From the NCBI RefSeq assembly GCF_900113715.1, contig NZ_FOQK01000001.1, forward strand, positions 95,929 to 159,928: DNA of 64,000 bases, in the 5' to 3' direction. Positions 1 through 64,000 of the stretch are shown here, piece by piece; position 1 is the first letter of the stretch, and every line of letters starts with the position of its first letter. This DNA comes from Pseudoselenomonas ruminantium. Its GTDB lineage: Bacteria > Bacillota > Negativicutes > Selenomonadales > Selenomonadaceae. Below the pieces are notes generated by a model, which saw only the letters and a list, made by a program, of their open reading frames with translations, searched no databases and had not been told where the DNA came from. Both the position numbers and the translations under genes were made by a program.

Positions 1-851
1 TAGAGCCGCAACCGGAGCCCAATCAACCGATAGGGCCAACGCCGAAGGAGCAGCTGGTAGAGCCGCAACCGGAGCCTAATCAGCAGGTAGAGCCAGTGCC
101 GAAGGAACAAGAGCCAATAGAGTTGCAGCCCAAGGAATATCAACCGGATACACTGCGCATTTCCGAACAAGTATCATTGCCGGGAAGAACAATACAGATT
201 CCGGAGACGTATGCTCCTGGTGCTGAACCTGTTCCGGTGGTTGATACGAATCTGCCAGCTGTTGACGTGCCCATCAATACGAAGGGGACGCAGGCTCAGC
301 CAGATACGGTAGTTATCACTACTGGCGGAGACAAGCCTGTGGCTTCGTCGTTCCAGTCCAATCCGGATGGCTCGTTTGTCTTGACGGTGCAGGCAGATGC
401 CGGACCGCTTGCGGGCGAAGATGTCCGTGTGGCTGGCTATATGGAACACAGTGGTCAGAGTGAGACGCCGGGCGCTATTCCCGTGCTGTATACGGATGGT
501 GAGTCGAAAAAACTCGATGGCATTTACACCATCAATTATGCCTCGGATAAGCTGACCATTATGCCGTCAGCCCAGAAGGTCACGATTCCGGAACCTACGG
601 AGATACGCCGGGAGTCAACCAGCAAGTATGACTTCATGTACCAAAGCCGTGAGGGCAGTTATGATGTCAGCTATGGCAATGGCATCGTGGCAATCTATCC
701 GCAGGATGAGGATTCGCGAAAAGTACTGACCGATGACAGCAAAAAGGCTGGCCGCACCGTTCTGTCTGCCGGCATCTTGTCGGCTGTGCAGAATCTTGGT
801 GTCATGCCAGATCAGATCCGGGCAGTATATATGTTTACAAAAATCGTCTAA
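1..851 (+). CDS. C-terminal part of a large secreted/surface protein (filamentous haemagglutinin-like), 5' truncated
   Basis: The reading frame is open from base 3 to the TAA at 849-851, so this is the 3' end of a longer gene; a GTG at 96 is internal. The first 35 or so visible residues are a proline/glutamate/glutamine-rich repeat: the unit EPQPEPNQ occurs twice, each time followed by a PxPKEQ variant, which looks like a wall- or membrane-spanning linker. Further on there is a segment of the type YTINYASDKLTIMP, resembling the MBG-like repeats near the C-terminus of two-partner-secreted haemagglutinins. The last 80 residues form a compact domain without a sorting signal or membrane helix. 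Function as adhesin or exoprotein is inferred from composition only. A hairpin terminator follows the stop directly. Confidence 0.55.
   Translation, partial: EPQPEPNQPIGPTPKEQLVEPQPEPNQQVEPVPKEQEPIELQPKEYQPDTLRISEQVSLPGRTIQIPETYAPGAEPVPVVDTNLPAVDVPINTKGTQAQPDTVVITTGGDKPVASSFQSNPDGSFVLTVQADAGPLAGEDVRVAGYMEHSGQSETPGAIPVLYTDGESKKLDGIYTINYASDKLTIMPSAQKVTIPEPTEIRRESTSKYDFMYQSREGSYDVSYGNGIVAIYPQDEDSRKVLTDDSKKAGRTVLSAGILSAVQNLGVMPDQIRAVYMFTKIV
3..122 (+). repeat. Pro/Glu/Gln-rich coding tandem repeat
   Basis: Two imperfect copies of a unit of about 18 codons (EPQPEPNQ..., then PxPKEQ) are visible at the very start of the window, and the array probably continues upstream. Such tracts vary in copy number between strains. 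Confidence 0.55.
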
Positions 852-857
852 GGAAAA

Positions 858-902
858 AACGACGCCACATTCGGGTAGTACCGAATGTGGCGCCGTTTTT
901 TA
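858..902 (+). terminator. Rho-independent terminator
   Basis: A 17-bp stem with one mismatch (CGCCACATTCGG side at 863-874, CCGAATGTGGCG side at 881-892) closes on a GTAGTA loop and is followed by a T run. It ends the surface-protein gene. Confidence 0.85.
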
Positions 903-904
903 TT

Positions 905-945
905 GTCAAAAGGCGCTGACCAGTCAAGTTGACTTGTCAGCGCCT
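905..945 (-). terminator. Terminator of tmRNA gene
   Basis: Long inverted repeat with arms AGGCGCTGAC and GTCAGCGCCT plus an inner AGTCAA/TTGACT stem, immediately beyond the tmRNA 3' end. Read on the minus strand it is followed by a short T tract (AAAA at 908-911 on the plus strand). Confidence 0.65.
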
Positions 946-956
946 GTAACTTCTTT

Positions 957-1310
957 TGGTGGAGATGAGGAGAATCGAACTCCTGTCCGAAAATACTGAT
1001 CCATGGATTTCTCCGAGCGCAGTTTGTGGTTAGATTTAAGAAATCAGCCATCCACAAACAAACGGCATCATTCCGATCTCGATGAGAGTTCCCGTAAATG
1101 CCTCCGAGAATTGGCACTTAGGTATCCCGCTATTTGCCCCTTATCCATCCTCGCGGGAGAAGGACGGACAGGGGTTAGCCTTAAGCGGCTAAAGCGTAAT
1201 CTTCGTTAGCTTTTATATTTAAATAAAAGTTTTCACCTTACTGACGGGTTGATGACCCCCCGGCTCGCTATCCACAGAGCATATATCCCCGTCGAGACCA
1301 TTACATCCCC
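957..1310 (-). ncRNA. ssrA: transfer-messenger RNA (tmRNA)
   Basis: This RNA rescues ribosomes stalled on broken mRNAs and tags the nascent peptide for proteolysis, acting with SmpB. On the minus strand the 5' end GGGGATG pairs with the 3' CATCTCC, followed by discriminator and encoded ACCA; the T-arm GTTCGATTC is present just before. The resume codon opens a short reading frame (1210 down to 1181) that encodes ANEDYALAA and a TAA stop, a canonical tag ending in ALAA. Pseudoknot-type inverted repeats fill the remainder. Length is 354 nt, normal for one-piece tmRNA. A consensus promoter lies upstream at 1354-1382, and the transcript probably has a leader of about 37 nt removed by RNase P. Confidence 0.96.
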
Positions 1311-1353
1311 ACGTAATATGTGCTCCTGAGAGCATTATTCTATTGTGCTATAT

Positions 1354-1382
1354 ATTATAGTTAGGTAGTATGTGTTTGTCAA
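1354..1382 (-). promoter_or_regulatory. Sigma-70-type promoter of ssrA
   Basis: On the minus strand a perfect TTGACA (1382-1377) is separated by 17 bp from a perfect TATAAT (1359-1354), placing the start about 35 nt upstream of mature tmRNA. Confidence 0.9.
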
Positions 1383-1414
1383 GGAAAAAAGAAGCCGCTG
1401 CAGGGAATTTCTGG

Positions 1415-1444
1415 TAGACAAAAAGCGGGGAAAAGGCATATAAT
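1415..1444 (+). promoter_or_regulatory. Promoter for corA transcript
   Basis: TAGACA (1415-1420), an 18-bp spacer and TATAAT (1439-1444). Transcription would begin near 1451, giving corA an unusually long leader of about 195 nt. Confidence 0.65.
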
Positions 1445-1450
1445 GAAGGG

Positions 1451-1640
1451 CGGGAATTTTTCAGGCAGATTCCCGTTGACTATGAAAGAAAGGCTGGTGA
1501 GGAAAATGGACGATCACCCTGGAACGGCAGACCCTAAACGATGCAAGTTCAATACCATTGGGGAAGGTGCGCCATTTTCCTGCCCGCTGCGATGAAGCTG
1601 GCTGGCGATGGTGCTGTTTCCTCATGAAGAAAGGAGACAT
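1451..1640 (+). promoter_or_regulatory. Structured corA 5' leader with possible upstream ORF
   Basis: The leader starts with a hairpin CGGGAA/TTCCCG (1451-1475). Further on, GGAAAATGG (1501-1509) can pair perfectly with CCATTTTCC (1572-1580), while the overlapping TGAGGAAA (1498-1505) can instead pair with TTTCCTCA (1617-1624), which ends seven bases before the corA ribosome-binding site. GGTGA/TCACC (1496-1500 with 1514-1518) is a third alternative. Mutually exclusive stems of this kind are typical of Mg2+-responsive leaders, but I cannot match the conserved blocks of the M-box or any other riboswitch class I know. An open frame of 37 codons (ATG 1482 to TGA 1595) lies inside, without a convincing ribosome-binding site. 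Confidence 0.4.
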
Positions 1641-1646
1641 TCAGCC

Positions 1647-2600
1647 ATGCTTCAGATTTACAAATCGCTGGAGAGCGGCCCTTTGCAGGAGCTCACCTTG
1701 AAGACGTTGGAAAAGGGTGCCTGGATCAATATCGTCGATCCGACGCCTTATGAGCTGAAGGTGGTCAGCAATCTGACCGAAGTCGATCCGGACTTTCTGC
1801 GTTCCGCACTCGATGATGAGGAGCGTTCGCATACGGATATCGAGGACGACTCGGTCATGGTCCTGACCAACGTTGCAGTCTGCCGCGGGCAGGACAGTTA
1901 TGATGCCCTGCCGCTGGCTATCATCGTCACGGAGGAGTACATCATCACCGTCTGCCTCGAGGAAACGCCAGTCATGGCCGAGTTCAACGAGCGCACGGCG
2001 AAACTGTTCCGTACTTATAAGAAGACGCGCTTCCTGTTCCAGATCCTGTATAAGTCCATGACGTTCTATCTGCGCTATCTGCGTCAGATCAGCAAGCTGT
2101 CCGATGATATTGAGAACCAGCTGCGCCATGATATGAAGAACAGCGAGATCCTGCTCTTGCTTGAGCTGCAGAAGGGCTTGACGTATTTTAATGCGGCTAT
2201 CCGCTCGAATGGTGCCGTGCTCGACAAGCTGCTGCGCATGCGCAACAATCCGCAGCTCACGCCGATCCTCAAGGCATATGATGAGGACGAGGATCTGCTG
2301 GAGGATGTCATCATCGAGAACAAGCAGGCCAAGGAAATGGTGGAGATGTATAGCAAGATCTTGGCACGCATGGCCGATACGTTCACATCCATCATTGCGA
2401 ATAATCAGAACCTCGTGATGAAGTTCTTAGCGGCAATGACAATCATCATCGCTATCCCGACTGTCGTTTCGAGCTTCTTTGGCATGAATGTGCCAGTGCC
2501 TTTTGCCGACGATGGCCATGGGTTCTTGTATGTCATGATCATTGCCTTTGGCATCAGCATCTCGGGTGCTTATGCTTTGTGGAAGAAAGATATGTTTTGA
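1647..2600 (+). CDS. corA: CorA-family magnesium/cobalt transporter
   Basis: Pentameric inner-membrane channel for Mg2+ (also Co2+/Ni2+). The 317-residue product has the usual layout: a long acidic cytoplasmic N-domain, a long stalk helix, and two C-terminal membrane helices at about 261-281 and 292-312. The diagnostic GMN selectivity motif is present at residues 279-281 (context FFGMNVPVPF) in the periplasmic loop. I place the start at ATG 1647, which has AAGGAG 10 bases upstream; an in-frame GTG at 1608 lacks such a site. It has its own promoter and a long structured leader, suggesting metal-dependent control. A small unknown gene follows 14 bases after the stop. Confidence 0.93.
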   Translation: MLQIYKSLESGPLQELTLKTLEKGAWINIVDPTPYELKVVSNLTEVDPDFLRSALDDEERSHTDIEDDSVMVLTNVAVCRGQDSYDALPLAIIVTEEYIITVCLEETPVMAEFNERTAKLFRTYKKTRFLFQILYKSMTFYLRYLRQISKLSDDIENQLRHDMKNSEILLLLELQKGLTYFNAAIRSNGAVLDKLLRMRNNPQLTPILKAYDEDEDLLEDVIIENKQAKEMVEMYSKILARMADTFTSIIANNQNLVMKFLAAMTIIIAIPTVVSSFFGMNVPVPFADDGHGFLYVMIIAFGISISGAYALWKKDMF

Positions 2601-2614
2601 GAGGAAGCTGCCCT

Positions 2615-2839
2615 ATGATGGTCGAGTCGAAGCTGAAAGCCGGTGTGATATTCGGAGACACGGTGAATCAGGAATATGTGTATATGCCCGGCAGTGAGGT
2701 TGGCATGGCACAGCCTATCTGTGTCTATGAGTCTGAGGGCAGCCGCGCGGATGTCGATATGCAGGAGGCTCTGCGGCTGGTCCGTGTGCGCAGCCTGCGC
2801 CCGGCCAAGCATCCCTTGCTGGGAGATAGTTCCTGCTGA
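2615..2839 (+). CDS. Small protein of unknown function downstream of corA
   Basis: A 74-codon frame opening with two consecutive ATGs (2615 and 2618), preceded by GAGGAAG at suitable distance, directly after corA and before a strong terminator, so it would be cotranscribed with corA. The peptide has no membrane helix, no cysteine pair and no motif I recognise; it contains a stretch of short beta-like segments (KAGVIFGDTVNQEYVYMPG) and ends in a basic, proline-containing tail. Codon use resembles its neighbours. It is probably a real gene because of the ribosome-binding site and terminator, but no function can be named. Confidence 0.5.
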   Translation: MMVESKLKAGVIFGDTVNQEYVYMPGSEVGMAQPICVYESEGSRADVDMQEALRLVRVRSLRPAKHPLLGDSSC

Positions 2840-2868
2840 GGATAGGACAATAAAAAAGAAGTTTTTGG

Positions 2869-2896
2869 CTGACAGAGTATTTCTGTCAGTTTTTTT
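2869..2896 (+). terminator. Terminator of corA operon
   Basis: Perfect 8-bp stem CTGACAGA/TCTGTCAG with a 5-base loop followed by seven T. Confidence 0.9.
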
Positions 2897-2986
2897 GTGT
2901 GCGCGGAGCAGGAATCTTTTCAGCAAAGTAGAATTAAGCAGGTAAGACGGAATATTCGAACGATAGGGACTAGGGAGGGAGAGTAT

Positions 2987-4780
2987 ATGTTTTTCATGAA
3001 GTCTGTGCGCGGCAAACTGACCGCCTTGTTCGCAGCGGTCAGTGTGGTAGCGACACTTGCTGTAGGTGGTTATTTCATCTATACGACCATTGCGGATAAC
3101 GATAAGCTGGTGGCTGAATACCGGCAGGAATTGGCCGAGCATTATGACCGGGAACTGCGGCTCCAGACGGAGGGCGTAGTCTCGTCGCTCAATGGCATCT
3201 ATGCGCGGCAGCAATCGGGGGAACTGACCGAGGAGCAGGCCAAGAGCCTGGCTCTCGATGTCATCCGCTCCGTGCGTTATGATGAGGGAAAGGGCTATTT
3301 CTTTGCCGATGAGAAGAATACAGGCATTTGTGTAGCCCATGCGGCATCCAAGGAATCTGAGGGACGCATGCGCCGGAATGACAAGGATCCCAATGGCGTT
3401 CCTTATATGGAAGATATGTTCAAGGTAGCCCAGAATGAGGGTGGCGGTTTTGTGGATTTCTCCTATCCGAAACCGGGAGAGAAAGAGTCCCTGCCCAAGC
3501 GCAACTATGTGCTGGAGTTCAAACCGTACCAGTGGATTGTAGGAACAGGTTCCTGGATTGACTATATCGATGCGGAAGCTGCCAAGTATACCAAGGAGAT
3601 GCAGGAGAAGCTCTACCATAAGGTCCTCATCTCGTCGATCATCATCGTAGTGGTCTCCTTGATCATGGCGATGCTGGGTGTCAAGATTGCGCAGAGCTTC
3701 GGTGATCCCATCAGTTTCGTGACAGGGCGTCTGCAGAAATTCGCCCAGGGCGATTACCGGCAGGAGCCGGTCAAGCAGGAATATGTTGACCGCGAAGATG
3801 AGATTGGCCAGATGATCGATATCCTCAGAGTACTGGGCGGCAATATGCGCCAGCTGATGGGGGCAATCCGCGAATCGGCTGAACAGGTGGCCAGTGATGC
3901 TGCCCAGCTCAATGAGATGACCGCGCAGTCGGCGTCGGCCAGCCAGCAGGTAGCTGACTCGATCACGGATGTAGCCGGAGCTACCAACAAGCAGCTCATG
4001 GCAGTCGATGAGGCTTCGCAGTCGATGGAGACGCTCCTGGAGCGCATCGGCGGCATGGCACATAATGCGCGCCGGGCTGCAGTAGAGACGCAGCAGGCAA
4101 CCGAAAAGGCACAGAACGGCAATCAGGTCGTCACCCGTACGGTCAGGGATATGGCCCGCTTGAGTGAAGTGGTCGGCGAGTCGGCCAAGGTGGTCAACAG
4201 CCTTGGCGAGCGGTCGGATACGATCGGGCGTATCACCGATACGATTTCGGGCATTGCTGAGCAGACGAACCTGCTGGCGCTCAACGCTGCTATCGAGGCA
4301 GCCCGCGCCGGTGATGCCGGCCGTGGCTTTGCGGTGGTAGCAGATGAGATCCGCAAGCTGGCCGCACAGTCGGAGGAGGCTGCCAGCCAGATCGCAAGCC
4401 TTATCGGGCAGATCCAGCAGGAGACGCAACGGGCTGTCACCAGCATGCATGAGGGCACGGACAACCTGGCTACTGCGAAGGAGAGTGTCGAGGAGACGGG
4501 CCGTGAGTTCAGTGGCATCGTGGAGCTGGTAGAGAAGATCGCCAACCGTTCCCAGCAGATTGCCAGTGCATCGAAGGAAGCTACGGATAGTGCTGAGGCT
4601 TGCCAGACTGCCATCCGGGATATCGAGGGAATGAGCCGCAGCGTGGTGGCCAATTCCGAGACGGTATCGGCGGCAACCGAGCAACAATCGGCTTCGGTCC
4701 AAGAGATGAATAATAACAGTTCCCAGCTGGCTAAGATGGCTGGCATGCTGCAGGATGAAGTGCAGAAATTCAAGGTATAA
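2987..4780 (+). CDS. Methyl-accepting chemotaxis protein with sCache sensor domain
   Basis: Membrane chemoreceptor that relays a ligand signal to CheA/CheW. Of 597 residues, about 11-33 form the first membrane helix, roughly 40-180 a periplasmic single-Cache domain (ending in the typical [13 protein letters not shown]), about 211-233 the second helix, followed by HAMP and a long helical signalling domain. The highly conserved hairpin tip ([20 protein letters not shown]) starts near residue 427. ATG 2987 is preceded by AGGGAGGGAG at good spacing; the frame stays open upstream to 2897 but without such a site. The ligand is unknown; Cache domains of this type often bind small carboxylates. The product ends in QKFKV, without a CheR-tethering pentapeptide. 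Confidence 0.93.
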
Positions 4781-4785
4781 GGTAT

Positions 4786-4828
4786 GCCTGCCCGAAGTGG
4801 TTGTTGCCAGGCGGCTTCGGGCAGGGAT
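4786..4828 (+). terminator. Probable terminator after the chemoreceptor gene
   Basis: Inverted repeat CCTGCCCGAAG ... CTTCGGGCAGG around a 17-base loop, followed by only a modest T-rich stretch (ATCTTTAT). Confidence 0.5.
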
Positions 4829-4872
4829 CTTTATCATATTGTGATGTGTTTTATATTCCAGGAGGTATGACT

Positions 4873-5412
4873 ATGAGCAAATACGCAGGGACCCAGACTG
4901 AGAAGAACTTAGAGGCGGCCTTTGCCGGGGAAAGCCAGGCACGCAACAAGTACACGTATTATGCATCGCGCGCCAAGAAGGATGGCTTTGAGCAGATTGC
5001 GGCACTGTTCTTGAAGACAGCGGACAACGAAAAAGAACATGCGAAGATGTGGTTCAAAGAACTCCATGATGGGATGCCAGACACGGAGACGAATCTGAAG
5101 GATGCTGCTGATGGCGAGAACTATGAGTGGACGGATATGTATGCAGGTTTTGCCAAGACTGCCGAGGAAGAAGGCTTCAAGGAGCTGGCGGCGAAATTCC
5201 GCATGGTAGCTGAAATCGAGAAGCATCATGAGGAACGCTATCGTGCCCTGCTGAAGAACATCGAGATGCAGGAAGTCTTCCAGCGCAGTGAAGTCAAAGT
5301 CTGGGAGTGCCGCAACTGCGGCCATATCGTGGTCGGTACCAAGGCACCAGAGCTTTGCCCGGTATGTGCGCATCCGAAGAGCTATTTCGAGATTCACGCT
5401 GAGAACTATTGA
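4873..5412 (+). CDS. rbr: Rubrerythrin
   Basis: Non-haem iron peroxidase that reduces hydrogen peroxide with electrons from rubredoxin/NADH, a standard oxidative-stress enzyme of anaerobes. The 179-residue protein has the classical order: an N-terminal four-helix diiron domain with E-rich motifs ([32 protein letters not shown]) and a C-terminal rubredoxin-like domain whose iron ligands are C146, C149, C162 and C165. ATG 4873 sits 7 bases after AGGAGGT; an earlier ATG at 4867 would be too close. Gene is monocistronic, with a possible promoter TTTATC-16-TATATT just upstream and a terminator downstream. A desulfoferrodoxin at 41.4 kb probably serves the same defence. Confidence 0.95.
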
Positions 5413-5436
5413 CCCCTTCGTAGTTCCGGCGACAAC

Positions 5437-5469
5437 AAAAGGCTGGCAGTTGTTTACTGCCAGCCTTTT
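5437..5469. terminator. Bidirectional terminator between rbr and the metallophosphoesterase gene
   Basis: AAAAGGCTGGCAG and CTGCCAGCCTTTT flank a 7-base loop; A and T runs on both sides serve both converging genes. Confidence 0.9.
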
Positions 5470-5471
5470 GC

Positions 5472-6737
5472 TTACTTGGTGAGTGTTATGGTCTCGATAT
5501 GTTCGCCGTCTGTCGTGCAGCCTGTCAAGGTGAGCTCTTGGGCGGTGGCGTGCAAGCGCAGATAATGAGGCGGTGTTGGCTGATAGATAGCACTGCGGTC
5601 ATAGGTCCTGTCGTCTGGCACCTGGTAGTAACGGTTGCCTGCGGGACCGCTCAGAACGTAGAAGGGGCCATCGTCCGCTGGCTGCAGGTCCTTTATATGG
5701 CCACGGCTGCGGTAGGTGTGCATGTGACCGGTCAGGACAAGGTCGATGCCGAGCTCGTCGAATACCGGCATGAATGCATGGCCGATGTCACTGATGCCGT
5801 CTTTTTGTTGGGTGCCGAGCTGGTATTCGTCGTAGGCCAGGATGTCCTTGTGCATGAGGACGACCTGCCAAGGCTGATGGCGCCTGTTGGTATCCTGCTT
5901 GAGCCAATGCAGCTGGCGTTCGAGCAGGCCGGGCAGCAGCTCGTGCAGTTCGAGTTCCTGCGTATTGAGGACGATGAAGTGTACGGGGCCATAGTCGAAG
6001 GTGTAAAAGCTGCCTTGGAACTTGGCGCTGTTGTTGGTTGGCAAAGCGAAAGAAGCAAGATAGCGGCGGGGCAGGCAGAATTTCCAGTCAAGCCCGTAGC
6101 ATTCGTGGTTTCCCATGACGGGGACGAGTGGATGCTGCTCGGGGATGGTACCCATGGCAGCGAAGAATTTGTCCCAGTGCCAGTCGGATTGGCCGTTGTC
6201 GGTAAGGTCACCGACGATGGCAGCGAATTGGCTCTCGGGATGACGCTGCCAGGCTGTCTGGAATGTCTGCTGCCATATATCATAGCTGCCACTGCATTGC
6301 GAGTCGCAGAAGATCAGCGCAGAAACTTCGGTGCGGTTTGCTGGCTCTGTCTTGAACTGATGCCAGCGTGTGGCGCGCTCGCCTTGGATGATGCGGTATT
6401 CGTAGCTGGTACCCGGGGCCAGTTCTGTCAGTGTGACAGAACTGAAGAAAACAGCCAGCTTGTCTTCGAAGAGCGAGGTGGTAGAGGCGGCCACTTGCTT
6501 TGTGGCGCGTATCTGGCTGGCCGGCCGGTATTCGAGCGCGCAGCCGCTCAGGTTGGCGTTGGCCTGCCACATGATGGTGCGGGATGATGCCGCATCGGCT
6601 GTGATGATGTGCCGCAGGAATTTCAGCGGCACCGTACCATCGGCCGCTGCGGCAGCTTTTGGCAGCCAGGCTTCGAGTCCCAGCAGGATGGCAGCCTGCC
6701 CGCAGTATTTCAGGAATTTCCGGCGAGTGATGTCCAT
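5472..6737 (-). CDS. Tat-exported calcineurin-like metallophosphoesterase (purple acid phosphatase-like)
   Basis: Exported phosphatase of about 421 residues. The N-terminus carries a twin-arginine signal (DITRRKFLKYCG, then a hydrophobic stretch ending in AAAAADG). Next comes a fibronectin-III-like domain as in purple acid phosphatases, then the metal-binding motifs of the calcineurin fold: CDSQ, GDLTDNG, GNHE, HKD and GHMHTY. The first block has FCDSQ where GDxG/GDxH is usual. I chose ATG 6737, 9 bases from AGGAG; an ATG at 6746 overlaps the upstream stop as ATGA but abuts the ribosome-binding site. It is translationally linked to the TVP38-like gene. Substrate unknown; release of inorganic phosphate from periplasmic organophosphates is an inference. 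Confidence 0.85.
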   Translation of the reverse strand: MDITRRKFLKYCGQAAILLGLEAWLPKAAAAADGTVPLKFLRHIITADAASSRTIMWQANANLSGCALEYRPASQIRATKQVAASTTSLFEDKLAVFFSSVTLTELAPGTSYEYRIIQGERATRWHQFKTEPANRTEVSALIFCDSQCSGSYDIWQQTFQTAWQRHPESQFAAIVGDLTDNGQSDWHWDKFFAAMGTIPEQHPLVPVMGNHECYGLDWKFCLPRRYLASFALPTNNSAKFQGSFYTFDYGPVHFIVLNTQELELHELLPGLLERQLHWLKQDTNRRHQPWQVVLMHKDILAYDEYQLGTQQKDGISDIGHAFMPVFDELGIDLVLTGHMHTYRSRGHIKDLQPADDGPFYVLSGPAGNRYYQVPDDRTYDRSAIYQPTPPHYLRLHATAQELTLTGCTTDGEHIETITLTK

Positions 6738-6742
6738 GATGT

Positions 6743-7459
6743 TCATCTCCTGTGTTCCTCGGCGGCCGCCTTGCGGGCGGCGCTGCGTTCATACCACCAG
6801 GCACCGGCGATCAGGATGATGGCAAAGAGGATGACAAGGATCATGCGTGTGGGATCTTCCTGATGGGTAAGCGCATCGTGTCCGATGATGGCCTCGATGC
6901 CGGTGGAAGGGAATTTGCCGACAAGCGAGGCGATGACATAGTCGCGGAAGCTCATGGCCGAAAGCGCACCGATGGCGTTGAGCATGACGGAAGGGAAATA
7001 TGGTACCATGCGGGCGATGAGCATGACGACAAAGCCGCGTTTGCCGCTGTACTTGTCGAGGTTGGAAAGGGTTTTGTTCTTGCTGATGATCTTCTCGGCT
7101 GCGTCGCGGAAGAAGAAGCGCAGCAGGATGAAACTGATGGCAACGCCGACAGTCTCAGCGACGACTGACAGGACAATGCCCCAGAAGATGCCGAAGATCA
7201 GCGTATTGGCCGTCGAGAAAATGATGGCTGGCGGAAAGCCGAGCGCGTTGACGAAGAGCGTCAGCAGGAAGCTGAAGAGAACGGCCCAAGGCCCGAAGGA
7301 GGCGATGTAATCAGCGGTTTCCAAGATATCGCCACGAGCCAGCAAGCCAAACATATGCGGCAGGAATGCCGGATTTATCAAGTGGATGATGACAAAGAGC
7401 AGGATGATGGCCAGCGCGGCACCAGCTTTTACCATGCCCATAGACTTTCGAATTTGCAA
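6743..7459 (-). CDS. TVP38/TMEM64 (VTT-domain, DedA-superfamily) membrane protein
   Basis: Integral membrane protein of 238 residues with a central VTT/SNARE-associated domain. Visible are an N-terminal helix, the re-entrant-like GFPPAIIFSTANTLIFG segment, a second conserved block RMVPYFPSVMLNAIGAL, and a terminal helix. DedA-superfamily members are lipid flippases or scramblases in several bacteria; the precise role here is unknown. The start is TTG 7459, which has AGGAGG exactly 9 bases upstream; an ATG at 7441 is an alternative without such a site. Its stop overlaps the region of the metallophosphoesterase start, so the two form an operon. A TATAAT box lies at about 7500 on the minus strand, with a poor -35. 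Confidence 0.88.
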   Translation of the reverse strand: MQIRKSMGMVKAGAALAIILLFVIIHLINPAFLPHMFGLLARGDILETADYIASFGPWAVLFSFLLTLFVNALGFPPAIIFSTANTLIFGIFWGIVLSVVAETVGVAISFILLRFFFRDAAEKIISKNKTLSNLDKYSGKRGFVVMLIARMVPYFPSVMLNAIGALSAMSFRDYVIASLVGKFPSTGIEAIIGHDALTHQEDPTRMILVILFAIILIAGAWWYERSAARKAAAEEHRR

Positions 7460-7554
7460 GAAAAATTACCTCCTGTAGCCGTGAATCGACTCTATTATAT
7501 CATTAAAAATGACTTGTCAGCTGAAAATAAACTGAGGAAACTGTCATTTTTGAT

Positions 7555-7584
7555 TTGCCTGTGCTAAAATAGAATTGTTATACT
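7555..7584 (+). promoter_or_regulatory. Probable promoter for the AzgA-like permease gene
   Basis: TTGCCT (7555-7560), 18 bp, TATACT (7579-7584). An overlapping alternative is CTGTCA (7541) with TAAAAT (7565-7570). Confidence 0.45.
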
Positions 7585-7603
7585 ATGGGAAAGGTGAAGG
7601 TTC

Positions 7604-8884
7604 ATGACAGCAAGAACAGGCAGGCAGTATATTGGTGCAGAGGTACAGGCAGGACTGGCTATGGCCGGCTCAGCGTTGGCCGGTTTCATCGTTGTGCCGT
7701 CTCTGCTCTTCCAGCTGGGCATGGACTTTGCCGGTGCCTATACAGCCTATGCTGTGATGGCCATAGCAGCATCCCTGCTGATGGGGTGGCTGCGGCAGCC
7801 ATTGATGCTGCTGCCCTCCATAGCGGTCAGTACGTATTTGGTCTATCTGGTGGGGATTTCGCAGGGCCTGAGCTGGCAGCAGCTCTTGGGGGCCTGCCTG
7901 GCAGCAGCCATCACCGGCCTGCTGCTTTGCCTCAGTCCGTTGCGGCGATGGTTTGCAGATGCCGTGCCGCAGGAGGTCCGGCGGCTTTTGCCTGCGGGGT
8001 TGGGGGTGATGCTCATCCTGGCAGGGCTGACACAGGGGCGCATCATTGTGCGCTCGGCTTGGTCAGTCACGATGCTGGGGAACTTCCAGGATCCGCTGGC
8101 TTATCTGGGCCTGACTGGCATCATGGTGACGATGGTCATGGTGGCACTGAAGCTGCGTGGGGCCCTGTTTTGGGGCATGGTTGTCACGGCGGCTGTGGCC
8201 TTGGCAGAAGGCTTCTGGGTTGTTCCCGCCGCGCCGTTCATGCAGCCAGCCGGCTGGGATCAGGCGGCTGGGCAGCTGACGCTGCTGCCAGGAAGTGAGG
8301 CTGCCTTAGGGCATATGCTGGCTGCGGGGGTGACGCTTCTCATCGTGCTGGCCAGTATGAACTGGCTGGCAATCGAGGCGCTGGTGCCGCCCGCAGATGG
8401 CCGCTGCCGCCTGCTACCCATGACTTTTGCTTTGAGCGCCGTGGGGGCGCTGGCTGGCTGCCTGCCACTGGTCGTCTCGCCGCTATCCGCAGCAGGGACT
8501 GTGGCGCGGGCCAGAAGGCTGGCAGCTTGGAGTGCGGCACTGTTGTTCCTGGCAGCGTTGTTCTGCGAGCCGCTTTTGGCAGCGATGGCAGATTTTCCTG
8601 TCATGGTTGTGCCGGTGCTCGTGGGGACAGGGCTGCTGCTTTTGCAGCAGACGGTACAAAGCTTGCAGCAGCGGCCGCTGGCGTGGGATTTCTCCGCACT
8701 GGGCGCAGCTGTCTGCCTGCTGCTTTTGATGCCGCTGGCCAATAATATCACAGCTGGCCTGGGGGCCGCATTCATCAGCTGGTGTGTGCTTCGGGGTTGT
8801 GAGAGGGGCTGGCGCGTCGTTCCGCTGGCCTCATGGGGACTGGCAGCGGTGTTTGCCGTGTATCTTGCTTATGCGGCTATCTGA
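7604..8884 (+). CDS. AzgA-like (NCS2-related) purine permease family protein
   Basis: A 426-residue, very hydrophobic protein with about 12 membrane helices. The block VPQEVRRLLPAGLGVMLILA matches the conserved VPxxLRxxIxAGIG region of AzgA-type guanine/hypoxanthine permeases, and the hydrophobic PSIAVSTYLVYLVG segment sits where the family has APGMGxNA. The C-terminal NNITAGLGAAFISW also corresponds to the IxxGIxxGxIxY family block. The two substrate-binding segments are therefore divergent, so the substrate cannot be assumed to be a purine. ATG 7604 follows a GGTGAAGG ribosome-binding site. The gene is GC-rich and uses many CTG and GGC codons. It stands between an own promoter and a glucosaminidase gene 51 bases downstream. 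Confidence 0.65.
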   Translation: MTARTGRQYIGAEVQAGLAMAGSALAGFIVVPSLLFQLGMDFAGAYTAYAVMAIAASLLMGWLRQPLMLLPSIAVSTYLVYLVGISQGLSWQQLLGACLAAAITGLLLCLSPLRRWFADAVPQEVRRLLPAGLGVMLILAGLTQGRIIVRSAWSVTMLGNFQDPLAYLGLTGIMVTMVMVALKLRGALFWGMVVTAAVALAEGFWVVPAAPFMQPAGWDQAAGQLTLLPGSEAALGHMLAAGVTLLIVLASMNWLAIEALVPPADGRCRLLPMTFALSAVGALAGCLPLVVSPLSAAGTVARARRLAAWSAALLFLAALFCEPLLAAMADFPVMVVPVLVGTGLLLLQQTVQSLQQRPLAWDFSALGAAVCLLLLMPLANNITAGLGAAFISWCVLRGCERGWRVVPLASWGLAAVFAVYLAYAAI

Positions 8885-8935
8885 TGAAGAGATGTAAGAT
8901 GAATGATTCGAATGATTTAAGGAGTGTACTTTTTC

Positions 8936-9724
8936 GTGGAATTTAATCGTTATCCGAGAGTTATTGCTGCGGGGACGCTGGTGGGGCTGCTGACGCTGGC
9001 ACTGCCTGCGTCCGCCCAGGCGGCACGTCATGTGAGTGATGCTTCCCTGCCAGCAACCAGAGTGGCTACGGAGCGCACGGTGAACAGCGGCAGCAGCCAG
9101 GCAGTTGCCCGCAATGTCACGCAGGAGTTGTCGTTTCAGGAGCGCATCGATGCGATTCTAAAACAACATGAAGAAGAGGCAAAAAAAGAAGCAGCTATAC
9201 CGCAGACGGTGTCTGCCTATGATGACTCAATCATAGGTACCGCGCTGGCCAGCCAGCAGCAGTGCGTGGACTATCTGCTGAGTGTCAATCCCAACCCGGA
9301 TATCTCGGTCACGCCGCAGCAGCTCGTCTCGTATTATTACGAGGAAGGCGCCCGGGAAGGCATCCGTCCGGATGTCGCTTTTGCGCAGGCCCTCAAAGAG
9401 ACAGGCTTTTTCCGCTATGGTGGCACGGTGACGTCGGATCAGAACAACTACTGTGGCCTGGGGACGACGAGCAGCCAGGTCAAGGGGGCATATTTCAACT
9501 CGGCGCAGATGGGCGTGCGTGCACAGATCCAGCATCTGCTGGCCTACGCTTCGACCCGGCTTCCGAACGAGCCGGTGGTCGACCCGCGCTACAATCTGGT
9601 GCGTTCCTCCTATGGTGAGCGCACCCTCAAGAGCTGGCCAGAGCTCAATGGCCGTTGGGCTGTGCCTGGCTATACCTATGGGCAGAGCATCATGAGCATC
9701 TTCCGTGCGATGCTGGCCCAGTAA
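8936..9724 (+). CDS. Secreted N-acetylglucosaminidase-domain peptidoglycan hydrolase
   Basis: Exported muralytic enzyme of 262 residues. An N-terminal signal peptide (hydrophobic core VIAAGTLVGLLTLALPASA, cleavage likely after AQA) precedes a low-complexity linker with a short charged helix (EEEAKKEAA), then a glucosaminidase-type domain from about residue 120. The catalytic glutamate is probably the E in FAQALKETG, followed by the conserved NNYCGLG and GAYFNSAQMGVRAQIQHL blocks. The start GTG 8936 has AAGGAG 11 bases upstream; a GTG at 8924 overlaps that site. No cell-wall anchor is visible, in keeping with a periplasmic role in a didermal cell. Confidence 0.85.
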   Translation: MEFNRYPRVIAAGTLVGLLTLALPASAQAARHVSDASLPATRVATERTVNSGSSQAVARNVTQELSFQERIDAILKQHEEEAKKEAAIPQTVSAYDDSIIGTALASQQQCVDYLLSVNPNPDISVTPQQLVSYYYEEGAREGIRPDVAFAQALKETGFFRYGGTVTSDQNNYCGLGTTSSQVKGAYFNSAQMGVRAQIQHLLAYASTRLPNEPVVDPRYNLVRSSYGERTLKSWPELNGRWAVPGYTYGQSIMSIFRAMLAQ

Positions 9725-9769
9725 CGATCCTGTAATAGTTTATTCATTTATATAGAGAAGGGAATTTAA

Positions 9770-11395
<1,626 letters not shown>

Positions 11396-11425
11396 GCAGA
11401 TTTCAGGTGAAGGGAGTCTGACGCC

Positions 11426-13027
11426 GTGCTGGGAGATTTCTTTCAAAACAAAATAGATGATGCTGGTGCCACGGCGCGACTGCGGGAAATGGTGGCAGTG
11501 CTGCGCAAGCGCGATGTTGTCCGGGGGGTGACGCCGGACAAGCTGCGCTTGATATTGGAAGATCTGGGGCCGACTTTTGTCAAGCTCGGACAGGTCATGA
11601 GCATGCGTCCGGATTTCCTGCCGCCAGAGTACTGTGATGAACTCATGAAGCTGCAGACTTCGGCTAAACCACTGCCGTTTGCTGTTATCCTTGAGGTCAT
11701 CGAGCGCGAGTATAATCGCCGCTGGGACAAGGTGTTCTCGTATATCGACGAGGAGGCCTTGGGCTCGGCCAGTATCGCCCAGGTGCATCGGGCGGTGCTG
11801 ACAACTGGCGAGAAGGTCGTCGTCAAGGTCCAGCGGCCAGGCATCTACGAAATCATGAGCAAGGATATCGTCCTGCTGAAACGGGCGGCAACGCTCCTCA
11901 AGGTGGTGAGCCGTTCGCAGGATGTGATCGACTTCAACATGGTCCTCGACGAGATGTGGACCATCGCCAAGCAGGAGATGGATTTTTTCATCGAGGCGGA
12001 CCATATTGCTGAGTTTGAGCATCTGAACCGGGATGTGGACTATGTTTCCTGTCCGCAGGTATACCGGCAGCTTTCGACGCAGCATATCTTGGTGATGGAA
12101 TCGGTCGAGGGCATCCAGATCGATGACTTCGAGCAGCTGCGGTCCCGTGGCTACGATGTGAACCAGCTTGGACGGCGCCTGGGCGAGAACTATGTCAAGC
12201 AGATCATCGAGGATGGTTTTTTCCATGCCGATCCGCATCCAGGCAATATCTGGATCCGCAATGGCCGGATCGTCTGGCTGGACCTCGGGATGGTCGGGCG
12301 CCTTTCGGGGCGTGACCGTACGGCAATCCGCAAGGCTGTCTATGCGCTGGCTACCCACGACGCCTTTGAGCTCAAAGCTGCTGTTTTGGCTTTGGGGCTC
12401 GTGCGCGGCAAGATCAACCATACGATGCTCTATCAGGATATCGATGCGATGCTGTCACAGTACAGCACACTTGATTTCAGTGAGTTGCAGATGGGGGTGC
12501 TGACGCGTCAGATCATGAATCTCATGCGCGTGCACCATATCGGCTGTCCGCAGGGGTTGTCGATGTTTGCGCGTGGTGTGCTGACGATTGAAGGCGTCAT
12601 GCGGCTTTGCTGTCCTAAGGTAAGTTTTGTAGAGATCTTTGCCAAGAGTCTGGCGGTTGATTATAAAAAGAATTTCAATTGGCGTGACGAGGTAGAGAAA
12701 GCGAAACGTGAGGGCATGATGCTGCTGCGTAAATCCGCGCAGCTGCCGGAGCAGATCTCGGACATCCTGAAGATGACCATGAGTGGTCAGACAAAGGTGA
12801 ATCTGGATGTGACCGGCTCAGAGGAACCGTTGCGCAAGCTGGATCAGATGATAAACAAGATTATCCTGGCAGTGCTGGTAGCGGCATTGCTGCTGGGCTC
12901 TAGTACGATATGTACGACACAGATGACGCCGAAGATCATGGAAATCCCCCTGTTGGGATTCGTAGGGTATTTGATTGCGTTCATATTGAGCATCCGGATT
13001 ATCTGGGAAATACACAAAGGTCGCTGA
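11426..13027 (+). CDS. ABC1/UbiB family atypical kinase
   Basis: Membrane-associated protein kinase-like ATPase of 533 residues. Family hallmarks are all visible: KLGQVMSMRPDFLP (KxGQ motif), the alanine-rich nucleotide loop ALGSASIAQVH, VVVKVQRP with the lysine, GFFHADPHPGNIW and the metal-binding LDLGMVG. Two C-terminal membrane helices follow (about 468-490 and 500-525). UbiB homologues support isoprenoid quinone synthesis; in an anaerobe this would be menaquinone or another lipid, which is inference. The start is GTG 11426 behind AAGGGAG. It lies between the ABC-F gene and aroH, 16 bases ahead of the latter; linkage to a chorismate enzyme is at least compatible with quinone metabolism. 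Confidence 0.9.
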   Translation: MLGDFFQNKIDDAGATARLREMVAVLRKRDVVRGVTPDKLRLILEDLGPTFVKLGQVMSMRPDFLPPEYCDELMKLQTSAKPLPFAVILEVIEREYNRRWDKVFSYIDEEALGSASIAQVHRAVLTTGEKVVVKVQRPGIYEIMSKDIVLLKRAATLLKVVSRSQDVIDFNMVLDEMWTIAKQEMDFFIEADHIAEFEHLNRDVDYVSCPQVYRQLSTQHILVMESVEGIQIDDFEQLRSRGYDVNQLGRRLGENYVKQIIEDGFFHADPHPGNIWIRNGRIVWLDLGMVGRLSGRDRTAIRKAVYALATHDAFELKAAVLALGLVRGKINHTMLYQDIDAMLSQYSTLDFSELQMGVLTRQIMNLMRVHHIGCPQGLSMFARGVLTIEGVMRLCCPKVSFVEIFAKSLAVDYKKNFNWRDEVEKAKREGMMLLRKSAQLPEQISDILKMTMSGQTKVNLDVTGSEEPLRKLDQMINKIILAVLVAALLLGSSTICTTQMTPKIMEIPLLGFVGYLIAFILSIRIIWEIHKGR

Positions 13028-13043
13028 AGAGGAGGTTGTCAAT

Positions 13044-13406
13044 ATGAGAGGAATACGTGGAGCAATCACAGTAGGAGAGAACAAAAAAGAAGAGATCTGG
13101 CAGGCAGCGAAGATGCTGTTGTCCCAGATCCTGCGTCGCAACAAGGTGAAGCCGGAAGATATCGGTGCATGCATATTCAGCTCTACCAGCGATATCACAG
13201 CAGGTTTCCCTTCGACGGGCGCCCGCCAGATGGAAGGTTTTGACAAGGTGCCTCTGTTTGACACGCGGGTACCGGAGGTCGATGATTCGATGGAGCGCTG
13301 CATCCGTGTGCTGCTGCTGGTGGATTCGGAGCTCAAGCAGGCGGAGATCCAGCATGTGTACATGGGGAAAGCACAAGAACTGCGCCCGGATCTGCGCAAT
13401 TTCTGA
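13044..13406 (+). CDS. aroH: Chorismate mutase, AroH class
   Basis: Converts chorismate to prephenate on the way to phenylalanine and tyrosine. The 120-residue protein is of the trimeric AroH type as in Bacillus subtilis: N-terminal RGIRGAITV with the active-site arginine, the DITAGFPSTGARQM block, CIRVLLLV with the second arginine, and the C-terminal HVYMGKAQELRPDL containing the conserved tyrosine. Length equals the family standard. ATG 13044 has GAGGAGG 8 bases upstream. It follows the UbiB-like gene by 16 bases and is probably in the same operon; no terminator is seen behind it before the transketolase promoter region. Confidence 0.95.
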   Translation: MRGIRGAITVGENKKEEIWQAAKMLLSQILRRNKVKPEDIGACIFSSTSDITAGFPSTGARQMEGFDKVPLFDTRVPEVDDSMERCIRVLLLVDSELKQAEIQHVYMGKAQELRPDLRNF

Positions 13407-13564
13407 CATAAGGCAGAAGTGTTTACAAACGAAAGTATATGGTTTTTATTCTGATATCATAAAAGTAATTAATGGAAATGGCGTAAAATACTGTACTTTT
13501 TCATTCGAATCTAGTAGAATGGTGTGTGGATAAAAAACATTCGAGTGATAAGGAGAGATACACT

Positions 13565-15568
13565 TTGAGTAACATCGATACGACTTGTGTCAACGCCATT
13601 CGTGTATTAGCTGCAGATGCCATCCAGAAGGCCAATTCTGGTCATCCGGGCCTGCCGCTGGGCAGTGCTGCCATGGCTTACGAACTGTGGGCCAACCATA
13701 TGAACCACAATGGCAAGAATCCGGAATGGGCTAACCGCGACCGTTTCATCCTTTCGGGTGGTCATGGTTCCTCGCTCCTGTATTCGCTGCTCCATTTCTT
13801 CGGCTATGGTCTGACGATGGATGACATGAAGCAGTTCCGTCAGGATGGTTCGCTGACCCCGGGACATCCGGAATATGGTCATACGGTTGGTGTAGAAGCA
13901 ACGACTGGCCCGCTGGGCGCTGGCATGGCTATGGCTGTTGGCATGGCTATGGCCGAGGCACACTTGGCTGCCGAGTTCAACCGTCCGGGCTATGACGTTG
14001 TCGATCACTATACGTTCGTGCTTGGCGGCGACGGCTGCATGATGGAAGGTATCTCTTCGGAGGCGTTCTCGCTGGCTGGTACGCTTGGCCTGTCCAAACT
14101 GATCGTACTCTATGATTCGAATAAGATTTCGATCGAGGGCGATACGGACATCGCGTTCACGGAGAATGTCCAGGCTCGTATGGCAGCTTTCGGTTTCCAG
14201 ACGATCACGGTCGAAGATGGCAATGACCTTGAGGCCATCGGCAAGGCAATCGAAGCAGCGAAAGCCGATAAAGAGCATCCGTCCTTCATCACGGTCAAGA
14301 CGCAGATAGGTTATGGCTGCCCGGCAAAACAGGGTAAAGCCAGTGCTCATGGCGAACCTCTCGGCGAGGAGAACGTCAAGGCTCTCAAGGAGAATCTTGG
14401 CTGGCCAGAGCCGGATAAGGCATTCAACATCCCGCAGGATGTTTATGACCATTATCAGGAACTGGCAAAACGCGGCGCTGAGGCTGAGGCAAAGTGGAAC
14501 AAGCTCTTTGCTGAGTATTGCACGAAGTTCCCGGAAGAGAAGGCTCGCTGGGAGAAATTCCATGCACCAGTTGATGCTGAGGCTCTTCTGGCTAATGAAG
14601 AGTTCTGGGCATATGAGGACAAAGCTCAGGCAACGCGCAATCTGTCTGGCACGATGATCAATCGTCTCAAGGATATGGTTCCGCAGCTCATCGGCGGCAG
14701 TGCTGACCTGGCACCGTCGAACAAGACGATGATGAATGGCGAGAGCGATTTCAGCAAGGACAACTATGCTGGCCGCAATCTCCACTTCGGCATCCGTGAG
14801 CTTGCCATGGCAGCTATGGCCAACGGCATCACGCTGCATGGTGGCCTGCGCACGTATGTCGCTACGTTCTTCGTATTCAGCGACTACACGAAGCCGATGA
14901 TGCGTCTGGCTTCGCTGATGCATATCCCGGTCACTTATGTCCTGACGCACGACAGCATCGGCGTTGGCGAGGATGGCCCGACTCATGAGCCAATCGAGCA
15001 GCTCTCCATGCTCCGGGCTCAGCCGAATCTCAACGTATTCCGCCCGGCAGATGCTACGGAGACAGCCGCTGGCTGGTACCTGGCCATCACGGCTGACAAG
15101 ACGCCGACGGCGCTGGTACTTACCCGTCAGAATCTGCCGCAGCTGGCAGGCTCGAGCAAAGAAGCACTCAAGGGTGCATATGTCGTATCCGAGGCGAAGG
15201 ATGCAGCGAACATGGATGGTATCCTGATGGCATCGGGTTCGGAAGTTTCGCTGGCTGTAGATGCTCAGGCTGAGCTGGCTAAAGAAGGCCTCGATGTCCG
15301 CGTTGTTTCGATGCCGTGCATCGATCTCTTCGAGCAGCAGAGCGCTGAGTACAAAGCCAGCATCCTGCCGAAGAATGTCCGTGCCCGTGTTTCGGTTGAG
15401 GCCCTTTCGGACTTCGGCTGGGGCAAATATGTAGGCCTTGATGGTGCATCGGTCTGCATGGAAGGCTTTGGCGCTTCGGCTCCTGGCCCGCAGCTCTTCA
15501 AGAAGTTCGGCTTCACGGTTGAGCATGTTGTTGAGGTAGCGAAAAAAGTTATTGCTGACAATAAATAA
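13565..15568 (+). CDS. tkt: Transketolase
   Basis: Thiamine-diphosphate enzyme of the non-oxidative pentose phosphate pathway, exchanging two-carbon units between sugar phosphates. The 667-residue length is that of the full bacterial enzyme. Seen in order: N-terminal SGHPGLPLG, the ThDP/Mg motif GGDGCMMEG with NKIS further on, the pyrimidine-domain [15 protein letters not shown], the [15 protein letters not shown] loop with the phosphate-binding histidines, and the C-terminal domain ending [14 protein letters not shown]. The start is TTG 13565 ([12 protein letters not shown]), 9 bases after AAGGAGAG; a GTG frame opening at 13526 has no ribosome-binding site. An AT-rich 158-bp upstream region contains a possible TAGAAT -10 box near 13515. 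Confidence 0.96.
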
Positions 15569-15602
15569 GCAAGAGTAGATCCTGTATACGGCAGGGAGAG
15601 AG

Positions 15603-15640
15603 TAGCAGAGACGGAAAATCCGTCTCTGCTATTATTTTTG
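15603..15640 (+). terminator. Terminator of tkt
   Basis: Perfect 13-bp stem TAGCAGAGACGGA/TCCGTCTCTGCTA with an AAA loop followed by TTATTTTTG. Confidence 0.92.
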
Positions 15641-15735
15641 TCTATCAAACATGGACAAAATCATGGGTTTTGAAAATAATAAAGCAAAATGATACGCTAG
15701 GTAGCGTGTGCACGTGAATCTTTATAAATAAAGTG

Positions 15736-15764
15736 TTGACAAGCATTTTTGCTGGTGCTAATAT
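15736..15764 (+). promoter_or_regulatory. Promoter of the str operon
   Basis: Perfect TTGACA, 17-bp spacer, TAATAT. It lies 54 bp ahead of the L7Ae-like gene. A small palindrome CGCTAGGTAGCG is 31 bp upstream of it. Confidence 0.85.
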
Positions 15765-15817
15765 ATAGAAGTGCCTGATTCAAGAGCATGATTTAGTGAT
15801 ACAGGGGAGTGAAAACA

Positions 15818-16063
15818 ATGACACTGGATACACTGAAAAATGCCAATCGGGTGATTGGTATCAAGCAGGTTACCAAAGCTGTGAAGCGCGGGAATGTCCA
15901 GAACGTATTCGTCGCTGACGATGCGGATGATCGTGTCATCGAGCCGCTGGAAACGCTGTGCAGGGAATGTGAAGTTCCGGTAGGGCGTGCAGAGACGATG
16001 CAGGAGTTGGGACAGGCCTGCGGCATCGAAGTCGGTGCGGCAGCTGCGGCAGTCCTGAAGTAA
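15818..16063 (+). CDS. L7Ae-like ribosomal/K-turn-binding protein (YbxF type)
   Basis: Small RNA-binding protein of 81 residues. The pattern NRVIGIKQVTKAVKRGNVQNVFVADDAD ... PLETLCRECEVPV is that of the bacterial L7Ae/L30e family (B. subtilis YbxF/RplGB), which binds kink-turn RNA. This family normally sits directly ahead of rpsL, as here. ATG 15818 has AGGGGAG 8 bases upstream; a GTG at 15809 overlaps that site. In Firmicutes it usually follows rpoC, whereas here transketolase and a terminator lie upstream and the operon begins with its own promoter. The short size and lack of a full ribosomal role make it likely dispensable. Confidence 0.9.
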   Translation: MTLDTLKNANRVIGIKQVTKAVKRGNVQNVFVADDADDRVIEPLETLCRECEVPVGRAETMQELGQACGIEVGAAAAAVLK

Positions 16064-16082
16064 GTTTCTAGTATATTTGTTA

Positions 16083-16110
16083 AAAACTTCAGAGCTTGCT
16101 TTGAGGTTTT
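16083..16110 (+). promoter_or_regulatory. Hairpin in the rpsL leader
   Basis: Inverted repeat AAAACTTCAGAG/CTTTGAGGTTTT around CTTG, in the 89-base gap before rpsL. The T run is part of the stem, so this may be a partial terminator or a regulatory leader element. Confidence 0.4.
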
Positions 16111-16152
16111 AATAAATAATAAATTCTCAATATGAAGGAAGGAGGTGCATGT

Positions 16153-16530
16153 ATGCCTACTATCAATCAGTTAGTTCGTAAGAGCAGAAAGAGCATGCAG
16201 GAGAAGTCCAAAGCACCAGCACTCAAGAATTGCCCGCAGAAACGTGGTGTTTGCACGCGTGTTTACACGTCTACGCCGAAAAAGCCGAACTCGGCACTGC
16301 GTAAGGTAGCTCGTGTTCGTCTGACGAATAGCATCGAGGTTACCGCATACATCCCAGGCATTGGTCATAATCTTCAGGAGCATAGTGTTGTTCTGATCCG
16401 TGGCGGTCGTGTCAAGGACCTGCCAGGTGTTCGTTACCACATCATCCGCGGTTCGCTCGATACTGCCGGTGTGCAGGATCGTGCTCAGGGCCGTTCGAAG
16501 TACGGTGCGAAAAAAGCAAAGAAAAAATAA
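16153..16530 (+). CDS. rpsL: 30S ribosomal protein S12
   Basis: Decoding-centre protein of the small subunit, 125 residues. The loop [17 protein letters not shown] keeps the lysine whose substitution gives streptomycin resistance, and the second such loop ([10 protein letters not shown]) is also unaltered, so the allele looks wild type. ATG 16153 sits behind GGAAGGAGGT; an upstream in-frame ATG at 16132 would add only seven residues that encode the ribosome-binding site. First standard gene of the str operon, 41 bases ahead of rpsG. Confidence 0.98.
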
Positions 16531-16559
16531 CACAGCTTCGCAAATGAAGACTATGATAA

Positions 16560-17042
<483 letters not shown>

Positions 17043-17077
17043 TCCTTTCTTATTTTTATTAAGGAGCGATATTAAAA

Positions 17078-19156
17078 GTGGCAAGAGAGTATTCCCTTGA
17101 AAAAACTCGTAATATCGGTATCATGGCTCACATCGATGCCGGTAAAACGACTACTACTGAGCGTATCCTCTTCTACACGGGTGTAAACCACAAGATCGGC
17201 GAGGTTCATGAAGGCGCTGCTACCATGGACTGGATGGTTCAGGAGCAGGAGCGCGGCATCACGATTACGTCTGCTGCAACGACCTGCCACTGGAAAGAGC
17301 ATCGTATCAACATCATTGATACGCCGGGTCACGTGGATTTCACGGTAGAGGTTGAGCGTTCCCTGCGCGTCCTCGACGGCACGGTTGCAGTCCTGACTGC
17401 ACGTGGTGGCGTTGAGCCGCAGACTGAGACCGTTTGGCGTCAGGCTGAGCGTTATCATGTTCCGCGCATGGCGTATGTCAACAAGATGGACATCACCGGC
17501 GCAAACTTCTTCAACGTTATCGATATGATGCACGAGCGTCTGCAGGCTAATGCCGTTGCAATCCAGCTGCCAATCGGCGCTGAGGACACGTTCGAAGGCA
17601 TCGTCGACCTGGTCAAGATGGAAGCCATCGTTTATGAGGATGACCTTGGTAAAGTTGCTGACGAGGTTGAGATCCCGGCTGACATGAAAGAGCAGGCTGA
17701 TGAGTATCGTGAGAAACTCTTAGAGGCTCTCTCCGAGATCGATGACGAATTCATGGAGAAATATCTCGGTGGCGAAGAGATTTCGGAAGAGGAGATCAAG
17801 AAGGTAATCCGTAAGGGTACCCTCGCTGGTGAACTCGTTCCGGTAACCTGCGGTACGTCGTATCGCAACAAGGGCGTTCAGCCGCTGCTCGATGCCATCG
17901 TTGATTATATGCCGGCTCCGACGGATATCCCGCCGATCGCTGGTGTAAATCCGGAAACTGGTGAGGAAGACCATCGCCCGTCTAGCGACAGCGAGCCGTT
18001 CTCCGCACTGGCATTCAAAATCATGACTGACCCGTATGTCGGTAAGCTGGCATTCTTCCGTGTATACTCCGGTGTACTCGATGCAGGTTCCTACGTATTC
18101 AACTCCACGAAGGGTAAAAAAGAGCGTATTGGCCGTATCCTCCAGATGCATGCCAACAACCGTAAGGAAATCGAGAAGGTTTACTCCGGTGATATCGCTG
18201 CTGCTGTCGGTCTGAAAGACACGACGACGGGCGACACGCTCTGCGACGAGGCGCATCCGATCATCCTCGAGTCCATGGAGTTCCCGGATCCGGTTATCTC
18301 TGTTGCTGTTGAACCGGCAACGAAGAATGACCAGGAGAAGATGGGCGTTGCTCTCCAGAAACTCGCTGAGGAGGATCCGACGTTCCGCGTTCGCACGGAT
18401 CAGGAAACTGGCCAGACGATCATCTCTGGTATGGGTGAGCTTCATCTTCAGATCATCGTTGACCGTATGCTCCGTGAGTTCCATGTCGACTGCAAAGTCG
18501 GTGAGCCTCAGGTTGCATACCGTGAGACGATCCGTAACACGGTCAAGGCTGAAGGTAAGTTCGTTCGTCAGTCCGGTGGTCATGGTCAGTATGGTCACTG
18601 CTGGCTCGAGCTCATTCCGCAGGAGCCTGGCGAAGGCTTCAGCTTCGAAAACAAGGTCGTCGGTGGTGCGATTCCGAAGGAATTCATCAACCCGATCGAG
18701 GCCGGCGTAAAGCAGGCTATGGAAGCTGGTGTTGTCGCTGGTTATCCGATGGTCGACATCAAGGCTATCGTATTCGATGGTTCCTATCACGAGGTCGACT
18801 CCTCCGAGGCAGCATTCAAAGTTGCTGGTTCCATGGCCTTCAAGAACGGCTGCGAAAAGGCTAACCCGGTTCTCCTTGAGCCGTACGTAAAAGTCGAAGT
18901 TGTCGTTCCGGAAGAGTACATGGGCGATGTAATCGGCGACCTGAATTCCCGCCGCGGCCGTATCGATGGTATGGAAGCGCGCAACGGTGCTCAGGTCATC
19001 AACGGATTTGTTCCGCTTTCCGAGATGTTCGGTTATTCGACGGATCTCCGTTCTAAAACTCAGGGCCGAGGGAACTACAGCATGGAAGTAGCTTACTATG
19101 ATGAAGTTCCTAAAAATATAGCCGAAAAGGTTATTGCTAAAAACAAAGGCGAATAA
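17078..19156 (+). CDS. fusA: Elongation factor G
   Basis: GTPase that drives ribosomal translocation, 692 residues. G1 is [19 protein letters not shown], followed by G2/G3 ([18 protein letters not shown]) and the NKMD guanine-specificity motif; domains II-V follow in order, and the C-terminal VNQ-type tail is short and acidic/basic mixed ([11 protein letters not shown]). It starts with GTG 17078 behind AAGGAG. It has the typical canonical EF-G1 features and not those of the EF-G2 paralogues. Followed by tuf after 17 bases. Confidence 0.98.
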
Positions 19157-19173
19157 GGGAGGAAAAAATTACA

Positions 19174-20367
19174 ATGGCTAAAGAAAAGTTTGAGAGAACT
19201 AAACCGCATGTTAACATCGGCACCATTGGTCACGTTGACCATGGCAAGACGACGCTGACGGCTGCAATCACGAAAGTTCTGTCCGAGACGGAAGGCTGCA
19301 AGGCTGCTTTCGAGGATTACGCTGATATCGATAAGGCTCCGGAGGAGCGTGAGCGCGGTATCACCATCAACACGGCACACGTTGAGTATGAGACGCAGAA
19401 ACGTCATTATGCACACGTTGACTGCCCGGGCCATGCTGACTATGTCAAGAACATGATCACTGGTGCTGCTCAGATGGATGGTGCTATCCTGGTTGTTTCC
19501 GCTGCTGATGGCCCGATGCCGCAGACGCGTGAGCACATCCTGCTCGCTCGCCAGGTTGGTGTTCCGGCAATCGTTGTCTTCCTGAACAAGGTTGACCAGG
19601 TTGACGATGAGGAGCTCCTGGAGCTCGTAGAGATGGAAGTTCGCGAGCTGCTCTCCAGCTACGAATTCCCTGGCGATGACATTCCGGTCGTTGCTGGTTC
19701 CGCTCTGAAAGCTCTCGAGGGCGATGCTGACATGAAGGCTAAGATCGTTGAGCTCATGAACGCTGTTGATGAGTACATCCCGACGCCGGAGCGTGACACG
19801 GATAAACCGTTCCTCATGCCGGTCGAGGACGTATTCACGATCACTGGCCGTGGTACGGTTGCTACGGGCCGTGTTGAGCGTGGCGAGCTGAAACTGAACG
19901 ATACGGTTGAGATCGTTGGTCTTCAGGACGAGCCGAAATCCACGGTTGTTACGGGTATCGAGATGTTCCGTAAGATGCTCGATAGCGCTGTTGCTGGTGA
20001 TAACATCGGTGCTCTGCTCCGTGGTATCGACCGCAAAGAGATCGAGCGTGGCCAGGTTCTCGCTAAGCCGGGCACGATTCATCCGCATACGAAGTTCAAA
20101 GCGCAGGTCTATGTCCTGACGAAAGAAGAGGGTGGCCGTCATACGCCGTTCTTCACGAACTATCGTCCGCAGTTCTACTTCCGTACGACTGACGTTACGG
20201 GCGTTGTTTCCCTGCCGGAAGGCACGGAGATGGTTATGCCTGGCGATAACATCGAGATGGATGTTGAGCTCATTACCCCGATCGCTATCGAGAAGGGTCT
20301 CCGCTTCGCTATCCGCGAGGGTGGTCACACGGTTGGTGCTGGCCGCGTAACGGAAGTTGAAGGCTAA
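19174..20367 (+). CDS. tuf: Elongation factor Tu
   Basis: GTPase that brings aminoacyl-tRNA to the ribosome, 397 residues. G-motifs [30 protein letters not shown] and NKVD are intact, and the C-terminal domain carries the family end block [18 protein letters not shown] 19174 lies behind GGGAGG. It closes the str operon, and a terminator-like hairpin follows within 50 bases. Only this copy is in the window; a second copy elsewhere cannot be excluded. Confidence 0.98.
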
Positions 20368-20391
20368 TTTCCAAGTCAATTAAACCATAGG

Positions 20392-20422
20392 TAAGAGCGG
20401 CGCTCGCGTCGCTCTTATTTAA
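20392..20422 (+). terminator. Terminator or attenuator after tuf
   Basis: Stem TAAGAGCG/CGCTCTTA with an inner CGC/GCG extension followed by TTTAAAG; it separates the str and S10 blocks. Confidence 0.6.
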
Positions 20423-20540
20423 AGGTTTAAAATAATATGGTACCCCCCAATGCGATGACGTGGCAGATGGCTCGGCATTGTCCGAGGGAACTGTTACGGA
20501 GAAATGTTTGGGCCGAGAGTCCGGACGATAAGGAGGAAAA
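20423..20540 (+). promoter_or_regulatory. Structured leader of the S10 operon
   Basis: The 177-base gap between tuf and rpsJ holds, after the terminator, several possible stems: CTCGG/CCGAG (closing CATTGT), CTCGGC near 20472 with GCCGAG near 20512, and the self-complementary TCCGGA before the ribosome-binding site. It is the only long gap in the tuf-adk stretch and may control S10 operon expression, as the L4-responsive leader does in E. coli; no sequence match to that leader is claimed. Confidence 0.4.
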
Positions 20541-20544
20541 ACAA

Positions 20545-20856
20545 TTGTCTAAGAATCAAAAGATTAGAATCCGTTTGAAGGCTTATGATCATAAAGCCCT
20601 CGATCAGAGCGCAGTAAAGATTGTGGATACTGCAAAGAAGACTGGTGCAATGGTATCCGGTCCGATTCCACTCCCGACGGAGAAAAATATCTACACGATT
20701 TTGCGTTCCCCGCATGTCAATAAGGATTCCCGCGAGCAGTTCGAAATGAGAACGCATAAGCGTCTTATCGACATCCTGCAGCCGACGAACAAGACGGTAG
20801 ATGCGCTGATGCGCCTTGACCTTCCGGCTGGTGTAGACATCGAAATCAAATTATAA
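20545..20856 (+). CDS. rpsJ: 30S ribosomal protein S10
   Basis: Protein of the 30S head, also NusE in antitermination complexes, 103 residues. The N-terminus [16 protein letters not shown] and the block [12 protein letters not shown] are diagnostic. The start is TTG 20545 behind AAGGAGGAAAAACAA; the frame is open upstream to 20437 but that part is the structured leader. First gene of the S10 block, 18 bases before rplC. Confidence 0.97.
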
Positions 20857-20874
20857 TCCGAGGAGGTGGAATGA

Positions 20875-21519
20875 ATGTCTAAAGCAATTTTAGGTAGAAA
20901 ACTGGGCATGACTCAGATCTTCACGGAAGAGGGCAAAGTTGTTCCTGTTACGGTTGTTGAGTCTGGTAACAACATCGTTATCCAGAACAAGACGGTCGAG
21001 AATGACGGTTACAACGCTGTTCAGCTTGGCTTCGGTGAAGTTAAGGAATTCAAAGTAAATAAACCAATGAAGGGTCATTTCGCTAAAGCTGGTGTTAAGC
21101 CGGTCAAATTCATCCGCGAGATGCGTCTTCAGGATCCTTCTGAATACAAAGTCGGTGATTCCATCGGCGTTGACATATTTAGTGCTGGAGAATTAGTCGA
21201 TGTTACTGGTACTTCCAAAGGTAAAGGTTTTGCCGGCGGTATCAAACGTCACAACTTCGCCCGTGGTCCTATGGGACATGGTTCCAAATCCCACCGCGAG
21301 CCGGGCTCGACTGGTGCAATGATTTCCGGTCCTGGCGGACGCGTGCTCAAAGGCAAGAAACTGCCGGGCCGCATGGGTGGCGAGCGCGTTACGGTTCAGC
21401 GCCTCACGGTTGTCCGTGTTGATGCAGACCGCAACCTGATTCTCATCAAGGGCGCAATTCCGGGCCCGAAGAAGAGCTTCGTTGTGATCAAAAATACCGT
21501 TAAACCGGGCAAAAACTAA
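20875..21519 (+). CDS. rplC: 50S ribosomal protein L3
   Basis: Early-assembly protein near the peptidyl transferase centre, 214 residues. The finger with [22 protein letters not shown], whose tip reaches the catalytic centre, is fully conserved, and the N-terminus [13 protein letters not shown] is typical. ATG 20875 has GAGGAGG 8 bases upstream. Second gene of the S10 block. Confidence 0.98.
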
Positions 21520-21542
21520 TTGGAAGGAGGATAACCTAAATT

Positions 21543-22166
21543 ATGGCTACAGTAGCAGTTTATGACATCACCAACAAACAGGTTGGCGATATCGAATTGA
21601 ATGACAGCATCTTCGGCGTAGAGATGAACGCAGGTCTTCTCCATCAGGCCGTTGTAATGCAGCTTGCAGCACAGCGTCTCGGCACGCATGCAACCAAGAC
21701 GAGAAGCTTCGTTCGTGGTGGCGGCCGCAAGCCTTGGAAGCAGAAAGGCACGGGTCGTGCTCGTGCTGGTTCGACGCGCAGCCCGCTGTGGGTCGGCGGT
21801 GGTACGGTCTTCGGTCCGCATCCGCGTAAGTACGCTTTCACGATGCCGCGCAAACAGCGCCGTCTCGCTATCAAATGCGCACTTTCCGATAAAGTTAAGA
21901 GCGGTGAGCTCGTAGTTCTCGACAGCCTCGATTTCGATGCTCCGAAGACGAGCCAGGTCGTCAAGATGCTTGGCGATTTCAGCGTTGACTCCAAAGCTCT
22001 CCTCATCACTTGCGATGAAGCTGAGAACGTAGAGAAGTCCGCACGCAACATTCCGGGTGTAAAAGCTATCAACACGATGGGCCTGAATGTCTTTGATATC
22101 CTGAATCATGACAAGCTGTTCATCACGAAGGATGCCATCACCCGCATCGAGGAGGTATTCGCATAA
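21543..22166 (+). CDS. rplD: 50S ribosomal protein L4
   Basis: Lines the exit tunnel and is the autogenous repressor of the S10 operon in enterobacteria; 207 residues. The extended loop with [19 protein letters not shown] and [15 protein letters not shown], site of macrolide-resistance changes in other species, looks unaltered. AAGGAGG precedes ATG 21543. The stop overlaps the rplW start by one base (TAATG), implying translational coupling. Confidence 0.98.
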
Positions 22167-22447
22167 TGGAAGCACGTGATATCCTGATCCGTCCGCTGAT
22201 CACTGAGAGAACGACTCAGCTCATGGCTGAGGGCAAATACGTCTTCGTTGTTGCGAAAGCAGCCAACAAGATTGAGATTGCTAAAGCTGTCGCTGAAGTT
22301 TTCAACGTCAAAGTTGAGAAAGTCAACACGGTCAACGTACTGGGCAAAACGAAACGCATGGGCCGCACGATGGGCAAGCGTTCTGACTATAAAAAAGCTA
22401 TCGTAAAGCTCGCTGCTGGCGAAAGCATCGAGTTCTTCGAAGCATAA
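22166..22447 (+). CDS. rplW: 50S ribosomal protein L23
   Basis: Exit-tunnel protein that docks trigger factor and SRP, 93 residues. The N-terminal [15 protein letters not shown] and the block [18 protein letters not shown] are diagnostic. It shares the base A at 22166 with the rplD stop codon. rplB follows after 23 bases. Confidence 0.97.
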
Positions 22448-22470
22448 TCGAGAAAAGGAGGTACATTTAA

Positions 22471-23298
22471 GTGGCAGTAAAGAGTTTTAAACCATATTCT
22501 GCAGGCCGTCGCTTCATGACCGTCGCTTCGTTCGACGAGATCACGGCAAGCAAGCCTGAGAAATCCCTGACTGAGCGCCTGACGAAAAAAGGCGGCCGTA
22601 ATCAGCAGGGTCGCCTGACCGTTCGCCATCAGGGTGGCGGCCATAAGCGTCTTTATCGCGTGATCGACTTCAAACGCACGAAAGACGGTATCCCGGCTCG
22701 CGTCGCTACCATCGAGTACGACCCGAACCGCAGCGCACGCATCGCTCTCCTCAACTATGTGGATGGTGAGAAGCGCTACATCCTCGCACCGAATGGTCTC
22801 AAGGTTGGTGACAAGGTTGTTTCCGGTCCGGACGCTGACATCAAAGTCGGTAACGCTCTTCCGCTGAAGAACATTCCGGTTGGTACGACGATTCACAACA
22901 TCGAGCTCAAGATCGGCAAGGGCGCACAGCTCGTCCGCAGTGCTGGTACTTCGGCTCAGCTCATGGCTAAGGAAGGCGATTATGCACTCCTCCGCATGCC
23001 GTCTGGCGAGCTCCGCAAGGTTCATATCAACTGCCGTGCAACGATCGGTGAAGTTGGTAACCTCGAGCATGAGAACATCACGATCGGTAAAGCAGGCCGT
23101 AACCGTTGGCTGGGCGTTCGTCCGGAGAACCGTGGTACTGCAATGAACCCGAATGACCATCCGCATGGTGGTGGTGAGGGTCGTTCCCCAGTCGGCCGCA
23201 AGAACCCTGTTACGAAATGGGGCAAATGCGCTATGGGTGCCAAGACTCGTCGCAAGAAAGCTTCGGATCGTCTCATCGTCAAAGGACGTACGAAATAA
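22471..23298 (+). CDS. rplB: 50S ribosomal protein L2
   Basis: Large 23S rRNA-binding protein needed for subunit joining, 275 residues. The C-terminal [19 protein letters not shown] contains the essential histidine of peptidyl-transferase reconstitution. The start is GTG 22471 behind AAAAGGAGG. The 52-base gap to rpsS carries a small CAGGC/GCCTG hairpin (about 23311-23331). Confidence 0.98.
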
Positions 23299-23350
23299 TC
23301 ATAGAAATCGACAGGCAGCCTGATGCCGCCTGACGAAAGGAGGAGACACT

Positions 23351-23632
23351 TTGTCAAGATCTATTAAAAAGGGACCTTACGTTGCAGAAAGCCTCATGAA
23401 GAAAATCGAGGCTCTCAACGAAGCTAACGATAAAAAAGTTGTAAAGACCTGGTCGAGAAGCTCCACGATTTTCCCTGATTTCGTCGGTCATACGATTGCC
23501 GTTCATGACGGCCGCAAACATGTACCGGTTTATGTCACGGAAGATATGGTTGGTCATAAGCTCGGCGAGTTCGCACCGACCCGCACGTTCAAGGGTCATG
23601 CAGGCGAAGAGCGCAAGACTTCACTGAAATAA
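23351..23632 (+). CDS. rpsS: 30S ribosomal protein S19
   Basis: Head protein contacting S13 and A-site tRNA, 93 residues. [17 protein letters not shown] and the block [20 protein letters not shown] are canonical. The start is TTG 23351 behind AAAGGAGGAG. Position between rplB and rplV is universal. Confidence 0.97.
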
Positions 23633-23653
23633 TTTTGCGAAAGGAGCATACTT

Positions 23654-23989
23654 GTGGAATCTAAAGCAGTAGCTAAATATGTTCGCATCACTCCGCGCAA
23701 AGTTCGTGTAGTCCTGGATCTTATCCGTGGCAAGAACGTTGCAGAGGCATTTGCGATCTTGAAATTCACGCCGAAAGCTGGCGCTGATGTTGTAGAGAAG
23801 GTTCTGCGTTCTGCTGTTGCAAACGCTGAGAACAATTTTGATATGGACGTCGACAAGCTGGTCGTTAAGACGGCTTTCGCTGACCAGGGTCCGACGCTTA
23901 AGCGTATCCATCCGCGTTCCCGTGGACAGGCTTTCAAAATCTTGAAACGCACGTCCCATGTAACCATCGTCGTAGACGAGATGAACTAA
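23654..23989 (+). CDS. rplV: 50S ribosomal protein L22
   Basis: Its beta-hairpin lines the tunnel opposite L4; 111 residues. The hairpin block [19 protein letters not shown] is intact, without the deletions known from macrolide-resistant strains. GTG 23654 starts the gene behind AAAGGAG. rpsC follows after 16 bases. Confidence 0.97.
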
Positions 23990-24005
23990 GAAGGAGGGAA
24001 ACGGA

Positions 24006-24674
24006 TTGGGTCAGAAAGTAAATCCGCATGGTATTCGCCTTGGCATCGTCAAGACTTGGGATGCTAAGTGGTATGCAGATAAAGATTTTGCAGATAACCT
24101 GCATGAAGATATTAAAATCCGTGACTATCTGAAGCAGAGCCTTCAGGCAGCCGGTGTGTCCAGAATCGAGACGGAGCGCAGCAAAAACCGTCTGAAGCTC
24201 ACGATCCATACGGCTAAGCCGGGTATGGTAATCGGCCGCGGTGGTTCGGGCATCGAGCAGATCAAAGAGGGTCTGAAGAAATACACGGAAAAACGTGTTG
24301 ACATCAATATTGCTGAAATCAAACAGCCGGATATGGATGCTACTCTCGTTGCTGAGAACATCGCTCAGCAGCTGGAGCGCCGCATCGCTTTCCGCCGTGC
24401 AATGAAGCAGGCCGTTGGCCGCACGATGCGTCTTGGTGCTAAAGGTATCAAGGTTGCACTCGGTGGTCGTCTCGGCGGCGCAGAGATTGCTCGTAAGGAG
24501 TCCTACCGCGAAGGCAGCATTCCTCTTCACACGCTGCGTGCTGATATCGACTATGGTACGGCAACGGCACATACGACTTACGGCGACATCGGCGTAAAAG
24601 TATGGATCTTCAAGGGTGAAGTTCTTCCGGAAAGAAAGCAGCGCAAGGCTGTAGCTGAAGGGAGCGAAGCTTAA
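24006..24674 (+). CDS. rpsC: 30S ribosomal protein S3
   Basis: mRNA-entry protein with helicase role together with S4 and S5, 222 residues. N-terminal [13 protein letters not shown], the KH motif [12 protein letters not shown] and the C-terminal [19 protein letters not shown] are all visible. The start is TTG 24006 behind AAGGAGG. The stop overlaps the rplP ATG by one base (TAATG). Confidence 0.98.
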
Positions 24675-25117
24675 TGTTATTACCAAAGAGAGTAAAATAT
24701 CGCAAACAGTTCCGTGGCCGTATGAAGGGTAAAGCTCATCGCGGCAACACGGTTAGCCATGGTGAGTATGGTCTGGTCGCTCTTGAGCCGGCTTGGATCA
24801 CGAACCGCCAGATCGAGGCTGCTCGTATCGCTATGACCCGTTACATCAAACGTGGCGGTCAGGTTTGGATCAAAATTTTCCCGGATAAGCCGGTAACGGC
24901 TAAACCGGCTGAGACCCGCATGGGTTCCGGTAAAGGTTCGCCGGAGTACTGGGTTGCAGTTGTTAAGCCGGGCCGCGTCCTCTTCGAGATGGATGGCGTA
25001 TCCCGTGAAGTTGCTCAGGAAGCAATGCGTCTTGCAGGCCATAAGCTGCCGATCAAGACGAAGTTCGTTGTCAAAGAAGAGACTAAAGCAGAGGGCGGTG
25101 AAGTAAATGAAGGTTAA
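24674..25117 (+). CDS. rplP: 50S ribosomal protein L16
   Basis: A-site protein of the large subunit, 147 residues. [20 protein letters not shown] and [19 protein letters not shown] are diagnostic; the latter holds the arginine that is hydroxylated in some bacteria. It is coupled to rpsC at its start and overlaps rpmC by 11 bases at its end. The C-terminus is about ten residues longer than in E. coli ([12 protein letters not shown]). Confidence 0.98.
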
Positions 25118-25301
25118 TGAGATTCGTGAGATGAGTGCTGACGAGCTTAACCAGAAACTTGCTTCGCTCAAAGAGGAACTGTTCAACCTCCGTTTCCAGC
25201 TCGCTACTGGCCAGCTTGAGAACCCGATGCGTATCAAAGAAGTAAAGAAGACGATCGCCCGTATCAAGACGATCCAGCGCGAGACTGAGCTCAAGGCTTA
25301 A
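25107..25301 (+). CDS. rpmC: 50S ribosomal protein L29
   Basis: Small helical-hairpin protein near the exit tunnel, 64 residues, with [20 protein letters not shown] and [18 protein letters not shown] 25107 lies inside the end of rplP, so it relies on coupling and a weak GGCGGTGA ribosome-binding site. Confidence 0.96.
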
Positions 25302-25337
25302 TCGCAAACTGATATGCAGAAGGAAGGAGGCTCCCTA

Positions 25338-25595
25338 ATGAGCGAAAGAAACGTACGTAAAGTAAGAATCGGTAAAGTCATTTCCGATAAAATGGATAAA
25401 ACGGTTGTTGTTGCTATCGAGGAACTCGAGCAGCATAAACTGTACAAAAAACCGGTAAAGAGAACGGTTAAGTTCCATGCCCATGATGAGAAAAACGATG
25501 CTCATGTTGGCGATAAGGTTTCCCTGATGGAGACGCGCCCGCTGTCCAAGACGAAACGTTGGAGAGTTGTTGAAGTAATCGAGAGAGCTAAATAA
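25338..25595 (+). CDS. rpsQ: 30S ribosomal protein S17
   Basis: OB-fold 16S rRNA-binding protein, 85 residues, with [32 protein letters not shown] and [20 protein letters not shown] 25338 follows GGAAGGAGGCTCCCTA; an in-frame ATG at 25314 is upstream of that site and is rejected. Confidence 0.97.
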
Positions 25596-25625
25596 TCCAA
25601 AAAAATCGAAGAAGGAGGTCAAACA

Positions 25626-25994
25626 ATGATCCAACAGCAAACAATCCTGAATGTTGGCGACAACACTGGCGCAAAAGAAATCATGTGCATCCGTGTTCTC
25701 GGCGGTTCCTATCGCAAATACGCTAACATTGGTGATATCATCGTAGCTGCAGTCAAATCGGCTGCTCCTGGCGGCACGGTCAAGAAGGGCGATGTCGTTA
25801 AGGCAGTTGTTGTCCGCAGCGTAAAGGGCCTGCGCCGCAGTGATGGCTCTTACATCCGTTTCGATGAGAACGCAGCAGTTATCATCAAAGACGACAAGAC
25901 TCCGAAAGGCACGCGTATTTTCGGACCGGTAGCTAGAGAGCTTCGCGATAAAGACTTCATGAAGATCGTATCTCTGGCTCCTGAAGTACTTTAA
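25626..25994 (+). CDS. rplN: 50S ribosomal protein L14
   Basis: Forms inter-subunit bridges and binds the silencing factor RsfS, 122 residues. [20 protein letters not shown] and [17 protein letters not shown] are canonical. GAAGGAGG lies 8 bases before ATG 25626. First gene of the classical spc block. Confidence 0.98.
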
Positions 25995-26012
25995 TTGTGA
26001 GGAGGTGCGATT

Positions 26013-26345
26013 TTGGCATTCGTTAAGATGAACGTAAAGAAGGGCGACACGGTCGTTGTGCTGTCCGGTAAAGATAAAGGCAAACAGGGCAAAGTCGTTA
26101 CGGCTATGCCGAAAAAAGGTAAGGTTGTTGTCGAGGGCGTCAACAAAGTAAAACGTCACACGAAACCGAACCAGAAAGCTCCGCAGGGCGGTATCCTCGT
26201 CAAAGAGGCTCCGATGCATGCTTGCAAAGTTATGCTCGTTTGCCCGGCTTGCTCCAAAGCAACGCGCGTTGCTCACAAAGAAGTCAATGGTAAGATGGTT
26301 CGCGCCTGCAAGAAATGCGGCGAAGTTATCGACCAGACGAAATAA
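26013..26345 (+). CDS. rplX: 50S ribosomal protein L24, cysteine-containing form
   Basis: Assembly initiator at the tunnel exit, 110 residues. The KOW motif [20 protein letters not shown] is at the N-terminus. The C-terminal part holds two CxxC pairs (CPAC and CKKC), a zinc-type form that Bacillus subtilis L24 lacks, so expression may depend on zinc status. The start is TTG 26013 behind GAGGAGG. Confidence 0.97.
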
Positions 26346-26365
26346 TCAGGAAAGGAGGAGCATAA

Positions 26366-26905
26366 GTGGATAGATTACAGGAAAAATATCAGAATGAAGT
26401 TTGCAAGGCTATGACGGAGAAGTTCGGTTACAAGAATGTCATGCAGCTTCCGAAAATCGAGAAAGTCATCATCAACATGGGTGTTGGCGAAGCTGTCGGC
26501 AATCCGAAAGCTTTGGATTCTGCTGTTGCTGATCTGACGATCATCGCTGGCCAGAAGCCGCTGCTGACTCGTGCTAAGAAATCCCTCGCTGCTTGGAAAC
26601 TGCGTGAGGGCATGCCAATCGGCTGCAAAGTAACGCTGCGTGGCACGCGTATGTACCAGTTCCTCGACAAGTTCATGAACGTAGCTTTGCCGCGCGTTCG
26701 TGACTTCCGTGGTGTAAGCGACAAGGCTTTTGATGGCCGCGGCAACTACGCTATCGGTCTCAAAGAGCAGCTCATCTTCCCGGAAATCGAGTACGATAAA
26801 ATCGACAAGATCCGTGGTATGAACATTGTTATCGTTACGACGGCACAGACGGATGAAGAAGCCAGAGAGCTCCTGAAACTCATGGGTATGCCGTTCAGTG
26901 CATAA
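26366..26905 (+). CDS. rplE: 50S ribosomal protein L5
   Basis: Binds 5S rRNA and contacts P-site tRNA, 179 residues. [18 protein letters not shown] and [20 protein letters not shown] are diagnostic. GTG 26366 starts it behind AAAGGAGGAG. Position between rplX and rpsZ is standard. Confidence 0.98.
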
Positions 26906-26919
26906 GGAGGTAAGGAAAT

Positions 26920-27105
26920 TTGGCTAAGAAGTCTATGGTAGAGAAGTGGAGCAAAGAGCCGAAATTCTCCACGCGCGCTTATAATCGCTGCAAAATCTGC
27001 GGCCGTCCGCACGGCTACATGCGTAAATTCGACATGTGCCGTATCTGCTTCCGTGAGCAGAGCTACAAAGGTGCCATCCCTGGCGTAACCAAAGCCAGCT
27101 GGTAA
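26920..27105 (+). CDS. rpsZ: 30S ribosomal protein S14, zinc (type Z) form
   Basis: Short 61-residue S14 with a zinc ribbon: cysteines C24, C27, C40 and C43 in CKIC and CRIC. The longer zinc-free paralogue used under zinc starvation is not in this window. The start is TTG 26920, 10 bases after AAGGAGG. Confidence 0.97.
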
Positions 27106-27137
27106 GTATTTAAAGTTAAAAGGAGGATATCGATTCA

Positions 27138-27536
27138 ATGGCAATGACTGATCCTATTGCAGATATGCTGACTCGTTTGCGCAATGCAAACAATGTATTC
27201 CATGAGAGTGTTGAAATCCCGGGCTCCAAAGTCAAGACCGCTATCGCAGAGGTCCTGAAGGAAGAGGGTTTCATCAATGACTACACCTTCACTGAGGATG
27301 GCAAACAGGGCGTTATCTCTGTTTCCCTCAAATACGGCCCGAACCGTGAGAAGGTAATTTCCGGTATCAAACGCATCTCGAAGCCTGGTCTTCGTCAGTA
27401 TGCAAAACACAATGAGCTCCCGCGCGTTCTTGGCGGCCTCGGTATCGCTATCATTTCCACGTCCAAGGGTATCATGAGCGATAAGCAGGCTCGCAAAGCT
27501 GGTCTCGGCGGCGAAGTTGTTGCATACGTTTGGTAA
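27138..27536 (+). CDS. rpsH: 30S ribosomal protein S8
   Basis: Platform protein of the 30S subunit and translational repressor of the spc operon in E. coli, 132 residues. [15 protein letters not shown] and the end [22 protein letters not shown] are canonical. ATG 27138 follows AAAGGAGG; the second ATG (27144) would also be possible. Confidence 0.98.
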
Positions 27537-27560
27537 TCGAAGTAGTCAGGAGGTGTACAG

Positions 27561-28112
27561 ATGTCAAGAATTGGTAATGCACCGATTGAAATCCCAGCTG
27601 GCGTAACCGTTACGGTTGGCGAGGACAATCTGGTCAAAGTAAAGGGCCCGAAAGGTGAACTTTCCCGCCATATTCATCAGGATATGAAAGTAACCGTCGA
27701 TGGCGCAGTCTGCAAGGTTGAGCGTCCGTCCGACGATAAGAACCACAGATCTCTCCATGGTCTGTCCCGTACGCTCATTAACAACATGGTTATTGGCGTA
27801 ACGGAAGGTTTCTCCAAGAATCTCGAAATCAATGGTGTCGGCTACCGTGCTCAGCTCAAGGGCAACACGCTGAACCTCTCCCTTGGTTTCTCCCATCCGG
27901 TAGTTGTTGAGCCGCCGCAGGGCATCAAGTTCGAGTGCCCGTCGGCTAATGCTATCACGGTTTCTGGTATCGACAAGGAAGTTGTCGGCCAGATTGCTGC
28001 TGAGATCCGCAGCTTCCGTGAGCCGGAGCCGTACAAAGGCAAGGGTATCAAATATGCTGGCGAGCATATCCGTCGTAAAGAGGGTAAAGCCGGCGCTAAG
28101 GGTAAGAAATAA
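27561..28112 (+). CDS. rplF: 50S ribosomal protein L6
   Basis: Protein near the factor-binding site, 183 residues, made of two related halves. [16 protein letters not shown] at the start and the C-terminal [20 protein letters not shown] are diagnostic. AGGAGG precedes ATG 27561 by 8 bases. Confidence 0.98.
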
Positions 28113-28142
28113 GACACTGATTCGAGAAAGGAGTGAAGTTCT

Positions 28143-28502
28143 GTGCTTCTTAAAGCAGATAAGAATAAGGCACGTCAGAAACGTCATCTGCGTGTCCGCA
28201 ACCATATCGCAGGTACGGCAGCTCGTCCGCGCCTCAACGTATATCGCAGCCTGGCAAACATTTACGCTCAGGTCATCGATGATGAGAACGGTGTGACGCT
28301 CGTGTCCGCCAGCTCCCAGGATAAGGGTTTCGAGAACTACGGTGGTAACATTGAGGCAGCAAAAGCTGTTGGTGCTGCTGTTGCTAAACGTGCTCTCGAG
28401 AAGGGCATCAAAGAGGTCGTATTCGACCGCGGCGGTTATGTTTACCATGGCCGTGTCGCTGCTCTGGCTGAGGCCGCTCGTGAAGCTGGTCTCAAGTTCT
28501 AA
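28143..28502 (+). CDS. rplR: 50S ribosomal protein L18
   Basis: 5S rRNA-binding protein, 119 residues, with [18 protein letters not shown] and [23 protein letters not shown] 28143 starts it behind AAAGGAG. Basic N-terminal tail ([18 protein letters not shown]) is as in Firmicutes. Confidence 0.97.
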
Positions 28503-28527
28503 ATCATTGATATAAGGAGGTAAATGA

Positions 28528-29034
28528 ATGGCTAGAAATATGGACAACGAAACTCCAGAGTTCGAGGAGAAAGTTGTATATATCAATCGAGTAGCTAAAG
28601 TCGTCAAAGGCGGCCGTCGCTTCTCGTTCAGCGCCCTTGTCGTTGTTGGCAACAAGAAAGGCAAAGTCGGCGTTGGTCTCGGCAAAGCTGCTGAGGTTCC
28701 GGAGGCAATCCGTAAAGGCGTTGAGGATGCAAAGAAGAACCTCGTTGAGGTCGCTATCCTCGATGAGCGCACGATTCCGCATGAGATGGTTGGTATCTTC
28801 GGCGCTGGCCGCGTAATGCTCAAGCCAGCTGCAAAAGGTACTGGTGTCATCGCTGGCGGTCCGGCACGTGCCGTACTCGAGCTGGCAGGTATCAAAGACA
28901 TCCTGACGAAGTCCCTCGGTTCTTCCAACCCGAACAACATGGTTCGCGCAACGATGGAAGGCCTCAAAGCCCTCAAGAAGGCAGAGGCTGTTGCTGAGCT
29001 CCGTGGCAAGACGGTTCAGGAAATCTTAGGTTAA
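28528..29034 (+). CDS. rpsE: 30S ribosomal protein S5
   Basis: Fidelity protein at the mRNA entry, 168 residues. The block [20 protein letters not shown] contains the loop in which spectinomycin-resistance changes arise; nothing abnormal is seen. TAAGGAGG precedes ATG 28528. Next is rpmD after 14 bases. Confidence 0.98.
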
Positions 29035-29048
29035 TAGGAGGCTGTACA

Positions 29049-29234
29049 ATGGCAAAAGTTAAAGTTACGCTTAAGAGAAGCCTCATCGGCCGTCCGGAAA
29101 CCCAGCGCAAGACGGTTCGCGCTCTGGGCCTGCGCAAGATCAACTCTGTTGTTGAGCTGCCAGACAACCCGGCAATCCGTGGTCAGCTTCACAAAGTTGA
29201 GCATCTGATCGTTGTAGAAGAAATCGCAGACTAA
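29049..29234 (+). CDS. rpmD: 50S ribosomal protein L30
   Basis: Short bacterial L30 of 61 residues with [20 protein letters not shown] and [15 protein letters not shown]. It is present, as is usual in Firmicutes, between rpsE and rplO. AGGAGG lies 8 bases before ATG 29049. Confidence 0.97.
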
Positions 29235-29257
29235 TCATAGAACAGGAGGTGCACTAG

Positions 29258-29698
29258 ATGAAATTGCATGAATTACAGCCAGCAGCTGGTTCCCGTAAAG
29301 TCCGCAACCGTGTAGGCCGCGGTATTGGTTCCGGCAACGGCAAGACTTCCGGTAAAGGCATGAAGGGTCAGAACTCCCGTAGCGGCGGCGGCGTACGCAC
29401 CGGCTTCGAGGGTGGCCAGATGCCGCTTTATCGTCGTCTCCCGAAACGCGGCTTCAAGAATATCTGGGCTAAGAACTATGCTGAGGTCAACGTTGAGTCC
29501 CTGAATCGTTTTGAGGATGGTGCAACGGTTGATCCGGTTGCTCTCGTTGAGTCCGGTATCCTGAAGAACGTCCAGGATGGTATCCGCATCCTTGGTAACG
29601 GCGAGCTCACGAAGAAGCTGACGGTTCGCGCTAACGGCTTCACGAAATCCGCAGAAGAAAAGATTACGGCAGCAGGCGGTAAAGTTGAGGTGATCTGA
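29258..29698 (+). CDS. rplO: 50S ribosomal protein L15
   Basis: Late-assembly protein of the large subunit, 146 residues. The glycine-rich N-terminus ([20 protein letters not shown]) and [14 protein letters not shown] are diagnostic. Its TGA is separated from the secY GTG by a single base, so secY is translationally coupled to it. Confidence 0.98.
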
Positions 29699-29699
29699 G

Positions 29700-30956
29700 G
29701 TGCTCTCAGCCCTTGGCAATGTATGGAAAATTCCGGAGCTTAGGCAGAAGATCACGTTTACGCTGATCATGTTCGCCATCTTCCGGATGGGTACCCATAT
29801 TCCGGTTCCGGGAGTCGATCCGGCGGCGATTGAGCAATTATTCGCCAACGGCAGTCTCTTCGGCCTGTTAGACCTCTTTTCTGGTGGTGCTTTCAGTAAG
29901 TTCTCCATCTTTGCGATGTCCATTACTCCGTACATCAATGCAGCGATCATCATCCAGCTTCTGAATGTTGTCGTGCCGACGTTGGAGCAGTGGTCAAAGG
30001 AAGGCCAGGAGGGCCATAAGAAGACCACCAAGGTAACGCGCTATCTCACGGTAGTGCTGGCATTCTTTCAGGCGATCGGCATGGCCATCGGCCTGAAGGC
30101 TGCTATCCTTAATCCGAATCCAGTCAACATCCTGATCATTGCAATCACGTTGACGGCTGGTACGGTGTTCCTCATGTGGCTCGGCGAGCAGATCACGGCC
30201 CAGGGGGTTGGTAATGGTATTTCCCTTATCATCTTCGCTGGTATCGTGGCTGCACTGCCGAAAAACATCGGAACGATTTACCATTACGTCCAGGCTGGTA
30301 CGATCAGCTACTTCAGTGTGTTCATGTTTGCGGTCATCGCCATCGCGATGGTTGTGTTCGTTGTCCACGTAGAGAATGGCTTCCGCCGCATCCCGATTTC
30401 CTATGCGAAACGCGTGGTAGGGCAGAAAGCTTATGGCGGTCATTCCAGCCACATCCCCCTGAAAGTGAATCAGGCGGGCGTAATCCCAATTATCTTTGCG
30501 TCATCCGTGCTGATGTTTCCAGTAACCATTGCCCAGTTCATTGATATTCCCTGGGTAAAGACGATTGCCAGTTATTTGGAGTGGGGTAAGCCGCTTCAGA
30601 CCACGTTATACGTCGGTATGATCATCTTCTTCACTTACTTTTATACTGCGGTTACTGTAAAGATATCGGATATGGCAGAGAATCTGAAAAAATACGGTGG
30701 TTTCATCCCGGGCATCCGTCCGGGACAGCCAACGGCAGATTATTTAGATCATGTCATGACTCGTATCACGCTTGCTGGCTCCATTTTCTTGGCCTTTATC
30801 GCAGTCCTGCCGAACCTGGTCGCAGGTGCAACTCATATTGAGGGTGTATACTTCGGTGGTACGGCACTGCTCATCGTCGTCGGCGTTGCGCTGCAGACGA
30901 TGAAACAGATAGAGTCCATGATTGTAATGCGTCACTACGAAGGGTTCATGAAATAA
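29700..30956 (+). CDS. secY: Preprotein translocase channel subunit SecY
   Basis: Pore of the Sec translocon, 418 residues with ten membrane helices. The N-terminal [14 protein letters not shown], the plug-side [19 protein letters not shown], the cytoplasmic [21 protein letters not shown] and [18 protein letters not shown] loops are characteristic. It starts with GTG 29700 ([17 protein letters not shown]), one base after the rplO stop, whose 3' end supplies the ribosome-binding site (TTGAGGTGAT). adk follows after 14 bases. Confidence 0.98.
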
Positions 30957-30970
30957 GAGGAGGCAAAACC

Positions 30971-31615
30971 ATGCATATCCTGTTGATGGGCCCCCCGGGT
31001 GCCGGCAAAGGCACGCAGGCGGCTGAACTGGTCAAGGAGTTCAACATTCCGCACATCTCCACGGGCGACATGTTCCGTGCGGCGATGAAGGAAGGTACGG
31101 AAATGGGCAAGAAAGCCAAGTCGTATATCGACGCTGGCAATCTTGTTCCGGATTCCGTTACGGTCGGCATTGTGCGTGACCGTTTAGCTCAGGACGACTG
31201 CAAAAAAGGTTTCATTCTCGATGGTTTCCCACGTACGGTCGAGCAGGCTGATGCTCTCGACGGTATCATGGCTGACCTCGGACTGAGCCTGACGCGTGTA
31301 CTGAACATCAGTGTTCCGGCTGCTGACCTCGTAGAGCGAGCAGTTGGACGCCGCATCTGCAAGAAGTGCGGTGCTACCTATCATGTCAAGTTCAATCCTT
31401 CCAATAAAGAGGGTGTATGCGACGAGTGCGGTGGCGAGCTCTTCCAGCGTGCAGATGATACGGCTGAGACGATGACGAATCGCCTCTCCGTATACGAAGC
31501 TTCCACGAAGCCGCTTATCGATTATTATCAGAAAGCCGGCATCTACACGGAAGTTGATGGCAGACAGGCGATTGACAAGGTCACGAAGGATCTCGTTGAG
31601 ACCCTGAAGGGCTGA
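30971..31615 (+). CDS. adk: Adenylate kinase, zinc-lid form
   Basis: Converts ATP and AMP to two ADP, 214 residues. P-loop [14 protein letters not shown]-site [11 protein letters not shown] and [12 protein letters not shown] are present. The long LID domain carries a C-x2-C-x16-C-x2-C zinc site (CKKC and CDEC), the Gram-positive form. GAGGAGG precedes ATG 30971. In Firmicutes a methionine aminopeptidase gene (map) usually comes next; it is absent here and a 189-base gap follows. Confidence 0.97.
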
Positions 31616-31653
31616 GTCAGTTCCGTTGGTGAGATTCACTGAACGATAGAAGT

Positions 31654-31696
31654 TATTGTAAAGGGCGGCATAAATACTTGCCGCCCATTACAATGA
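31654..31696 (+). terminator. Strong hairpin after adk
   Basis: TTGTAA-GGGCGGCA and TGCCGCCC-TTACAA form a long stem around TAAATACT. No T run follows, so it may be an mRNA 3' stabiliser or processing site rather than a classical terminator. Confidence 0.5.
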
Positions 31697-31800
31697 TTAT
31701 GAAAAATTGATTGACAACCTGTTGTTGGGCATGGCATTGATAGAAAATGCAGAAGCTCCTTAGATGACTTTGGCCCAACCAATTTCCATAAAAGGAGAAA
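31697..31800 (+). promoter_or_regulatory. infA leader
   Basis: This part of the adk-infA gap holds a TTGACA (31710-31715) without a well-placed -10 box, and a long-range inverted pair TTGGGC (about 31726) with GCCCAA (about 31771) that ends shortly before the infA ribosome-binding site. A promoter with a structured leader is plausible but unproven. Confidence 0.35.
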
Positions 31801-31804
31801 AAAC

Positions 31805-32023
31805 ATGTCGAAGCAAGATGTTATCGAAGTAGAAGGCAAAGTCCTGGAGGCACTGCCAAACGCGATGTTCCAGGTTGAGCTTGAGAATGGTCATGTTGTA
31901 CTGGCGCATGTATCCGGTAAGATCCGTATGAACTTCATCCGTATTCTTCCCGGTGACAAAGTCACTATCGAACTCACGCCATATGACTTAACGCGTGGCC
32001 GTATAACCTACCGATTCAAATAA
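31805..32023 (+). CDS. infA: Translation initiation factor IF-1
   Basis: S1-fold factor that binds the ribosomal A site during initiation, 72 residues. [20 protein letters not shown] and [18 protein letters not shown] are canonical. AAAGGAG lies 8 bases before ATG 31805. Starts the second half of the ribosomal cluster. Confidence 0.98.
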
Positions 32024-32096
32024 GTCATCTCCGCTTTTGCGGGTTTAAAAAATATTTACCATTTTTTTCGTTTGCTACTAGGCAGGATGGAATAAA

Positions 32097-32108
32097 CATG
32101 GTATACTA
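32097..32108 (+). promoter_or_regulatory. Possible extended -10 promoter before rpmJ
   Basis: TGGTATACT is an extended -10 box, 43 bases ahead of rpmJ; no good -35 hexamer is seen at 16-18 bp. The infA-rpmJ gap of 127 bases is otherwise AT-rich. Confidence 0.4.
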
Positions 32109-32150
32109 GCAAAATGAGACTGACAATATAGAAAAGGGGGCAACCACAAG

Positions 32151-32264
32151 ATGAAGGTAAAACCGTCAGTAAAACGGATTTGTGAAAAATGCAAAGTCAT
32201 TAAGCGCAAAGGCCGTGTTATGGTCATCTGCGAAAATCCGAAACATAAACAGAGACAAGGTTAA
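32151..32264 (+). CDS. rpmJ: 50S ribosomal protein L36, zinc form
   Basis: Smallest large-subunit protein, 37 residues: [18 protein letters not shown], then basic residues and CENPKH. The zinc ligands C11, C14, C27 and H32 are present (C+ form). AAGGGGG precedes ATG 32151 by about 10 bases. rpsM follows after 26 bases. Confidence 0.96.
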
Positions 32265-32290
32265 TTATTGAATAAGGAGGTGCTTTATTA

Positions 32291-32662
32291 ATGGCACGTA
32301 TTGCCGGTGTAGATTTACCCCGTGACAAGAGAATTGAAATTGCATTGACGTACATTTTTGGTATTGGTTTGAAGACTTCTAAGGATCTTCTGAAGGAGAC
32401 TGGCATCAATCCGGATACCCGTACGCGTGACCTCACGGAGGATGAAGTTGTAAAACTTCGTGATGCCATCGATAAGAACGTTATCGTCGAAGGTGACCTT
32501 CGTCGTGAGCGTCAGATGAACATCAAACGACTCGTTGATATCGGCTGCTACCGTGGTCGTCGCCACCGTCTTGGCCTTCCTGTCCGTGGACAGAACACTA
32601 AGAACAACGCCCGCACGCGTAAAGGCCCGAAAAAGGCTGTAGCAGGCAAGAAGAAAGACTAA
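32291..32662 (+). CDS. rpsM: 30S ribosomal protein S13
   Basis: Head protein contacting P-site tRNA through its basic tail, 123 residues. [20 protein letters not shown] and [20 protein letters not shown] are canonical. TAAGGAGG precedes ATG 32291. First of the alpha-operon genes rpsM-rpsK-rpsD-rpoA-rplQ. Confidence 0.98.
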
Positions 32663-32679
32663 TAAAGGAGGGTTAACTG

Positions 32680-33072
32680 GTGGCAGTTAAGAAAGCAGTT
32701 CGCACGAAGAAAAAAGTTCGTAAGAACATAGAATATGGCGTAGCGCACATCAGCTCTACGTTCAACAACACGATTGTAACGCTCACTGATAAGAGCGGTA
32801 ATGCACTTTCCTGGGCTAGCGCAGGCGGCCTTGGTTTCCGTGGTTCCCGTAAGAGCACTCCGTTCGCAGCTCAGATGGCTGCTGAGACGGCTGCTAAAGC
32901 AGCTATGGAGCACGGCCTCAAGCAGGTCGAGGTTTACGTTAAGGGTCCTGGTGCTGGCCGTGAAGCCGCAATCCGTTCCCTGCAGGCAACGGGCCTTGAG
33001 GTTAACATGATCAAAGATGTTACCCCGATTCCGCACAATGGCTGCCGTCCGCCGAAGCGTAGAAGAGTTTAA
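32680..33072 (+). CDS. rpsK: 30S ribosomal protein S11
   Basis: Platform protein near the E-site mRNA, 130 residues, with [18 protein letters not shown] and the conserved end [16 protein letters not shown] 32680 starts it behind AAAGGAGGG. rpsD follows after 19 bases. Confidence 0.98.
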
Positions 33073-33091
33073 TAGGAGGTGCAATTACTAG

Positions 33092-33685
33092 ATGGCAATT
33101 GATAGAGTACCAGCCATTAAAAGATGCCGTGCACTTGGCATTGAGCCGGCTGTTATTGGTCGTTCCAAAGAATCGAAACGTCAGCCGCGCCGTACGAACC
33201 GTAAGGTTTCCGAGTATGGTCTGCAGCTGAAAGAAAAGCAGAAAGCAAAGTTCATCTACGGTGTACTGGAGAAACAGTTCCGTGGATACTACGATAAAGC
33301 GAAGAAGATGCAGGGTGTTACGGGTGAAAACCTGCTTGGTCTTCTTGAGCGTCGTCTTGACAACGTCGTTTTCCGTCTTGGCCTTGCCAACACGCGTCGT
33401 CAGGCTCGCCAGCTCGTTCGTCATGGCCACTTCACGGTCAACGGCAAGCGCGTAGACATTCCGTCCGCACTTGTTTCCGCTAACGACGTTATCGCTGTTA
33501 GCGAGAAGAGCCAGAGCAATGCCTTCTTCAAAGAGCTCAAAGAGAGCAGCAATGCTCTTTCCGCTCCGGCATGGCTCCAGGCTGACCAGGCTAACCTCAC
33601 GGGTACGGTAACTCGTTTCCCGAACCGCGAAGAGATCGATGTTCCTGTCAACGAGCAGGCTATCGTCGAGTTGTACTCCAAATAA
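33092..33685 (+). CDS. rpsD: 30S ribosomal protein S4
   Basis: Primary 16S rRNA-binding protein and fidelity determinant, 197 residues. The N-terminal region lacks the four-cysteine zinc site found in some bacteria. The S4 RNA-binding domain [20 protein letters not shown] and [13 protein letters not shown] is clear. AGGAGG is 12 bases before ATG 33092. A 58-base gap precedes rpoA. Confidence 0.98.
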
Positions 33686-33743
33686 TGAATATTTGTGCCT
33701 GTGTGCATAGTGTTCGATTGATTATTGAGGAGGTTCATTTCAG

Positions 33744-34703
33744 ATGATAGATATCGAGAAACCGAAAATTGAAATTGCGGAAATCAGTGAAGATAACCGT
33801 TATGGTAAATTCATCTGCGAGCCGCTCGAGCGTGGCTACGGCACGACGTTTGGCAACAGCCTGCGCCGTATGCTGCTGTCCTCGCTGGAGGGTGCTGCAA
33901 TTACCTCCATCCGGATCGATGGGGTACTCCATGAGTTCTCGACGATTCCGGGTGTCCGGGATGACGTAACCAACATCGTTCTGAACCTGAAGCAGCTCTG
34001 CCTCAAGATGGCAGGCAATGAGCCGAAGGTCATCCGCATTGACGTGGAAGGCGAGAAGGAAGTTACGGCTGCCGACATCATCTGTGATGCCGACATTGAG
34101 ATTCTCAATCCGGACCTCCATATTGCTACGGTTGACGAGACGGGCAAGCTCAAGATTGAGATGACCGTTGAGCGCGGCCGCGGCTACGTTCCGGCTGACA
34201 AAAACAAGAAGCCGGAAGACACGATTGGCATTATCCCAATCGACTCGATTTTCTCCCCGGTACAGCGCGTGAACTACACCGTACAGGATACGCGTGTAGG
34301 TAATGTCACGGACTATGACCGCCTGATCCTCGAAGTCTGGACCGATGGTTCGCTTCGTCCGGAAGAGGCAGTCAGCAAGGCTGCTGGCATTCTCGTCATG
34401 CACCTCAAACTGTTCCAGAACATGGACGGTCTGCCGGATGAGATTGAGGAGGAGGAGGCATCCTTCCCAGAGGAGGAAGAGGATGATTCTTCGAAGGTCC
34501 TCGAAATGACCATTGAAGACCTCGACCTCTCGGTACGTTCCTTCAACTGTCTGAAACGCGCCAACATCAACACGGTCGCTGACCTTGCTGAGAAGACGGA
34601 AGATGACATGATGAAGGTCCGCAACCTCGGACGCAAATCTCTTGAGGAAGTCAAGAAGAAGCTCGAGGAACTCGGTTTGGCTCTGAGAGAAAACAACGAT
34701 TGA
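33744..34703 (+). CDS. rpoA: RNA polymerase alpha subunit
   Basis: Dimerises to nucleate RNA polymerase and contacts UP elements and activators, 319 residues. The N-terminal domain has [20 protein letters not shown]; an acidic linker ([19 protein letters not shown]) leads to the C-terminal domain with [16 protein letters not shown] and [20 protein letters not shown], the helix-hairpin-helix fold. The linker is notably more acidic than in model species. ATG 33744 follows GAGGAGG. Located between rpsD and rplQ as usual. Confidence 0.98.
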
Positions 34704-34717
34704 AAAGAGGGAAATAA

Positions 34718-35056
34718 ATGAGCTACAGAAAATTAGGACGTAACTCCGCAGCCCGTAAGGCGCTGTTTGCTAGCATTCTTACTTCCTTCTTCAGATATGG
34801 CCGCATTGAGACGACGGAAGCTAAGGCAAAAGAGCTCCGCAAATTTGCTGAGCAGCTGATCACGCTTGCAAAGCGTGGCGACCTGAGCGCTCGTCGCAAG
34901 GCTATCGCAGCCCTGTCTGATGAAGATGTTGTAAGAAAACTGTTTGATGAGATCGCAGCTAAATACGCTGACCGCCAGGGCGGTTACACGCGTATCCTCA
35001 AGCTCGGCGTACGCCGTGGCGACGCTGCTCCGATGGTTATCATCGAGCTCGTCTGA
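34718..35056 (+). CDS. rplQ: 50S ribosomal protein L17
   Basis: Large-subunit protein near the tunnel exit, 112 residues, short form. [20 protein letters not shown] and the end [19 protein letters not shown] are diagnostic. AGAGGG precedes ATG 34718. Last gene of the ribosomal cluster; an IS1182-type element begins 20 bases after its stop, so its native terminator has been separated or replaced. Confidence 0.98.
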
Positions 35057-35076
35057 TCGCATACTGCAACAAGCAA

Positions 35077-35088
35077 GGGGCTGTTGCA
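35077..35088 (+). repeat. Left terminal inverted repeat of the IS
   Basis: GGGGCTGTTGCA, the inverse of 36948-36959. Confidence 0.85.
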
Positions 35089-35119
35089 CGTAATATTTAC
35101 GTGCAACAGTCTCTTTTTT
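35081..35119 (+). terminator. Terminator in the left end of the IS
   Basis: Perfect 13-bp stem CTGTTGCACGTAA/TTACGTGCAACAG, loop TAT, followed by TCTCTTTTTT. It overlaps the inverted repeat and is placed to stop transcription arriving from rplQ. Confidence 0.85.
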
Positions 35120-35135
35120 GTCCCTAAAAAAAGAT

Positions 35136-35163
35136 AATCCCGGGGTTTGAATGCCCCGGGATT
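35136..35163 (+). promoter_or_regulatory. Stem-loop ahead of the transposase gene
   Basis: Perfect 10-bp stem AATCCCGGGG/CCCCGGGATT with an 8-base loop, ending 17 bases before the transposase ATG. In transcripts entering from outside it would hinder translation of the transposase. Confidence 0.6.
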
Positions 35164-35180
35164 AGGTGTAGAATTTAGAT

Positions 35181-36806
35181 ATGCAAAAACCAAATTCACA
35201 GAAAGATTATACTTCTTTAGGAGGACATTATCAAGTATTTCTTCCTTTCAATCTTGAATTTCAGGTTGGCAAAGATGACCCAGTCCGCCTGCTTCGCCAT
35301 TGTATTGGAGGTATGGATATTACGGCACTGGAAAAGACCTATCGGCGGATAGATCGAAATTTGGCGTCGCCAAGGCAGATGTTGGCCATCATTGTCTATG
35401 CCGGGATGAATCATATTTTTAGTTCCCGCAGGATAGAACTTACTTGCAGGCGGGACATCAATTTCATGTACCTGCTAGAGGGCAAGCCTGTACCTGACCA
35501 TACAACCATTGCCCGGTTCCGTTCCAAGCATCTGGCTTCCTGCATCAAGGAGCTGTTTGCCCAGATGGATTTTCTGCTGGAAGAAGCGGGGGCCATTTCC
35601 CTGCAGGATATTTTCATCGATGGAACAAAAATCGAATCCGTTGCCAACAAGTATAAGTTTGTCTGGAAAAAATCTGTCCTAAAAAATCAGGCCAAGCTTA
35701 TGGACAAGTTGCCGGATTTCGTGAACAAAGCCAGGAAAGAATTTTCGGTCTCCCTCTCACATGGTAAAGATATACACTTGCACCATCTAAAGAAACTACG
35801 CCGCAAATTGAAAGCCCGCCAGAAAGAGCAGGGAATCCAGTTTGTCCATGGAATCGGGAAATGCAAAACCAGCCTGCAGAAAACCATGGAACAGCTGGAC
35901 GAGTTCATCGCCCGGCTCAGGAAATACAACAAATACCTGCATATCATGGGAAACCGCAACAGCTTTGCCAAGACAGATACAGATGCCACCTTCATGCGGA
36001 TGAAAGAGGATGCCATGAAAAACGGCCAACTAAAACCTGCCTACAACATCCAGTACGGCACGGATTCCGAATTCGTTACCTGGGCTACTGTCGGCCCACA
36101 GCCAACGGATACGGCCACGCTGATTCCTTTTTTGCAGGAACTGGAACGCTATACCCACAAACGCTACCGTAATGTAGTGGCAGATGCTGGCTATGAGAGC
36201 GAGGAAAACTACCTTTATCTCGAAACAAACCAACAGCGTGCTTTTATCAAGCCAAACAACTATGAGAAGAGCAAGACTCGCAAATGGAAACAGGACATTG
36301 GCCGCAGGGAAAACATGACCTATCTGGCCGACGAAGATGCTTATCTCTGTGTTCAGGGCAGGAGACTGACCGTAACCAGGGAATTTACCCGCAAAAGCAA
36401 AACCGGATTTCAAAGCCAGATGACTCATTACAGTTGTGAGAATTGCAAGGAGTGCCCGGTAAAGAACCAATGCATACACGGAAATCACTGCAAGACCTCG
36501 CTGGAAGAGCGGACCAAGAATATAGAAGTATCTAAACGGTTCCAGCGCCAGCGCCAGGAAGATCTGGAACGGATAACCTCACCAGAAGGCATCCAGTTGC
36601 GGATAAACCGCAGCATCCAGGCAGAAGGAGCCTTTGCCATGGTAAAAGCGGATATGGCCTTCCGCCGATTCTTAACCCATGGCAATAAAAATGTCCTTGT
36701 GGAAACGATGCTTTTGGCTATGGCCTATAACATTCAAAAGCTGCACTGCAAAATACAGGCAGAAAAACTTGATCGGCACCGAATCCCTGTGGATAACGCT
36801 GCTTGA
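35181..36806 (+). CDS. IS1182-family transposase
   Basis: DDE transposase of 541 residues, full length. The N-terminal region (FLPFNLEFQVGKDDPVRLL ... PDHTTIARFR) is the DUF772-type domain; the catalytic acids are likely the D in DIFIDGTKIES, the D in VVADAGYESEEN, and the E in SIQAEGAFAMVKADMAFRRF. A four-cysteine cluster (CENCKECPVKNQC) lies before the last catalytic block, as in the family. The product is lysine-rich and uses more A/T-ending codons than the neighbouring housekeeping genes. The ribosome-binding site is weak (AGGTG, 13 bases away), typical of IS genes. A long hairpin (36816-36864) follows. Confidence 0.93.
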   Translation: MQKPNSQKDYTSLGGHYQVFLPFNLEFQVGKDDPVRLLRHCIGGMDITALEKTYRRIDRNLASPRQMLAIIVYAGMNHIFSSRRIELTCRRDINFMYLLEGKPVPDHTTIARFRSKHLASCIKELFAQMDFLLEEAGAISLQDIFIDGTKIESVANKYKFVWKKSVLKNQAKLMDKLPDFVNKARKEFSVSLSHGKDIHLHHLKKLRRKLKARQKEQGIQFVHGIGKCKTSLQKTMEQLDEFIARLRKYNKYLHIMGNRNSFAKTDTDATFMRMKEDAMKNGQLKPAYNIQYGTDSEFVTWATVGPQPTDTATLIPFLQELERYTHKRYRNVVADAGYESEENYLYLETNQQRAFIKPNNYEKSKTRKWKQDIGRRENMTYLADEDAYLCVQGRRLTVTREFTRKSKTGFQSQMTHYSCENCKECPVKNQCIHGNHCKTSLEERTKNIEVSKRFQRQRQEDLERITSPEGIQLRINRSIQAEGAFAMVKADMAFRRFLTHGNKNVLVETMLLAMAYNIQKLHCKIQAEKLDRHRIPVDNAA

Positions 36807-36815
36807 AAAATTAAA

Positions 36816-36864
36816 GAGCGTAAGAAACAAAGACGATTTTTAGACCGTCTGGTGTCTTACGCTC
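36816..36864 (+). terminator. Hairpin after the transposase gene
   Basis: GAGCGTAAGA and TCTTACGCTC pair with an inner AGACG/CGTCT stem. Only a weak AAAATTT follows, so termination efficiency is uncertain. Confidence 0.55.
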
Positions 36865-36947
36865 AAAATTTCTGTATTTTGCTTTTAAATTAAGATATCG
36901 TCAGATTAAAAAGCTAAGTGGACTGTGCATAAGTGATTTCTCACTCA

Positions 36948-36959
36948 TGCAACAGCCCC
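36948..36959 (-). repeat. Right terminal inverted repeat of the IS
   Basis: TGCAACAGCCCC, inverse of the left end at 35077-35088. Confidence 0.85.
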
Positions 36960-37118
36960 TTTTTCTATACCATCATGCGTGATACATTTTGGGTGACCAT
37001 GAAGGAGGAGACTTCGGATAGAAAATTTATTTGTTGTTGCCAATCCTCATCTGATGTTATGATTATAGTCAGCATTGGTGTTTTTTAGAATCGGATTTTG
37101 AAGAAAGGTGAAGGCGCA

Positions 37119-37886
37119 GTGGATAAGAGAATCATGATAGAGGGTGCGATGGATCTGGAGACGAAGTTTCTGCTGGATGCCTTGAAACAGACGCAGGAGC
37201 ATTTGCTGGGGACGTGGCGGTTTGTGGAAGGCTGGTATAAGGAAGTGCCGCTGGTGGTGGCTGTGACAGCCGTTGGAGCGGCAAATGCGGCGGCAGCCAC
37301 GGCCTTAGGAATCGAGAAATTCAAGCCAGCAGCTGTTATCAGTCAGGGGACGGCAGGCGGACATGATCCGGCTTTGGGGGCCTATGATATCGTCTTAGGC
37401 AAGCAGTCGTTTGACGCTAGTTCCTACCGCACAGCACAGGAAGATAGGGCCGATTGGCAGCATATGGAACTCATGGGAGCATATGCCTATGAGCCGGATA
37501 GCGGCGAGTTTGTGCCCCAGGCAGTCTATTATCCAGGTGATGAAGTCCTTCTGGCCGCAGCCCATAAAGCCGCGGCTGGGTATAGCCGTGGCCGGGTGGT
37601 GGATGGCTGTATCGCCAGCTGCAATACCTGGAACAGGCAAAAGGAACGTCTGCAATATCTGCATGATACATTCGGCTCTTCTTGTGAGGAGATGGAAGTA
37701 CATTCCGCAGCACATGTATGCCGACAGTATGAGATTCCCTTTTTGGGTATCCGCATGATATCGAATTCTGAATTCCGTGAGGAGGATTTCCAGCCGGAAA
37801 CGGCACAGGCCTGTCAGGAATTCGTCCTGTCCGTGGCGCAGGAAATCTACAGATCGTATGATTGCGCCGGACAGCTAGGAAACTAA
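37119..37886 (+). CDS. MTA/SAH nucleosidase-like (purine nucleoside phosphorylase superfamily) protein
   Basis: A 255-residue member of the Pfs/MTAN family, which cleaves the N-glycosidic bond of 5'-methylthioadenosine or S-adenosylhomocysteine. The family features GxGAANAAAATALGIEKFKP, ISQGTAGGHDPALGAYDIVLG and SCEEMEVHSAAHVCRQYEIP are clear. However, the catalytic aspartate of the RAISD motif in E. coli Pfs is replaced by asparagine (RMISNSE), as in futalosine hydrolases, so the substrate may differ. GTG 37119 is preceded by GAAGG; upstream TTG 37098 and ATG 37134 are alternatives. It stands alone behind the IS element. A possible promoter TTGTTG-18-TATGAT lies at 37034-37063. Confidence 0.75.
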   Translation: MDKRIMIEGAMDLETKFLLDALKQTQEHLLGTWRFVEGWYKEVPLVVAVTAVGAANAAAATALGIEKFKPAAVISQGTAGGHDPALGAYDIVLGKQSFDASSYRTAQEDRADWQHMELMGAYAYEPDSGEFVPQAVYYPGDEVLLAAAHKAAAGYSRGRVVDGCIASCNTWNRQKERLQYLHDTFGSSCEEMEVHSAAHVCRQYEIPFLGIRMISNSEFREEDFQPETAQACQEFVLSVAQEIYRSYDCAGQLGN

Positions 37887-37981
37887 CGGCCCCTTGTGCT
37901 GAAAGGCAGGATCAGGCCGGCAATGCCACAGAGATAAAGGGGAAATTGGAGAAGAAGACACGAACTTGGCCTGTTATAGCA

Positions 37982-38021
37982 AAATGGTCCTTGATCACTG
38001 TGATCAAGGGCCATTTTTGTT
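37982..38021 (+). terminator. Terminator after the nucleosidase gene
   Basis: AAATGG-CCTTGATCA and TGATCAAGG-CCATTT form a stem with one bulge, followed by a T run (TTTTTGTTT). Confidence 0.88.
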
Positions 38022-38086
38022 TCCTGTATTGAAGTGTCGCAAGAAGGGATCAGGCTGATATCAGATCGAAGCAGTATAGAGCAGGA

Positions 38087-39376
38087 TCAACCATGCTGGT
38101 GGGCCAGACGTTTTTCATAGAAATGCTGGCGGCGCTGTTCGACGATGGTCTTGGCTTCGCTGTCGCGGTCCATCTGATGACGGGTGAAGCGATGATGGCG
38201 GCCGAGGAGGTAGAAGTAGAGGCCGATACCCAGGAGGGAAATCGTTCCGGCGCCGAGATATACAACCTGGAAGCCAAAATCCGGGACAAAGCTGCCTAGG
38301 GTATAGGGGCCTACGCCAATGCCGAGATCGAGGAGGACAAAGTAGGTGCTGGTGGCAATGCCGACTTGATGCATGGGAGCACAGTGGACGGCTAAGGCAT
38401 GACAGCAGGCTGTCAAGGTTCCGTAACCAAAGCCCAGGAACAGGGCGCCGATCAGCAGAGGGATATCCGTAGTTGCACGGGCGATGATACTCATGGCGAT
38501 GGCCATGCAGAGCAGTGACGGATAGACGACAATATCGCCGCCGTAATTGTCAAGCAGGAAGCCGGTAAGTGGACGGCTGATGAATGACGTGGCGGCAAAG
38601 CAGAGGAAGAAGCAGGTAGCGCCAATTCCCGTTACCCCGATGGCGTTGGTATAGGCGCCCAGGAAGCTCAGTACGGTGGAGTAACAAACGCCGCCCATGA
38701 AGGCTATGCTCGATATGCCGAGGGCCTTCAGGGAAAAGAAGCGGTCAAAGGAAATATGGTACAGGTCTTCCCGTTCAGACGGCAGGATGGTGCGCTCTGG
38801 TGTTTTCAGCAAGCAGGAGAGCAGGAAGATCACAAATGTCGCGGCGGTACAGATTTCAATTCCCAGATTGAAGCTGCCGGCCTGAGTGATGTTCATGGCC
38901 AGGAAGGGGCCGATGGCTGAGGCGAGTGTGACGCCAAGTGTGAAGTAGCCGATGCCTGTTCCCATGCGTTTGAGAGGAACCAGAGCTGCTACGATCGTGC
39001 TGGCAGCAGTGGAGGTTGTACCGAAGGCGAGTCCATGAAGAAAACGCACGACCATGAAGGAAGCAAGATTCGGTGCGAGCTCATAGCAGAGGACCAGCAG
39101 GAAGAACATGGCGGTGCCGCTCCTGAATAATCTGCGGCGGCCGATGAAGTCGATGAAGCGGCCTGCGGGGATGCGGGCGAAAAGTGCCCCGACAATGAAT
39201 AGACCGGAAGCGAGGCCGGCCATGCTGATGGAAGCATTCCAGGTATGGATGGCATAGGCAGTGGACCATAACATCAGCAGGAAATGGACACTGTAAACCA
39301 GGAAATTGATGATGATGTCGAAAACATAATCCTTGCTCCAGAGTTTGACGGGAGCTTGATCTGAAACAGCTGGCAT
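38087..39376 (-). CDS. Major facilitator superfamily transporter
   Basis: A 429-residue secondary transporter with about 12 hydrophobic helices. The loop between helices 2 and 3 carries the MFS signature in the form AGRFIDFIGRRR. The C-terminus is cytoplasmic and basic (RHHRFTRHQMDRDSEAKT). ATG 39376 has AAAGGAG 9 bases upstream; the frame is open further to 39529 but without a ribosome-binding site, so the longer form is rejected. Divergent from the LysR gene, with a 458-bp shared region holding promoters for both and a palindrome overlapping this promoter. Substrate unknown; LysR pairing suggests an inducible efflux or uptake system. Confidence 0.88.
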   Translation of the reverse strand: MPAVSDQAPVKLWSKDYVFDIIINFLVYSVHFLLMLWSTAYAIHTWNASISMAGLASGLFIVGALFARIPAGRFIDFIGRRRLFRSGTAMFFLLVLCYELAPNLASFMVVRFLHGLAFGTTSTAASTIVAALVPLKRMGTGIGYFTLGVTLASAIGPFLAMNITQAGSFNLGIEICTAATFVIFLLSCLLKTPERTILPSEREDLYHISFDRFFSLKALGISSIAFMGGVCYSTVLSFLGAYTNAIGVTGIGATCFFLCFAATSFISRPLTGFLLDNYGGDIVVYPSLLCMAIAMSIIARATTDIPLLIGALFLGFGYGTLTACCHALAVHCAPMHQVGIATSTYFVLLDLGIGVGPYTLGSFVPDFGFQVVYLGAGTISLLGIGLYFYLLGRHHRFTRHQMDRDSEAKTIVEQRRQHFYEKRLAHQHG

Positions 39377-39541
39377 AGATAACGTCTCCTTTCGCATTGT
39401 GTGTCGGCGGTGGCTGGACGAGCAGATGGGAAAGGAAAAGGTCTGGAGATAATCTGCTGCATCCGATGCATCGATATGAGCAGTGACACTCAGCTCGTGC
39501 ATGTAATCGTTTGAAACTTGAGTATGCATGATTACACAATT

Positions 39542-39587
39542 CTACCCTCCTATGATAAGTTTACAGAAACCTATTATAGGAGGGTAG
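39542..39587. promoter_or_regulatory. Palindromic operator over the MFS promoter
   Basis: Perfect 12-bp inverted repeat CTACCCTCCTAT (39542-39553) and ATAGGAGGGTAG (39576-39587), 22 bp apart. The right arm overlaps the MFS -10 box and the left arm falls just downstream of its start, a placement expected for an operator. The divergent LysR protein is the obvious candidate ligand, though an RNA hairpin role is also possible. Confidence 0.6.
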
Positions 39588-39601
39588 GAATGAGATGTCG
39601 A
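39573..39601 (-). promoter_or_regulatory. Promoter of the MFS gene
   Basis: Minus strand TCGACA (39601-39596), 17 bp, perfect TATAAT (39578-39573). The leader to ATG 39376 would be about 190 nt. Confidence 0.65.
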
Positions 39602-39727
39602 ATGTGAAAAATGCACGGGAAAAGCGCAAAAAATGCATAATAGATGCAAATTGTCACAAAACAATGCGAATATGAAAAAATTTCACGATATCTATGCATA
39701 AAAATCATCAAAATCATGATATATTTC

Positions 39728-39756
39728 TTGAAAGCCCTGATTTCACTGGGTATAAT
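39728..39756 (+). promoter_or_regulatory. Promoter of the LysR gene
   Basis: TTGAAA (39728-39733), 17 bp, TATAAT (39751-39756), about 80 bases ahead of the chosen ATG. Confidence 0.75.
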
Positions 39757-39834
39757 GAATCTGGATGTAGTTTATTATGCATGATATACAACAAAGTGCT
39801 GGCTGGAGATAGAACAGGGGAGGCCTTACCGGTT

Positions 39835-40719
39835 ATGGAGTTAACACAGTTGAAATATTTTCAGGCTTTGGCGCGTCATGGGAGTTTCTCGCAGACTGCA
39901 AAAGCCATCATGGTGTCCCAGTCGGCACTTAGCCGCTCCATTGCCAAGCTGGAGAAGGAACTGGCAGTGATGCTGTTTGAACGCCAGGGAAAACAGACGA
40001 AGCTCACAGAGGCCGGCGAAAAGTTCCTGTTCCATGTGGACCGGGTACTTCGTGAGATGGAGGTAGCACGGCAGGAAATCATCATGGATCATGGGGGAGA
40101 AGGGTCAGTGAGTGTATCGTTCCTCCACTCACTGGGCGATACCTATCTGCCCTTGATTCTCAGCAGGTTTCATATCCGTTATCCGCATATAGGGATCACG
40201 CTGAACCAGCAGAACTCCACTGCATTGACCGAGGCACTCATGAAAGGGGATACCGATATCTGCCTATGTTCGATGCTGAATGGAGCGGATATTGCCTGGA
40301 TGTATCTGTGGTCCGAGGAACTTTTCCTGGTAGTGCCCTGTTCGCATCCATTGGCGCAGAAGGAAAAGGTGCGGCTAGAAGAAATCGATGGCGAGGCCTT
40401 CATCACGCTGAAGCCGGAGTATACGCTCCGCCAGCAGGTCAATCAGCTGCTGGATCTGGCTGAAAGCCAGCCGCAGGTGATCTTTGAGGGAGACGAGGTT
40501 CATAATCTGATCTCGCTCGTGGCCGCACAACTGGGGGTCAGCTTGCTGCCGCATATCCCTTGTACGGAACAGATGGGCGTTTGTTATATTCCCGTGGCAT
40601 TTCCTGTATGCAAGCGCGCCGTGGGAATCGCTTGGAATACACGACGGCCGCTCACGTCGGCAGCAATCTGTTTCCAGCAATTCACCATAAATTACTTCAA
40701 CAGCCATCAGGATGTATAA
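39835..40719 (+). CDS. LysR-family transcriptional regulator
   Basis: A 294-residue regulator. The N-terminal winged helix-turn-helix reads LKYFQALARHGSFSQTAKAI, then SQSALSRSIAKLEKEL; a linker helix and a periplasmic-binding-protein-like effector domain follow (SVSFLHSLGDTYLPLILSRF, LVAAQLGVSLLPHIP). ATG 39835 has AGGGGAGG 11 bases upstream; the frame is open further upstream to 39694, but that stretch contains the promoter. The effector is unknown. It is divergent from the MFS gene and probably its regulator, as is common in this family. Confidence 0.9.
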   Translation: MELTQLKYFQALARHGSFSQTAKAIMVSQSALSRSIAKLEKELAVMLFERQGKQTKLTEAGEKFLFHVDRVLREMEVARQEIIMDHGGEGSVSVSFLHSLGDTYLPLILSRFHIRYPHIGITLNQQNSTALTEALMKGDTDICLCSMLNGADIAWMYLWSEELFLVVPCSHPLAQKEKVRLEEIDGEAFITLKPEYTLRQQVNQLLDLAESQPQVIFEGDEVHNLISLVAAQLGVSLLPHIPCTEQMGVCYIPVAFPVCKRAVGIAWNTRRPLTSAAICFQQFTINYFNSHQDV

Positions 40720-40742
40720 TAGGTTCTCTTCGCGTGATGTAA

Positions 40743-41291
40743 TCAGTTGCCGATGATCACGCCGCCGTGGATGAGGACGGGGGTGCTGTGGGTGGCAGTG
40801 TGCGTGGGGAGCTTGGTGGATAGCTTGCAGGGACTGTTGAGGAGGTAGGCGGTGGCGAGCACGGCCTTTTCCTTTATGTTGCGGTAGGTCTTGCTGTCAA
40901 GCTCGGCTTCGTAGACGGTAGTGCTATGCGGGGAGATGACAACGGTGGTCAGCGCCTGGGTGAAGGCCATGTTGTCCGACCACTGCCAGAGCTTTTTCCC
41001 GTTCTTGTCGGTGATGATGATGTCGTAGATCTGGCTCGTCTTTTGTTGGAGCGAGTAAGGGATGCTGCTGGTGTTGGTGATTTTGAATTCGAGCTGCAGG
41101 CGGCCGTGGGTTTCCTGGATGGACAGCTCCTCGGCAATCTGCTCGTAGGTCAGGGAGGCATAGGTGCTCTGCGGGGCTGAGCTGCCTGATGACGAGGCCG
41201 GGAAGGTGATGCCGATGCCTGTGCCGAAGCGGGCTGAGGCCATGCTGGGGATCAGCAGGAAAAGGGAAAGCAGTAAGATGATTTTTCGCAT
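40743..41291 (-). CDS. Exported BsuPI-domain protein
   Basis: Secreted 182-residue protein. The N-terminus is a signal peptide (MRKIILLLSLFLLIPSMASA). The body matches the BsuPI (intracellular proteinase inhibitor) beta-sandwich: LEFKITNTSSIPYSL, then QIYDIIITDKNGKKLWQWS, then MAFTQALTTVVISP. BsuPI domains occur in many secreted proteins and are not proof of inhibitor activity. ATG 41291 has AGGAG 8 bases upstream; an earlier in-frame ATG at 41312 is less well placed. It converges on the lysR gene with only 23 bases between, and is divergent from desulfoferrodoxin. Confidence 0.8.
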   Translation of the reverse strand: MRKIILLLSLFLLIPSMASARFGTGIGITFPASSSGSSAPQSTYASLTYEQIAEELSIQETHGRLQLEFKITNTSSIPYSLQQKTSQIYDIIITDKNGKKLWQWSDNMAFTQALTTVVISPHSTTVYEAELDSKTYRNIKEKAVLATAYLLNSPCKLSTKLPTHTATHSTPVLIHGGVIIGN

Positions 41292-41419
41292 GGTGAATAC
41301 TCCTATCGTCAAAAAAATACTTTATTATCTATTTCGTGGGAAATCCTTGTGTTTCCTGCCTTTTTTTTGTACAATATAAGTGTGAATTTTGTGTGTATTA
41401 TGAATATGGAGGGAAAGGT

Positions 41420-41806
41420 ATGGCCAGTAAATTTTATCGTTGCAGTAAATGTGGTAACCTTATCGGTCTGATCCATGAGGGCGGAGGGCCGTTGGTATGC
41501 TGCGGACAGCCGATGGAAGAGCTGACGGCGAATACGACCGATGCGGCTCAGGAGAAACATGTACCGGTGGCTGAGTATGATGCCGGTGCGGGTATGCTGA
41601 AGGTAACGGTCGGTTCGGTGGCTCATCCTATGACGCCTGAGCACTTCATCGAGTGGATTCATGTGCAGACGAAGCTGGGCGGCCTTATGCGTCAGCTGAC
41701 GCCTGAGGATAAGCCAGAGGCAGCCTTCAGGATTGCAGATGGGGATGCGCCGGTGAGCGTATTTGCTTATTGCAATCTGCATGGTTTGTGGAAAACGGAT
41801 ATCTAA
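41420..41806 (+). CDS. dfx: Desulfoferrodoxin (superoxide reductase)
   Basis: Reduces superoxide to hydrogen peroxide without making oxygen; works with rubrerythrin in anaerobes. The 128-residue protein has the N-terminal desulforedoxin-type iron site (YRCSKCGNLIG ... VCCGQPM) and the C-terminal reductase domain with EKHVPVAE, GSVAHPMTPEHFIEWI and CNLHGLW; the histidines and the CNLH cysteine form the active iron centre. ATG 41420 follows GAGGGAAAGG. The frame is open upstream to 41336 but has no start signal there. It precedes the ECF transporter genes but has an independent start region. Confidence 0.95.
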   Translation: MASKFYRCSKCGNLIGLIHEGGGPLVCCGQPMEELTANTTDAAQEKHVPVAEYDAGAGMLKVTVGSVAHPMTPEHFIEWIHVQTKLGGLMRQLTPEDKPEAAFRIADGDAPVSVFAYCNLHGLWKTDI

Positions 41807-41913
41807 GCAATAGTGATAAAAAGCTGGGCGGTTTGTGCAGGATTTTGCACAGACCGCCTTGTTTTTTGTGTTATAATGGTGCATGTATGATTTTGGGGAA
41901 AGAGGATATCCAG

Positions 41914-42762
41914 ATGGCATTTATCGAGGTAGAGAACCTTACACATGTATATCATCCGGGCACACCGCAGGAGTTCGTGGCGCTGGACAAAGTGAATCTG
42001 TCCATTGCGGCTGGTGAGTTCGTGGCTGTGCTCGGAACGAATGGCTCAGGCAAGTCAACGCTAGCACGTCATTTGAATGGCCTGCTGCTGCCGACGGAGG
42101 GACGTTGTCTTGTCGATGGCTTGGATACCTGCAAGGCGCAGGATCTTTGGCAGATACGGCAGCAGATCGGCATGGTGTTCCAGAATCCGGATAATCAGCT
42201 GATCGCGGCGGTGGTCGAGGATGATGTGGCCTTTGGCCCGGAGAATCTGGGGGTGGAGCCGCAGGAAATCCGGCGGCGGGTCAAGGAGGCTCTGGCGGCG
42301 GTCAACATGACGAAGTTCCGCACCTATGCGCCGCATCTCCTGTCCGGTGGGCAGAAGCAGCGCATTGCCATTGCCGGTGCGCTGGCGATGCAGACGCGCT
42401 GCCTGGTGCTCGATGAGCCGACGGCCATGCTCGATCCGCAGGGGCGTGAGGAAGTCATGCAAACGGTGCAGCGGCTGCACGCAGAGCAGGGCATCACGAT
42501 TGTCTACATCACGCATTTCATGGAGGAGGCCGCCCAGGCCGACCGCCTTATCGTGATGGATGGGGGCAGGGTAGCGGCTGATGGGACGCCGCGGGAGCTG
42601 TTCGCTGATGTGGGCGCTATGAAGAAGCGGGGCCTCGATGTGCCGGTGGCGGCAGAGGTTGGCTGGCGGTTGCGGCAGCAGGGCATCAAGCTGCCCGCGG
42701 ATATAGTTACCGACGAAGAATTACTTGAGGCATTGGAGGCATATACGTGTCAATCGAATTGA
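41914..42762 (+). CDS. ecfA1: ECF transporter ATPase subunit EcfA1
   Basis: One of two ATPases of an energy-coupling-factor vitamin/metal importer, 282 residues. Walker A is GTNGSGKST, the Q-loop MVFQNPDNQL, the signature LSGGQKQRIAIAGAL, Walker B CLVLDEPTAMLD and the switch histidine YITHFMEEA. ATG 41914 has GAGGA 7 bases upstream; ATG 41887 in the same frame is possible but has no better site. It overlaps ecfA2 by 16 bases. In many Firmicutes this gene follows rplQ; here 6.8 kb of accessory DNA separates them. Confidence 0.95.
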   Translation: MAFIEVENLTHVYHPGTPQEFVALDKVNLSIAAGEFVAVLGTNGSGKSTLARHLNGLLLPTEGRCLVDGLDTCKAQDLWQIRQQIGMVFQNPDNQLIAAVVEDDVAFGPENLGVEPQEIRRRVKEALAAVNMTKFRTYAPHLLSGGQKQRIAIAGALAMQTRCLVLDEPTAMLDPQGREEVMQTVQRLHAEQGITIVYITHFMEEAAQADRLIVMDGGRVAADGTPRELFADVGAMKKRGLDVPVAAEVGWRLRQQGIKLPADIVTDEELLEALEAYTCQSN

Positions 42763-43616
42763 AACAGGTCAGCTATACATATATGCCGAAAACGCCCTTT
42801 GAGCGGCAGGCACTGCGCGAGGTATCGCTGACAATCGAGGAGGGCAGCTTCACGGCAATCGCCGGGCATACGGGCTCGGGTAAGTCGACGCTGGTGCAGC
42901 ATCTGAATGGGCTGCTGACGCCGACGAGCGGGCAGGTGCTGGTCGATGGCATCGATCTGGCCGGCAGCAGCAAGGCAGGGCGCGAGCAGGCGCGCCGGGC
43001 ACGGCAGCAGGTCGGCATGGTGTTCCAGTATCCTGAGCAGCAGCTCTTTGAGGAGACGATTGCGGCTGATGTGGCCTTCGGACCGCAGAATCAGGGGCTC
43101 AGCGGTGAGGCGCTGGAGCAGCGTGTGCGTGAGGCTATGGAGCTTGTCGAGCTGGACTACGACAAGTATAAGGATCGCAGTCCGTTCCAGCTGAGTGGCG
43201 GGCAGAAACGGCGGGCGGCGATTGCTGGCGTGCTGGCACTGCATCCGCGCTATCTCGTGCTCGATGAGCCGACGGCTGGCCTCGATCCCTGCGGCCGCGA
43301 ATCGCTGATCCGGACAATCTGTGCGCTGAAGAAGAAATGGAAGCTCACGATTGTGTTCATCTCGCATAGCATGGAGGATATCGCGCGGCTGGCCGATTCC
43401 GTCGTCGTCATGAAGCAGGGCGGGCTGGCTATGCAGGCAGCTCCTGAAGAAGTTTTCGCCCAGGATGCCCTGCTGCAGGAAGCGGGGCTCAAGAAGCCGC
43501 ATATCCTGTCCCTGCTGCAGAAATTGCAGGCTGCAGGTCTTCCCGTGAAAGCGGAGGCCCTCGATATCGAGGGCGGCGTGCAGGCAATCCGGGAGGTGCT
43601 GGTCCATGCTGAGTAA
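42747..43616 (+). CDS. ecfA2: ECF transporter ATPase subunit EcfA2
   Basis: Second ATPase of the ECF module, 289 residues. Walker A is GHTGSGKST, Q-loop MVFQYPEQQLFEET, signature LSGGQKRRAAIAGVL, Walker B YLVLDEPTAGLD, H-loop FISHSMEDI. It starts with GTG 42747 inside the end of ecfA1 (16-base overlap) and overlaps ecfT by 11, so the three subunits are translationally coupled. No substrate-specific S component is nearby, as expected for a shared group II module. Confidence 0.95.
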   Translation: MSIELKQVSYTYMPKTPFERQALREVSLTIEEGSFTAIAGHTGSGKSTLVQHLNGLLTPTSGQVLVDGIDLAGSSKAGREQARRARQQVGMVFQYPEQQLFEETIAADVAFGPQNQGLSGEALEQRVREAMELVELDYDKYKDRSPFQLSGGQKRRAAIAGVLALHPRYLVLDEPTAGLDPCGRESLIRTICALKKKWKLTIVFISHSMEDIARLADSVVVMKQGGLAMQAAPEEVFAQDALLQEAGLKKPHILSLLQKLQAAGLPVKAEALDIEGGVQAIREVLVHAE

Positions 43617-44406
43617 TATAACGTTGGGACAGTTCTTCCCCGGCGATAGCGTGCTGCATCGCCTTGACCCGCGTGTCAAGATCGTGCTGCTGCTGTTCTA
43701 TCTGGTCGAGGTGTTTGTTTTCAGCCATCCCCTCGCTTATGCGGTGCTGACCGTGGGGACATTCTTGCTTATCCTGCTGTCGGGGGTACCGATGCGTATG
43801 ATGCTGCGCTCGCTGAAACCGCTGTGGTGGATCATCCTCTTCACTTTCCTCATCCATCTGTTCAGCAATCCGGGGACGCCGATTGCGCAGGTGTGGGTAT
43901 TTACGATGACCTGGGAGGGCGTGCAGAAGGGCTTCTTCCTGTCCCTGCGTCTGGTGCTGCTGATTCTGGCGAGCTCACTGCTGACTTTCACGACGAGCCC
44001 GTTGAAGCTCACGGATGCGCTGGAGAGCCTGCTCTCGCCATTCCGGCGGTTTGGTCTGCCAGCGCATGAGCTGGCGATGATGATGACGATCGCCCTGCGG
44101 TTCATACCGACGCTGATTGCTGAGACCGACAAGATCATGAAGGCACAGCAGTCGCGCGGTGTGGATTTTTCGAGTGGCAATGTGCTGGCGCGGCTCAGGA
44201 ATATGGTACCGATACTTGTGCCACTGTTCCTGTCGGCCTTCCGCCGGGCGGATGAGCTCGCGCTGGCGATGGAGGCGCGCTGCTATCGTGGCGGTATCGG
44301 CCGCACGCAGATGAAGGCTTTGCAGCTGCTGTCCATCGACTATGCAGCCGTGACGGTATTCATCCTGCTGACCGCCGGGCTGGCGGCTATCCAGATCATG
44401 GCTTAG
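43606..44406 (+). CDS. ecfT: ECF transporter transmembrane subunit EcfT
   Basis: Membrane scaffold linking the ATPases to S components, 266 residues with five to six helices. Two Ala-Arg-Gly-type coupling motifs are visible: QQSRGVDF and EARCYRGG, which dock into the ATPases. The N-terminus LGQFFPGDSVLHRLDPRVKI is typical of the family. ATG 43606 lies within ecfA2. truA follows after 15 bases, the standard arrangement. Confidence 0.95.
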   Translation: MLSNITLGQFFPGDSVLHRLDPRVKIVLLLFYLVEVFVFSHPLAYAVLTVGTFLLILLSGVPMRMMLRSLKPLWWIILFTFLIHLFSNPGTPIAQVWVFTMTWEGVQKGFFLSLRLVLLILASSLLTFTTSPLKLTDALESLLSPFRRFGLPAHELAMMMTIALRFIPTLIAETDKIMKAQQSRGVDFSSGNVLARLRNMVPILVPLFLSAFRRADELALAMEARCYRGGIGRTQMKALQLLSIDYAAVTVFILLTAGLAAIQIMA

Positions 44407-44421
44407 ATATAATGGAAAGGA

Positions 44422-45204
44422 ATGGGAATGAAACCAGAGCATAAAGCGGAGATGAAGGCCCGCGCACGCAATATCGTATTGACCGTAGCCTATGATGGCA
44501 CGGCTTATCATGGCTTTCAGCGGCAGACACCGCCGGTGGTGGCCGTACAGAATGTATTGGAGGAGAAGCTCCAGGTGGTATTCGGCGATTCCATCGAGCT
44601 GGCAGCATCGGGGCGCACGGACGCTGGTGTCCACGCCTATGGGCAAGTCGTGAATTTCTTTACGGACGGCACGATACCGACGGAGCGCATCGTGCGGGCA
44701 GTCAACAGCCTGCTGCCGCCGGATATCGTCGTGACGGAGGCACATGAGGGCGGCCGTGAGTTCAGCGCGCGCCATAGCGCGAAGTCCAAGACGTATATCT
44801 ATCGCGTCCAGCAGGGGGATGTTCCTTCGGTGTTCACGCAGCGCTATGCCTGGTATGTGCGGCGGCCCCTGGATGTGGCGGCTATGCAGCAGGCCCTAGA
44901 CTGCATCCTGGGCACCCATGATTTCAGCGCGTTCCGGGCTGCGGGAGGCGCGCCGATGCTTCCGATACGCACCATGTATGAGGCCAAGGTGGAGGAAAAG
45001 GGAAATGGCATGCTGGAGTTTTCTATCCATGGCAATGGCTTCCTTTACCATATGGTCCGCAACATCATCGGCACCGTGGTGAATGTGGGGGTGGGGCGGC
45101 TGACGGTAGCGGATTTCCAGCGGATCATGGACAGCCTTGACCGGAACCAGGCCAGTGCCACAGCACCGGCCTGCGGGCTCTATCTGTATAAAGTCGAATA
45201 TTGA
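44422..45204 (+). CDS. truA: tRNA pseudouridine(38-40) synthase TruA
   Basis: Isomerises uridines 38-40 in the tRNA anticodon arm, 260 residues. Motif I RTDAGVHAYGQVVNF contains the catalytic aspartate (D67 counted from ATG 44422); LTVAYDGTAYHGFQ near the start and GFLYHMVRNIIGT near the end complete the family pattern. AAAGGAATGGGA precedes ATG 44422; ATG 44428 is also usable. It closes the ecf operon and is followed by a strong terminator. The genes rplM and rpsI, which usually follow truA in Firmicutes, are absent. Confidence 0.96.
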   Translation: MGMKPEHKAEMKARARNIVLTVAYDGTAYHGFQRQTPPVVAVQNVLEEKLQVVFGDSIELAASGRTDAGVHAYGQVVNFFTDGTIPTERIVRAVNSLLPPDIVVTEAHEGGREFSARHSAKSKTYIYRVQQGDVPSVFTQRYAWYVRRPLDVAAMQQALDCILGTHDFSAFRAAGGAPMLPIRTMYEAKVEEKGNGMLEFSIHGNGFLYHMVRNIIGTVVNVGVGRLTVADFQRIMDSLDRNQASATAPACGLYLYKVEY

Positions 45205-45210
45205 TGGTAG

Positions 45211-45264
45211 GCGTTAGCGGACATGACGGGCGGATTGTCATGTATTGCTAGCGCTTATTTTTAT
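45211..45264 (+). terminator. Terminator of the ecf-truA operon
   Basis: GCGTTAGC and GCTAGCGC pair outside an inner ACATGAC/GTCATGT stem, followed by TTATTTTTATT. Confidence 0.88.
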
Positions 45265-45283
45265 TGGTTTGTGACGATTCGGG

Positions 45284-45312
45284 TTGCACGGTACTTGCAG
45301 ATGCGTTAAAAT
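45284..45312 (+). promoter_or_regulatory. Promoter of the activase-type gene
   Basis: TTGCAC, 17 bp, TAAAAT. A small hairpin GACCCT/AGGGTC (45321-45340) follows in the leader. Confidence 0.7.
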
Positions 45313-45373
45313 ATGAAAAGACCCTGTAAAAGGAGGGTCTTTACTCGTATGCATTTTTTCAGGTGGTGAAACT

Positions 45374-48300
45374 ATGAATTCCCTATTAAAGGTTGGTATC
45401 GACGTAGGTTCTACGACCATCAAGTTGGTGGTTCTCGACTACGAGAAGAATATCATCTACAAGAACTACGCCCGCCACTTTTCAGAGATCGGCAATGCCC
45501 TGCAGGAGAATCTGACGCACCTCAAGACGATCGTCGGTGAGCAGAAGTTCTCGTTTGCCCTGACCGGTTCTGCTGGTATGGGTATTGCCCAGCGCATCGG
45601 CCTGCCCTTCGTGCAGGAGGTCATTGCCTGTGCGACGGCTGTCCGCGAGCTTATCCCGCAGACGGATACGGTCGTGGAGCTCGGCGGTGAGGATGCGAAA
45701 ATCACGTATTTCGGCGATGCACCGGAGCAGCGCATGAATGGTGTCTGTGCCGGTGGCACGGGCTCGTTCATCGACCATATGGCATCACTTCTGTCTACGG
45801 ATGCACCTGGGCTCAATGAGCTGGCAGCCAAGGGCAAGCAGATCTATACGATCGCTTCGCGCTGCGGCGTCTTTGCCAAGACAGATATCCAGGCCCTGAT
45901 GAACGACGGGGCGGAGAAAGCGGATATCGCGCTGTCGATTTTCCAGGCGGTGGTCAATCAGACCATCGGCAACCTGGCCCAGGGACGCCCGATTGACGGT
46001 CATGTTGCGTTCCTGGGCGGCCCACTGCATTTCCTGCCGGAGCTGCGCAAGCGCTTCATCGAGACCCTCGGGCTCGACAAGGAGCATGTTGTCGCTGTGG
46101 ATTACGGCAACTACTTTGTCGCGATGGGATCGGCTCTCTCCGAGGAAGCCAAGAACATCGATGTCTCGCAGCTGGAGACGAGCATTGAGCGTGCCAAGGA
46201 GGCGGCAGCCAGCGAGACGCGCCAGGCGGACTTCACGCTGTTTGACAGCGAAGCCGAATATGAGGAATTCAAGCAACGCCACGATAGGGATAAGGTAAAG
46301 CGCGGAACGTTTGCAGACTATGAAGGCCCCGTCTATGTGGGCATCGATGCGGGGTCGACGACTACGAAGATCACGGCCATCGGCCGCGAGAAAGAAATCC
46401 TCTATACTTCCTATGGCAGCAATCAGGGATCGCCATTGAAGACTGTCGTCAGTGAGATGAAGGAGCTCTATAAGGCCATGCCCCAAACGGCCTGGATCGC
46501 GGGGACGATGACGACGGGCTATGGTGAGGCCATCGTCAAGGCGGCCATCCATGCCGATGGCGGCGAGGTCGAGACCTTTGCCCATCTGCGGGCGGCCCAG
46601 GAGTTCTGTCCGGAGGTCACCTTTGTCCTCGATATCGGCGGCCAGGATATGAAGTGCTTCTTCGTCAAGGATGGCAGCATCGGCAATATCACCCTCAATG
46701 AGGCCTGCTCGGCGGGCTGCGGCTCGTTCATCCAGAACTTCGCTGAGGGCTTGCATATGACGCCGGCGGAGTTTGCGAAGAAGGCACTGACCTCCAAGGC
46801 CCCCGTTGACCTCGGTACGCGCTGCACGGTCTTCATGAATTCGAAGGTCAAGCAGGCGCAGAAGGAGGGGGCGGAAGTCGCCGACATTTCGGCGGGCATT
46901 GCCTTCTCGGTCATCAAGAATGCCTTGTTCAAGGTCATGCAGCTCAAGGACGTCCGCGAGCTCGGCGACCACATCGTCGTGCAGGGCGGCACCTTCTACA
47001 ACGATGCGGTGCTGCGCTGCATGGAGAAGCTGCTGGACCGCGACGTCATCCGTCCGGACATCGCTGGGCTTATGGGCGCCTATGGTGCGGCTATCCTGGC
47101 GCTGGAGGCGGGGACGGAGCACTCGGCTATTCTGTCGGCAGAGCAGCTTGATGCGTTTACCGTAGCAACGAGTTCCTACCGCTGTCAGGGTTGCGGCAAC
47201 AAGTGCCTGATCACGATGCAGAAGTTCCCCGATGGCAGCAAGTATTTCACGGGTAACCGCTGTGAGCGCGGTGCCGGCGGAGAGAAGCAGACGGAGGAGC
47301 AGACGCCGAACATCTACAAATACAAATACGACCGCGTCTTCACGCATTACAAACCGCACGAAGGGGCTAAGCGCGGCCGCATCGGCATCCCGCGGGTGCT
47401 CAACATGTACGAGGACTATCCGTTCTGGTTCACCTTCCTCGATACCCTCGGCTATGAGGTTGTGCTGTCGGGCAAGTCGAGTGCGAAGATGTATTACAAG
47501 GGCATGGCGACCGTACCGTCGGATTCCCTCTGCTATCCGGCCAAGATCACCCATGGACATATCGTCGATCTCATCGAGAAGGGCGTAAAGAAGATTTTCT
47601 ATCCCTGCGAGCCCTATAACATGGAGGACGATGTCAACGAGTCGGACAACCATTTCAACTGTCCGATTGTCGCTTCGTATGCCGAAAATATCCGCGGCAA
47701 TATGGATATCCTGCGGGAGCAGAATATCGACTTCATCCAGCCCTTCCTGCCAATCCATGACAAGAAGCGCCTGATTGCGCGTCTTTATGAGGAACTGGGG
47801 GACAAGGAAGGGATCGCCAAGCGTGAAATCGCTGCGGCAGTCGAGGCGGCCTATAAAGAAATCGAGCAGTATCGTCAGGATGTCCGCGACTATGGCGCGA
47901 AGATCCTGGCGCGCATCGAGAAGACTGGCGAGCAGGCAATCCTGCTGGTTGGCCGTCCCTATCATGTGGACCCGGAAATCAACCACGGCATCCCTGAGAT
48001 GATCCAGTCCTATAAGCTGCCGATCCTCTCGGAGGATGCGGTCTATCATCTGCCGGTCAAGTCCGGGAAGCTCAAGGTGGTCAACCAGTGGAGCTACCAT
48101 GCGCGGCTTTACCATGCGGCGCAGTTCGTGGCGGAGCATGACAACCTGACGCTGATCCAGTTCAGCTCTTTCGGCTGCGGCCTCGATGCGCTGACGACGG
48201 GACAGGTCAAGGATATCCTCGAGCAGCATCATCGCATCTACACGATGATCAAGCTTGATGAGGTATCGAATCTCGGGGCGGCCCGCATCCGCCTGCGGTC

Positions 48301-49630
48301 GCTGATGGCGGCACTCACGCGCCGTACGCCGGTCGCCTATAAGGAAATCAAGCCGATTGCGCGTCCGCGGTTCACCGAGGACTGCAAGGCTACCCATACC
48401 ATCCTGGCACCCCAGATGGCACCCATCCATTTCGAGCTCTTCAAGACGGCTATCCGCAAGTACGGCTACCGTGCGGTCATCCCGCCGATGCCGGGCAAGG
48501 AGGCCATCGACACGGGGCTGCGTTATGTCAACAACGATATGTGCTATCCGGCCATCGTCGTCATCGGCCAGCTCATCCAGGCGCTGAAGTCTGGCATGTG
48601 CGATCCGGACCACACGAGCATCATGCTGTTCCAGACCTGCGGTGCCTGCCGGGCGACGAATTATCTGAGCGTCCTGCGGGAGGCTCTCAAGTACGCGGGC
48701 TACCCGCAGGTGCCGGTCTTTGCCGTGCACGGCCTGAAGGATGAGACGGATGCTTTCAATCTCGACCGGGCGATGCTCACCGATGCCATCAAGGCGGCTG
48801 TCTATGGCGATACGCTGATGAACGTGCGCAACCGCATGATGCCGTACGAGCTGACCCATGGCTCGACGCAGGCCCTGTTCCGCAAGTGGATGGATCGCTG
48901 CAAAGCTGAAATCAATCACGGCAGTTACTTCAAGTTCAAGAAGAACGTCAAGGCCATCGTGCGCGATTTTGACAATCTGCCGATCGATGAAGACCTCTGG
49001 AAACCGAAGGTCGGCATCGTCGGTGAGATTCTCGTCAAGTATCATCCGGTGGCGAATAACCATATCGAGAAGGTGCTCATGGATGAGGGGGCCGAGGTCG
49101 TCATGCCGGATTTTGTGGACTTCTTCCTCTATTCGGCTTACGATTCGATTGCCAAGCATCAGCTGCTGGCAGGCAAGTACAAGGATGAGTTCTTTGGCAA
49201 GCTGTTCATCAAGGCCATCGAATTCTTCCGCAAGCCAATGCGCAAGGCCCTTAAGGAGAGCCGCCATTTCCGTGCACCGAATACGATCTACGAGACAGCA
49301 GAGCTTGCCGCGCGCCATGTCAGCCTCGGCAACATGGCTGGCGAGGGCTGGTTCCTGACTGGTGAGATGGTGAAGCTCATCGATGAAGGCGTGCCCAATG
49401 TGGTCTGCCTGCAGCCCTTTGGCTGCCTGCCAAACCATATCACGGGCAAGGGTGTCATGCATGAGCTGCGCACGAGCTACAAGGGGGCCAATATCACGGC
49501 CATCGACTGTGATGCAGGCTCAAGTGAAGTCAACCAGCTCAACCGCTTGAAACTGATGCTGGCCGTGGCTAAGGAACGCGGGCCGCAGCAGGAGAAAAAA
49601 GAACATAAGGACAAGGCGATAAGCCACTGA
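45374..49630 (+). CDS. Acyl-CoA dehydratase activase-related giant protein (double ASKHA plus DUF2229/HgdB-like domains)
   Basis: Protein of 1418 residues combining several modules of the 2-hydroxyacyl-CoA dehydratase activator family. Module 1 (about 1-270) is a BadF/HgdC-type ATPase: VGIDVGSTTIKLVVLD, GGEDAKITYF, CAGGTGSFIDHMA. Module 2 (about 315-590) repeats it: VGIDAGSTTTKITAIG, IGGQDMKCFF, EACSAGCGSFIQNFA. Then comes a cysteine-rich segment (CQGCGNKC, later NRCERG), a DUF2229 region (IPRVLNMYEDYPFWFTFLDT) and a long HgdB/HgdA-like part with further cysteines (CGACRATNYL, CYPAIVV). Such fusions are common in anaerobes; their substrate is unknown, and ATP-driven electron transfer by an Fe-S cluster is inferred from the family. 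ATG 45374 follows AGGTGGTGAAACT. Confidence 0.9.
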   Translation: MNSLLKVGIDVGSTTIKLVVLDYEKNIIYKNYARHFSEIGNALQENLTHLKTIVGEQKFSFALTGSAGMGIAQRIGLPFVQEVIACATAVRELIPQTDTVVELGGEDAKITYFGDAPEQRMNGVCAGGTGSFIDHMASLLSTDAPGLNELAAKGKQIYTIASRCGVFAKTDIQALMNDGAEKADIALSIFQAVVNQTIGNLAQGRPIDGHVAFLGGPLHFLPELRKRFIETLGLDKEHVVAVDYGNYFVAMGSALSEEAKNIDVSQLETSIERAKEAAASETRQADFTLFDSEAEYEEFKQRHDRDKVKRGTFADYEGPVYVGIDAGSTTTKITAIGREKEILYTSYGSNQGSPLKTVVSEMKELYKAMPQTAWIAGTMTTGYGEAIVKAAIHADGGEVETFAHLRAAQEFCPEVTFVLDIGGQDMKCFFVKDGSIGNITLNEACSAGCGSFIQNFAEGLHMTPAEFAKKALTSKAPVDLGTRCTVFMNSKVKQAQKEGAEVADISAGIAFSVIKNALFKVMQLKDVRELGDHIVVQGGTFYNDAVLRCMEKLLDRDVIRPDIAGLMGAYGAAILALEAGTEHSAILSAEQLDAFTVATSSYRCQGCGNKCLITMQKFPDGSKYFTGNRCERGAGGEKQTEEQTPNIYKYKYDRVFTHYKPHEGAKRGRIGIPRVLNMYEDYPFWFTFLDTLGYEVVLSGKSSAKMYYKGMATVPSDSLCYPAKITHGHIVDLIEKGVKKIFYPCEPYNMEDDVNESDNHFNCPIVASYAENIRGNMDILREQNIDFIQPFLPIHDKKRLIARLYEELGDKEGIAKREIAAAVEAAYKEIEQYRQDVRDYGAKILARIEKTGEQAILLVGRPYHVDPEINHGIPEMIQSYKLPILSEDAVYHLPVKSGKLKVVNQWSYHARLYHAAQFVAEHDNLTLIQFSSFGCGLDALTTGQVKDILEQHHRIYTMIKLDEVSNLGAARIRLRSLMAALTRRTPVAYKEIKPIARPRFTEDCKATHTILAPQMAPIHFELFKTAIRKYGYRAVIPPMPGKEAIDTGLRYVNNDMCYPAIVVIGQLIQALKSGMCDPDHTSIMLFQTCGACRATNYLSVLREALKYAGYPQVPVFAVHGLKDETDAFNLDRAMLTDAIKAAVYGDTLMNVRNRMMPYELTHGSTQALFRKWMDRCKAEINHGSYFKFKKNVKAIVRDFDNLPIDEDLWKPKVGIVGEILVKYHPVANNHIEKVLMDEGAEVVMPDFVDFFLYSAYDSIAKHQLLAGKYKDEFFGKLFIKAIEFFRKPMRKALKESRHFRAPNTIYETAELAARHVSLGNMAGEGWFLTGEMVKLIDEGVPNVVCLQPFGCLPNHITGKGVMHELRTSYKGANITAIDCDAGSSEVNQLNRLKLMLAVAKERGPQQEKKEHKDKAISH

Positions 49631-49633
49631 GTG

Positions 49634-49668
49634 AAATGACCCGTCAATTTTTGACGGGTCATTTTTGG
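49634..49668 (+). terminator. Terminator of the activase-type gene
   Basis: Perfect 14-bp stem AAATGACCCGTCAA/TTGACGGGTCATTT, TTT loop, then T-rich sequence. Confidence 0.93.
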
Positions 49669-49701
49669 CTCATAAATCAAGGACATGTGTCCTAAAAATC
49701 A

Positions 49702-49730
49702 TTGACAGGCAAAAAAAATCTCGTTATTAT
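49702..49730 (+). promoter_or_regulatory. Promoter of the purine operon
   Basis: Perfect TTGACA, 17-bp spacer with an A8 tract, TATTAT. A short palindrome GGACATGTGTCC (49681-49692) lies 10 bp upstream and could be a regulator site. The leader of about 43 nt is too short for a purine riboswitch. Confidence 0.88.
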
Positions 49731-49779
49731 GAAATAGTCGGTTAATAATTCTATGTTTTTATGGGAGACGATAAAATCC

Positions 49780-50652
49780 ATGAAAGAGTACAAACCATTT
49801 AAATCCGGTAAGGTTCGTGAAGTCTATGATGCAGAGGACAGCATCATCATGGTAGCTACGGACCGCATCTCCGCTTTTGACCACATCTTGAAGAACAAGA
49901 TCACGGATAAAGGCGCTATTTTGACGCAGATGTCCCGGTTCTGGTTCGACTTTACGAAAGATATCCTGCCGAATCACATGATTTCGGTCGACAACAAGGA
50001 TATGCCGGAATTCTTCCAGCAGGAAGGTTTCGTTGGCAACAGCATGAAGTGCAAGAAGCTCACGATGATTCCGATGGAGTGCATCGTCCGTGGCTACATT
50101 ACGGGCAGCGGCTGGGAGAGCTACAAGGAGAACGGCACGATCTGCGGCATCGAGCTGCCGGAAGGCCTCGTGGAGTCCCAGAAATTGCCAGAGCCGATCT
50201 TCACGCCGAGCACGAAAGCAGAACTCGGCGATCACGATGAAAACGTCTCCCTCGAGAAGGGCGCAGAAGTCCTGGAGAAATCCTTCCCGGGCCATGGCCG
50301 TGAGTATGCTGAGAAAGTCCGCGACTACACGATTGCCATCTACAAGAAATGCGCGGAGTATGCACTTTCCCGTGGCATCATCATTGCCGACACGAAGTTC
50401 GAGTTCGGCATCGATGAAGACGGCAACATCGTCCTCGGCGATGAGGTACTGACGCCGGACAGCTCGCGCTTCTGGCCGCTGGAGGGCTATAAGGAAGGCC
50501 AGAGCCAGCCGTCCTATGACAAGCAGTTCGTCCGTGATTGGCTCAAGGCAAACCCGGACAGCGATTATGAGCTGCCGCAGGATGTCATCGACAAGACGAT
50601 CGCCAAGTACAAAGAAGCCTATAAGATGCTTACGGGCAAGGATTTTGAGTAA
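49780..50652 (+). CDS. purC: SAICAR synthetase (phosphoribosylaminoimidazole-succinocarboxamide synthase)
   Basis: Joins CAIR and aspartate in step 8 of purine synthesis, 290 residues. KSGKVREVYDAEDSIIMVATD and DRISAFDHILKNKITDKGAI at the start, and MECIVRGYITGSGWESY in the middle, are diagnostic. The family's aspartate-binding block IADTKFEFGIDEDG is intact. ATG 49780 is 12 bases after GGGAG; an in-frame ATG at 49753 lacks a ribosome-binding site. First gene of the purine operon; purE follows 65 bases later. Confidence 0.95.
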   Translation: MKEYKPFKSGKVREVYDAEDSIIMVATDRISAFDHILKNKITDKGAILTQMSRFWFDFTKDILPNHMISVDNKDMPEFFQQEGFVGNSMKCKKLTMIPMECIVRGYITGSGWESYKENGTICGIELPEGLVESQKLPEPIFTPSTKAELGDHDENVSLEKGAEVLEKSFPGHGREYAEKVRDYTIAIYKKCAEYALSRGIIIADTKFEFGIDEDGNIVLGDEVLTPDSSRFWPLEGYKEGQSQPSYDKQFVRDWLKANPDSDYELPQDVIDKTIAKYKEAYKMLTGKDFE

Positions 50653-50717
50653 GGATTTGATTCTGAAGGGCGCGGATCGGCAAGATCCGTGTTCTCTGTG
50701 AAAGGAGAGCATGATTG

Positions 50718-51203
50718 ATGAAAGTTGCAGTAATGATGGGAAGTGATTCCGATTGGCCAATCTTGAAGCCAGCCGTCGAGATCCTCAAGTCGTTCGGTAT
50801 CGAGTCTGAGGTCATCGTGGCGTCGGCTCACCGCACGCCAGCCAAAGTCCGTGAAGTCGTGCTCAGCGCGCCCGAAAAAGGGATCGGTGCGTTTATTGTG
50901 GCAGCAGGGGCTGCGGCGCATCTGGCAGGTGTGGTAGCGAGCTATACGACGCTGCCGGTTATTGGTGTGCCCATCAACGCTACGCCGCTCAACGGCATGG
51001 ATGCGCTCCTGAGCACGGTGCAGATGCCGTCGGGGATTCCCGTGGCGACGATGGCCGTCAATGGTGCCAAGAATGCGGCGATCTTTGCTGTGGAGATCTT
51101 TGCGGTGGCGGATAAGGAGCTCGCGCAGAAATTGGCGGATTACCGCACGAAGATGATTCAGGAAGTCGAAAAGAAAGCAGCCCGCGTTGCTGCCCAGCTT
51201 TAA
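50718..51203 (+). CDS. purE: N5-carboxyaminoimidazole ribonucleotide mutase, class I
   Basis: Moves the carboxyl group of N5-CAIR to C4, giving CAIR; 161 residues. [26 protein letters not shown] and the loop [13 protein letters not shown] with PVIGVP are the family signature. ATG 50718 is 10 bases after AAAGGAG. No purK is nearby; the N5-CAIR synthetase must be elsewhere or this enzyme is used in another way. A 90-base gap precedes purF. Confidence 0.95.
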
Positions 51204-51293
51204 GCTGCGCGCAACCGGACTGTTTTTTTGACCGCAAAAAGCGGGCTGACCGTGTATATTATATGAAAAAGGAAAAGAGAGAACAAAATAACC

Positions 51294-52733
51294 ATGTATG
51301 AAAATGGCTATAACTTAGAACCGAAATGGAAAGAGGAATGCGGCGTCTATGGTGTCTATTCCCATACGGAGGATGTCTCGGGCATGACGTATCTGGGGCT
51401 CTATGCGCTGCAACATCGTGGGCAGGAAAGCGCGGGCATCGCCATCACCGATGGCGCCTGGATGGATGTCACGCGTGGCATGGGCCTCGTCAATGAGGTA
51501 TTCCGCCATCAGGTCCCGCATATGGAGAACCAGTGCATCGCCATCGGCCATGTGCGCTATTCGACGACAGGCTCGAGCCTGCTGGCCAATACGCAGCCGC
51601 TGATGGTCAACTATGCGGGCGGCAAGATCGCGCTGGCCCATAACGGCAATCTGACCAATGCTGCGGAGATCCGCCATGATCTCGAGCAGCAGGGCACGAT
51701 TTTCCAGACCTCCATCGATTCCGAGGTGTTTGTCAACCTTATTGCGCGTTCGCGCCAGGAGACTATCGAGGACAAGGTCATCGAAAGCCTCAAGAAAATC
51801 AAGGGCGCGTACTGCCTGACCATCATGACTGAGAGCAAGCTCATCGGTGCGCGCGATCCGCAGGGCTTCCGTCCGCTTTGCATCGGCAAGACGGAGGAAG
51901 GCAGCTATATCATTTCCTCGGAGACCTGCGGCCTTGACGTGGTCGGAGCTGAGTTCATCCGTGATGTGCTGCCGGGCGAGATGATAGTCATCGATGAAGA
52001 GGGCATCAAGTCCTATCCCTTTGCCACGGAGGAACCGAAGGCATCCTGCATCTTTGAGTACATCTACTTTGCCCGTCCCGATTCCGTCATCGATGGCCAG
52101 AGCGTCCATGATGCACGTTTCATGATGGGCCGAATGCTGGCCCGCGAGTCGGGCTGCCAGGGCGATATCGTCATTTCAGTGCCGGATTCGGGCACGACGG
52201 CAGCCACGGGCGTGGCCTTTGAGTCGGGCATTCCCTTTGTGGAGGGCCTGATCAAGAACCGCTATATCGGCCGTACCTTTATCCAGCCGACCCAGAAGAA
52301 ACGCGATACGGCGGTGAAGCTCAAGCTGAACGCCATCCGTTCGGTGGTCGCGGGCAAGCGCGTCATCATGGTGGATGACTCCATCGTCCGCGGTACCACC
52401 AGCGGCAAGATCGTCAAGATGCTCCGCAATGCCGGGGCCAAGGAAGTCCATATGCTCATCAGCAGTCCGCCGATTGGCTATCCCTGCTACTATGGCATCG
52501 ATACGTCGGTGCGCAAGGAGCTTATCGCAGCGACCAAGAGTGTCGAGGAAATCCGCGAGTACATCGGTGCCGATACGCTGCATTTCCTGAGCATCGAAGG
52601 GCTCAAACAGTCGGTATCCGCCGTTGACCCTGAGGCGATGTGCTACGCCTGCTTCAACAGTGCCTATCCGATCGAGGATGGGGAAAAGCCGGCTGGCGAC
52701 AGCAAATATGTATTTGAACAGCGCAAGTGTTGA
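51294..52733 (+). CDS. purF: Amidophosphoribosyltransferase
   Basis: Commits PRPP to purine synthesis by adding glutamine amide nitrogen, 479 residues. The N-terminus carries a 15-residue propeptide before the catalytic cysteine C16 (EECGVYGVYSH), which must be cleaved to activate the enzyme, as in B. subtilis. The PRPP motif VIMVDDSIVRGTTS and the cysteines of the 4Fe-4S cluster (CIFEYIYF, YPCYYGID, CYACFNSAYP) are present, so this is the oxygen-sensitive iron-sulfur form. ATG 51294 follows AAAAGAGAGAACAAAATAACC. purM follows after 12 bases. Confidence 0.97.
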   Translation: MYENGYNLEPKWKEECGVYGVYSHTEDVSGMTYLGLYALQHRGQESAGIAITDGAWMDVTRGMGLVNEVFRHQVPHMENQCIAIGHVRYSTTGSSLLANTQPLMVNYAGGKIALAHNGNLTNAAEIRHDLEQQGTIFQTSIDSEVFVNLIARSRQETIEDKVIESLKKIKGAYCLTIMTESKLIGARDPQGFRPLCIGKTEEGSYIISSETCGLDVVGAEFIRDVLPGEMIVIDEEGIKSYPFATEEPKASCIFEYIYFARPDSVIDGQSVHDARFMMGRMLARESGCQGDIVISVPDSGTTAATGVAFESGIPFVEGLIKNRYIGRTFIQPTQKKRDTAVKLKLNAIRSVVAGKRVIMVDDSIVRGTTSGKIVKMLRNAGAKEVHMLISSPPIGYPCYYGIDTSVRKELIAATKSVEEIREYIGADTLHFLSIEGLKQSVSAVDPEAMCYACFNSAYPIEDGEKPAGDSKYVFEQRKC

Positions 52734-52745
52734 GAGAGGATAGAA

Positions 52746-53798
52746 ATGGCAGAACAACTTACTTATAAAGATTCCGGTGTTGATATCGATGCAGGCAACA
52801 AATCCGTTCAGCTGATAAAGGACAGCGTTAAAGCTACCTATCGCCCGGAGGTACTTGGTGACCTCGGCGGCTTTGGCGGCCTGTTCGCGCTGACGGCTGG
52901 CAAATACAAAGAGCCGGTGCTGGTCTCGGGTACTGATGGCGTCGGCACGAAACTGCGCCTGGCCTTCATGCTGGATAAGCATGATACGGTGGGCCAGGAT
53001 GCTGTGGCCATGTGTGTCAACGATATCCTCGTACAGGGTGCTGAGCCACTCTTTTTCCTTGATTACCTGGCTGTAGGCAAGCTCGACCCGGAGCAGGTAG
53101 CTGATGTGGTCAAGGGCGTAGCAAATGCCTGCAAGGAATCGGGCTGTGCGCTGATCGGCGGCGAGACGGCGGAGATGTCTGGCTTCTATCCGGTGGGCGA
53201 ATACGATATCGCTGGCTTTGCTGTCGGCGCTGTCGAAAAATCGAAACTCATCACCAGCGAGAAAGTCAAGGAAGGCGACGTGGTCCTGGGCCTGCCTTCC
53301 TCGGGTGTCCATTCCAACGGTTATTCGCTGGTGCGCAAGATCTGCTTTGACCTCAAGGGCTTCAAGGGCGATGAGTATATCGAGGAGCTGGGCAAGACCA
53401 TCGGCGAAGAGCTTCTGACGCCGACGCGCCTTTATCCGAAGTCCTGCCTGCCCCTTATCGAGAACTTTGATATCCACGGCATGGTCCACATCACGGGCGG
53501 CGGTTTCTACGAGAACATCCCCCGTGCATTGCCGGAGGATATGGCAGTCGAGATCGACAGCTCGGTATGGCAGATGCCGGCAATCTTTCGGCTCCTGCAG
53601 CAGTGGGGCAACGTGGATTGGAAAGAGATGTACCGCACCTTCAACATGGGCATTGGCATGATCATCATCGCCAGTGCCGACGAGGCAGAGAAAATCAAGG
53701 CGCATCTTGCCGCTGCTGACGAGACGGTCTACGAAATCGGCCGCGTGGTAAAGGGCAATCATGATGTGACGATCAAAGGCGGCGTGTTCCATGACTGA
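52746..53798 (+). CDS. purM: Phosphoribosylformylglycinamidine cyclo-ligase (AIR synthetase)
   Basis: Closes the imidazole ring in step 5, 350 residues. Glycine-rich [23 protein letters not shown], the metal site [18 protein letters not shown] and [18 protein letters not shown] are diagnostic. GAGAGGATAGAA precedes ATG 52746. It overlaps purN by 8 bases, implying translational coupling. Confidence 0.97.
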
Positions 53799-54408
53799 GA
53801 TGAAACAGAAATTAGGGGTCCTGTGTTCAGGGCGTGGCACGGATCTGCAGTCCATCATCGATGCCATCGGCCGCGGTGAGGTCAATGCCGAGATCGCTGT
53901 GGTGCTTGCCGATAAGCCTGAGGCCTTTGCCCTGGAGCGGGCGAAAAAGGCTGGCATCAAGGCCGTCTGCGTCAACCGCAAGCAGTACGATGGCCGTGAG
54001 TCCTTTGAAAAGGCCTTGATTGCTGAGCTCGAAGAAGCAGGGGTAACGTTGGTTGTCTTGGCTGGATTTATGCGAATCCTGACGCCAGTATTTGTGCATC
54101 ATTTTGCCGGCCGCATCATGAATATCCATCCGGCGCTGCTGCCGAGCTTTCCCGGTGCCCATGCCCATCGCGATGTACTCGCCTATGGCGTCAAGGTCAG
54201 CGGTTGCACCGTACACTTTGTCGATGAAGGCACTGACAGCGGCCCGATTATCCTGCAGGCGGCAGTTCCCGTCCTCGATGGGGATACGGAAGAAACCCTG
54301 GGGGCCCGCGTTCTCGAACAGGAGCATATCATCTATCCCCAGGCCATCCAGCTTTACTGCGAGGGCCGGCTGCAGGTAGATGGACGTCAGGTACGGATCT
54401 TGGATTGA
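53791..54408 (+). CDS. purN: Phosphoribosylglycinamide formyltransferase
   Basis: Transfers formyl from 10-formyltetrahydrofolate to GAR, 205 residues. [19 protein letters not shown], the catalytic block [16 protein letters not shown] (with the asparagine and histidine), and [16 protein letters not shown] with the conserved aspartate are clear. ATG 53791 lies in the end of purM; ATG 53800 is an alternative. Its presence shows that this pathway uses folate at the GAR step. Confidence 0.96.
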
Positions 54409-54435
54409 TTGGTTTAGACAGAGGAGAAATTATTT

Positions 54436-55029
54436 ATGCAGATCAAACGCGCACTTATCAGCGTATCGAATAAAGACGGTGTGGTTGAGTTTGCCCGCCA
54501 GCTCCATGAGGCTGGCGTGGAAATCGTATCGACGGGCGGCACGATGAAGGCCATCAAAGAGGCAGGCATCCCGGTCACCTATGTCAGCGATGTCACGGGT
54601 TTTCCGGAAATCATGGATGGCCGCGTGAAGACGCTGAATCCGTATATCCACGGCGGCATCCTGGCTGTTCGTGACAACGAAGAGCATGTCAAGCAGATGC
54701 AGGAGCATAAGATCACGGGCATTGACCTGGTAGCCGTCAATCTCTATCCCTTCAAGGAGACGATTGCCAAACCAAACGTCACGCTGGCGGAGGCCATCGA
54801 GAACATCGATATCGGCGGCCCGGCGATGGTCCGTGCGGCGGCGAAGAACTTCAAGTTCGTCACGATCGTGACGAATCCTGCCCGCTATGCGGAGATTGCC
54901 AAGCAGGTCAAGGAGAATGGCTGCGTCGATGACCGCACGCGCATGGAGCTTTCCCAGGAGGCTTTTGCCCATACGGCAGCCTATGATGCGATGATCAAAG
55001 AGTATCTTCTTGAGCAGCTGAAGAAATAA
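54436..55029 (+). CDS. purH: Stand-alone IMP cyclohydrolase (N-terminal domain of PurH only)
   Basis: Encodes 197 residues equal to the first (MGS-fold) domain of the bifunctional PurH, which closes FAICAR to IMP. Seen are [35 protein letters not shown], the block [20 protein letters not shown], and [15 protein letters not shown]. Ordinary PurH is about 510 residues; the C-terminal AICAR transformylase domain is missing. The protein ends cleanly ([12 protein letters not shown]) and purD begins 12 bases later, with no remnant of the second domain, so this is a true short gene and not a frameshift. The formyltransferase must be encoded elsewhere. GAGGAGAAATT precedes ATG 54436. Confidence 0.92.
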
Positions 55030-55041
55030 GAGGGGTAGACG

Positions 55042-56316
55042 ATGAATATTCTTGTTATTGGTTCGGGTGGACGTGAGCATACGCTGGTCTGGAAGCTTTC
55101 CCAGTCGCCGAAGGCTGCGAAGCTCTATGCGATTCCGGGCAATCCGGGCATGGCTGAGGTGGCTGAGTGCGTGGAGGGGATTTCCATCACCGATAATGAT
55201 GCCGTCGCCGACTTTGCCAAGGAAAAGCAGATCGATCTGGCTGTGGTCGGCCCTGAGGTCCCGCTGACCAATGGCCTTGTCGATGCGCTGAATGCAGCTG
55301 GCATCAAGGCTTTTGGCCCGACGCAGCTTGCTGCGGAGATCGAGGGCTCGAAGGCTTTCTCCAAGGGCTTGATGAAGAAGTATGGCATCCCGACGGCGAA
55401 GTATGAGGTGTTCACGGAGGCCGATGCGGCCCGCGCTTATATCGAGCAGGAAGGGGCGCCGATTGTCATCAAGGCCGACGGCCTTGCCGCAGGCAAGGGT
55501 GTTATCGTTGCCATGACGAAAGAGGAGGCCCTGGCAGCCATTGCTGACATCATGGAGGACCAGGAATTCGGTACGGCGGGCAGCCGTGTCGTCATCGAGG
55601 AGTTCATGGAGGGCGAGGAAGCCTCGCTGCTCTGCTTCACCGATGGCAAGACCATCTGCCCGATGATCAGCTCCCAGGACCACAAGCGTGCCTACGATGG
55701 CGATAAAGGCCCGAATACCGGCGGCATGGGCACCTATGCACCAGCACCGGTCATGACGAAGGCCATGGTGGAGAAGGCATATGAGACGATCCTCGTGCCG
55801 ACCATCAAGGCCATGGAGCAGGAGGGGCGTCTTTATAAGGGCTGCCTCTATGCCGGCCTTATGATCACGGCTGAAGGGCCGAAGGTCGTCGAGTTCAATG
55901 CGCGCTTCGGCGATCCGGAGACCCAGGTCGTCCTGCCGCTCTTGGAAAGCGATCTGGTCGATATCATGCTGGCCTGTGCCGATGGCACCCTGGCCGGGCA
56001 GGACATCCAGTGGAGCGATGGCGCAGCTGTCTGCGTGGTCATGGCATCGGGGGGCTATCCGAAATCCTACCAGAAGGGCTTTGCCATTGCAGGCCTGGCG
56101 GAGGCCAAGGCCGCTGGTACGGAAGTATTCCATGCCGGTACGGCGGAGAAAGACGGCCAGATTGTCACGGCGGGCGGCCGCGTGCTCGGCGTCGTCGCCA
56201 AGGCTGATGATGTCAAGACGGCTGTGGATAAGGCGTATGCTGGTGTCAGGGAGATTTCCTTCAAGGATGCGTTCTACCGCAATGACATCGCGCACCGCGC
56301 GCTAGAACGCCTGTGA
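55042..56316 (+). CDS. purD: Phosphoribosylamine-glycine ligase (GAR synthetase)
   Basis: ATP-grasp enzyme of step 2 in purine synthesis, 424 residues. ILVIGSGGREHTLVWKL, VIKADGLAAGKGVIVA (ATP-binding), QDHKRAYDGDKGPNTGGMG, and VEFNARFGDPETQVVLPL are canonical. ATG 55042 follows AAGAGGGG. Last gene of the purC-E-F-M-N-H-D operon. purL, purS/Q, purK and purB are not in the window. No clear terminator follows; a promoter for the next gene lies 60 bases on. Confidence 0.97.
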   Translation: MNILVIGSGGREHTLVWKLSQSPKAAKLYAIPGNPGMAEVAECVEGISITDNDAVADFAKEKQIDLAVVGPEVPLTNGLVDALNAAGIKAFGPTQLAAEIEGSKAFSKGLMKKYGIPTAKYEVFTEADAARAYIEQEGAPIVIKADGLAAGKGVIVAMTKEEALAAIADIMEDQEFGTAGSRVVIEEFMEGEEASLLCFTDGKTICPMISSQDHKRAYDGDKGPNTGGMGTYAPAPVMTKAMVEKAYETILVPTIKAMEQEGRLYKGCLYAGLMITAEGPKVVEFNARFGDPETQVVLPLLESDLVDIMLACADGTLAGQDIQWSDGAAVCVVMASGGYPKSYQKGFAIAGLAEAKAAGTEVFHAGTAEKDGQIVTAGGRVLGVVAKADDVKTAVDKAYAGVREISFKDAFYRNDIAHRALERL

Positions 56317-56374
56317 GATCTCATATCGCCAGTAAGTGCAGTTGTGTCTGTTTGTGTATACTTTTGACTGGCTG

Positions 56375-56403
56375 TTTACAACTTGACATTTGTCTATTAT
56401 AAT
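56375..56403 (+). promoter_or_regulatory. Promoter of the alanine symporter gene
   Basis: TTTACA (56375-56380), 17 bp, perfect TATAAT (56398-56403). Confidence 0.8.
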
Positions 56404-56427
56404 TATCCATATAGACGTCAACGGTGG

Positions 56428-56466
56428 ACGCTCTGAAGTTGTCGATGGACAACAACAGGGCGTTTT
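56428..56466 (+). promoter_or_regulatory. Attenuator-like hairpin in the symporter leader
   Basis: ACGCTCTG-aa-GTTGTC and GACAAC-aa-CAGGGCGT form a stem with GATG loop, followed by TTTT, inside the leader between promoter and ATG. It could act as an early terminator; the competing structure is not obvious. Confidence 0.5.
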
Positions 56467-56524
56467 CTGTGTCTTAGGCAATCCTTGATGATGTTGTTTT
56501 GCGTGTTGTACGGATGGAGGGCTT

Positions 56525-57940
56525 ATGGATCTGACAAAATTGATGGCAGATATCAATGACTTCGTTTGGGGGCCGGTGATGCTGACGCTTTTGGTCGGCA
56601 CAGGCGTATTTTTGACGGTTCGGTTGAAATTCCTGCCATGGCGCAATCTCGGCTATGCAGTCCGGATGATATTCCGGCAGAAAAAAGAACATGAAGGGGA
56701 CATCTCACCGTTCCAGTCGCTTATGACGGCGCTTTCGGCGACCGTCGGAACCGGTAATATCGTCGGCGTGGCGACGGCTATGGTCCTGGGTGGTCCCGGT
56801 GCACTCGTCTGGATGTGGATCAGTGCGGCGTTCGGCTTGTCGACAAAGTATGCAGAATCGGTGCTGGCGGTCAAATATCGTGAGACCAACAGCGTGGGTG
56901 AGATGGCTGGCGGCCCGATGTATGCGATGAAGAATGGCTTCAAGAACAAGTATATCGGCCGTGGACTGGCGGGCTTGTTTGCCTTCTTTGTCGTGGTGTC
57001 GTCCTTTGGTATCGGCAATATGACCCAGGCCAATTCGATTTCGGCGGCGCTCTTGACGAGCTTTGACGTACCAGCCTGGCTGACTGGCCTGGTGGTAGCC
57101 GTGCTGGCTCTGTCGGTGCTGCTCCGTGGCATCCATAGCATCGGCAAGGTATCGAGCGTGGTCGTGCCAGCGATGGCGGGCTTCTATTTTGTGGTGGCAC
57201 TCATTGTCATTGTGGTGAATTTTGAAGCAGTGCCGGCTGGCGTGGCGGAGATGTTCCGCATGGCGTTCTCCTTCGATTCGGTGGCCGGTGGTGTTGGCGG
57301 CGGCATCGTTGCCTCGATGCTGACCTCGATGCGCTGGGGTGTGGCCCGCGGCGTATTCTCGAATGAGGCTGGCCTGGGCTCGGCACCAATCGCGGCGGCT
57401 GCTGCCCGGACGGACCACGCGTCCCGCCAAGGCTATGTCAATATGACGGGAACATTTTTTGATACGATGATTGTCTGTATGCTGACGGGCCTGGTCATCG
57501 CTTCGTCGGGCATGCTCGGGACGGTCGATCCTGCGACGGGCAAGATGGTATCGGGCGCCCAGCTGACGATACTGGCGTTCAGCTCGGTGTTCGGTGAGTA
57601 TGCCAAGCTGATCGTCTCGGTGGCACTCGCATTGTTTGCTTTTTCAACGATTCTGGGCTGGGAATACTATGGCGAAAAGGCGCTGGAATATCTCGTCAGC
57701 AACCGCAAGGCAATCATGGGGTATCGTGTGCTGTTCAGCTTGGTGACTTTTGTGGGAGCAACGACGGCGTTGGAAGTTGTCTGGAATTTTTCGGATACGA
57801 TGAATGGCCTTATGGCGATTCCGAACCTTATCTGCTTGTTATGGCTGAGCCGCGATATCGCGGAAGAATGTTTTGACTTCCAGGCAACAGTGATCGAGCG
57901 TGAAAAACAGGGAGAAGATGCTGATTGCCAGAAGGTGTAG
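56525..57940 (+). CDS. Sodium:alanine/glycine symporter, AGCS family
   Basis: Na+- or H+-coupled importer of alanine or glycine, 471 residues with about 11 helices. The family blocks GPVMLTLLVGTGVFLTVRLK, FQSLMTALSATVGTGNIVGV (substrate/ion-binding segment), GGPGALVWMWISAAFG and the later FSNEAGLGSAPIAAAAARTD are fully conserved. The start ATG 56525 follows ATGGAGGGCTT. Monocistronic with an attenuator-like leader and a terminator downstream. The exact substrate cannot be read from the sequence. Confidence 0.93.
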   Translation: MDLTKLMADINDFVWGPVMLTLLVGTGVFLTVRLKFLPWRNLGYAVRMIFRQKKEHEGDISPFQSLMTALSATVGTGNIVGVATAMVLGGPGALVWMWISAAFGLSTKYAESVLAVKYRETNSVGEMAGGPMYAMKNGFKNKYIGRGLAGLFAFFVVVSSFGIGNMTQANSISAALLTSFDVPAWLTGLVVAVLALSVLLRGIHSIGKVSSVVVPAMAGFYFVVALIVIVVNFEAVPAGVAEMFRMAFSFDSVAGGVGGGIVASMLTSMRWGVARGVFSNEAGLGSAPIAAAAARTDHASRQGYVNMTGTFFDTMIVCMLTGLVIASSGMLGTVDPATGKMVSGAQLTILAFSSVFGEYAKLIVSVALALFAFSTILGWEYYGEKALEYLVSNRKAIMGYRVLFSLVTFVGATTALEVVWNFSDTMNGLMAIPNLICLLWLSRDIAEECFDFQATVIEREKQGEDADCQKV

Positions 57941-57974
57941 TAAATGAATCAGGCAATGCTTAGATGACATGGAG

Positions 57975-58006
57975 GGACTGTCGCTGCGGCGGCAGTCTTT
58001 TTTTTT
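57975..58006 (+). terminator. Terminator of the symporter gene
   Basis: GACTG-CGC / GCG-CAGTC stem (GACTGTCGCTGCGGCGGCAG region) followed by about ten T. Confidence 0.9.
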
Positions 58007-58098
58007 GCGGGTACAGCAAAGTGTGCAGGATTTAGTATTGACAAAATTGCGCAAAAGAGTATACCTAAAAGAGAATAGTAAAAGGAGCTGAGGTTTCA

Positions 58099-59160
58099 AT
58101 GAAGTTGCATTTGGTAAAAGAAATAGGGGTATCCCTTGGGGCTGCCTTGCTGGTCATGGGGGTGCCTTGGACGGCAATGGCCGGAGAAGCACAGGAGGTG
58201 CAGCCTGCTGTGCGGGTGGTGCCGTCTGAGTATCATGGCTACATGTGGCGGATCGATTCCAAAAACAAGGATATGCTGCCAAGGAATTTCCGTATGGCAG
58301 ATGGGGCGTTTCGGAAAAAAATATCGGCAGACAAAGCCGGGAAAGGGGTTATTGCGTCACCTTCGCGGCAGGGACTGGAACAGCTGGCTATATCGGGCAG
58401 TGCGGAATTTTCGGCAGGCGAATTCAAGGCATTGCAGCAGACTTTGCAGCAGAAAACACATGGTCCCATCTATGTGATAGATTTACGGCAGGAATCGCAT
58501 GGATTATTCAATGGCGATGCGGTCAGCTGGTATGGAAAGCGCGATTGGGGCAATGTAGGCAAATCCCGGCAGGATGCCTTGGCAGATGAAGCACAGCGGT
58601 TGCAGGATGCGAAGGGAAAAATACTCTTGCTGGCGCAGCTGGATAAAAAGAAAAAGCCGCTTCATCCACAGTTTGCGAAGATAACAGATGCCATGAGTGA
58701 GCAGCAGCTGGTAGAAGGCGCAGGCTGGCATTATCTGCGGCTGACGGATACGGATCATGTCTGGCCGGCAGCAGAAAATATAGAGCGGTTTATTGACTTT
58801 ACCCGTAAGTTGCCCAAGGATGCTTGGCTTCATTTCCATTGCCAGGCAGGGATGGGGCGTACCACTGCTTATATGGCCATGTACGATATGATGAAAAATC
58901 CTGAGGTGCCACTGGAAGATATCTTATCGCGGCAGTATCTTCTAGGTGGTGCATATGTGGCACATGTGTCGCTGAAACCGGCATCGAATGATTGGAAGCA
59001 GACCTATTACCGGCAGAAGGCTGGGATGATCAAAAAGTTCTATGCTTATGTGCAGGAAGCCCATAAGACGGGTTTTGCCCTGAAATGGTCGCAATGGCTC
59101 AAAGATCATGGCGATGACGCAGGCAAACAAAAAAGACAGCAACCGAAGTTGCTGTCTTGA
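58099..59160 (+). CDS. phyA: Secreted PTP-like cysteine phytase (myo-inositol polyphosphate phosphatase)
   Basis: Dephosphorylates phytate stepwise through a protein-tyrosine-phosphatase fold, 353 residues. An N-terminal signal peptide (core VSLGAALLVMGVPWTAMA) directs export. The P-loop is HCQAGMGRTT with nucleophile C248 and phosphate-binding R254; the general acid is probably D219 in TDHVWP. LPRNFRMADGAFR, YVIDLRQESHG and VSWYGKRDWGNVGKS align with the S. ruminantium PhyA sequence as I remember it. AAAGGAG precedes ATG 58099. A TTGACA at 58038 marks a likely promoter. The last codons overlap the terminator of the opposing tRNA gene. The gene symbol is by analogy. Confidence 0.9.
   Translation: MKLHLVKEIGVSLGAALLVMGVPWTAMAGEAQEVQPAVRVVPSEYHGYMWRIDSKNKDMLPRNFRMADGAFRKKISADKAGKGVIASPSRQGLEQLAISGSAEFSAGEFKALQQTLQQKTHGPIYVIDLRQESHGLFNGDAVSWYGKRDWGNVGKSRQDALADEAQRLQDAKGKILLLAQLDKKKKPLHPQFAKITDAMSEQQLVEGAGWHYLRLTDTDHVWPAAENIERFIDFTRKLPKDAWLHFHCQAGMGRTTAYMAMYDMMKNPEVPLEDILSRQYLLGGAYVAHVSLKPASNDWKQTYYRQKAGMIKKFYAYVQEAHKTGFALKWSQWLKDHGDDAGKQKRQQPKLLS
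59129..59158 (-). terminator. Terminator of tRNA-Pro, inside the 3' end of the phytase gene
   Basis: On the minus strand: AAGACAGCAAC, TTCG tetraloop, GTTGCTGTCTT, then TTTT. On the plus strand the same bases encode the last ten residues of the phytase and have no T run. Confidence 0.88.
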
Positions 59161-59169
59161 TGATTCAAA

Positions 59170-59246
<77 letters not shown>

Positions 59247-59260
59247 TGAGTACATGAAAT

Positions 59261-59289
59261 ATTATACGCAGAATAACGGGGGCTGTCAA
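59261..59289 (-). promoter_or_regulatory. Promoter of tRNA-Pro
   Basis: Minus strand perfect TTGACA (59289-59284), 17 bp, perfect TATAAT (59266-59261), close to the tRNA 5' end. Confidence 0.93.
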
Positions 59290-59335
59290 CACCTTTTTTA
59301 TATTTTTTTTACTTTTTAGCGATAAAAAGTAATGG

Positions 59336-59364
59336 TTGCATAAATCGAGTGTATTTGCTACACT
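59336..59364 (+). promoter_or_regulatory. Promoter of thiC
   Basis: TTGCAT, 17 bp, TACACT; the transcript would start about 20 bases before the TPP riboswitch. Confidence 0.65.
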
Positions 59365-59390
59365 ATTAGCATCAATTGTATATTTTTATT

Positions 59391-59478
59391 CACTAGGGGC
59401 GCAGACTTGTTCTGCTGAGAGACTTATGTCGACCCTTGGAACCTGTTGGGTTAATACCTGCGTAGGGAAGTGAGAGGC
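59391..59478 (+). promoter_or_regulatory. TPP riboswitch (THI element)
   Basis: All conserved blocks are present in order: ACTAGGGG, CTGAGAGA, GACCCTTGGAACCTG and GGTTAATACCTGCGTAGGGA. It senses thiamine pyrophosphate and controls the following thiC, most likely by favouring the terminator at 59485-59516. Confidence 0.96.
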
Positions 59479-59484
59479 AAAGAA

Positions 59485-59516
59485 TACCGCTTAGCTCTAT
59501 GCTAGGCGGTTTTTTA
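59485..59516 (+). terminator. Riboswitch-controlled terminator
   Basis: CCGCTTAGC/GCTAGGCGG stem with TCTAT loop followed by T6. It lies between the riboswitch and the thiC ribosome-binding site. Confidence 0.88.
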
Positions 59517-59533
59517 TTTTAGGAGGTAATGAT

Positions 59534-60841
59534 ATGGCAACGCAGATGCAGATGGCACGGGAAGGCAAGATCACGGAGGAAATGAAACAAGTGGCAGCTG
59601 ATGAAAAACTCCTGCCAGAGGAGATTCGTGCCAAGGTAGCTAAAGGTGTAGTGGCAATCCCGTGTAATATCAACCATAGGGGGCTTCAGCCGCGCGGTGT
59701 GGGCGAAGGTCTCCGGGTAAAGGTCAATGCCAATATTGGCACGTCGAGTACCTATCCGGATGTAGCACCAGAGCTTGAGAAGCTCAAAGAAGCCGTCAAA
59801 TGCGGAGCAGATGCGGTTATGGATCTTTCGACAGGCAATAATATAGATCAGTCCAGAAAGGAGATTATCGCTCATTCGCCGGTGATGGTTGGTACGGTTC
59901 CCCTCTATCAGGCAACGGTACGGGCAATCAAAGCGCATGGCGCAGTAGTAGAGATGACCGAAGAGGATATCCTGGAGACTATTGAGCGGCAGGCAAAAGA
60001 TGGTGCGGATTTCATGACGCTTCACTGCGGGGTGACGCTAACGGCAGTAGAACGCATGCGCAAGCAGGGACGTATCATGGATATTGTCAGCCGTGGCGGT
60101 TCGTTTATTGCTGGCTGGATGCTTCATAACGAGAGGGAGAATCCGTTATACGAGCATTTTGATGCGATTCTCGACATTTGTGAAAAATACGATGTGACCT
60201 TGAGCCTGGGGGATGGCATGCGCCCCGGCTGTACGGTTGATGCCACTGACCGTGGCCAGCTGACTGAGCTGATTACATTAGGCGAGCTTGTGGATCGCGC
60301 TTGGCGCCGTGGGGTACAGGTCATGGTCGAGGGGCCGGGACATGTTCCCTATGATCAGATTGCTGCGAATATGAAATTGGAAAAACGTCTGTGCCGCAAC
60401 GCACCGTTTTATGTTTTGGGGCCGCTCGTGACCGATATCGCGCCAGGCTATGACCATATTACGGCGGCAATCGGTGGTACGCTGGCAGCCGTAAGCGGTG
60501 CGGATTTCCTTTGCTATGTGACGCCGGCTGAGCATCTGGCGCTGCCGACTATTGAAGATGTCCATACCGGCGTGATTACCTCACGGATTGCGGCTCACGC
60601 AGCGGATATGGTGCGCGGAGTTCCGGGGGCGGTGGAATGGGACCGCAAGATGGCAGAAGCCCGCAAGATTCTTGACTGGGAGGAACAGTTGAAGCTGGCT
60701 ATCGATCCGGAGCTTGCACGCAAAAAGCGAGGCGCACGCAACAAAGCAGGCGAGGAGGCCTGCTCGATGTGCGGGGATTACTGTGCGGTGAAGATCATCA
60801 GCAAGTACTTTGACAAACCGCAATGTCCCTGTGAGGATTGA
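59534..60841 (+). CDS. thiC: Phosphomethylpyrimidine synthase ThiC
   Basis: Radical-SAM-type enzyme that rearranges AIR, an intermediate of the purine pathway, to the thiamine pyrimidine HMP-P. At 435 residues it is the short form without the N-terminal extension of E. coli ThiC. Family blocks IPCNINHRGLQPRGVGEGL, NANIGTSSTYPD, GTVPLYQA and GDGMRPGCTVDATD are present. The cluster-binding motif near the C-terminus is CSMCGDYC, spacing C-x2-C-x3-C, one residue shorter than in E. coli. AGGAGG lies 7 bases before ATG 59534. Control is by the TPP riboswitch. The purM product AIR, made by this window's pur operon, is its substrate. Confidence 0.97.
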   Translation: MATQMQMAREGKITEEMKQVAADEKLLPEEIRAKVAKGVVAIPCNINHRGLQPRGVGEGLRVKVNANIGTSSTYPDVAPELEKLKEAVKCGADAVMDLSTGNNIDQSRKEIIAHSPVMVGTVPLYQATVRAIKAHGAVVEMTEEDILETIERQAKDGADFMTLHCGVTLTAVERMRKQGRIMDIVSRGGSFIAGWMLHNERENPLYEHFDAILDICEKYDVTLSLGDGMRPGCTVDATDRGQLTELITLGELVDRAWRRGVQVMVEGPGHVPYDQIAANMKLEKRLCRNAPFYVLGPLVTDIAPGYDHITAAIGGTLAAVSGADFLCYVTPAEHLALPTIEDVHTGVITSRIAAHAADMVRGVPGAVEWDRKMAEARKILDWEEQLKLAIDPELARKKRGARNKAGEEACSMCGDYCAVKIISKYFDKPQCPCED

Positions 60842-60943
60842 TGACGGAACAATTGAAAAAATTCAGTCTAAAAGCAGGAATCATCCGGCAAAATCCCGAA
60901 TATAGCTATATAGAATAAAACAAACTCGTTAGGAGGTTTTGTT

Positions 60944-61324
60944 ATGGGGAAAATCAAAAAAATCCTAGTGCCGGTTGATGGTTCCGTCAATGGCTGCAAA
61001 GCTGTCGATGAGGCGATTTTCTTTGCCGAGAAATGCCAGGCGGATCTGGACTTCGTCTATGTAGCCAGCAATATCAATAAGGATATCCCGAGCCATATCG
61101 TCTTCGATCGCATCTGGGAGAAGATTCCCGATGATATCAAGGCCGCGAAGCATGTTGAGACGGGCAATATCCCGAAGGCTATCATCCGTGTGGCCGGTCA
61201 GGAGCATAGCGACATGATCATCATGGGCAGCCGTGGCCTGGGCCTCTTCAAGGGCGCGCTGATTGGCAGTGTCAGCCAGAAGGTCATTGAGGAGTCGCCG
61301 ATTCCGGTAATGGTCATCAAATAA
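60944..61324 (+). CDS. Universal stress protein (UspA family)
   Basis: Small alpha/beta protein of 126 residues. The start IKKILVPVDGSVNGCKAVDE, and the ATP-binding block HSDMIIMGSRGLGLFKGALI followed by GSVSQKVIEESPIPVMV, show the nucleotide-binding type (G-x2-G-x9-G-S). ATG 60944 has AGGAGG 9 bases upstream. A terminator follows, and the next gene codes for a CBS-domain protein; both are general sensors of adenine nucleotides, which may be a functional link. Confidence 0.92.
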   Translation: MGKIKKILVPVDGSVNGCKAVDEAIFFAEKCQADLDFVYVASNINKDIPSHIVFDRIWEKIPDDIKAAKHVETGNIPKAIIRVAGQEHSDMIIMGSRGLGLFKGALIGSVSQKVIEESPIPVMVIK

Positions 61325-61335
61325 AGTGTTGTGGC

Positions 61336-61370
61336 AGCTGCCAGTGGATTCCCGCTGGCAGCTTTTGTTC
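61336..61370 (+). terminator. Terminator after the universal stress protein gene
   Basis: AGCTGCCAG/CTGGCAGCT stem around TGGATTCCCG followed by TTTTGTTCTTG. Confidence 0.75.
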
Positions 61371-61399
61371 TTGTGTTTGCAACAGGGAAGGTGTTCAGC

Positions 61400-61846
61400 A
61401 TGCAAGTCAAAGATATCATGACCAAAAACGTTATCACTGTAAAACCTGAAGCAACGATCCGTGAGCTGGCCGAACTGCTCGTGACGAAGAAGATCTCTGG
61501 TGTCCCTGTCGTGGATGAGACGGGCAAGGTCTGCGGCATCGTCAGCGAAGGCGATCTCATGCGCAAGGAGATCGCCCCGGAGATGCCCGACGAGCTTTGC
61601 ATCCTGGGAGCGGTGATCTATTACAATGGCCTGCAGGAGTACCGCGATGCTTTCCGCAAGTTCTCCGCGTTGACCGCCGAGCAGATCATGACGGAGGAGG
61701 TCATTGCGGTCAAGGCCGAAGATGAGGTCAGCAAGATTGCCAAGCTCATGCATGACAAGCATATCAAGCGCTTGCCGGTGCTCGATGATGCCGGTGCACT
61801 GATCGGTATTGTCAGCCGTACGGACATCGTCAAGATGCTGCTCTGA
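61400..61846 (+). CDS. Tandem CBS-domain protein
   Basis: A 148-residue protein consisting of one Bateman module. CBS1 begins VKDIMTKNVITVKPEATIRE and ends GIVSEGDLMR; CBS2 begins AEQIMTEEVIAVKAEDEVSK and ends GIVSRTDIVKMLL. A hydrophilic insert between them (PEMPDELCILGAVIYYNGL) is typical of YhcV-like proteins. Such modules bind adenine nucleotides. ATG 61400 follows GGGAAGGTGTTCAGC; an upstream open frame to 61331 overlaps the terminator and is rejected. Confidence 0.9.
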   Translation: MQVKDIMTKNVITVKPEATIRELAELLVTKKISGVPVVDETGKVCGIVSEGDLMRKEIAPEMPDELCILGAVIYYNGLQEYRDAFRKFSALTAEQIMTEEVIAVKAEDEVSKIAKLMHDKHIKRLPVLDDAGALIGIVSRTDIVKMLL

Positions 61847-61857
61847 ATTTCCGGCAA

Positions 61858-61896
61858 GAAAAAGGAACTGCCTGCAAGAGACAGTTCCTTTTATTT
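61858..61896. terminator. Bidirectional terminator
   Basis: AAAAGGAACTG and CAGTTCCTTTT flank CCTGCAAGAGA; T runs lie on both strands, serving the CBS-protein gene and the AI-2E-family gene, whose stop codon lies within it. Confidence 0.88.
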
Positions 61897-62949
61897 TTGT
61901 GTTTCGGTGGGTTTCTTGGCGAGCCAGCGCGATTCACGCTGGAGTTTTTTCTGCAGCAGCCGGTTTTCGTAGATGTCCTCGATGACCAGCTTGCAGATGA
62001 CGATGAAGGGCACAGCCAGGAACATGCCGGTGGCGCCGAGCAGCTCGCCGCCGAGGATGATGCCGAGGATGATGGCGATGGGGTGCAGGTTCAGCGACTT
62101 GCCGATCAAGGTCGGGTAGACGAGGTTGTGGTTGATCTGGGTGAGCAGCAGGTAAAAGCCAGCGGTCTGCAGGGCGATGAAGGGCTCGACGGTGGCAGTC
62201 AGCAGTGTGCCGAAGGCTGAGGCGACCGTCGGGCCGAGCACCGGAATGAACTCCGCGATGCCGGATACCATGGCGAAGACCGAAGCATAGGGCAGATCGC
62301 GCACGGTGAAATAGAGGAAGACAATGATGCCGGTGATGAGGCAGATGACAAGCTGGCTGCAGATGTAGGTGCGCAACGCGCCCAAGATGTTGTTGAACAG
62401 CTTGAGCACGCGGCCGGTATCACGCTGCGGGAAGCGCGTGACCAGATACTGCTTGATCTCCTCGCCGTCCTTGAGCAGGTAGAAGGTCACGAACAGGATA
62501 ATGACGAAATCGATGACCTTGCTGAACAGCGAAAGCAGCAGCTGCAGCGAAGAGCGGAGGGCTGTGATGCCGGTGGATTTGATTTCGCCCCAGACATTGC
62601 CGAGCTCATTGTGCAGGAATTCGGACTCCTGCAAGAGCGGCAGGTTCTGGAATTTTTCCGTGATCTGCGGGAAATCCGTGATGAAGCGGGAGAAGGTCGG
62701 CACGAAGCTGCTGGAGACGAGGCCGAGCAGCACAAAGCCAAGGCCGACGAAGGCCGCGAGTACAAGGCCGGCGGCCAGCGCCCGCGGCAGTCTGCGGTTC
62801 ATCTGGTTGACGGCTGGCAGCAAGAGCAGCTGCAGCAGCAGGGACAAAAAGATGATGAAGGCCAGCTGCGGCATGAACCAGAAGGCTGACAGCAGCAGCG
62901 TGAAGAAAAGCCCCAGCAGGATAGATGTGCGGTAAGCGCGTAGATGCAT
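61891..62949 (-). CDS. AI-2E family transporter (PerM/TqsA-like)
   Basis: Membrane protein of 352 residues with about eight helices. The pattern FVTFYLLKDGEEIKQYL, then LGALRTYICSQLVICLITG, GIAEFIPVLGPTVASAFGTL and the C-terminal GKSLNLHPIAIILGIILGGE, GATGMFLAVPF are characteristic of the AI-2E exporter/PerM family. Individual members export autoinducer-2, exchange Na+/H+ or have unknown roles, so the substrate is open. The start is ATG 62949, with AAAGGAGC 9 bases upstream. The stop TAA overlaps the shared terminator. Confidence 0.9.
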   Translation of the reverse strand: MHLRAYRTSILLGLFFTLLLSAFWFMPQLAFIIFLSLLLQLLLLPAVNQMNRRLPRALAAGLVLAAFVGLGFVLLGLVSSSFVPTFSRFITDFPQITEKFQNLPLLQESEFLHNELGNVWGEIKSTGITALRSSLQLLLSLFSKVIDFVIILFVTFYLLKDGEEIKQYLVTRFPQRDTGRVLKLFNNILGALRTYICSQLVICLITGIIVFLYFTVRDLPYASVFAMVSGIAEFIPVLGPTVASAFGTLLTATVEPFIALQTAGFYLLLTQINHNLVYPTLIGKSLNLHPIAIILGIILGGELLGATGMFLAVPFIVICKLVIEDIYENRLLQKKLQRESRWLAKKPTETQK

Positions 62950-63014
62950 AAATGCTCCTTTGTGTGAATCGTGTGGAAAGAATCGTGTTATCTATCATTA
63001 TAGCAAACCAGGTC

Positions 63015-63042
63015 AAAAAGAAAAGCCTCCGGCAACGGAGGC
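63015..63042 (-). terminator. Terminator of the M48 peptidase gene
   Basis: Minus strand GCCTCCG-TTGC-CGGAGGC followed by TTTTCTTTTT. Confidence 0.9.
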
Positions 63043-63051
63043 GGGAAAGGT

Positions 63052-64000
63052 TCATTTGATGGCGTTGAGACGCTCGGCCAAGGTGCTGGCGCTTTCGTCG
63101 CCGCTGACACAGGTCATGATGGGCTGGGCTCCGAGCATGACGGTGTTGCCATCCACATAGGCCCGGCGCTTGTCGTGGCCGTTATGGTAGGCTGCCGCCA
63201 GGTTGCCCATGACGAAGTAGGAGCGCTCGCGTGCGCTCATGCCGCCAGCCGCAGCCGGGGTCGTGAAATCCTTGGTGTTGATGCGGATGAGCCCGTCTTT
63301 GTTCGTGACATGGTTACCGCTGTAAGACGAGAGTTTTTTGACGTAAGCGTCGCGGCGGTCGTCATCGGCGGGATGGTCGGAGAGGAATTCCTGCACAGCG
63401 GAGGCCTTGCTCTTGGAAAGGTCGAGGACGCGCTGCCAGACGGCAGCTGTCGCGCCGGGGTTGTAATTGGTATGGGTGATGTAGTCGAAGGCCAGGGCAT
63501 CGGCTTCGTTTTCCATCGGCTTGGTGATGTGGCGGTTGTTGATGACCTGGGCGACAAGGGCGCCGGCCTGGGAACCCGTGGCGGCGCCAAGGATCTGCAT
63601 GTTGAGCGAGTTGCGGGCACCTTTGACCGGGTGGTCCTTCTGCCCGTGCCCGAGCTCATGGGCCAGGACGACGGCAATCTCGTCTTCGTTGGTCAGCACG
63701 TTGTAGAGTCCCGTGTTGACACTGAGGTTGTGGCCAATCGTGCAGAAGGCGTTGAAGCCCTTCTGGTTGTTGATGAAGTAATTGTAAGGCTTGTTGTATA
63801 CGGAAGGATCGACGGCGCCGATTCCTGCCGTGAGGTTGGTCATGATGCGATCGAGCTGCTGGTTGAGCGCCCAGTCCTCATTCACGCCGTATTGTTTTTT
63901 CATCTCGCGGAAGTATTCCTGACGTCCTTCCTCGGAGTCATTGTACTTGCGCAGGAGAGCATCGAGCTGCGAATGGGCGGCAACACCGCCGATGATTGCG
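63052..64000 (-). CDS. M48-family zinc metalloprotease, 5' truncated by the window end
   Basis: The frame is open from the right edge of the window to the stop at 63052, giving at least 315 residues; ATG 63903 is internal and the N-terminus lies beyond 64000. The zinc motif HELGHGQKDH contains two histidine ligands and the catalytic glutamate; the third ligand is the E in ENEADALAFDY. This arrangement is that of periplasmic Oma1/BepA/LoiP-like M48 peptidases. The visible N-terminal part begins AIIGGVAAHSQLDALLRKYN, perhaps just after a signal peptide. The C-terminal 90 residues resemble no domain I can name. Role in envelope protein quality control is an inference. Confidence 0.88.
   Translation of the reverse strand, partial: AIIGGVAAHSQLDALLRKYNDSEEGRQEYFREMKKQYGVNEDWALNQQLDRIMTNLTAGIGAVDPSVYNKPYNYFINNQKGFNAFCTIGHNLSVNTGLYNVLTNEDEIAVVLAHELGHGQKDHPVKGARNSLNMQILGAATGSQAGALVAQVINNRHITKPMENEADALAFDYITHTNYNPGATAAVWQRVLDLSKSKASAVQEFLSDHPADDDRRDAYVKKLSSYSGNHVTNKDGLIRINTKDFTTPAAAGGMSARERSYFVMGNLAAAYHNGHDKRRAYVDGNTVMLGAQPIMTCVSGDESASTLAERLNAIK

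Follow-up and report, generated by a model that had tools for sequence, protein, structure and literature searches.

A candidate ribosome-operated translational attenuator in the corA leader of Pseudoselenomonas ruminantium and other Negativicutes

The corA locus and its promoter

We analysed a stretch of 64,000 nucleotides (hereafter, the window) from the genome of Pseudoselenomonas ruminantium, which is 3.11 Mb in size. Near one end lies a gene for a CorA-like Mg2+ transporter (Table 1), and the loci closest to it are those of Selenomonas ruminantium and other Selenomonas of the class Negativicutes. The promoter that an earlier note on this DNA had proposed for corA is confirmed as a promoter-like site of the sigma-70 type, from which we infer a transcription start at about position 1451 and a corA leader of about 195 nt. 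By eye, TAGACA...TATAAT pairs of like form are found 5' of the leader in close relatives, and a loose promoter pattern fits 56 of the 91 leaders described below. The hairpin at the presumed transcript start may protect the end of the mRNA.

Table 1. Features of the corA locus, in positions of the window
Feature	Position	Strand	Remarks
Promoter-like site, sigma-70 type	1415..1444	+	TAGACA-18-TATAAT; 11 of 12 consensus matches
5' hairpin	1451..1475	+	CGGGAAT...ATTCCCG, at the presumed transcript start; similar form in close relatives only (by eye)
Shine-Dalgarno of the leader ORF	1496..1502	+	GGTGAGG in the window; kept in leader alignments
Segment A, leader Shine-Dalgarno/start region	1500..1509	+	AGGAAAATGG; pairs with 1572-1581
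Leader ORF	1506..1595	+	MDDHPGTADPKRCKFNTIGEGAPFSCPLR; 29 codons and TGA; counterpart in 91 of 104 distinct corA upstream regions
Segment B, late in the ORF	1560..1581	+	1572-1581 pairs with A; 1560-1565 and 1569-1575 pair with C
Segment C, after the leader stop	1608..1623	+	pairs with B (1608-1614, 1618-1623) or D (1615-1622)
Segment D, corA Shine-Dalgarno	1632..1639	+	AGGAGACA; sequestered by C in a hairpin of 8 bp (1615-1622/1632-1639)
corA	1647..2600	+	317 aa, CorA-like Mg2+ transporter; PF01544, 160.2 bits

Other features of the window include a tmRNA gene identified with Rfam (957-1310, minus strand), which is upstream of corA and divergent from it; a tmRNA lies upstream of corA, in either orientation, in 5 of 20 loci of relatives (L033, L035, L037, L059, L068). 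Directly 3' of corA there is a small ORF (2579-2839) that contains MMVESKLKAGVIFGDTVNQEYVYMPGSEVG and has no Pfam match, and sequence resembling it adjoins corA in about 10 relatives (by eye). The window also carries a TPP riboswitch (RF00059, 70.2 bits) at 59385-59485. In profile searches, the genome gave no match to the MgtE channel domain or to Nramp and no P-type ATPase above the MgtA cut-off, while two weak matches to MgtE_N, of 29 bits and less, were recorded.

A conserved leader ORF with an acidic, proline-containing start

For comparison, corA upstream regions were taken from 30 loci and 20 further places in a sample of 60 genomes of relatives (55 of the 60 had a match, and the corA place was examined in 50 of these), together with 80 named loci; merging identical sequences left 104 distinct regions. 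These were searched for an ORF preceded by a Shine-Dalgarno (SD) sequence and starting with M-D, so that Asp2 is imposed by the search and its presence in 100% of the ORFs is no evidence. An ORF of this kind with a proline soon after the start is found in 91 of the 104 regions, corresponding to 71 of the 80 named loci and 45 of the 50 examined places of the relatives, two sets that overlap. Two candidate ORFs were present in each of L021 and L049, where the choice was made by hand, and the ORFs of L030 and L095 have no stop codon before corA. The 13 regions without a leader ORF are eight from named loci (L086, L087, L093, L094, L103, L105, L106 and L110) and five others (G033, G039, G050, G055 and G059). 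Several of L086, L087, L093, L094, L103 and L110 have, by eye, a promoter-like TAGAC...TA.AAT near corA.

The earlier note had placed a frame of 37 codons at 1482-1595. This frame is open and ends between the partners of the stem described there, but its start at 1482 is not kept in relatives, whose conserved start corresponds to the ATG at 1506; the resulting peptide has 29 residues, and the stop codon is at 1593-1595.

Each of the 85 distinct leader peptides carries two or more acidic residues within positions 2-10 along with a proline within positions 3-7; of these features, only Asp2 was imposed by the search. The mean number of acidic residues per peptide is 2.51 in positions 2-10 versus 0.72 in positions 13-21, and basic residues are frequent at positions 11 and 12 (42% and 49% of 84 peptides, respectively). 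The ORFs range from 22 to 49 codons, with a median of 29 (based on 85 distinct peptides, of which two are truncated at corA). Among the 55 genes of the window, used as a control, three show a comparable N-terminus, with two or more acidic residues in positions 2-10 and a proline at 3-8, and a single one, corA, is preceded by a short ORF of the form M[DE]..P with its own SD.

The peptide sequence varies across the class, while its character is kept: MDDHP in most Selenomonas and in Mitsuokella; MDGDHP and MDADHP in Schwartzia, Propionispira and Megamonas MAGs; MDDTPLQPEP in oral Selenomonas and Centipeda; MDTDYPSPEPP and MDAGPEP in Anaerovibrio and its neighbours; and MDVDRPS, MDVDIPS, MDVDHPS and MDADGPH in other families. 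In-frame insertions of codons are seen among the leaders, as in MD(x)DHP. For codons 6-12 of the MDDHP leaders, pN/pS is 0.49 in frame versus 0.91 and 2.22 in the other two frames; codons 2-5 served to define this set and are therefore of no use in tests for selection. A metal-binding (His/Cys) peptide was also considered and rejected, as neither residue is constant (His at residues 2-8 in 59 of 85 peptides, Cys in 64 of 85).

Three mutually exclusive helices

Four segments of the leader RNA, A to D (Table 1), can form the helices A:B, B:C and C:D, which are mutually exclusive. A:B is the first of the two stems that had been noticed in the window, between GGAAAATGG (1501-1509) and CCATTTTCC (1572-1580); with the pair 1500/1581 it comprises 10 bp. 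In the window alone such a stem is unremarkable, since 35 of 500 shuffled leaders (dinucleotide shuffles) contain a perfect stem of at least 9 bp, and the minimum free energy of 1451-1660 has a z-score of -2.0 (7 of 200 shuffles as low). The reality of this stem rests on the comparison of leaders, in which it is conserved and covarying. The second stem, between TGAGGAAA and TTTCCTCA, is present in the window but not conserved: the full run of 8 nt is found in 2 of 49 cognate pairs versus 4.2% of swapped ones, and the mean run is 4.80 in cognate versus 4.84 in swapped pairs. Of the mutually exclusive stems put forward in the earlier note, only the first is therefore retained, with compensatory changes, and the relevant alternatives to it are B:C and C:D, which were not listed there.

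To compare leaders, the duplex energies of each genome's own segments were set against those of swapped segments in 20,000 permutations over 49 dissimilar leaders; these come from 83 leaders, namely the 85 used for two-state folding (below) minus L116 and L119, and in L113, L118, L120 and L124 the corA start is 1-4 nt off, which shifts only the end of segment D. The cognate and swapped means are -20.0 versus -15.3 kcal/mol for A:B, -26.2 versus -17.3 kcal/mol for B:C and -13.6 versus -10.1 kcal/mol for C:D, and for each of the three helices 0 of 20,000 permutations were as good. The controls B:D (12,649 of 20,000) and A:D (12,816 of 20,000) show no effect, and the control A:C a weak one (725 of 20,000).

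Covariation was counted for the window's own pairs across 33 leaders in an unfitted MAFFT alignment. In A:B, 85.8% of the cells are paired and double-change cells number 16 versus 6.9 +/- 1.8 in shuffles; B:C is 77.1% paired, with 37 versus 22.1 +/- 5.2; and C:D is 74.6% paired, with 18 versus 9.6 +/- 2.2, the shuffles ignoring the relatedness of the sequences. Sliding the partners by 1-3 columns lowers the cells paired, the double-change cells and the covariation score in 18 of 18 cases, a comparison that favours the actual pairs in that they were read off one aligned sequence. Two other measures are not clearly above the shuffles: the count of pairs showing double changes, which is matched or exceeded in 50, 257 and 88 of 500 shuffles for A:B, B:C and C:D, and the count of further pair types, for which these figures are 50, 334 and 276. 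RNAalifold, applied to 39 MDDHP leaders, returned two 4-bp helices only, probably because the real helices compete; the partner swaps and the counts for named structures were used in its place.

The distance from the leader stop to the corA start is 32-204 nt, with a median of 48 (89 leaders with a stop before corA), so that C and D would as a rule be free while a ribosome waits at the stop codon.

Predicted accessibility of the corA Shine-Dalgarno sequence

The mRNA remaining with a ribosome at codon 5-6 (early) and with a ribosome at the stop codon (late) was folded for 85 of the 91 leaders, leaving out L030 and L095, which have no stop before corA, and L071, L101, L112 and L121, which exceed 200 nt. 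As controls, each leader was shuffled 40 times between codon 10 and the SD. The predicted probability that the corA SD is unpaired, early minus late, has a mean of +0.081 versus -0.079 in the shuffles; it is above +0.2 in 21 of the 85 leaders and below -0.2 in one, and only 37 of the 85 score within the top tenth of the shuffles made from them. For a ribosome at the stop, the mean unpaired probability of the SD is 0.27 versus 0.46 in the shuffles, and 63 of the 85 leaders are predicted to have the SD mostly paired (unpaired probability <=0.35); in 40 of 85 the SD is predicted to be mostly closed, by the same threshold, in both states. The window leader goes from 0.49 with an early ribosome to 0.04 with a ribosome at the stop, and the value is likewise 0.04 without a ribosome. 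In oral Selenomonas and Centipeda (MDDTP...), all 10 leaders (L027, L070, L072-L075, L077 and L079-L081) have a difference of zero or below. These folding predictions support a switch between competing helices on average, though not in the 10 leaders of oral Selenomonas and Centipeda.

Known riboswitches and the range of the leader

The earlier note had found none of the conserved blocks of the M-box in the leader and had suggested a covariance search against Rfam, which bears out this absence: at gathering score no family, the M-box included, matches the window leader, and at the relaxed threshold of E<=10 there is one chance hit. The M-box (RF00380) is likewise absent from the rest of the window, from the organism's own genome, from 20 corA loci of relatives and from 25 of 25 genomes searched in its own family (22 of the genus), and it is present in 8 of the 16 other genomes of the class in the sample.

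A sequence-only model of the leader start (R1) matches 109 of 300 genomes of the class at E<=0.01, a count that is a lower bound as regards sensitivity and includes some chance matches among the weak ones. Twenty R1 matches, chosen as new, second or weak ones rather than drawn at random, were checked; 12 precede corA, 6 look like chance and 2 precede other transport genes. In a sample of 249 genomes of the phylum there are 7 matches at E<=0.001, 4 of them in the organism's own genus or family and 3 at the starts of longer ORFs without corA; since this search missed the leader-bearing genomes G026, G028 and G029, its failure to find the leader beyond the class carries little weight. Within the samples examined, the leader appears to be confined to the Negativicutes. 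Among the literature matches listed, which comprise titles and the beginnings of abstracts and few subscription papers, none deals with the corA leader described here or with such a leader in the Bacillota.

Candidate leader ORFs at other transport loci

The two R1 matches away from corA precede a gene for a cation P-type ATPase (L177; Pfam) and, in G071, a gene with a match to MgtE_N (L179, peptide MDDGPERD...). Thirty MgtE_N loci from the class were inspected. Some 86-108 nt ahead of the gene, 16 of them carry an ORF with an SD of its own that starts MDSGP... or MDAGP..., and in L257 the sequence MDTDPGG lies inside a longer frame. The gene of L241 encodes PRC, MgtE_N and CBS domains and is followed by an ORF for an Nramp protein, and L236 looks alike. 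The Nramp proteins carry DAGG and TTIT, which fit the signature DxxG-TxxA/T reported for NRMTs of the Mg2+ type (PMC8806188); mgtE-nramp operons under the control of M-boxes have been reported (PMC4072509).

Of the MgtE_N loci, 20 were included in the Rfam search; an M-box is upstream of the gene in 19 and two M-boxes in 7. The ORF of the MDSGP type lies between the M-box and the gene in 15 of its 16 loci, the remaining one (L244) having no M-box. Tandem M-boxes, then an MDSGP leader ORF and then an MgtE_N gene are found in this order in L241, L242, L243, L246, L247, L253 and L254. The occurrence of a like peptide on transcripts with a known Mg2+ riboswitch gives indirect support to Mg2+ as the signal at corA. 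A swap test of 12 leaders of the MDSGP type, start against pre-gene region, gives no support, with 12,591 of the 20,000 permutations doing equally well; the sequences are very alike, which leaves the test little power.

Loci for P-type ATPases of the mgtA type have an M-box upstream in 6 of the 15 searched (L200, L207, L209, L210, L212, L211), and in L200, L207, L209, L210 and L212 an SD-preceded short ORF (MDG[AT]..GGSHPH, MDSASGSG or MDAGGSRG) also precedes the gene. The mgtA leaders, MESDTSGERSP among them, are not clearly acidic and proline-containing. In 11 loci with a true MgtE domain, we found a few acidic, proline-containing short ORFs but no pattern common to them.

A model of the corA leader

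Comparison between genomes establishes the conserved ORF, its acidic, proline-containing N-terminus and the three mutually exclusive helices. On this basis, the corA leader is probably a ribosome-operated translational attenuator in which Mg2+ is sensed through the passage of the ribosome along the leader peptide. A ribosome would start at 1506 and make the N-terminus MDDHP...; at low Mg2+, it would be unstable on this acidic, proline-containing start and would stall early or, as we infer, drop off. Segment B would then be free to pair with C, so that the corA SD (D) would be exposed and CorA made. With sufficient Mg2+, the ribosome would reach the stop codon and cover B, upon which C:D would form and corA translation would be blocked. 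If no ribosome is present, A:B would form, and C:D would stay formed too. The lack of matches in this genome to the MgtE channel domain, to Nramp and to the M-box, and of any above the MgtA cut-off, also speaks for this reading.

The closest mechanistic precedent appears to be mgtQ/mgtB of Salmonella, which we regard as working alike and not as a homologue. In that system, stems 1:2 and 3:4 compete with 2:3, the mgtB ribosome-binding site (RBS) is inside 3:4, and destabilisation of the ribosome is reported to favour 2:3 and to open the RBS; in mutational analysis, the Asp2 and Glu5 codons of mgtQ are needed for mgtB translation, L31 counteracts them, and the Pro codon is reported as not required (PMC8092293). 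The Negativicutes leader has the same elements, namely a short ORF with acidic codons at its very start upstream of a gene for a Mg2+ transporter (85 of 85 peptides; PF01544), and competing helices that follow the same logic of 1:2 and 3:4 versus 2:3 with the RBS of the transporter gene in 3:4. In contrast, mgtQ has 8 codons, is located between mgtC and mgtB in an operon, controls MgtB and belongs to an enterobacterium, whereas the leader described here has 22-49 codons, lies in the 5' leader of corA in the Negativicutes and has no apparent sequence relation to mgtQ. The earlier note had pointed to CorL of Salmonella, a comparison that is apt in function, although mgtQ/mgtB is closer in mechanism.

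For MgtL, ribosomes are reported to dissociate at the acidic residues when Mg2+ is low (PMC11282234). As in our model, acidic and proline residues come early in MgtL (EPDP motif), and dissociation at low Mg2+ refolds the RNA and turns on a Mg2+ importer; the output at mgtA differs, being termination at a Rho site, whereas the predicted target here is the corA SD, and the phylum is another. In MgtL, a basic stretch follows the early acidic and proline residues, and a basic stretch also follows this start in the Negativicutes corA leaders. The corA genes of E. coli and Salmonella have a leader ORF of their own, corL, whose output is Rho-dependent and whose peptide has fewer acidic and proline residues, with a single proline in the conserved N-terminal region (PMC11552253), and a 'corA motif' is described, in what is available of its report, for Gammaproteobacteria and metagenomes only (PMC6429828). 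These share with the present leader an ORF and competing structures upstream of corA, but differ from it in the peptide and in that the predicted target here is the corA SD rather than Rho; the published range of the motif is Gammaproteobacteria, whereas the relatives of this genome are Negativicutes. The M-box (ykoK) is likewise a leader element of Mg2+ transporter genes in the Bacillota, but it is absent from the window, from the 20 corA loci of relatives and from the 25 own-family genomes searched, and in this class it is found ahead of other transporter genes. As far as could be seen, the leader would represent a known principle in a new instance, an mgtQ-like attenuator at corA that is conserved in much of the class.

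Alternative explanations

It is unlikely that the same four-segment attenuator responds to proline supply or EF-P-dependent stalling, that is, to charged tRNA-Pro, in place of Mg2+-dependent destabilisation. Such a mode of action, through proline-dependent stalling or uncharged tRNA, is conceivable: every leader has a proline in residues 3-7, and two to six prolines are present in 75 of the 85 distinct peptides; in the mgtC operon of Salmonella, the leader ORFs mgtM and mgtP are reported to respond to ATP and charged tRNA-Pro (PMC8092293). The early acidic residues of the Negativicutes peptides are, however, as constant as the proline, and the controlled gene encodes a Mg2+ transporter and is no proline gene. 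Attenuators of the tRNA-Pro type are defined by several regulatory Pro codons in every member, a feature that is missing here, as only one proline is present in 10 of the 85 distinct peptides, few for a sensor of tRNA-Pro.

Returning to the Mg2+-responsive attenuator, its output would be at the corA SD; that the same helices instead control transcription termination, intrinsic or by Rho, seems quite unlikely. Rho is reported to be used by corA of E. coli and Salmonella and by mgtA of Salmonella (PMC11552253), and a run of at least five T between SD and start is present in 4 of 91 leaders, with a run of six T after the SD-covering C:D hairpin in L020, L097 and L111 that resembles an intrinsic terminator overlapping the SD. 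The other 87 leaders lack such a run, and a ribosome at the leader stop is predicted to leave the corA SD mostly paired in the majority of leaders (see above).

The earlier note had left open a leader-peptide switch and an unknown metal riboswitch, of which the former holds up well and the latter finds no support, the conserved elements being the SD, the start, the first codons and the pairing segments. A riboswitch that binds Mg2+, Co2+ or Ni2+, with the short ORF incidental, is very unlikely. A structured leader upstream of a divalent-cation transporter gene would suit it, as would mutually exclusive helices, which are typical of riboswitches; but the window leader has no Rfam match, no metal riboswitch is found in 20 corA loci of relatives (a cobalamin riboswitch lies downstream of corA in L097 only), a conserved, unpaired aptamer-like core is not seen by eye in the alignments, and the conserved stretch consists of an SD, a start and codons in which indels keep the frame and constraint is specific to it. 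Just as improbable is a conserved upstream ORF that merely couples or dampens corA translation without sensing, as the two leaders without a stop before corA might suggest, since the acidic, proline-containing start and three competing, compensated helices are hard to explain without a switch.

Implications

The leaders at other loci allow a broader and more tentative proposal, which we consider possible: that the Negativicutes sense Mg2+ by means of the ribosome, through acidic, proline-containing leaders of an origin independent of the enterobacterial ones, at no fewer than two unrelated loci. These would be corA (MDDHP/MDxDxP) and the operon of the PRC-MgtE_N-CBS/Nramp type, where MDSGP may be a second sensor behind one or two M-boxes, while the M-box-free genomes of the Selenomonas genus and family (25 of 25) would rely on the corA peptide alone. 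If so, the MDSGP leaders behind M-boxes would permit two Mg2+ sensors to be compared on one transcript, and the 85 distinct natural corA leader peptides offer a ready series for finding N-termini that destabilise the ribosome.

In the papers found, as far as their available text extends, the sensing of Mg2+ by destabilisation of the ribosome on an acidic leader peptide is described for E. coli and Salmonella only. The corA leader, if our reading is true, would be a counterpart across a class of the Bacillota, at another transporter and with an independent sequence; it would explain how CorA is regulated in bacteria without an M-box, and would point to the ribosome as a general sensor of Mg2+.
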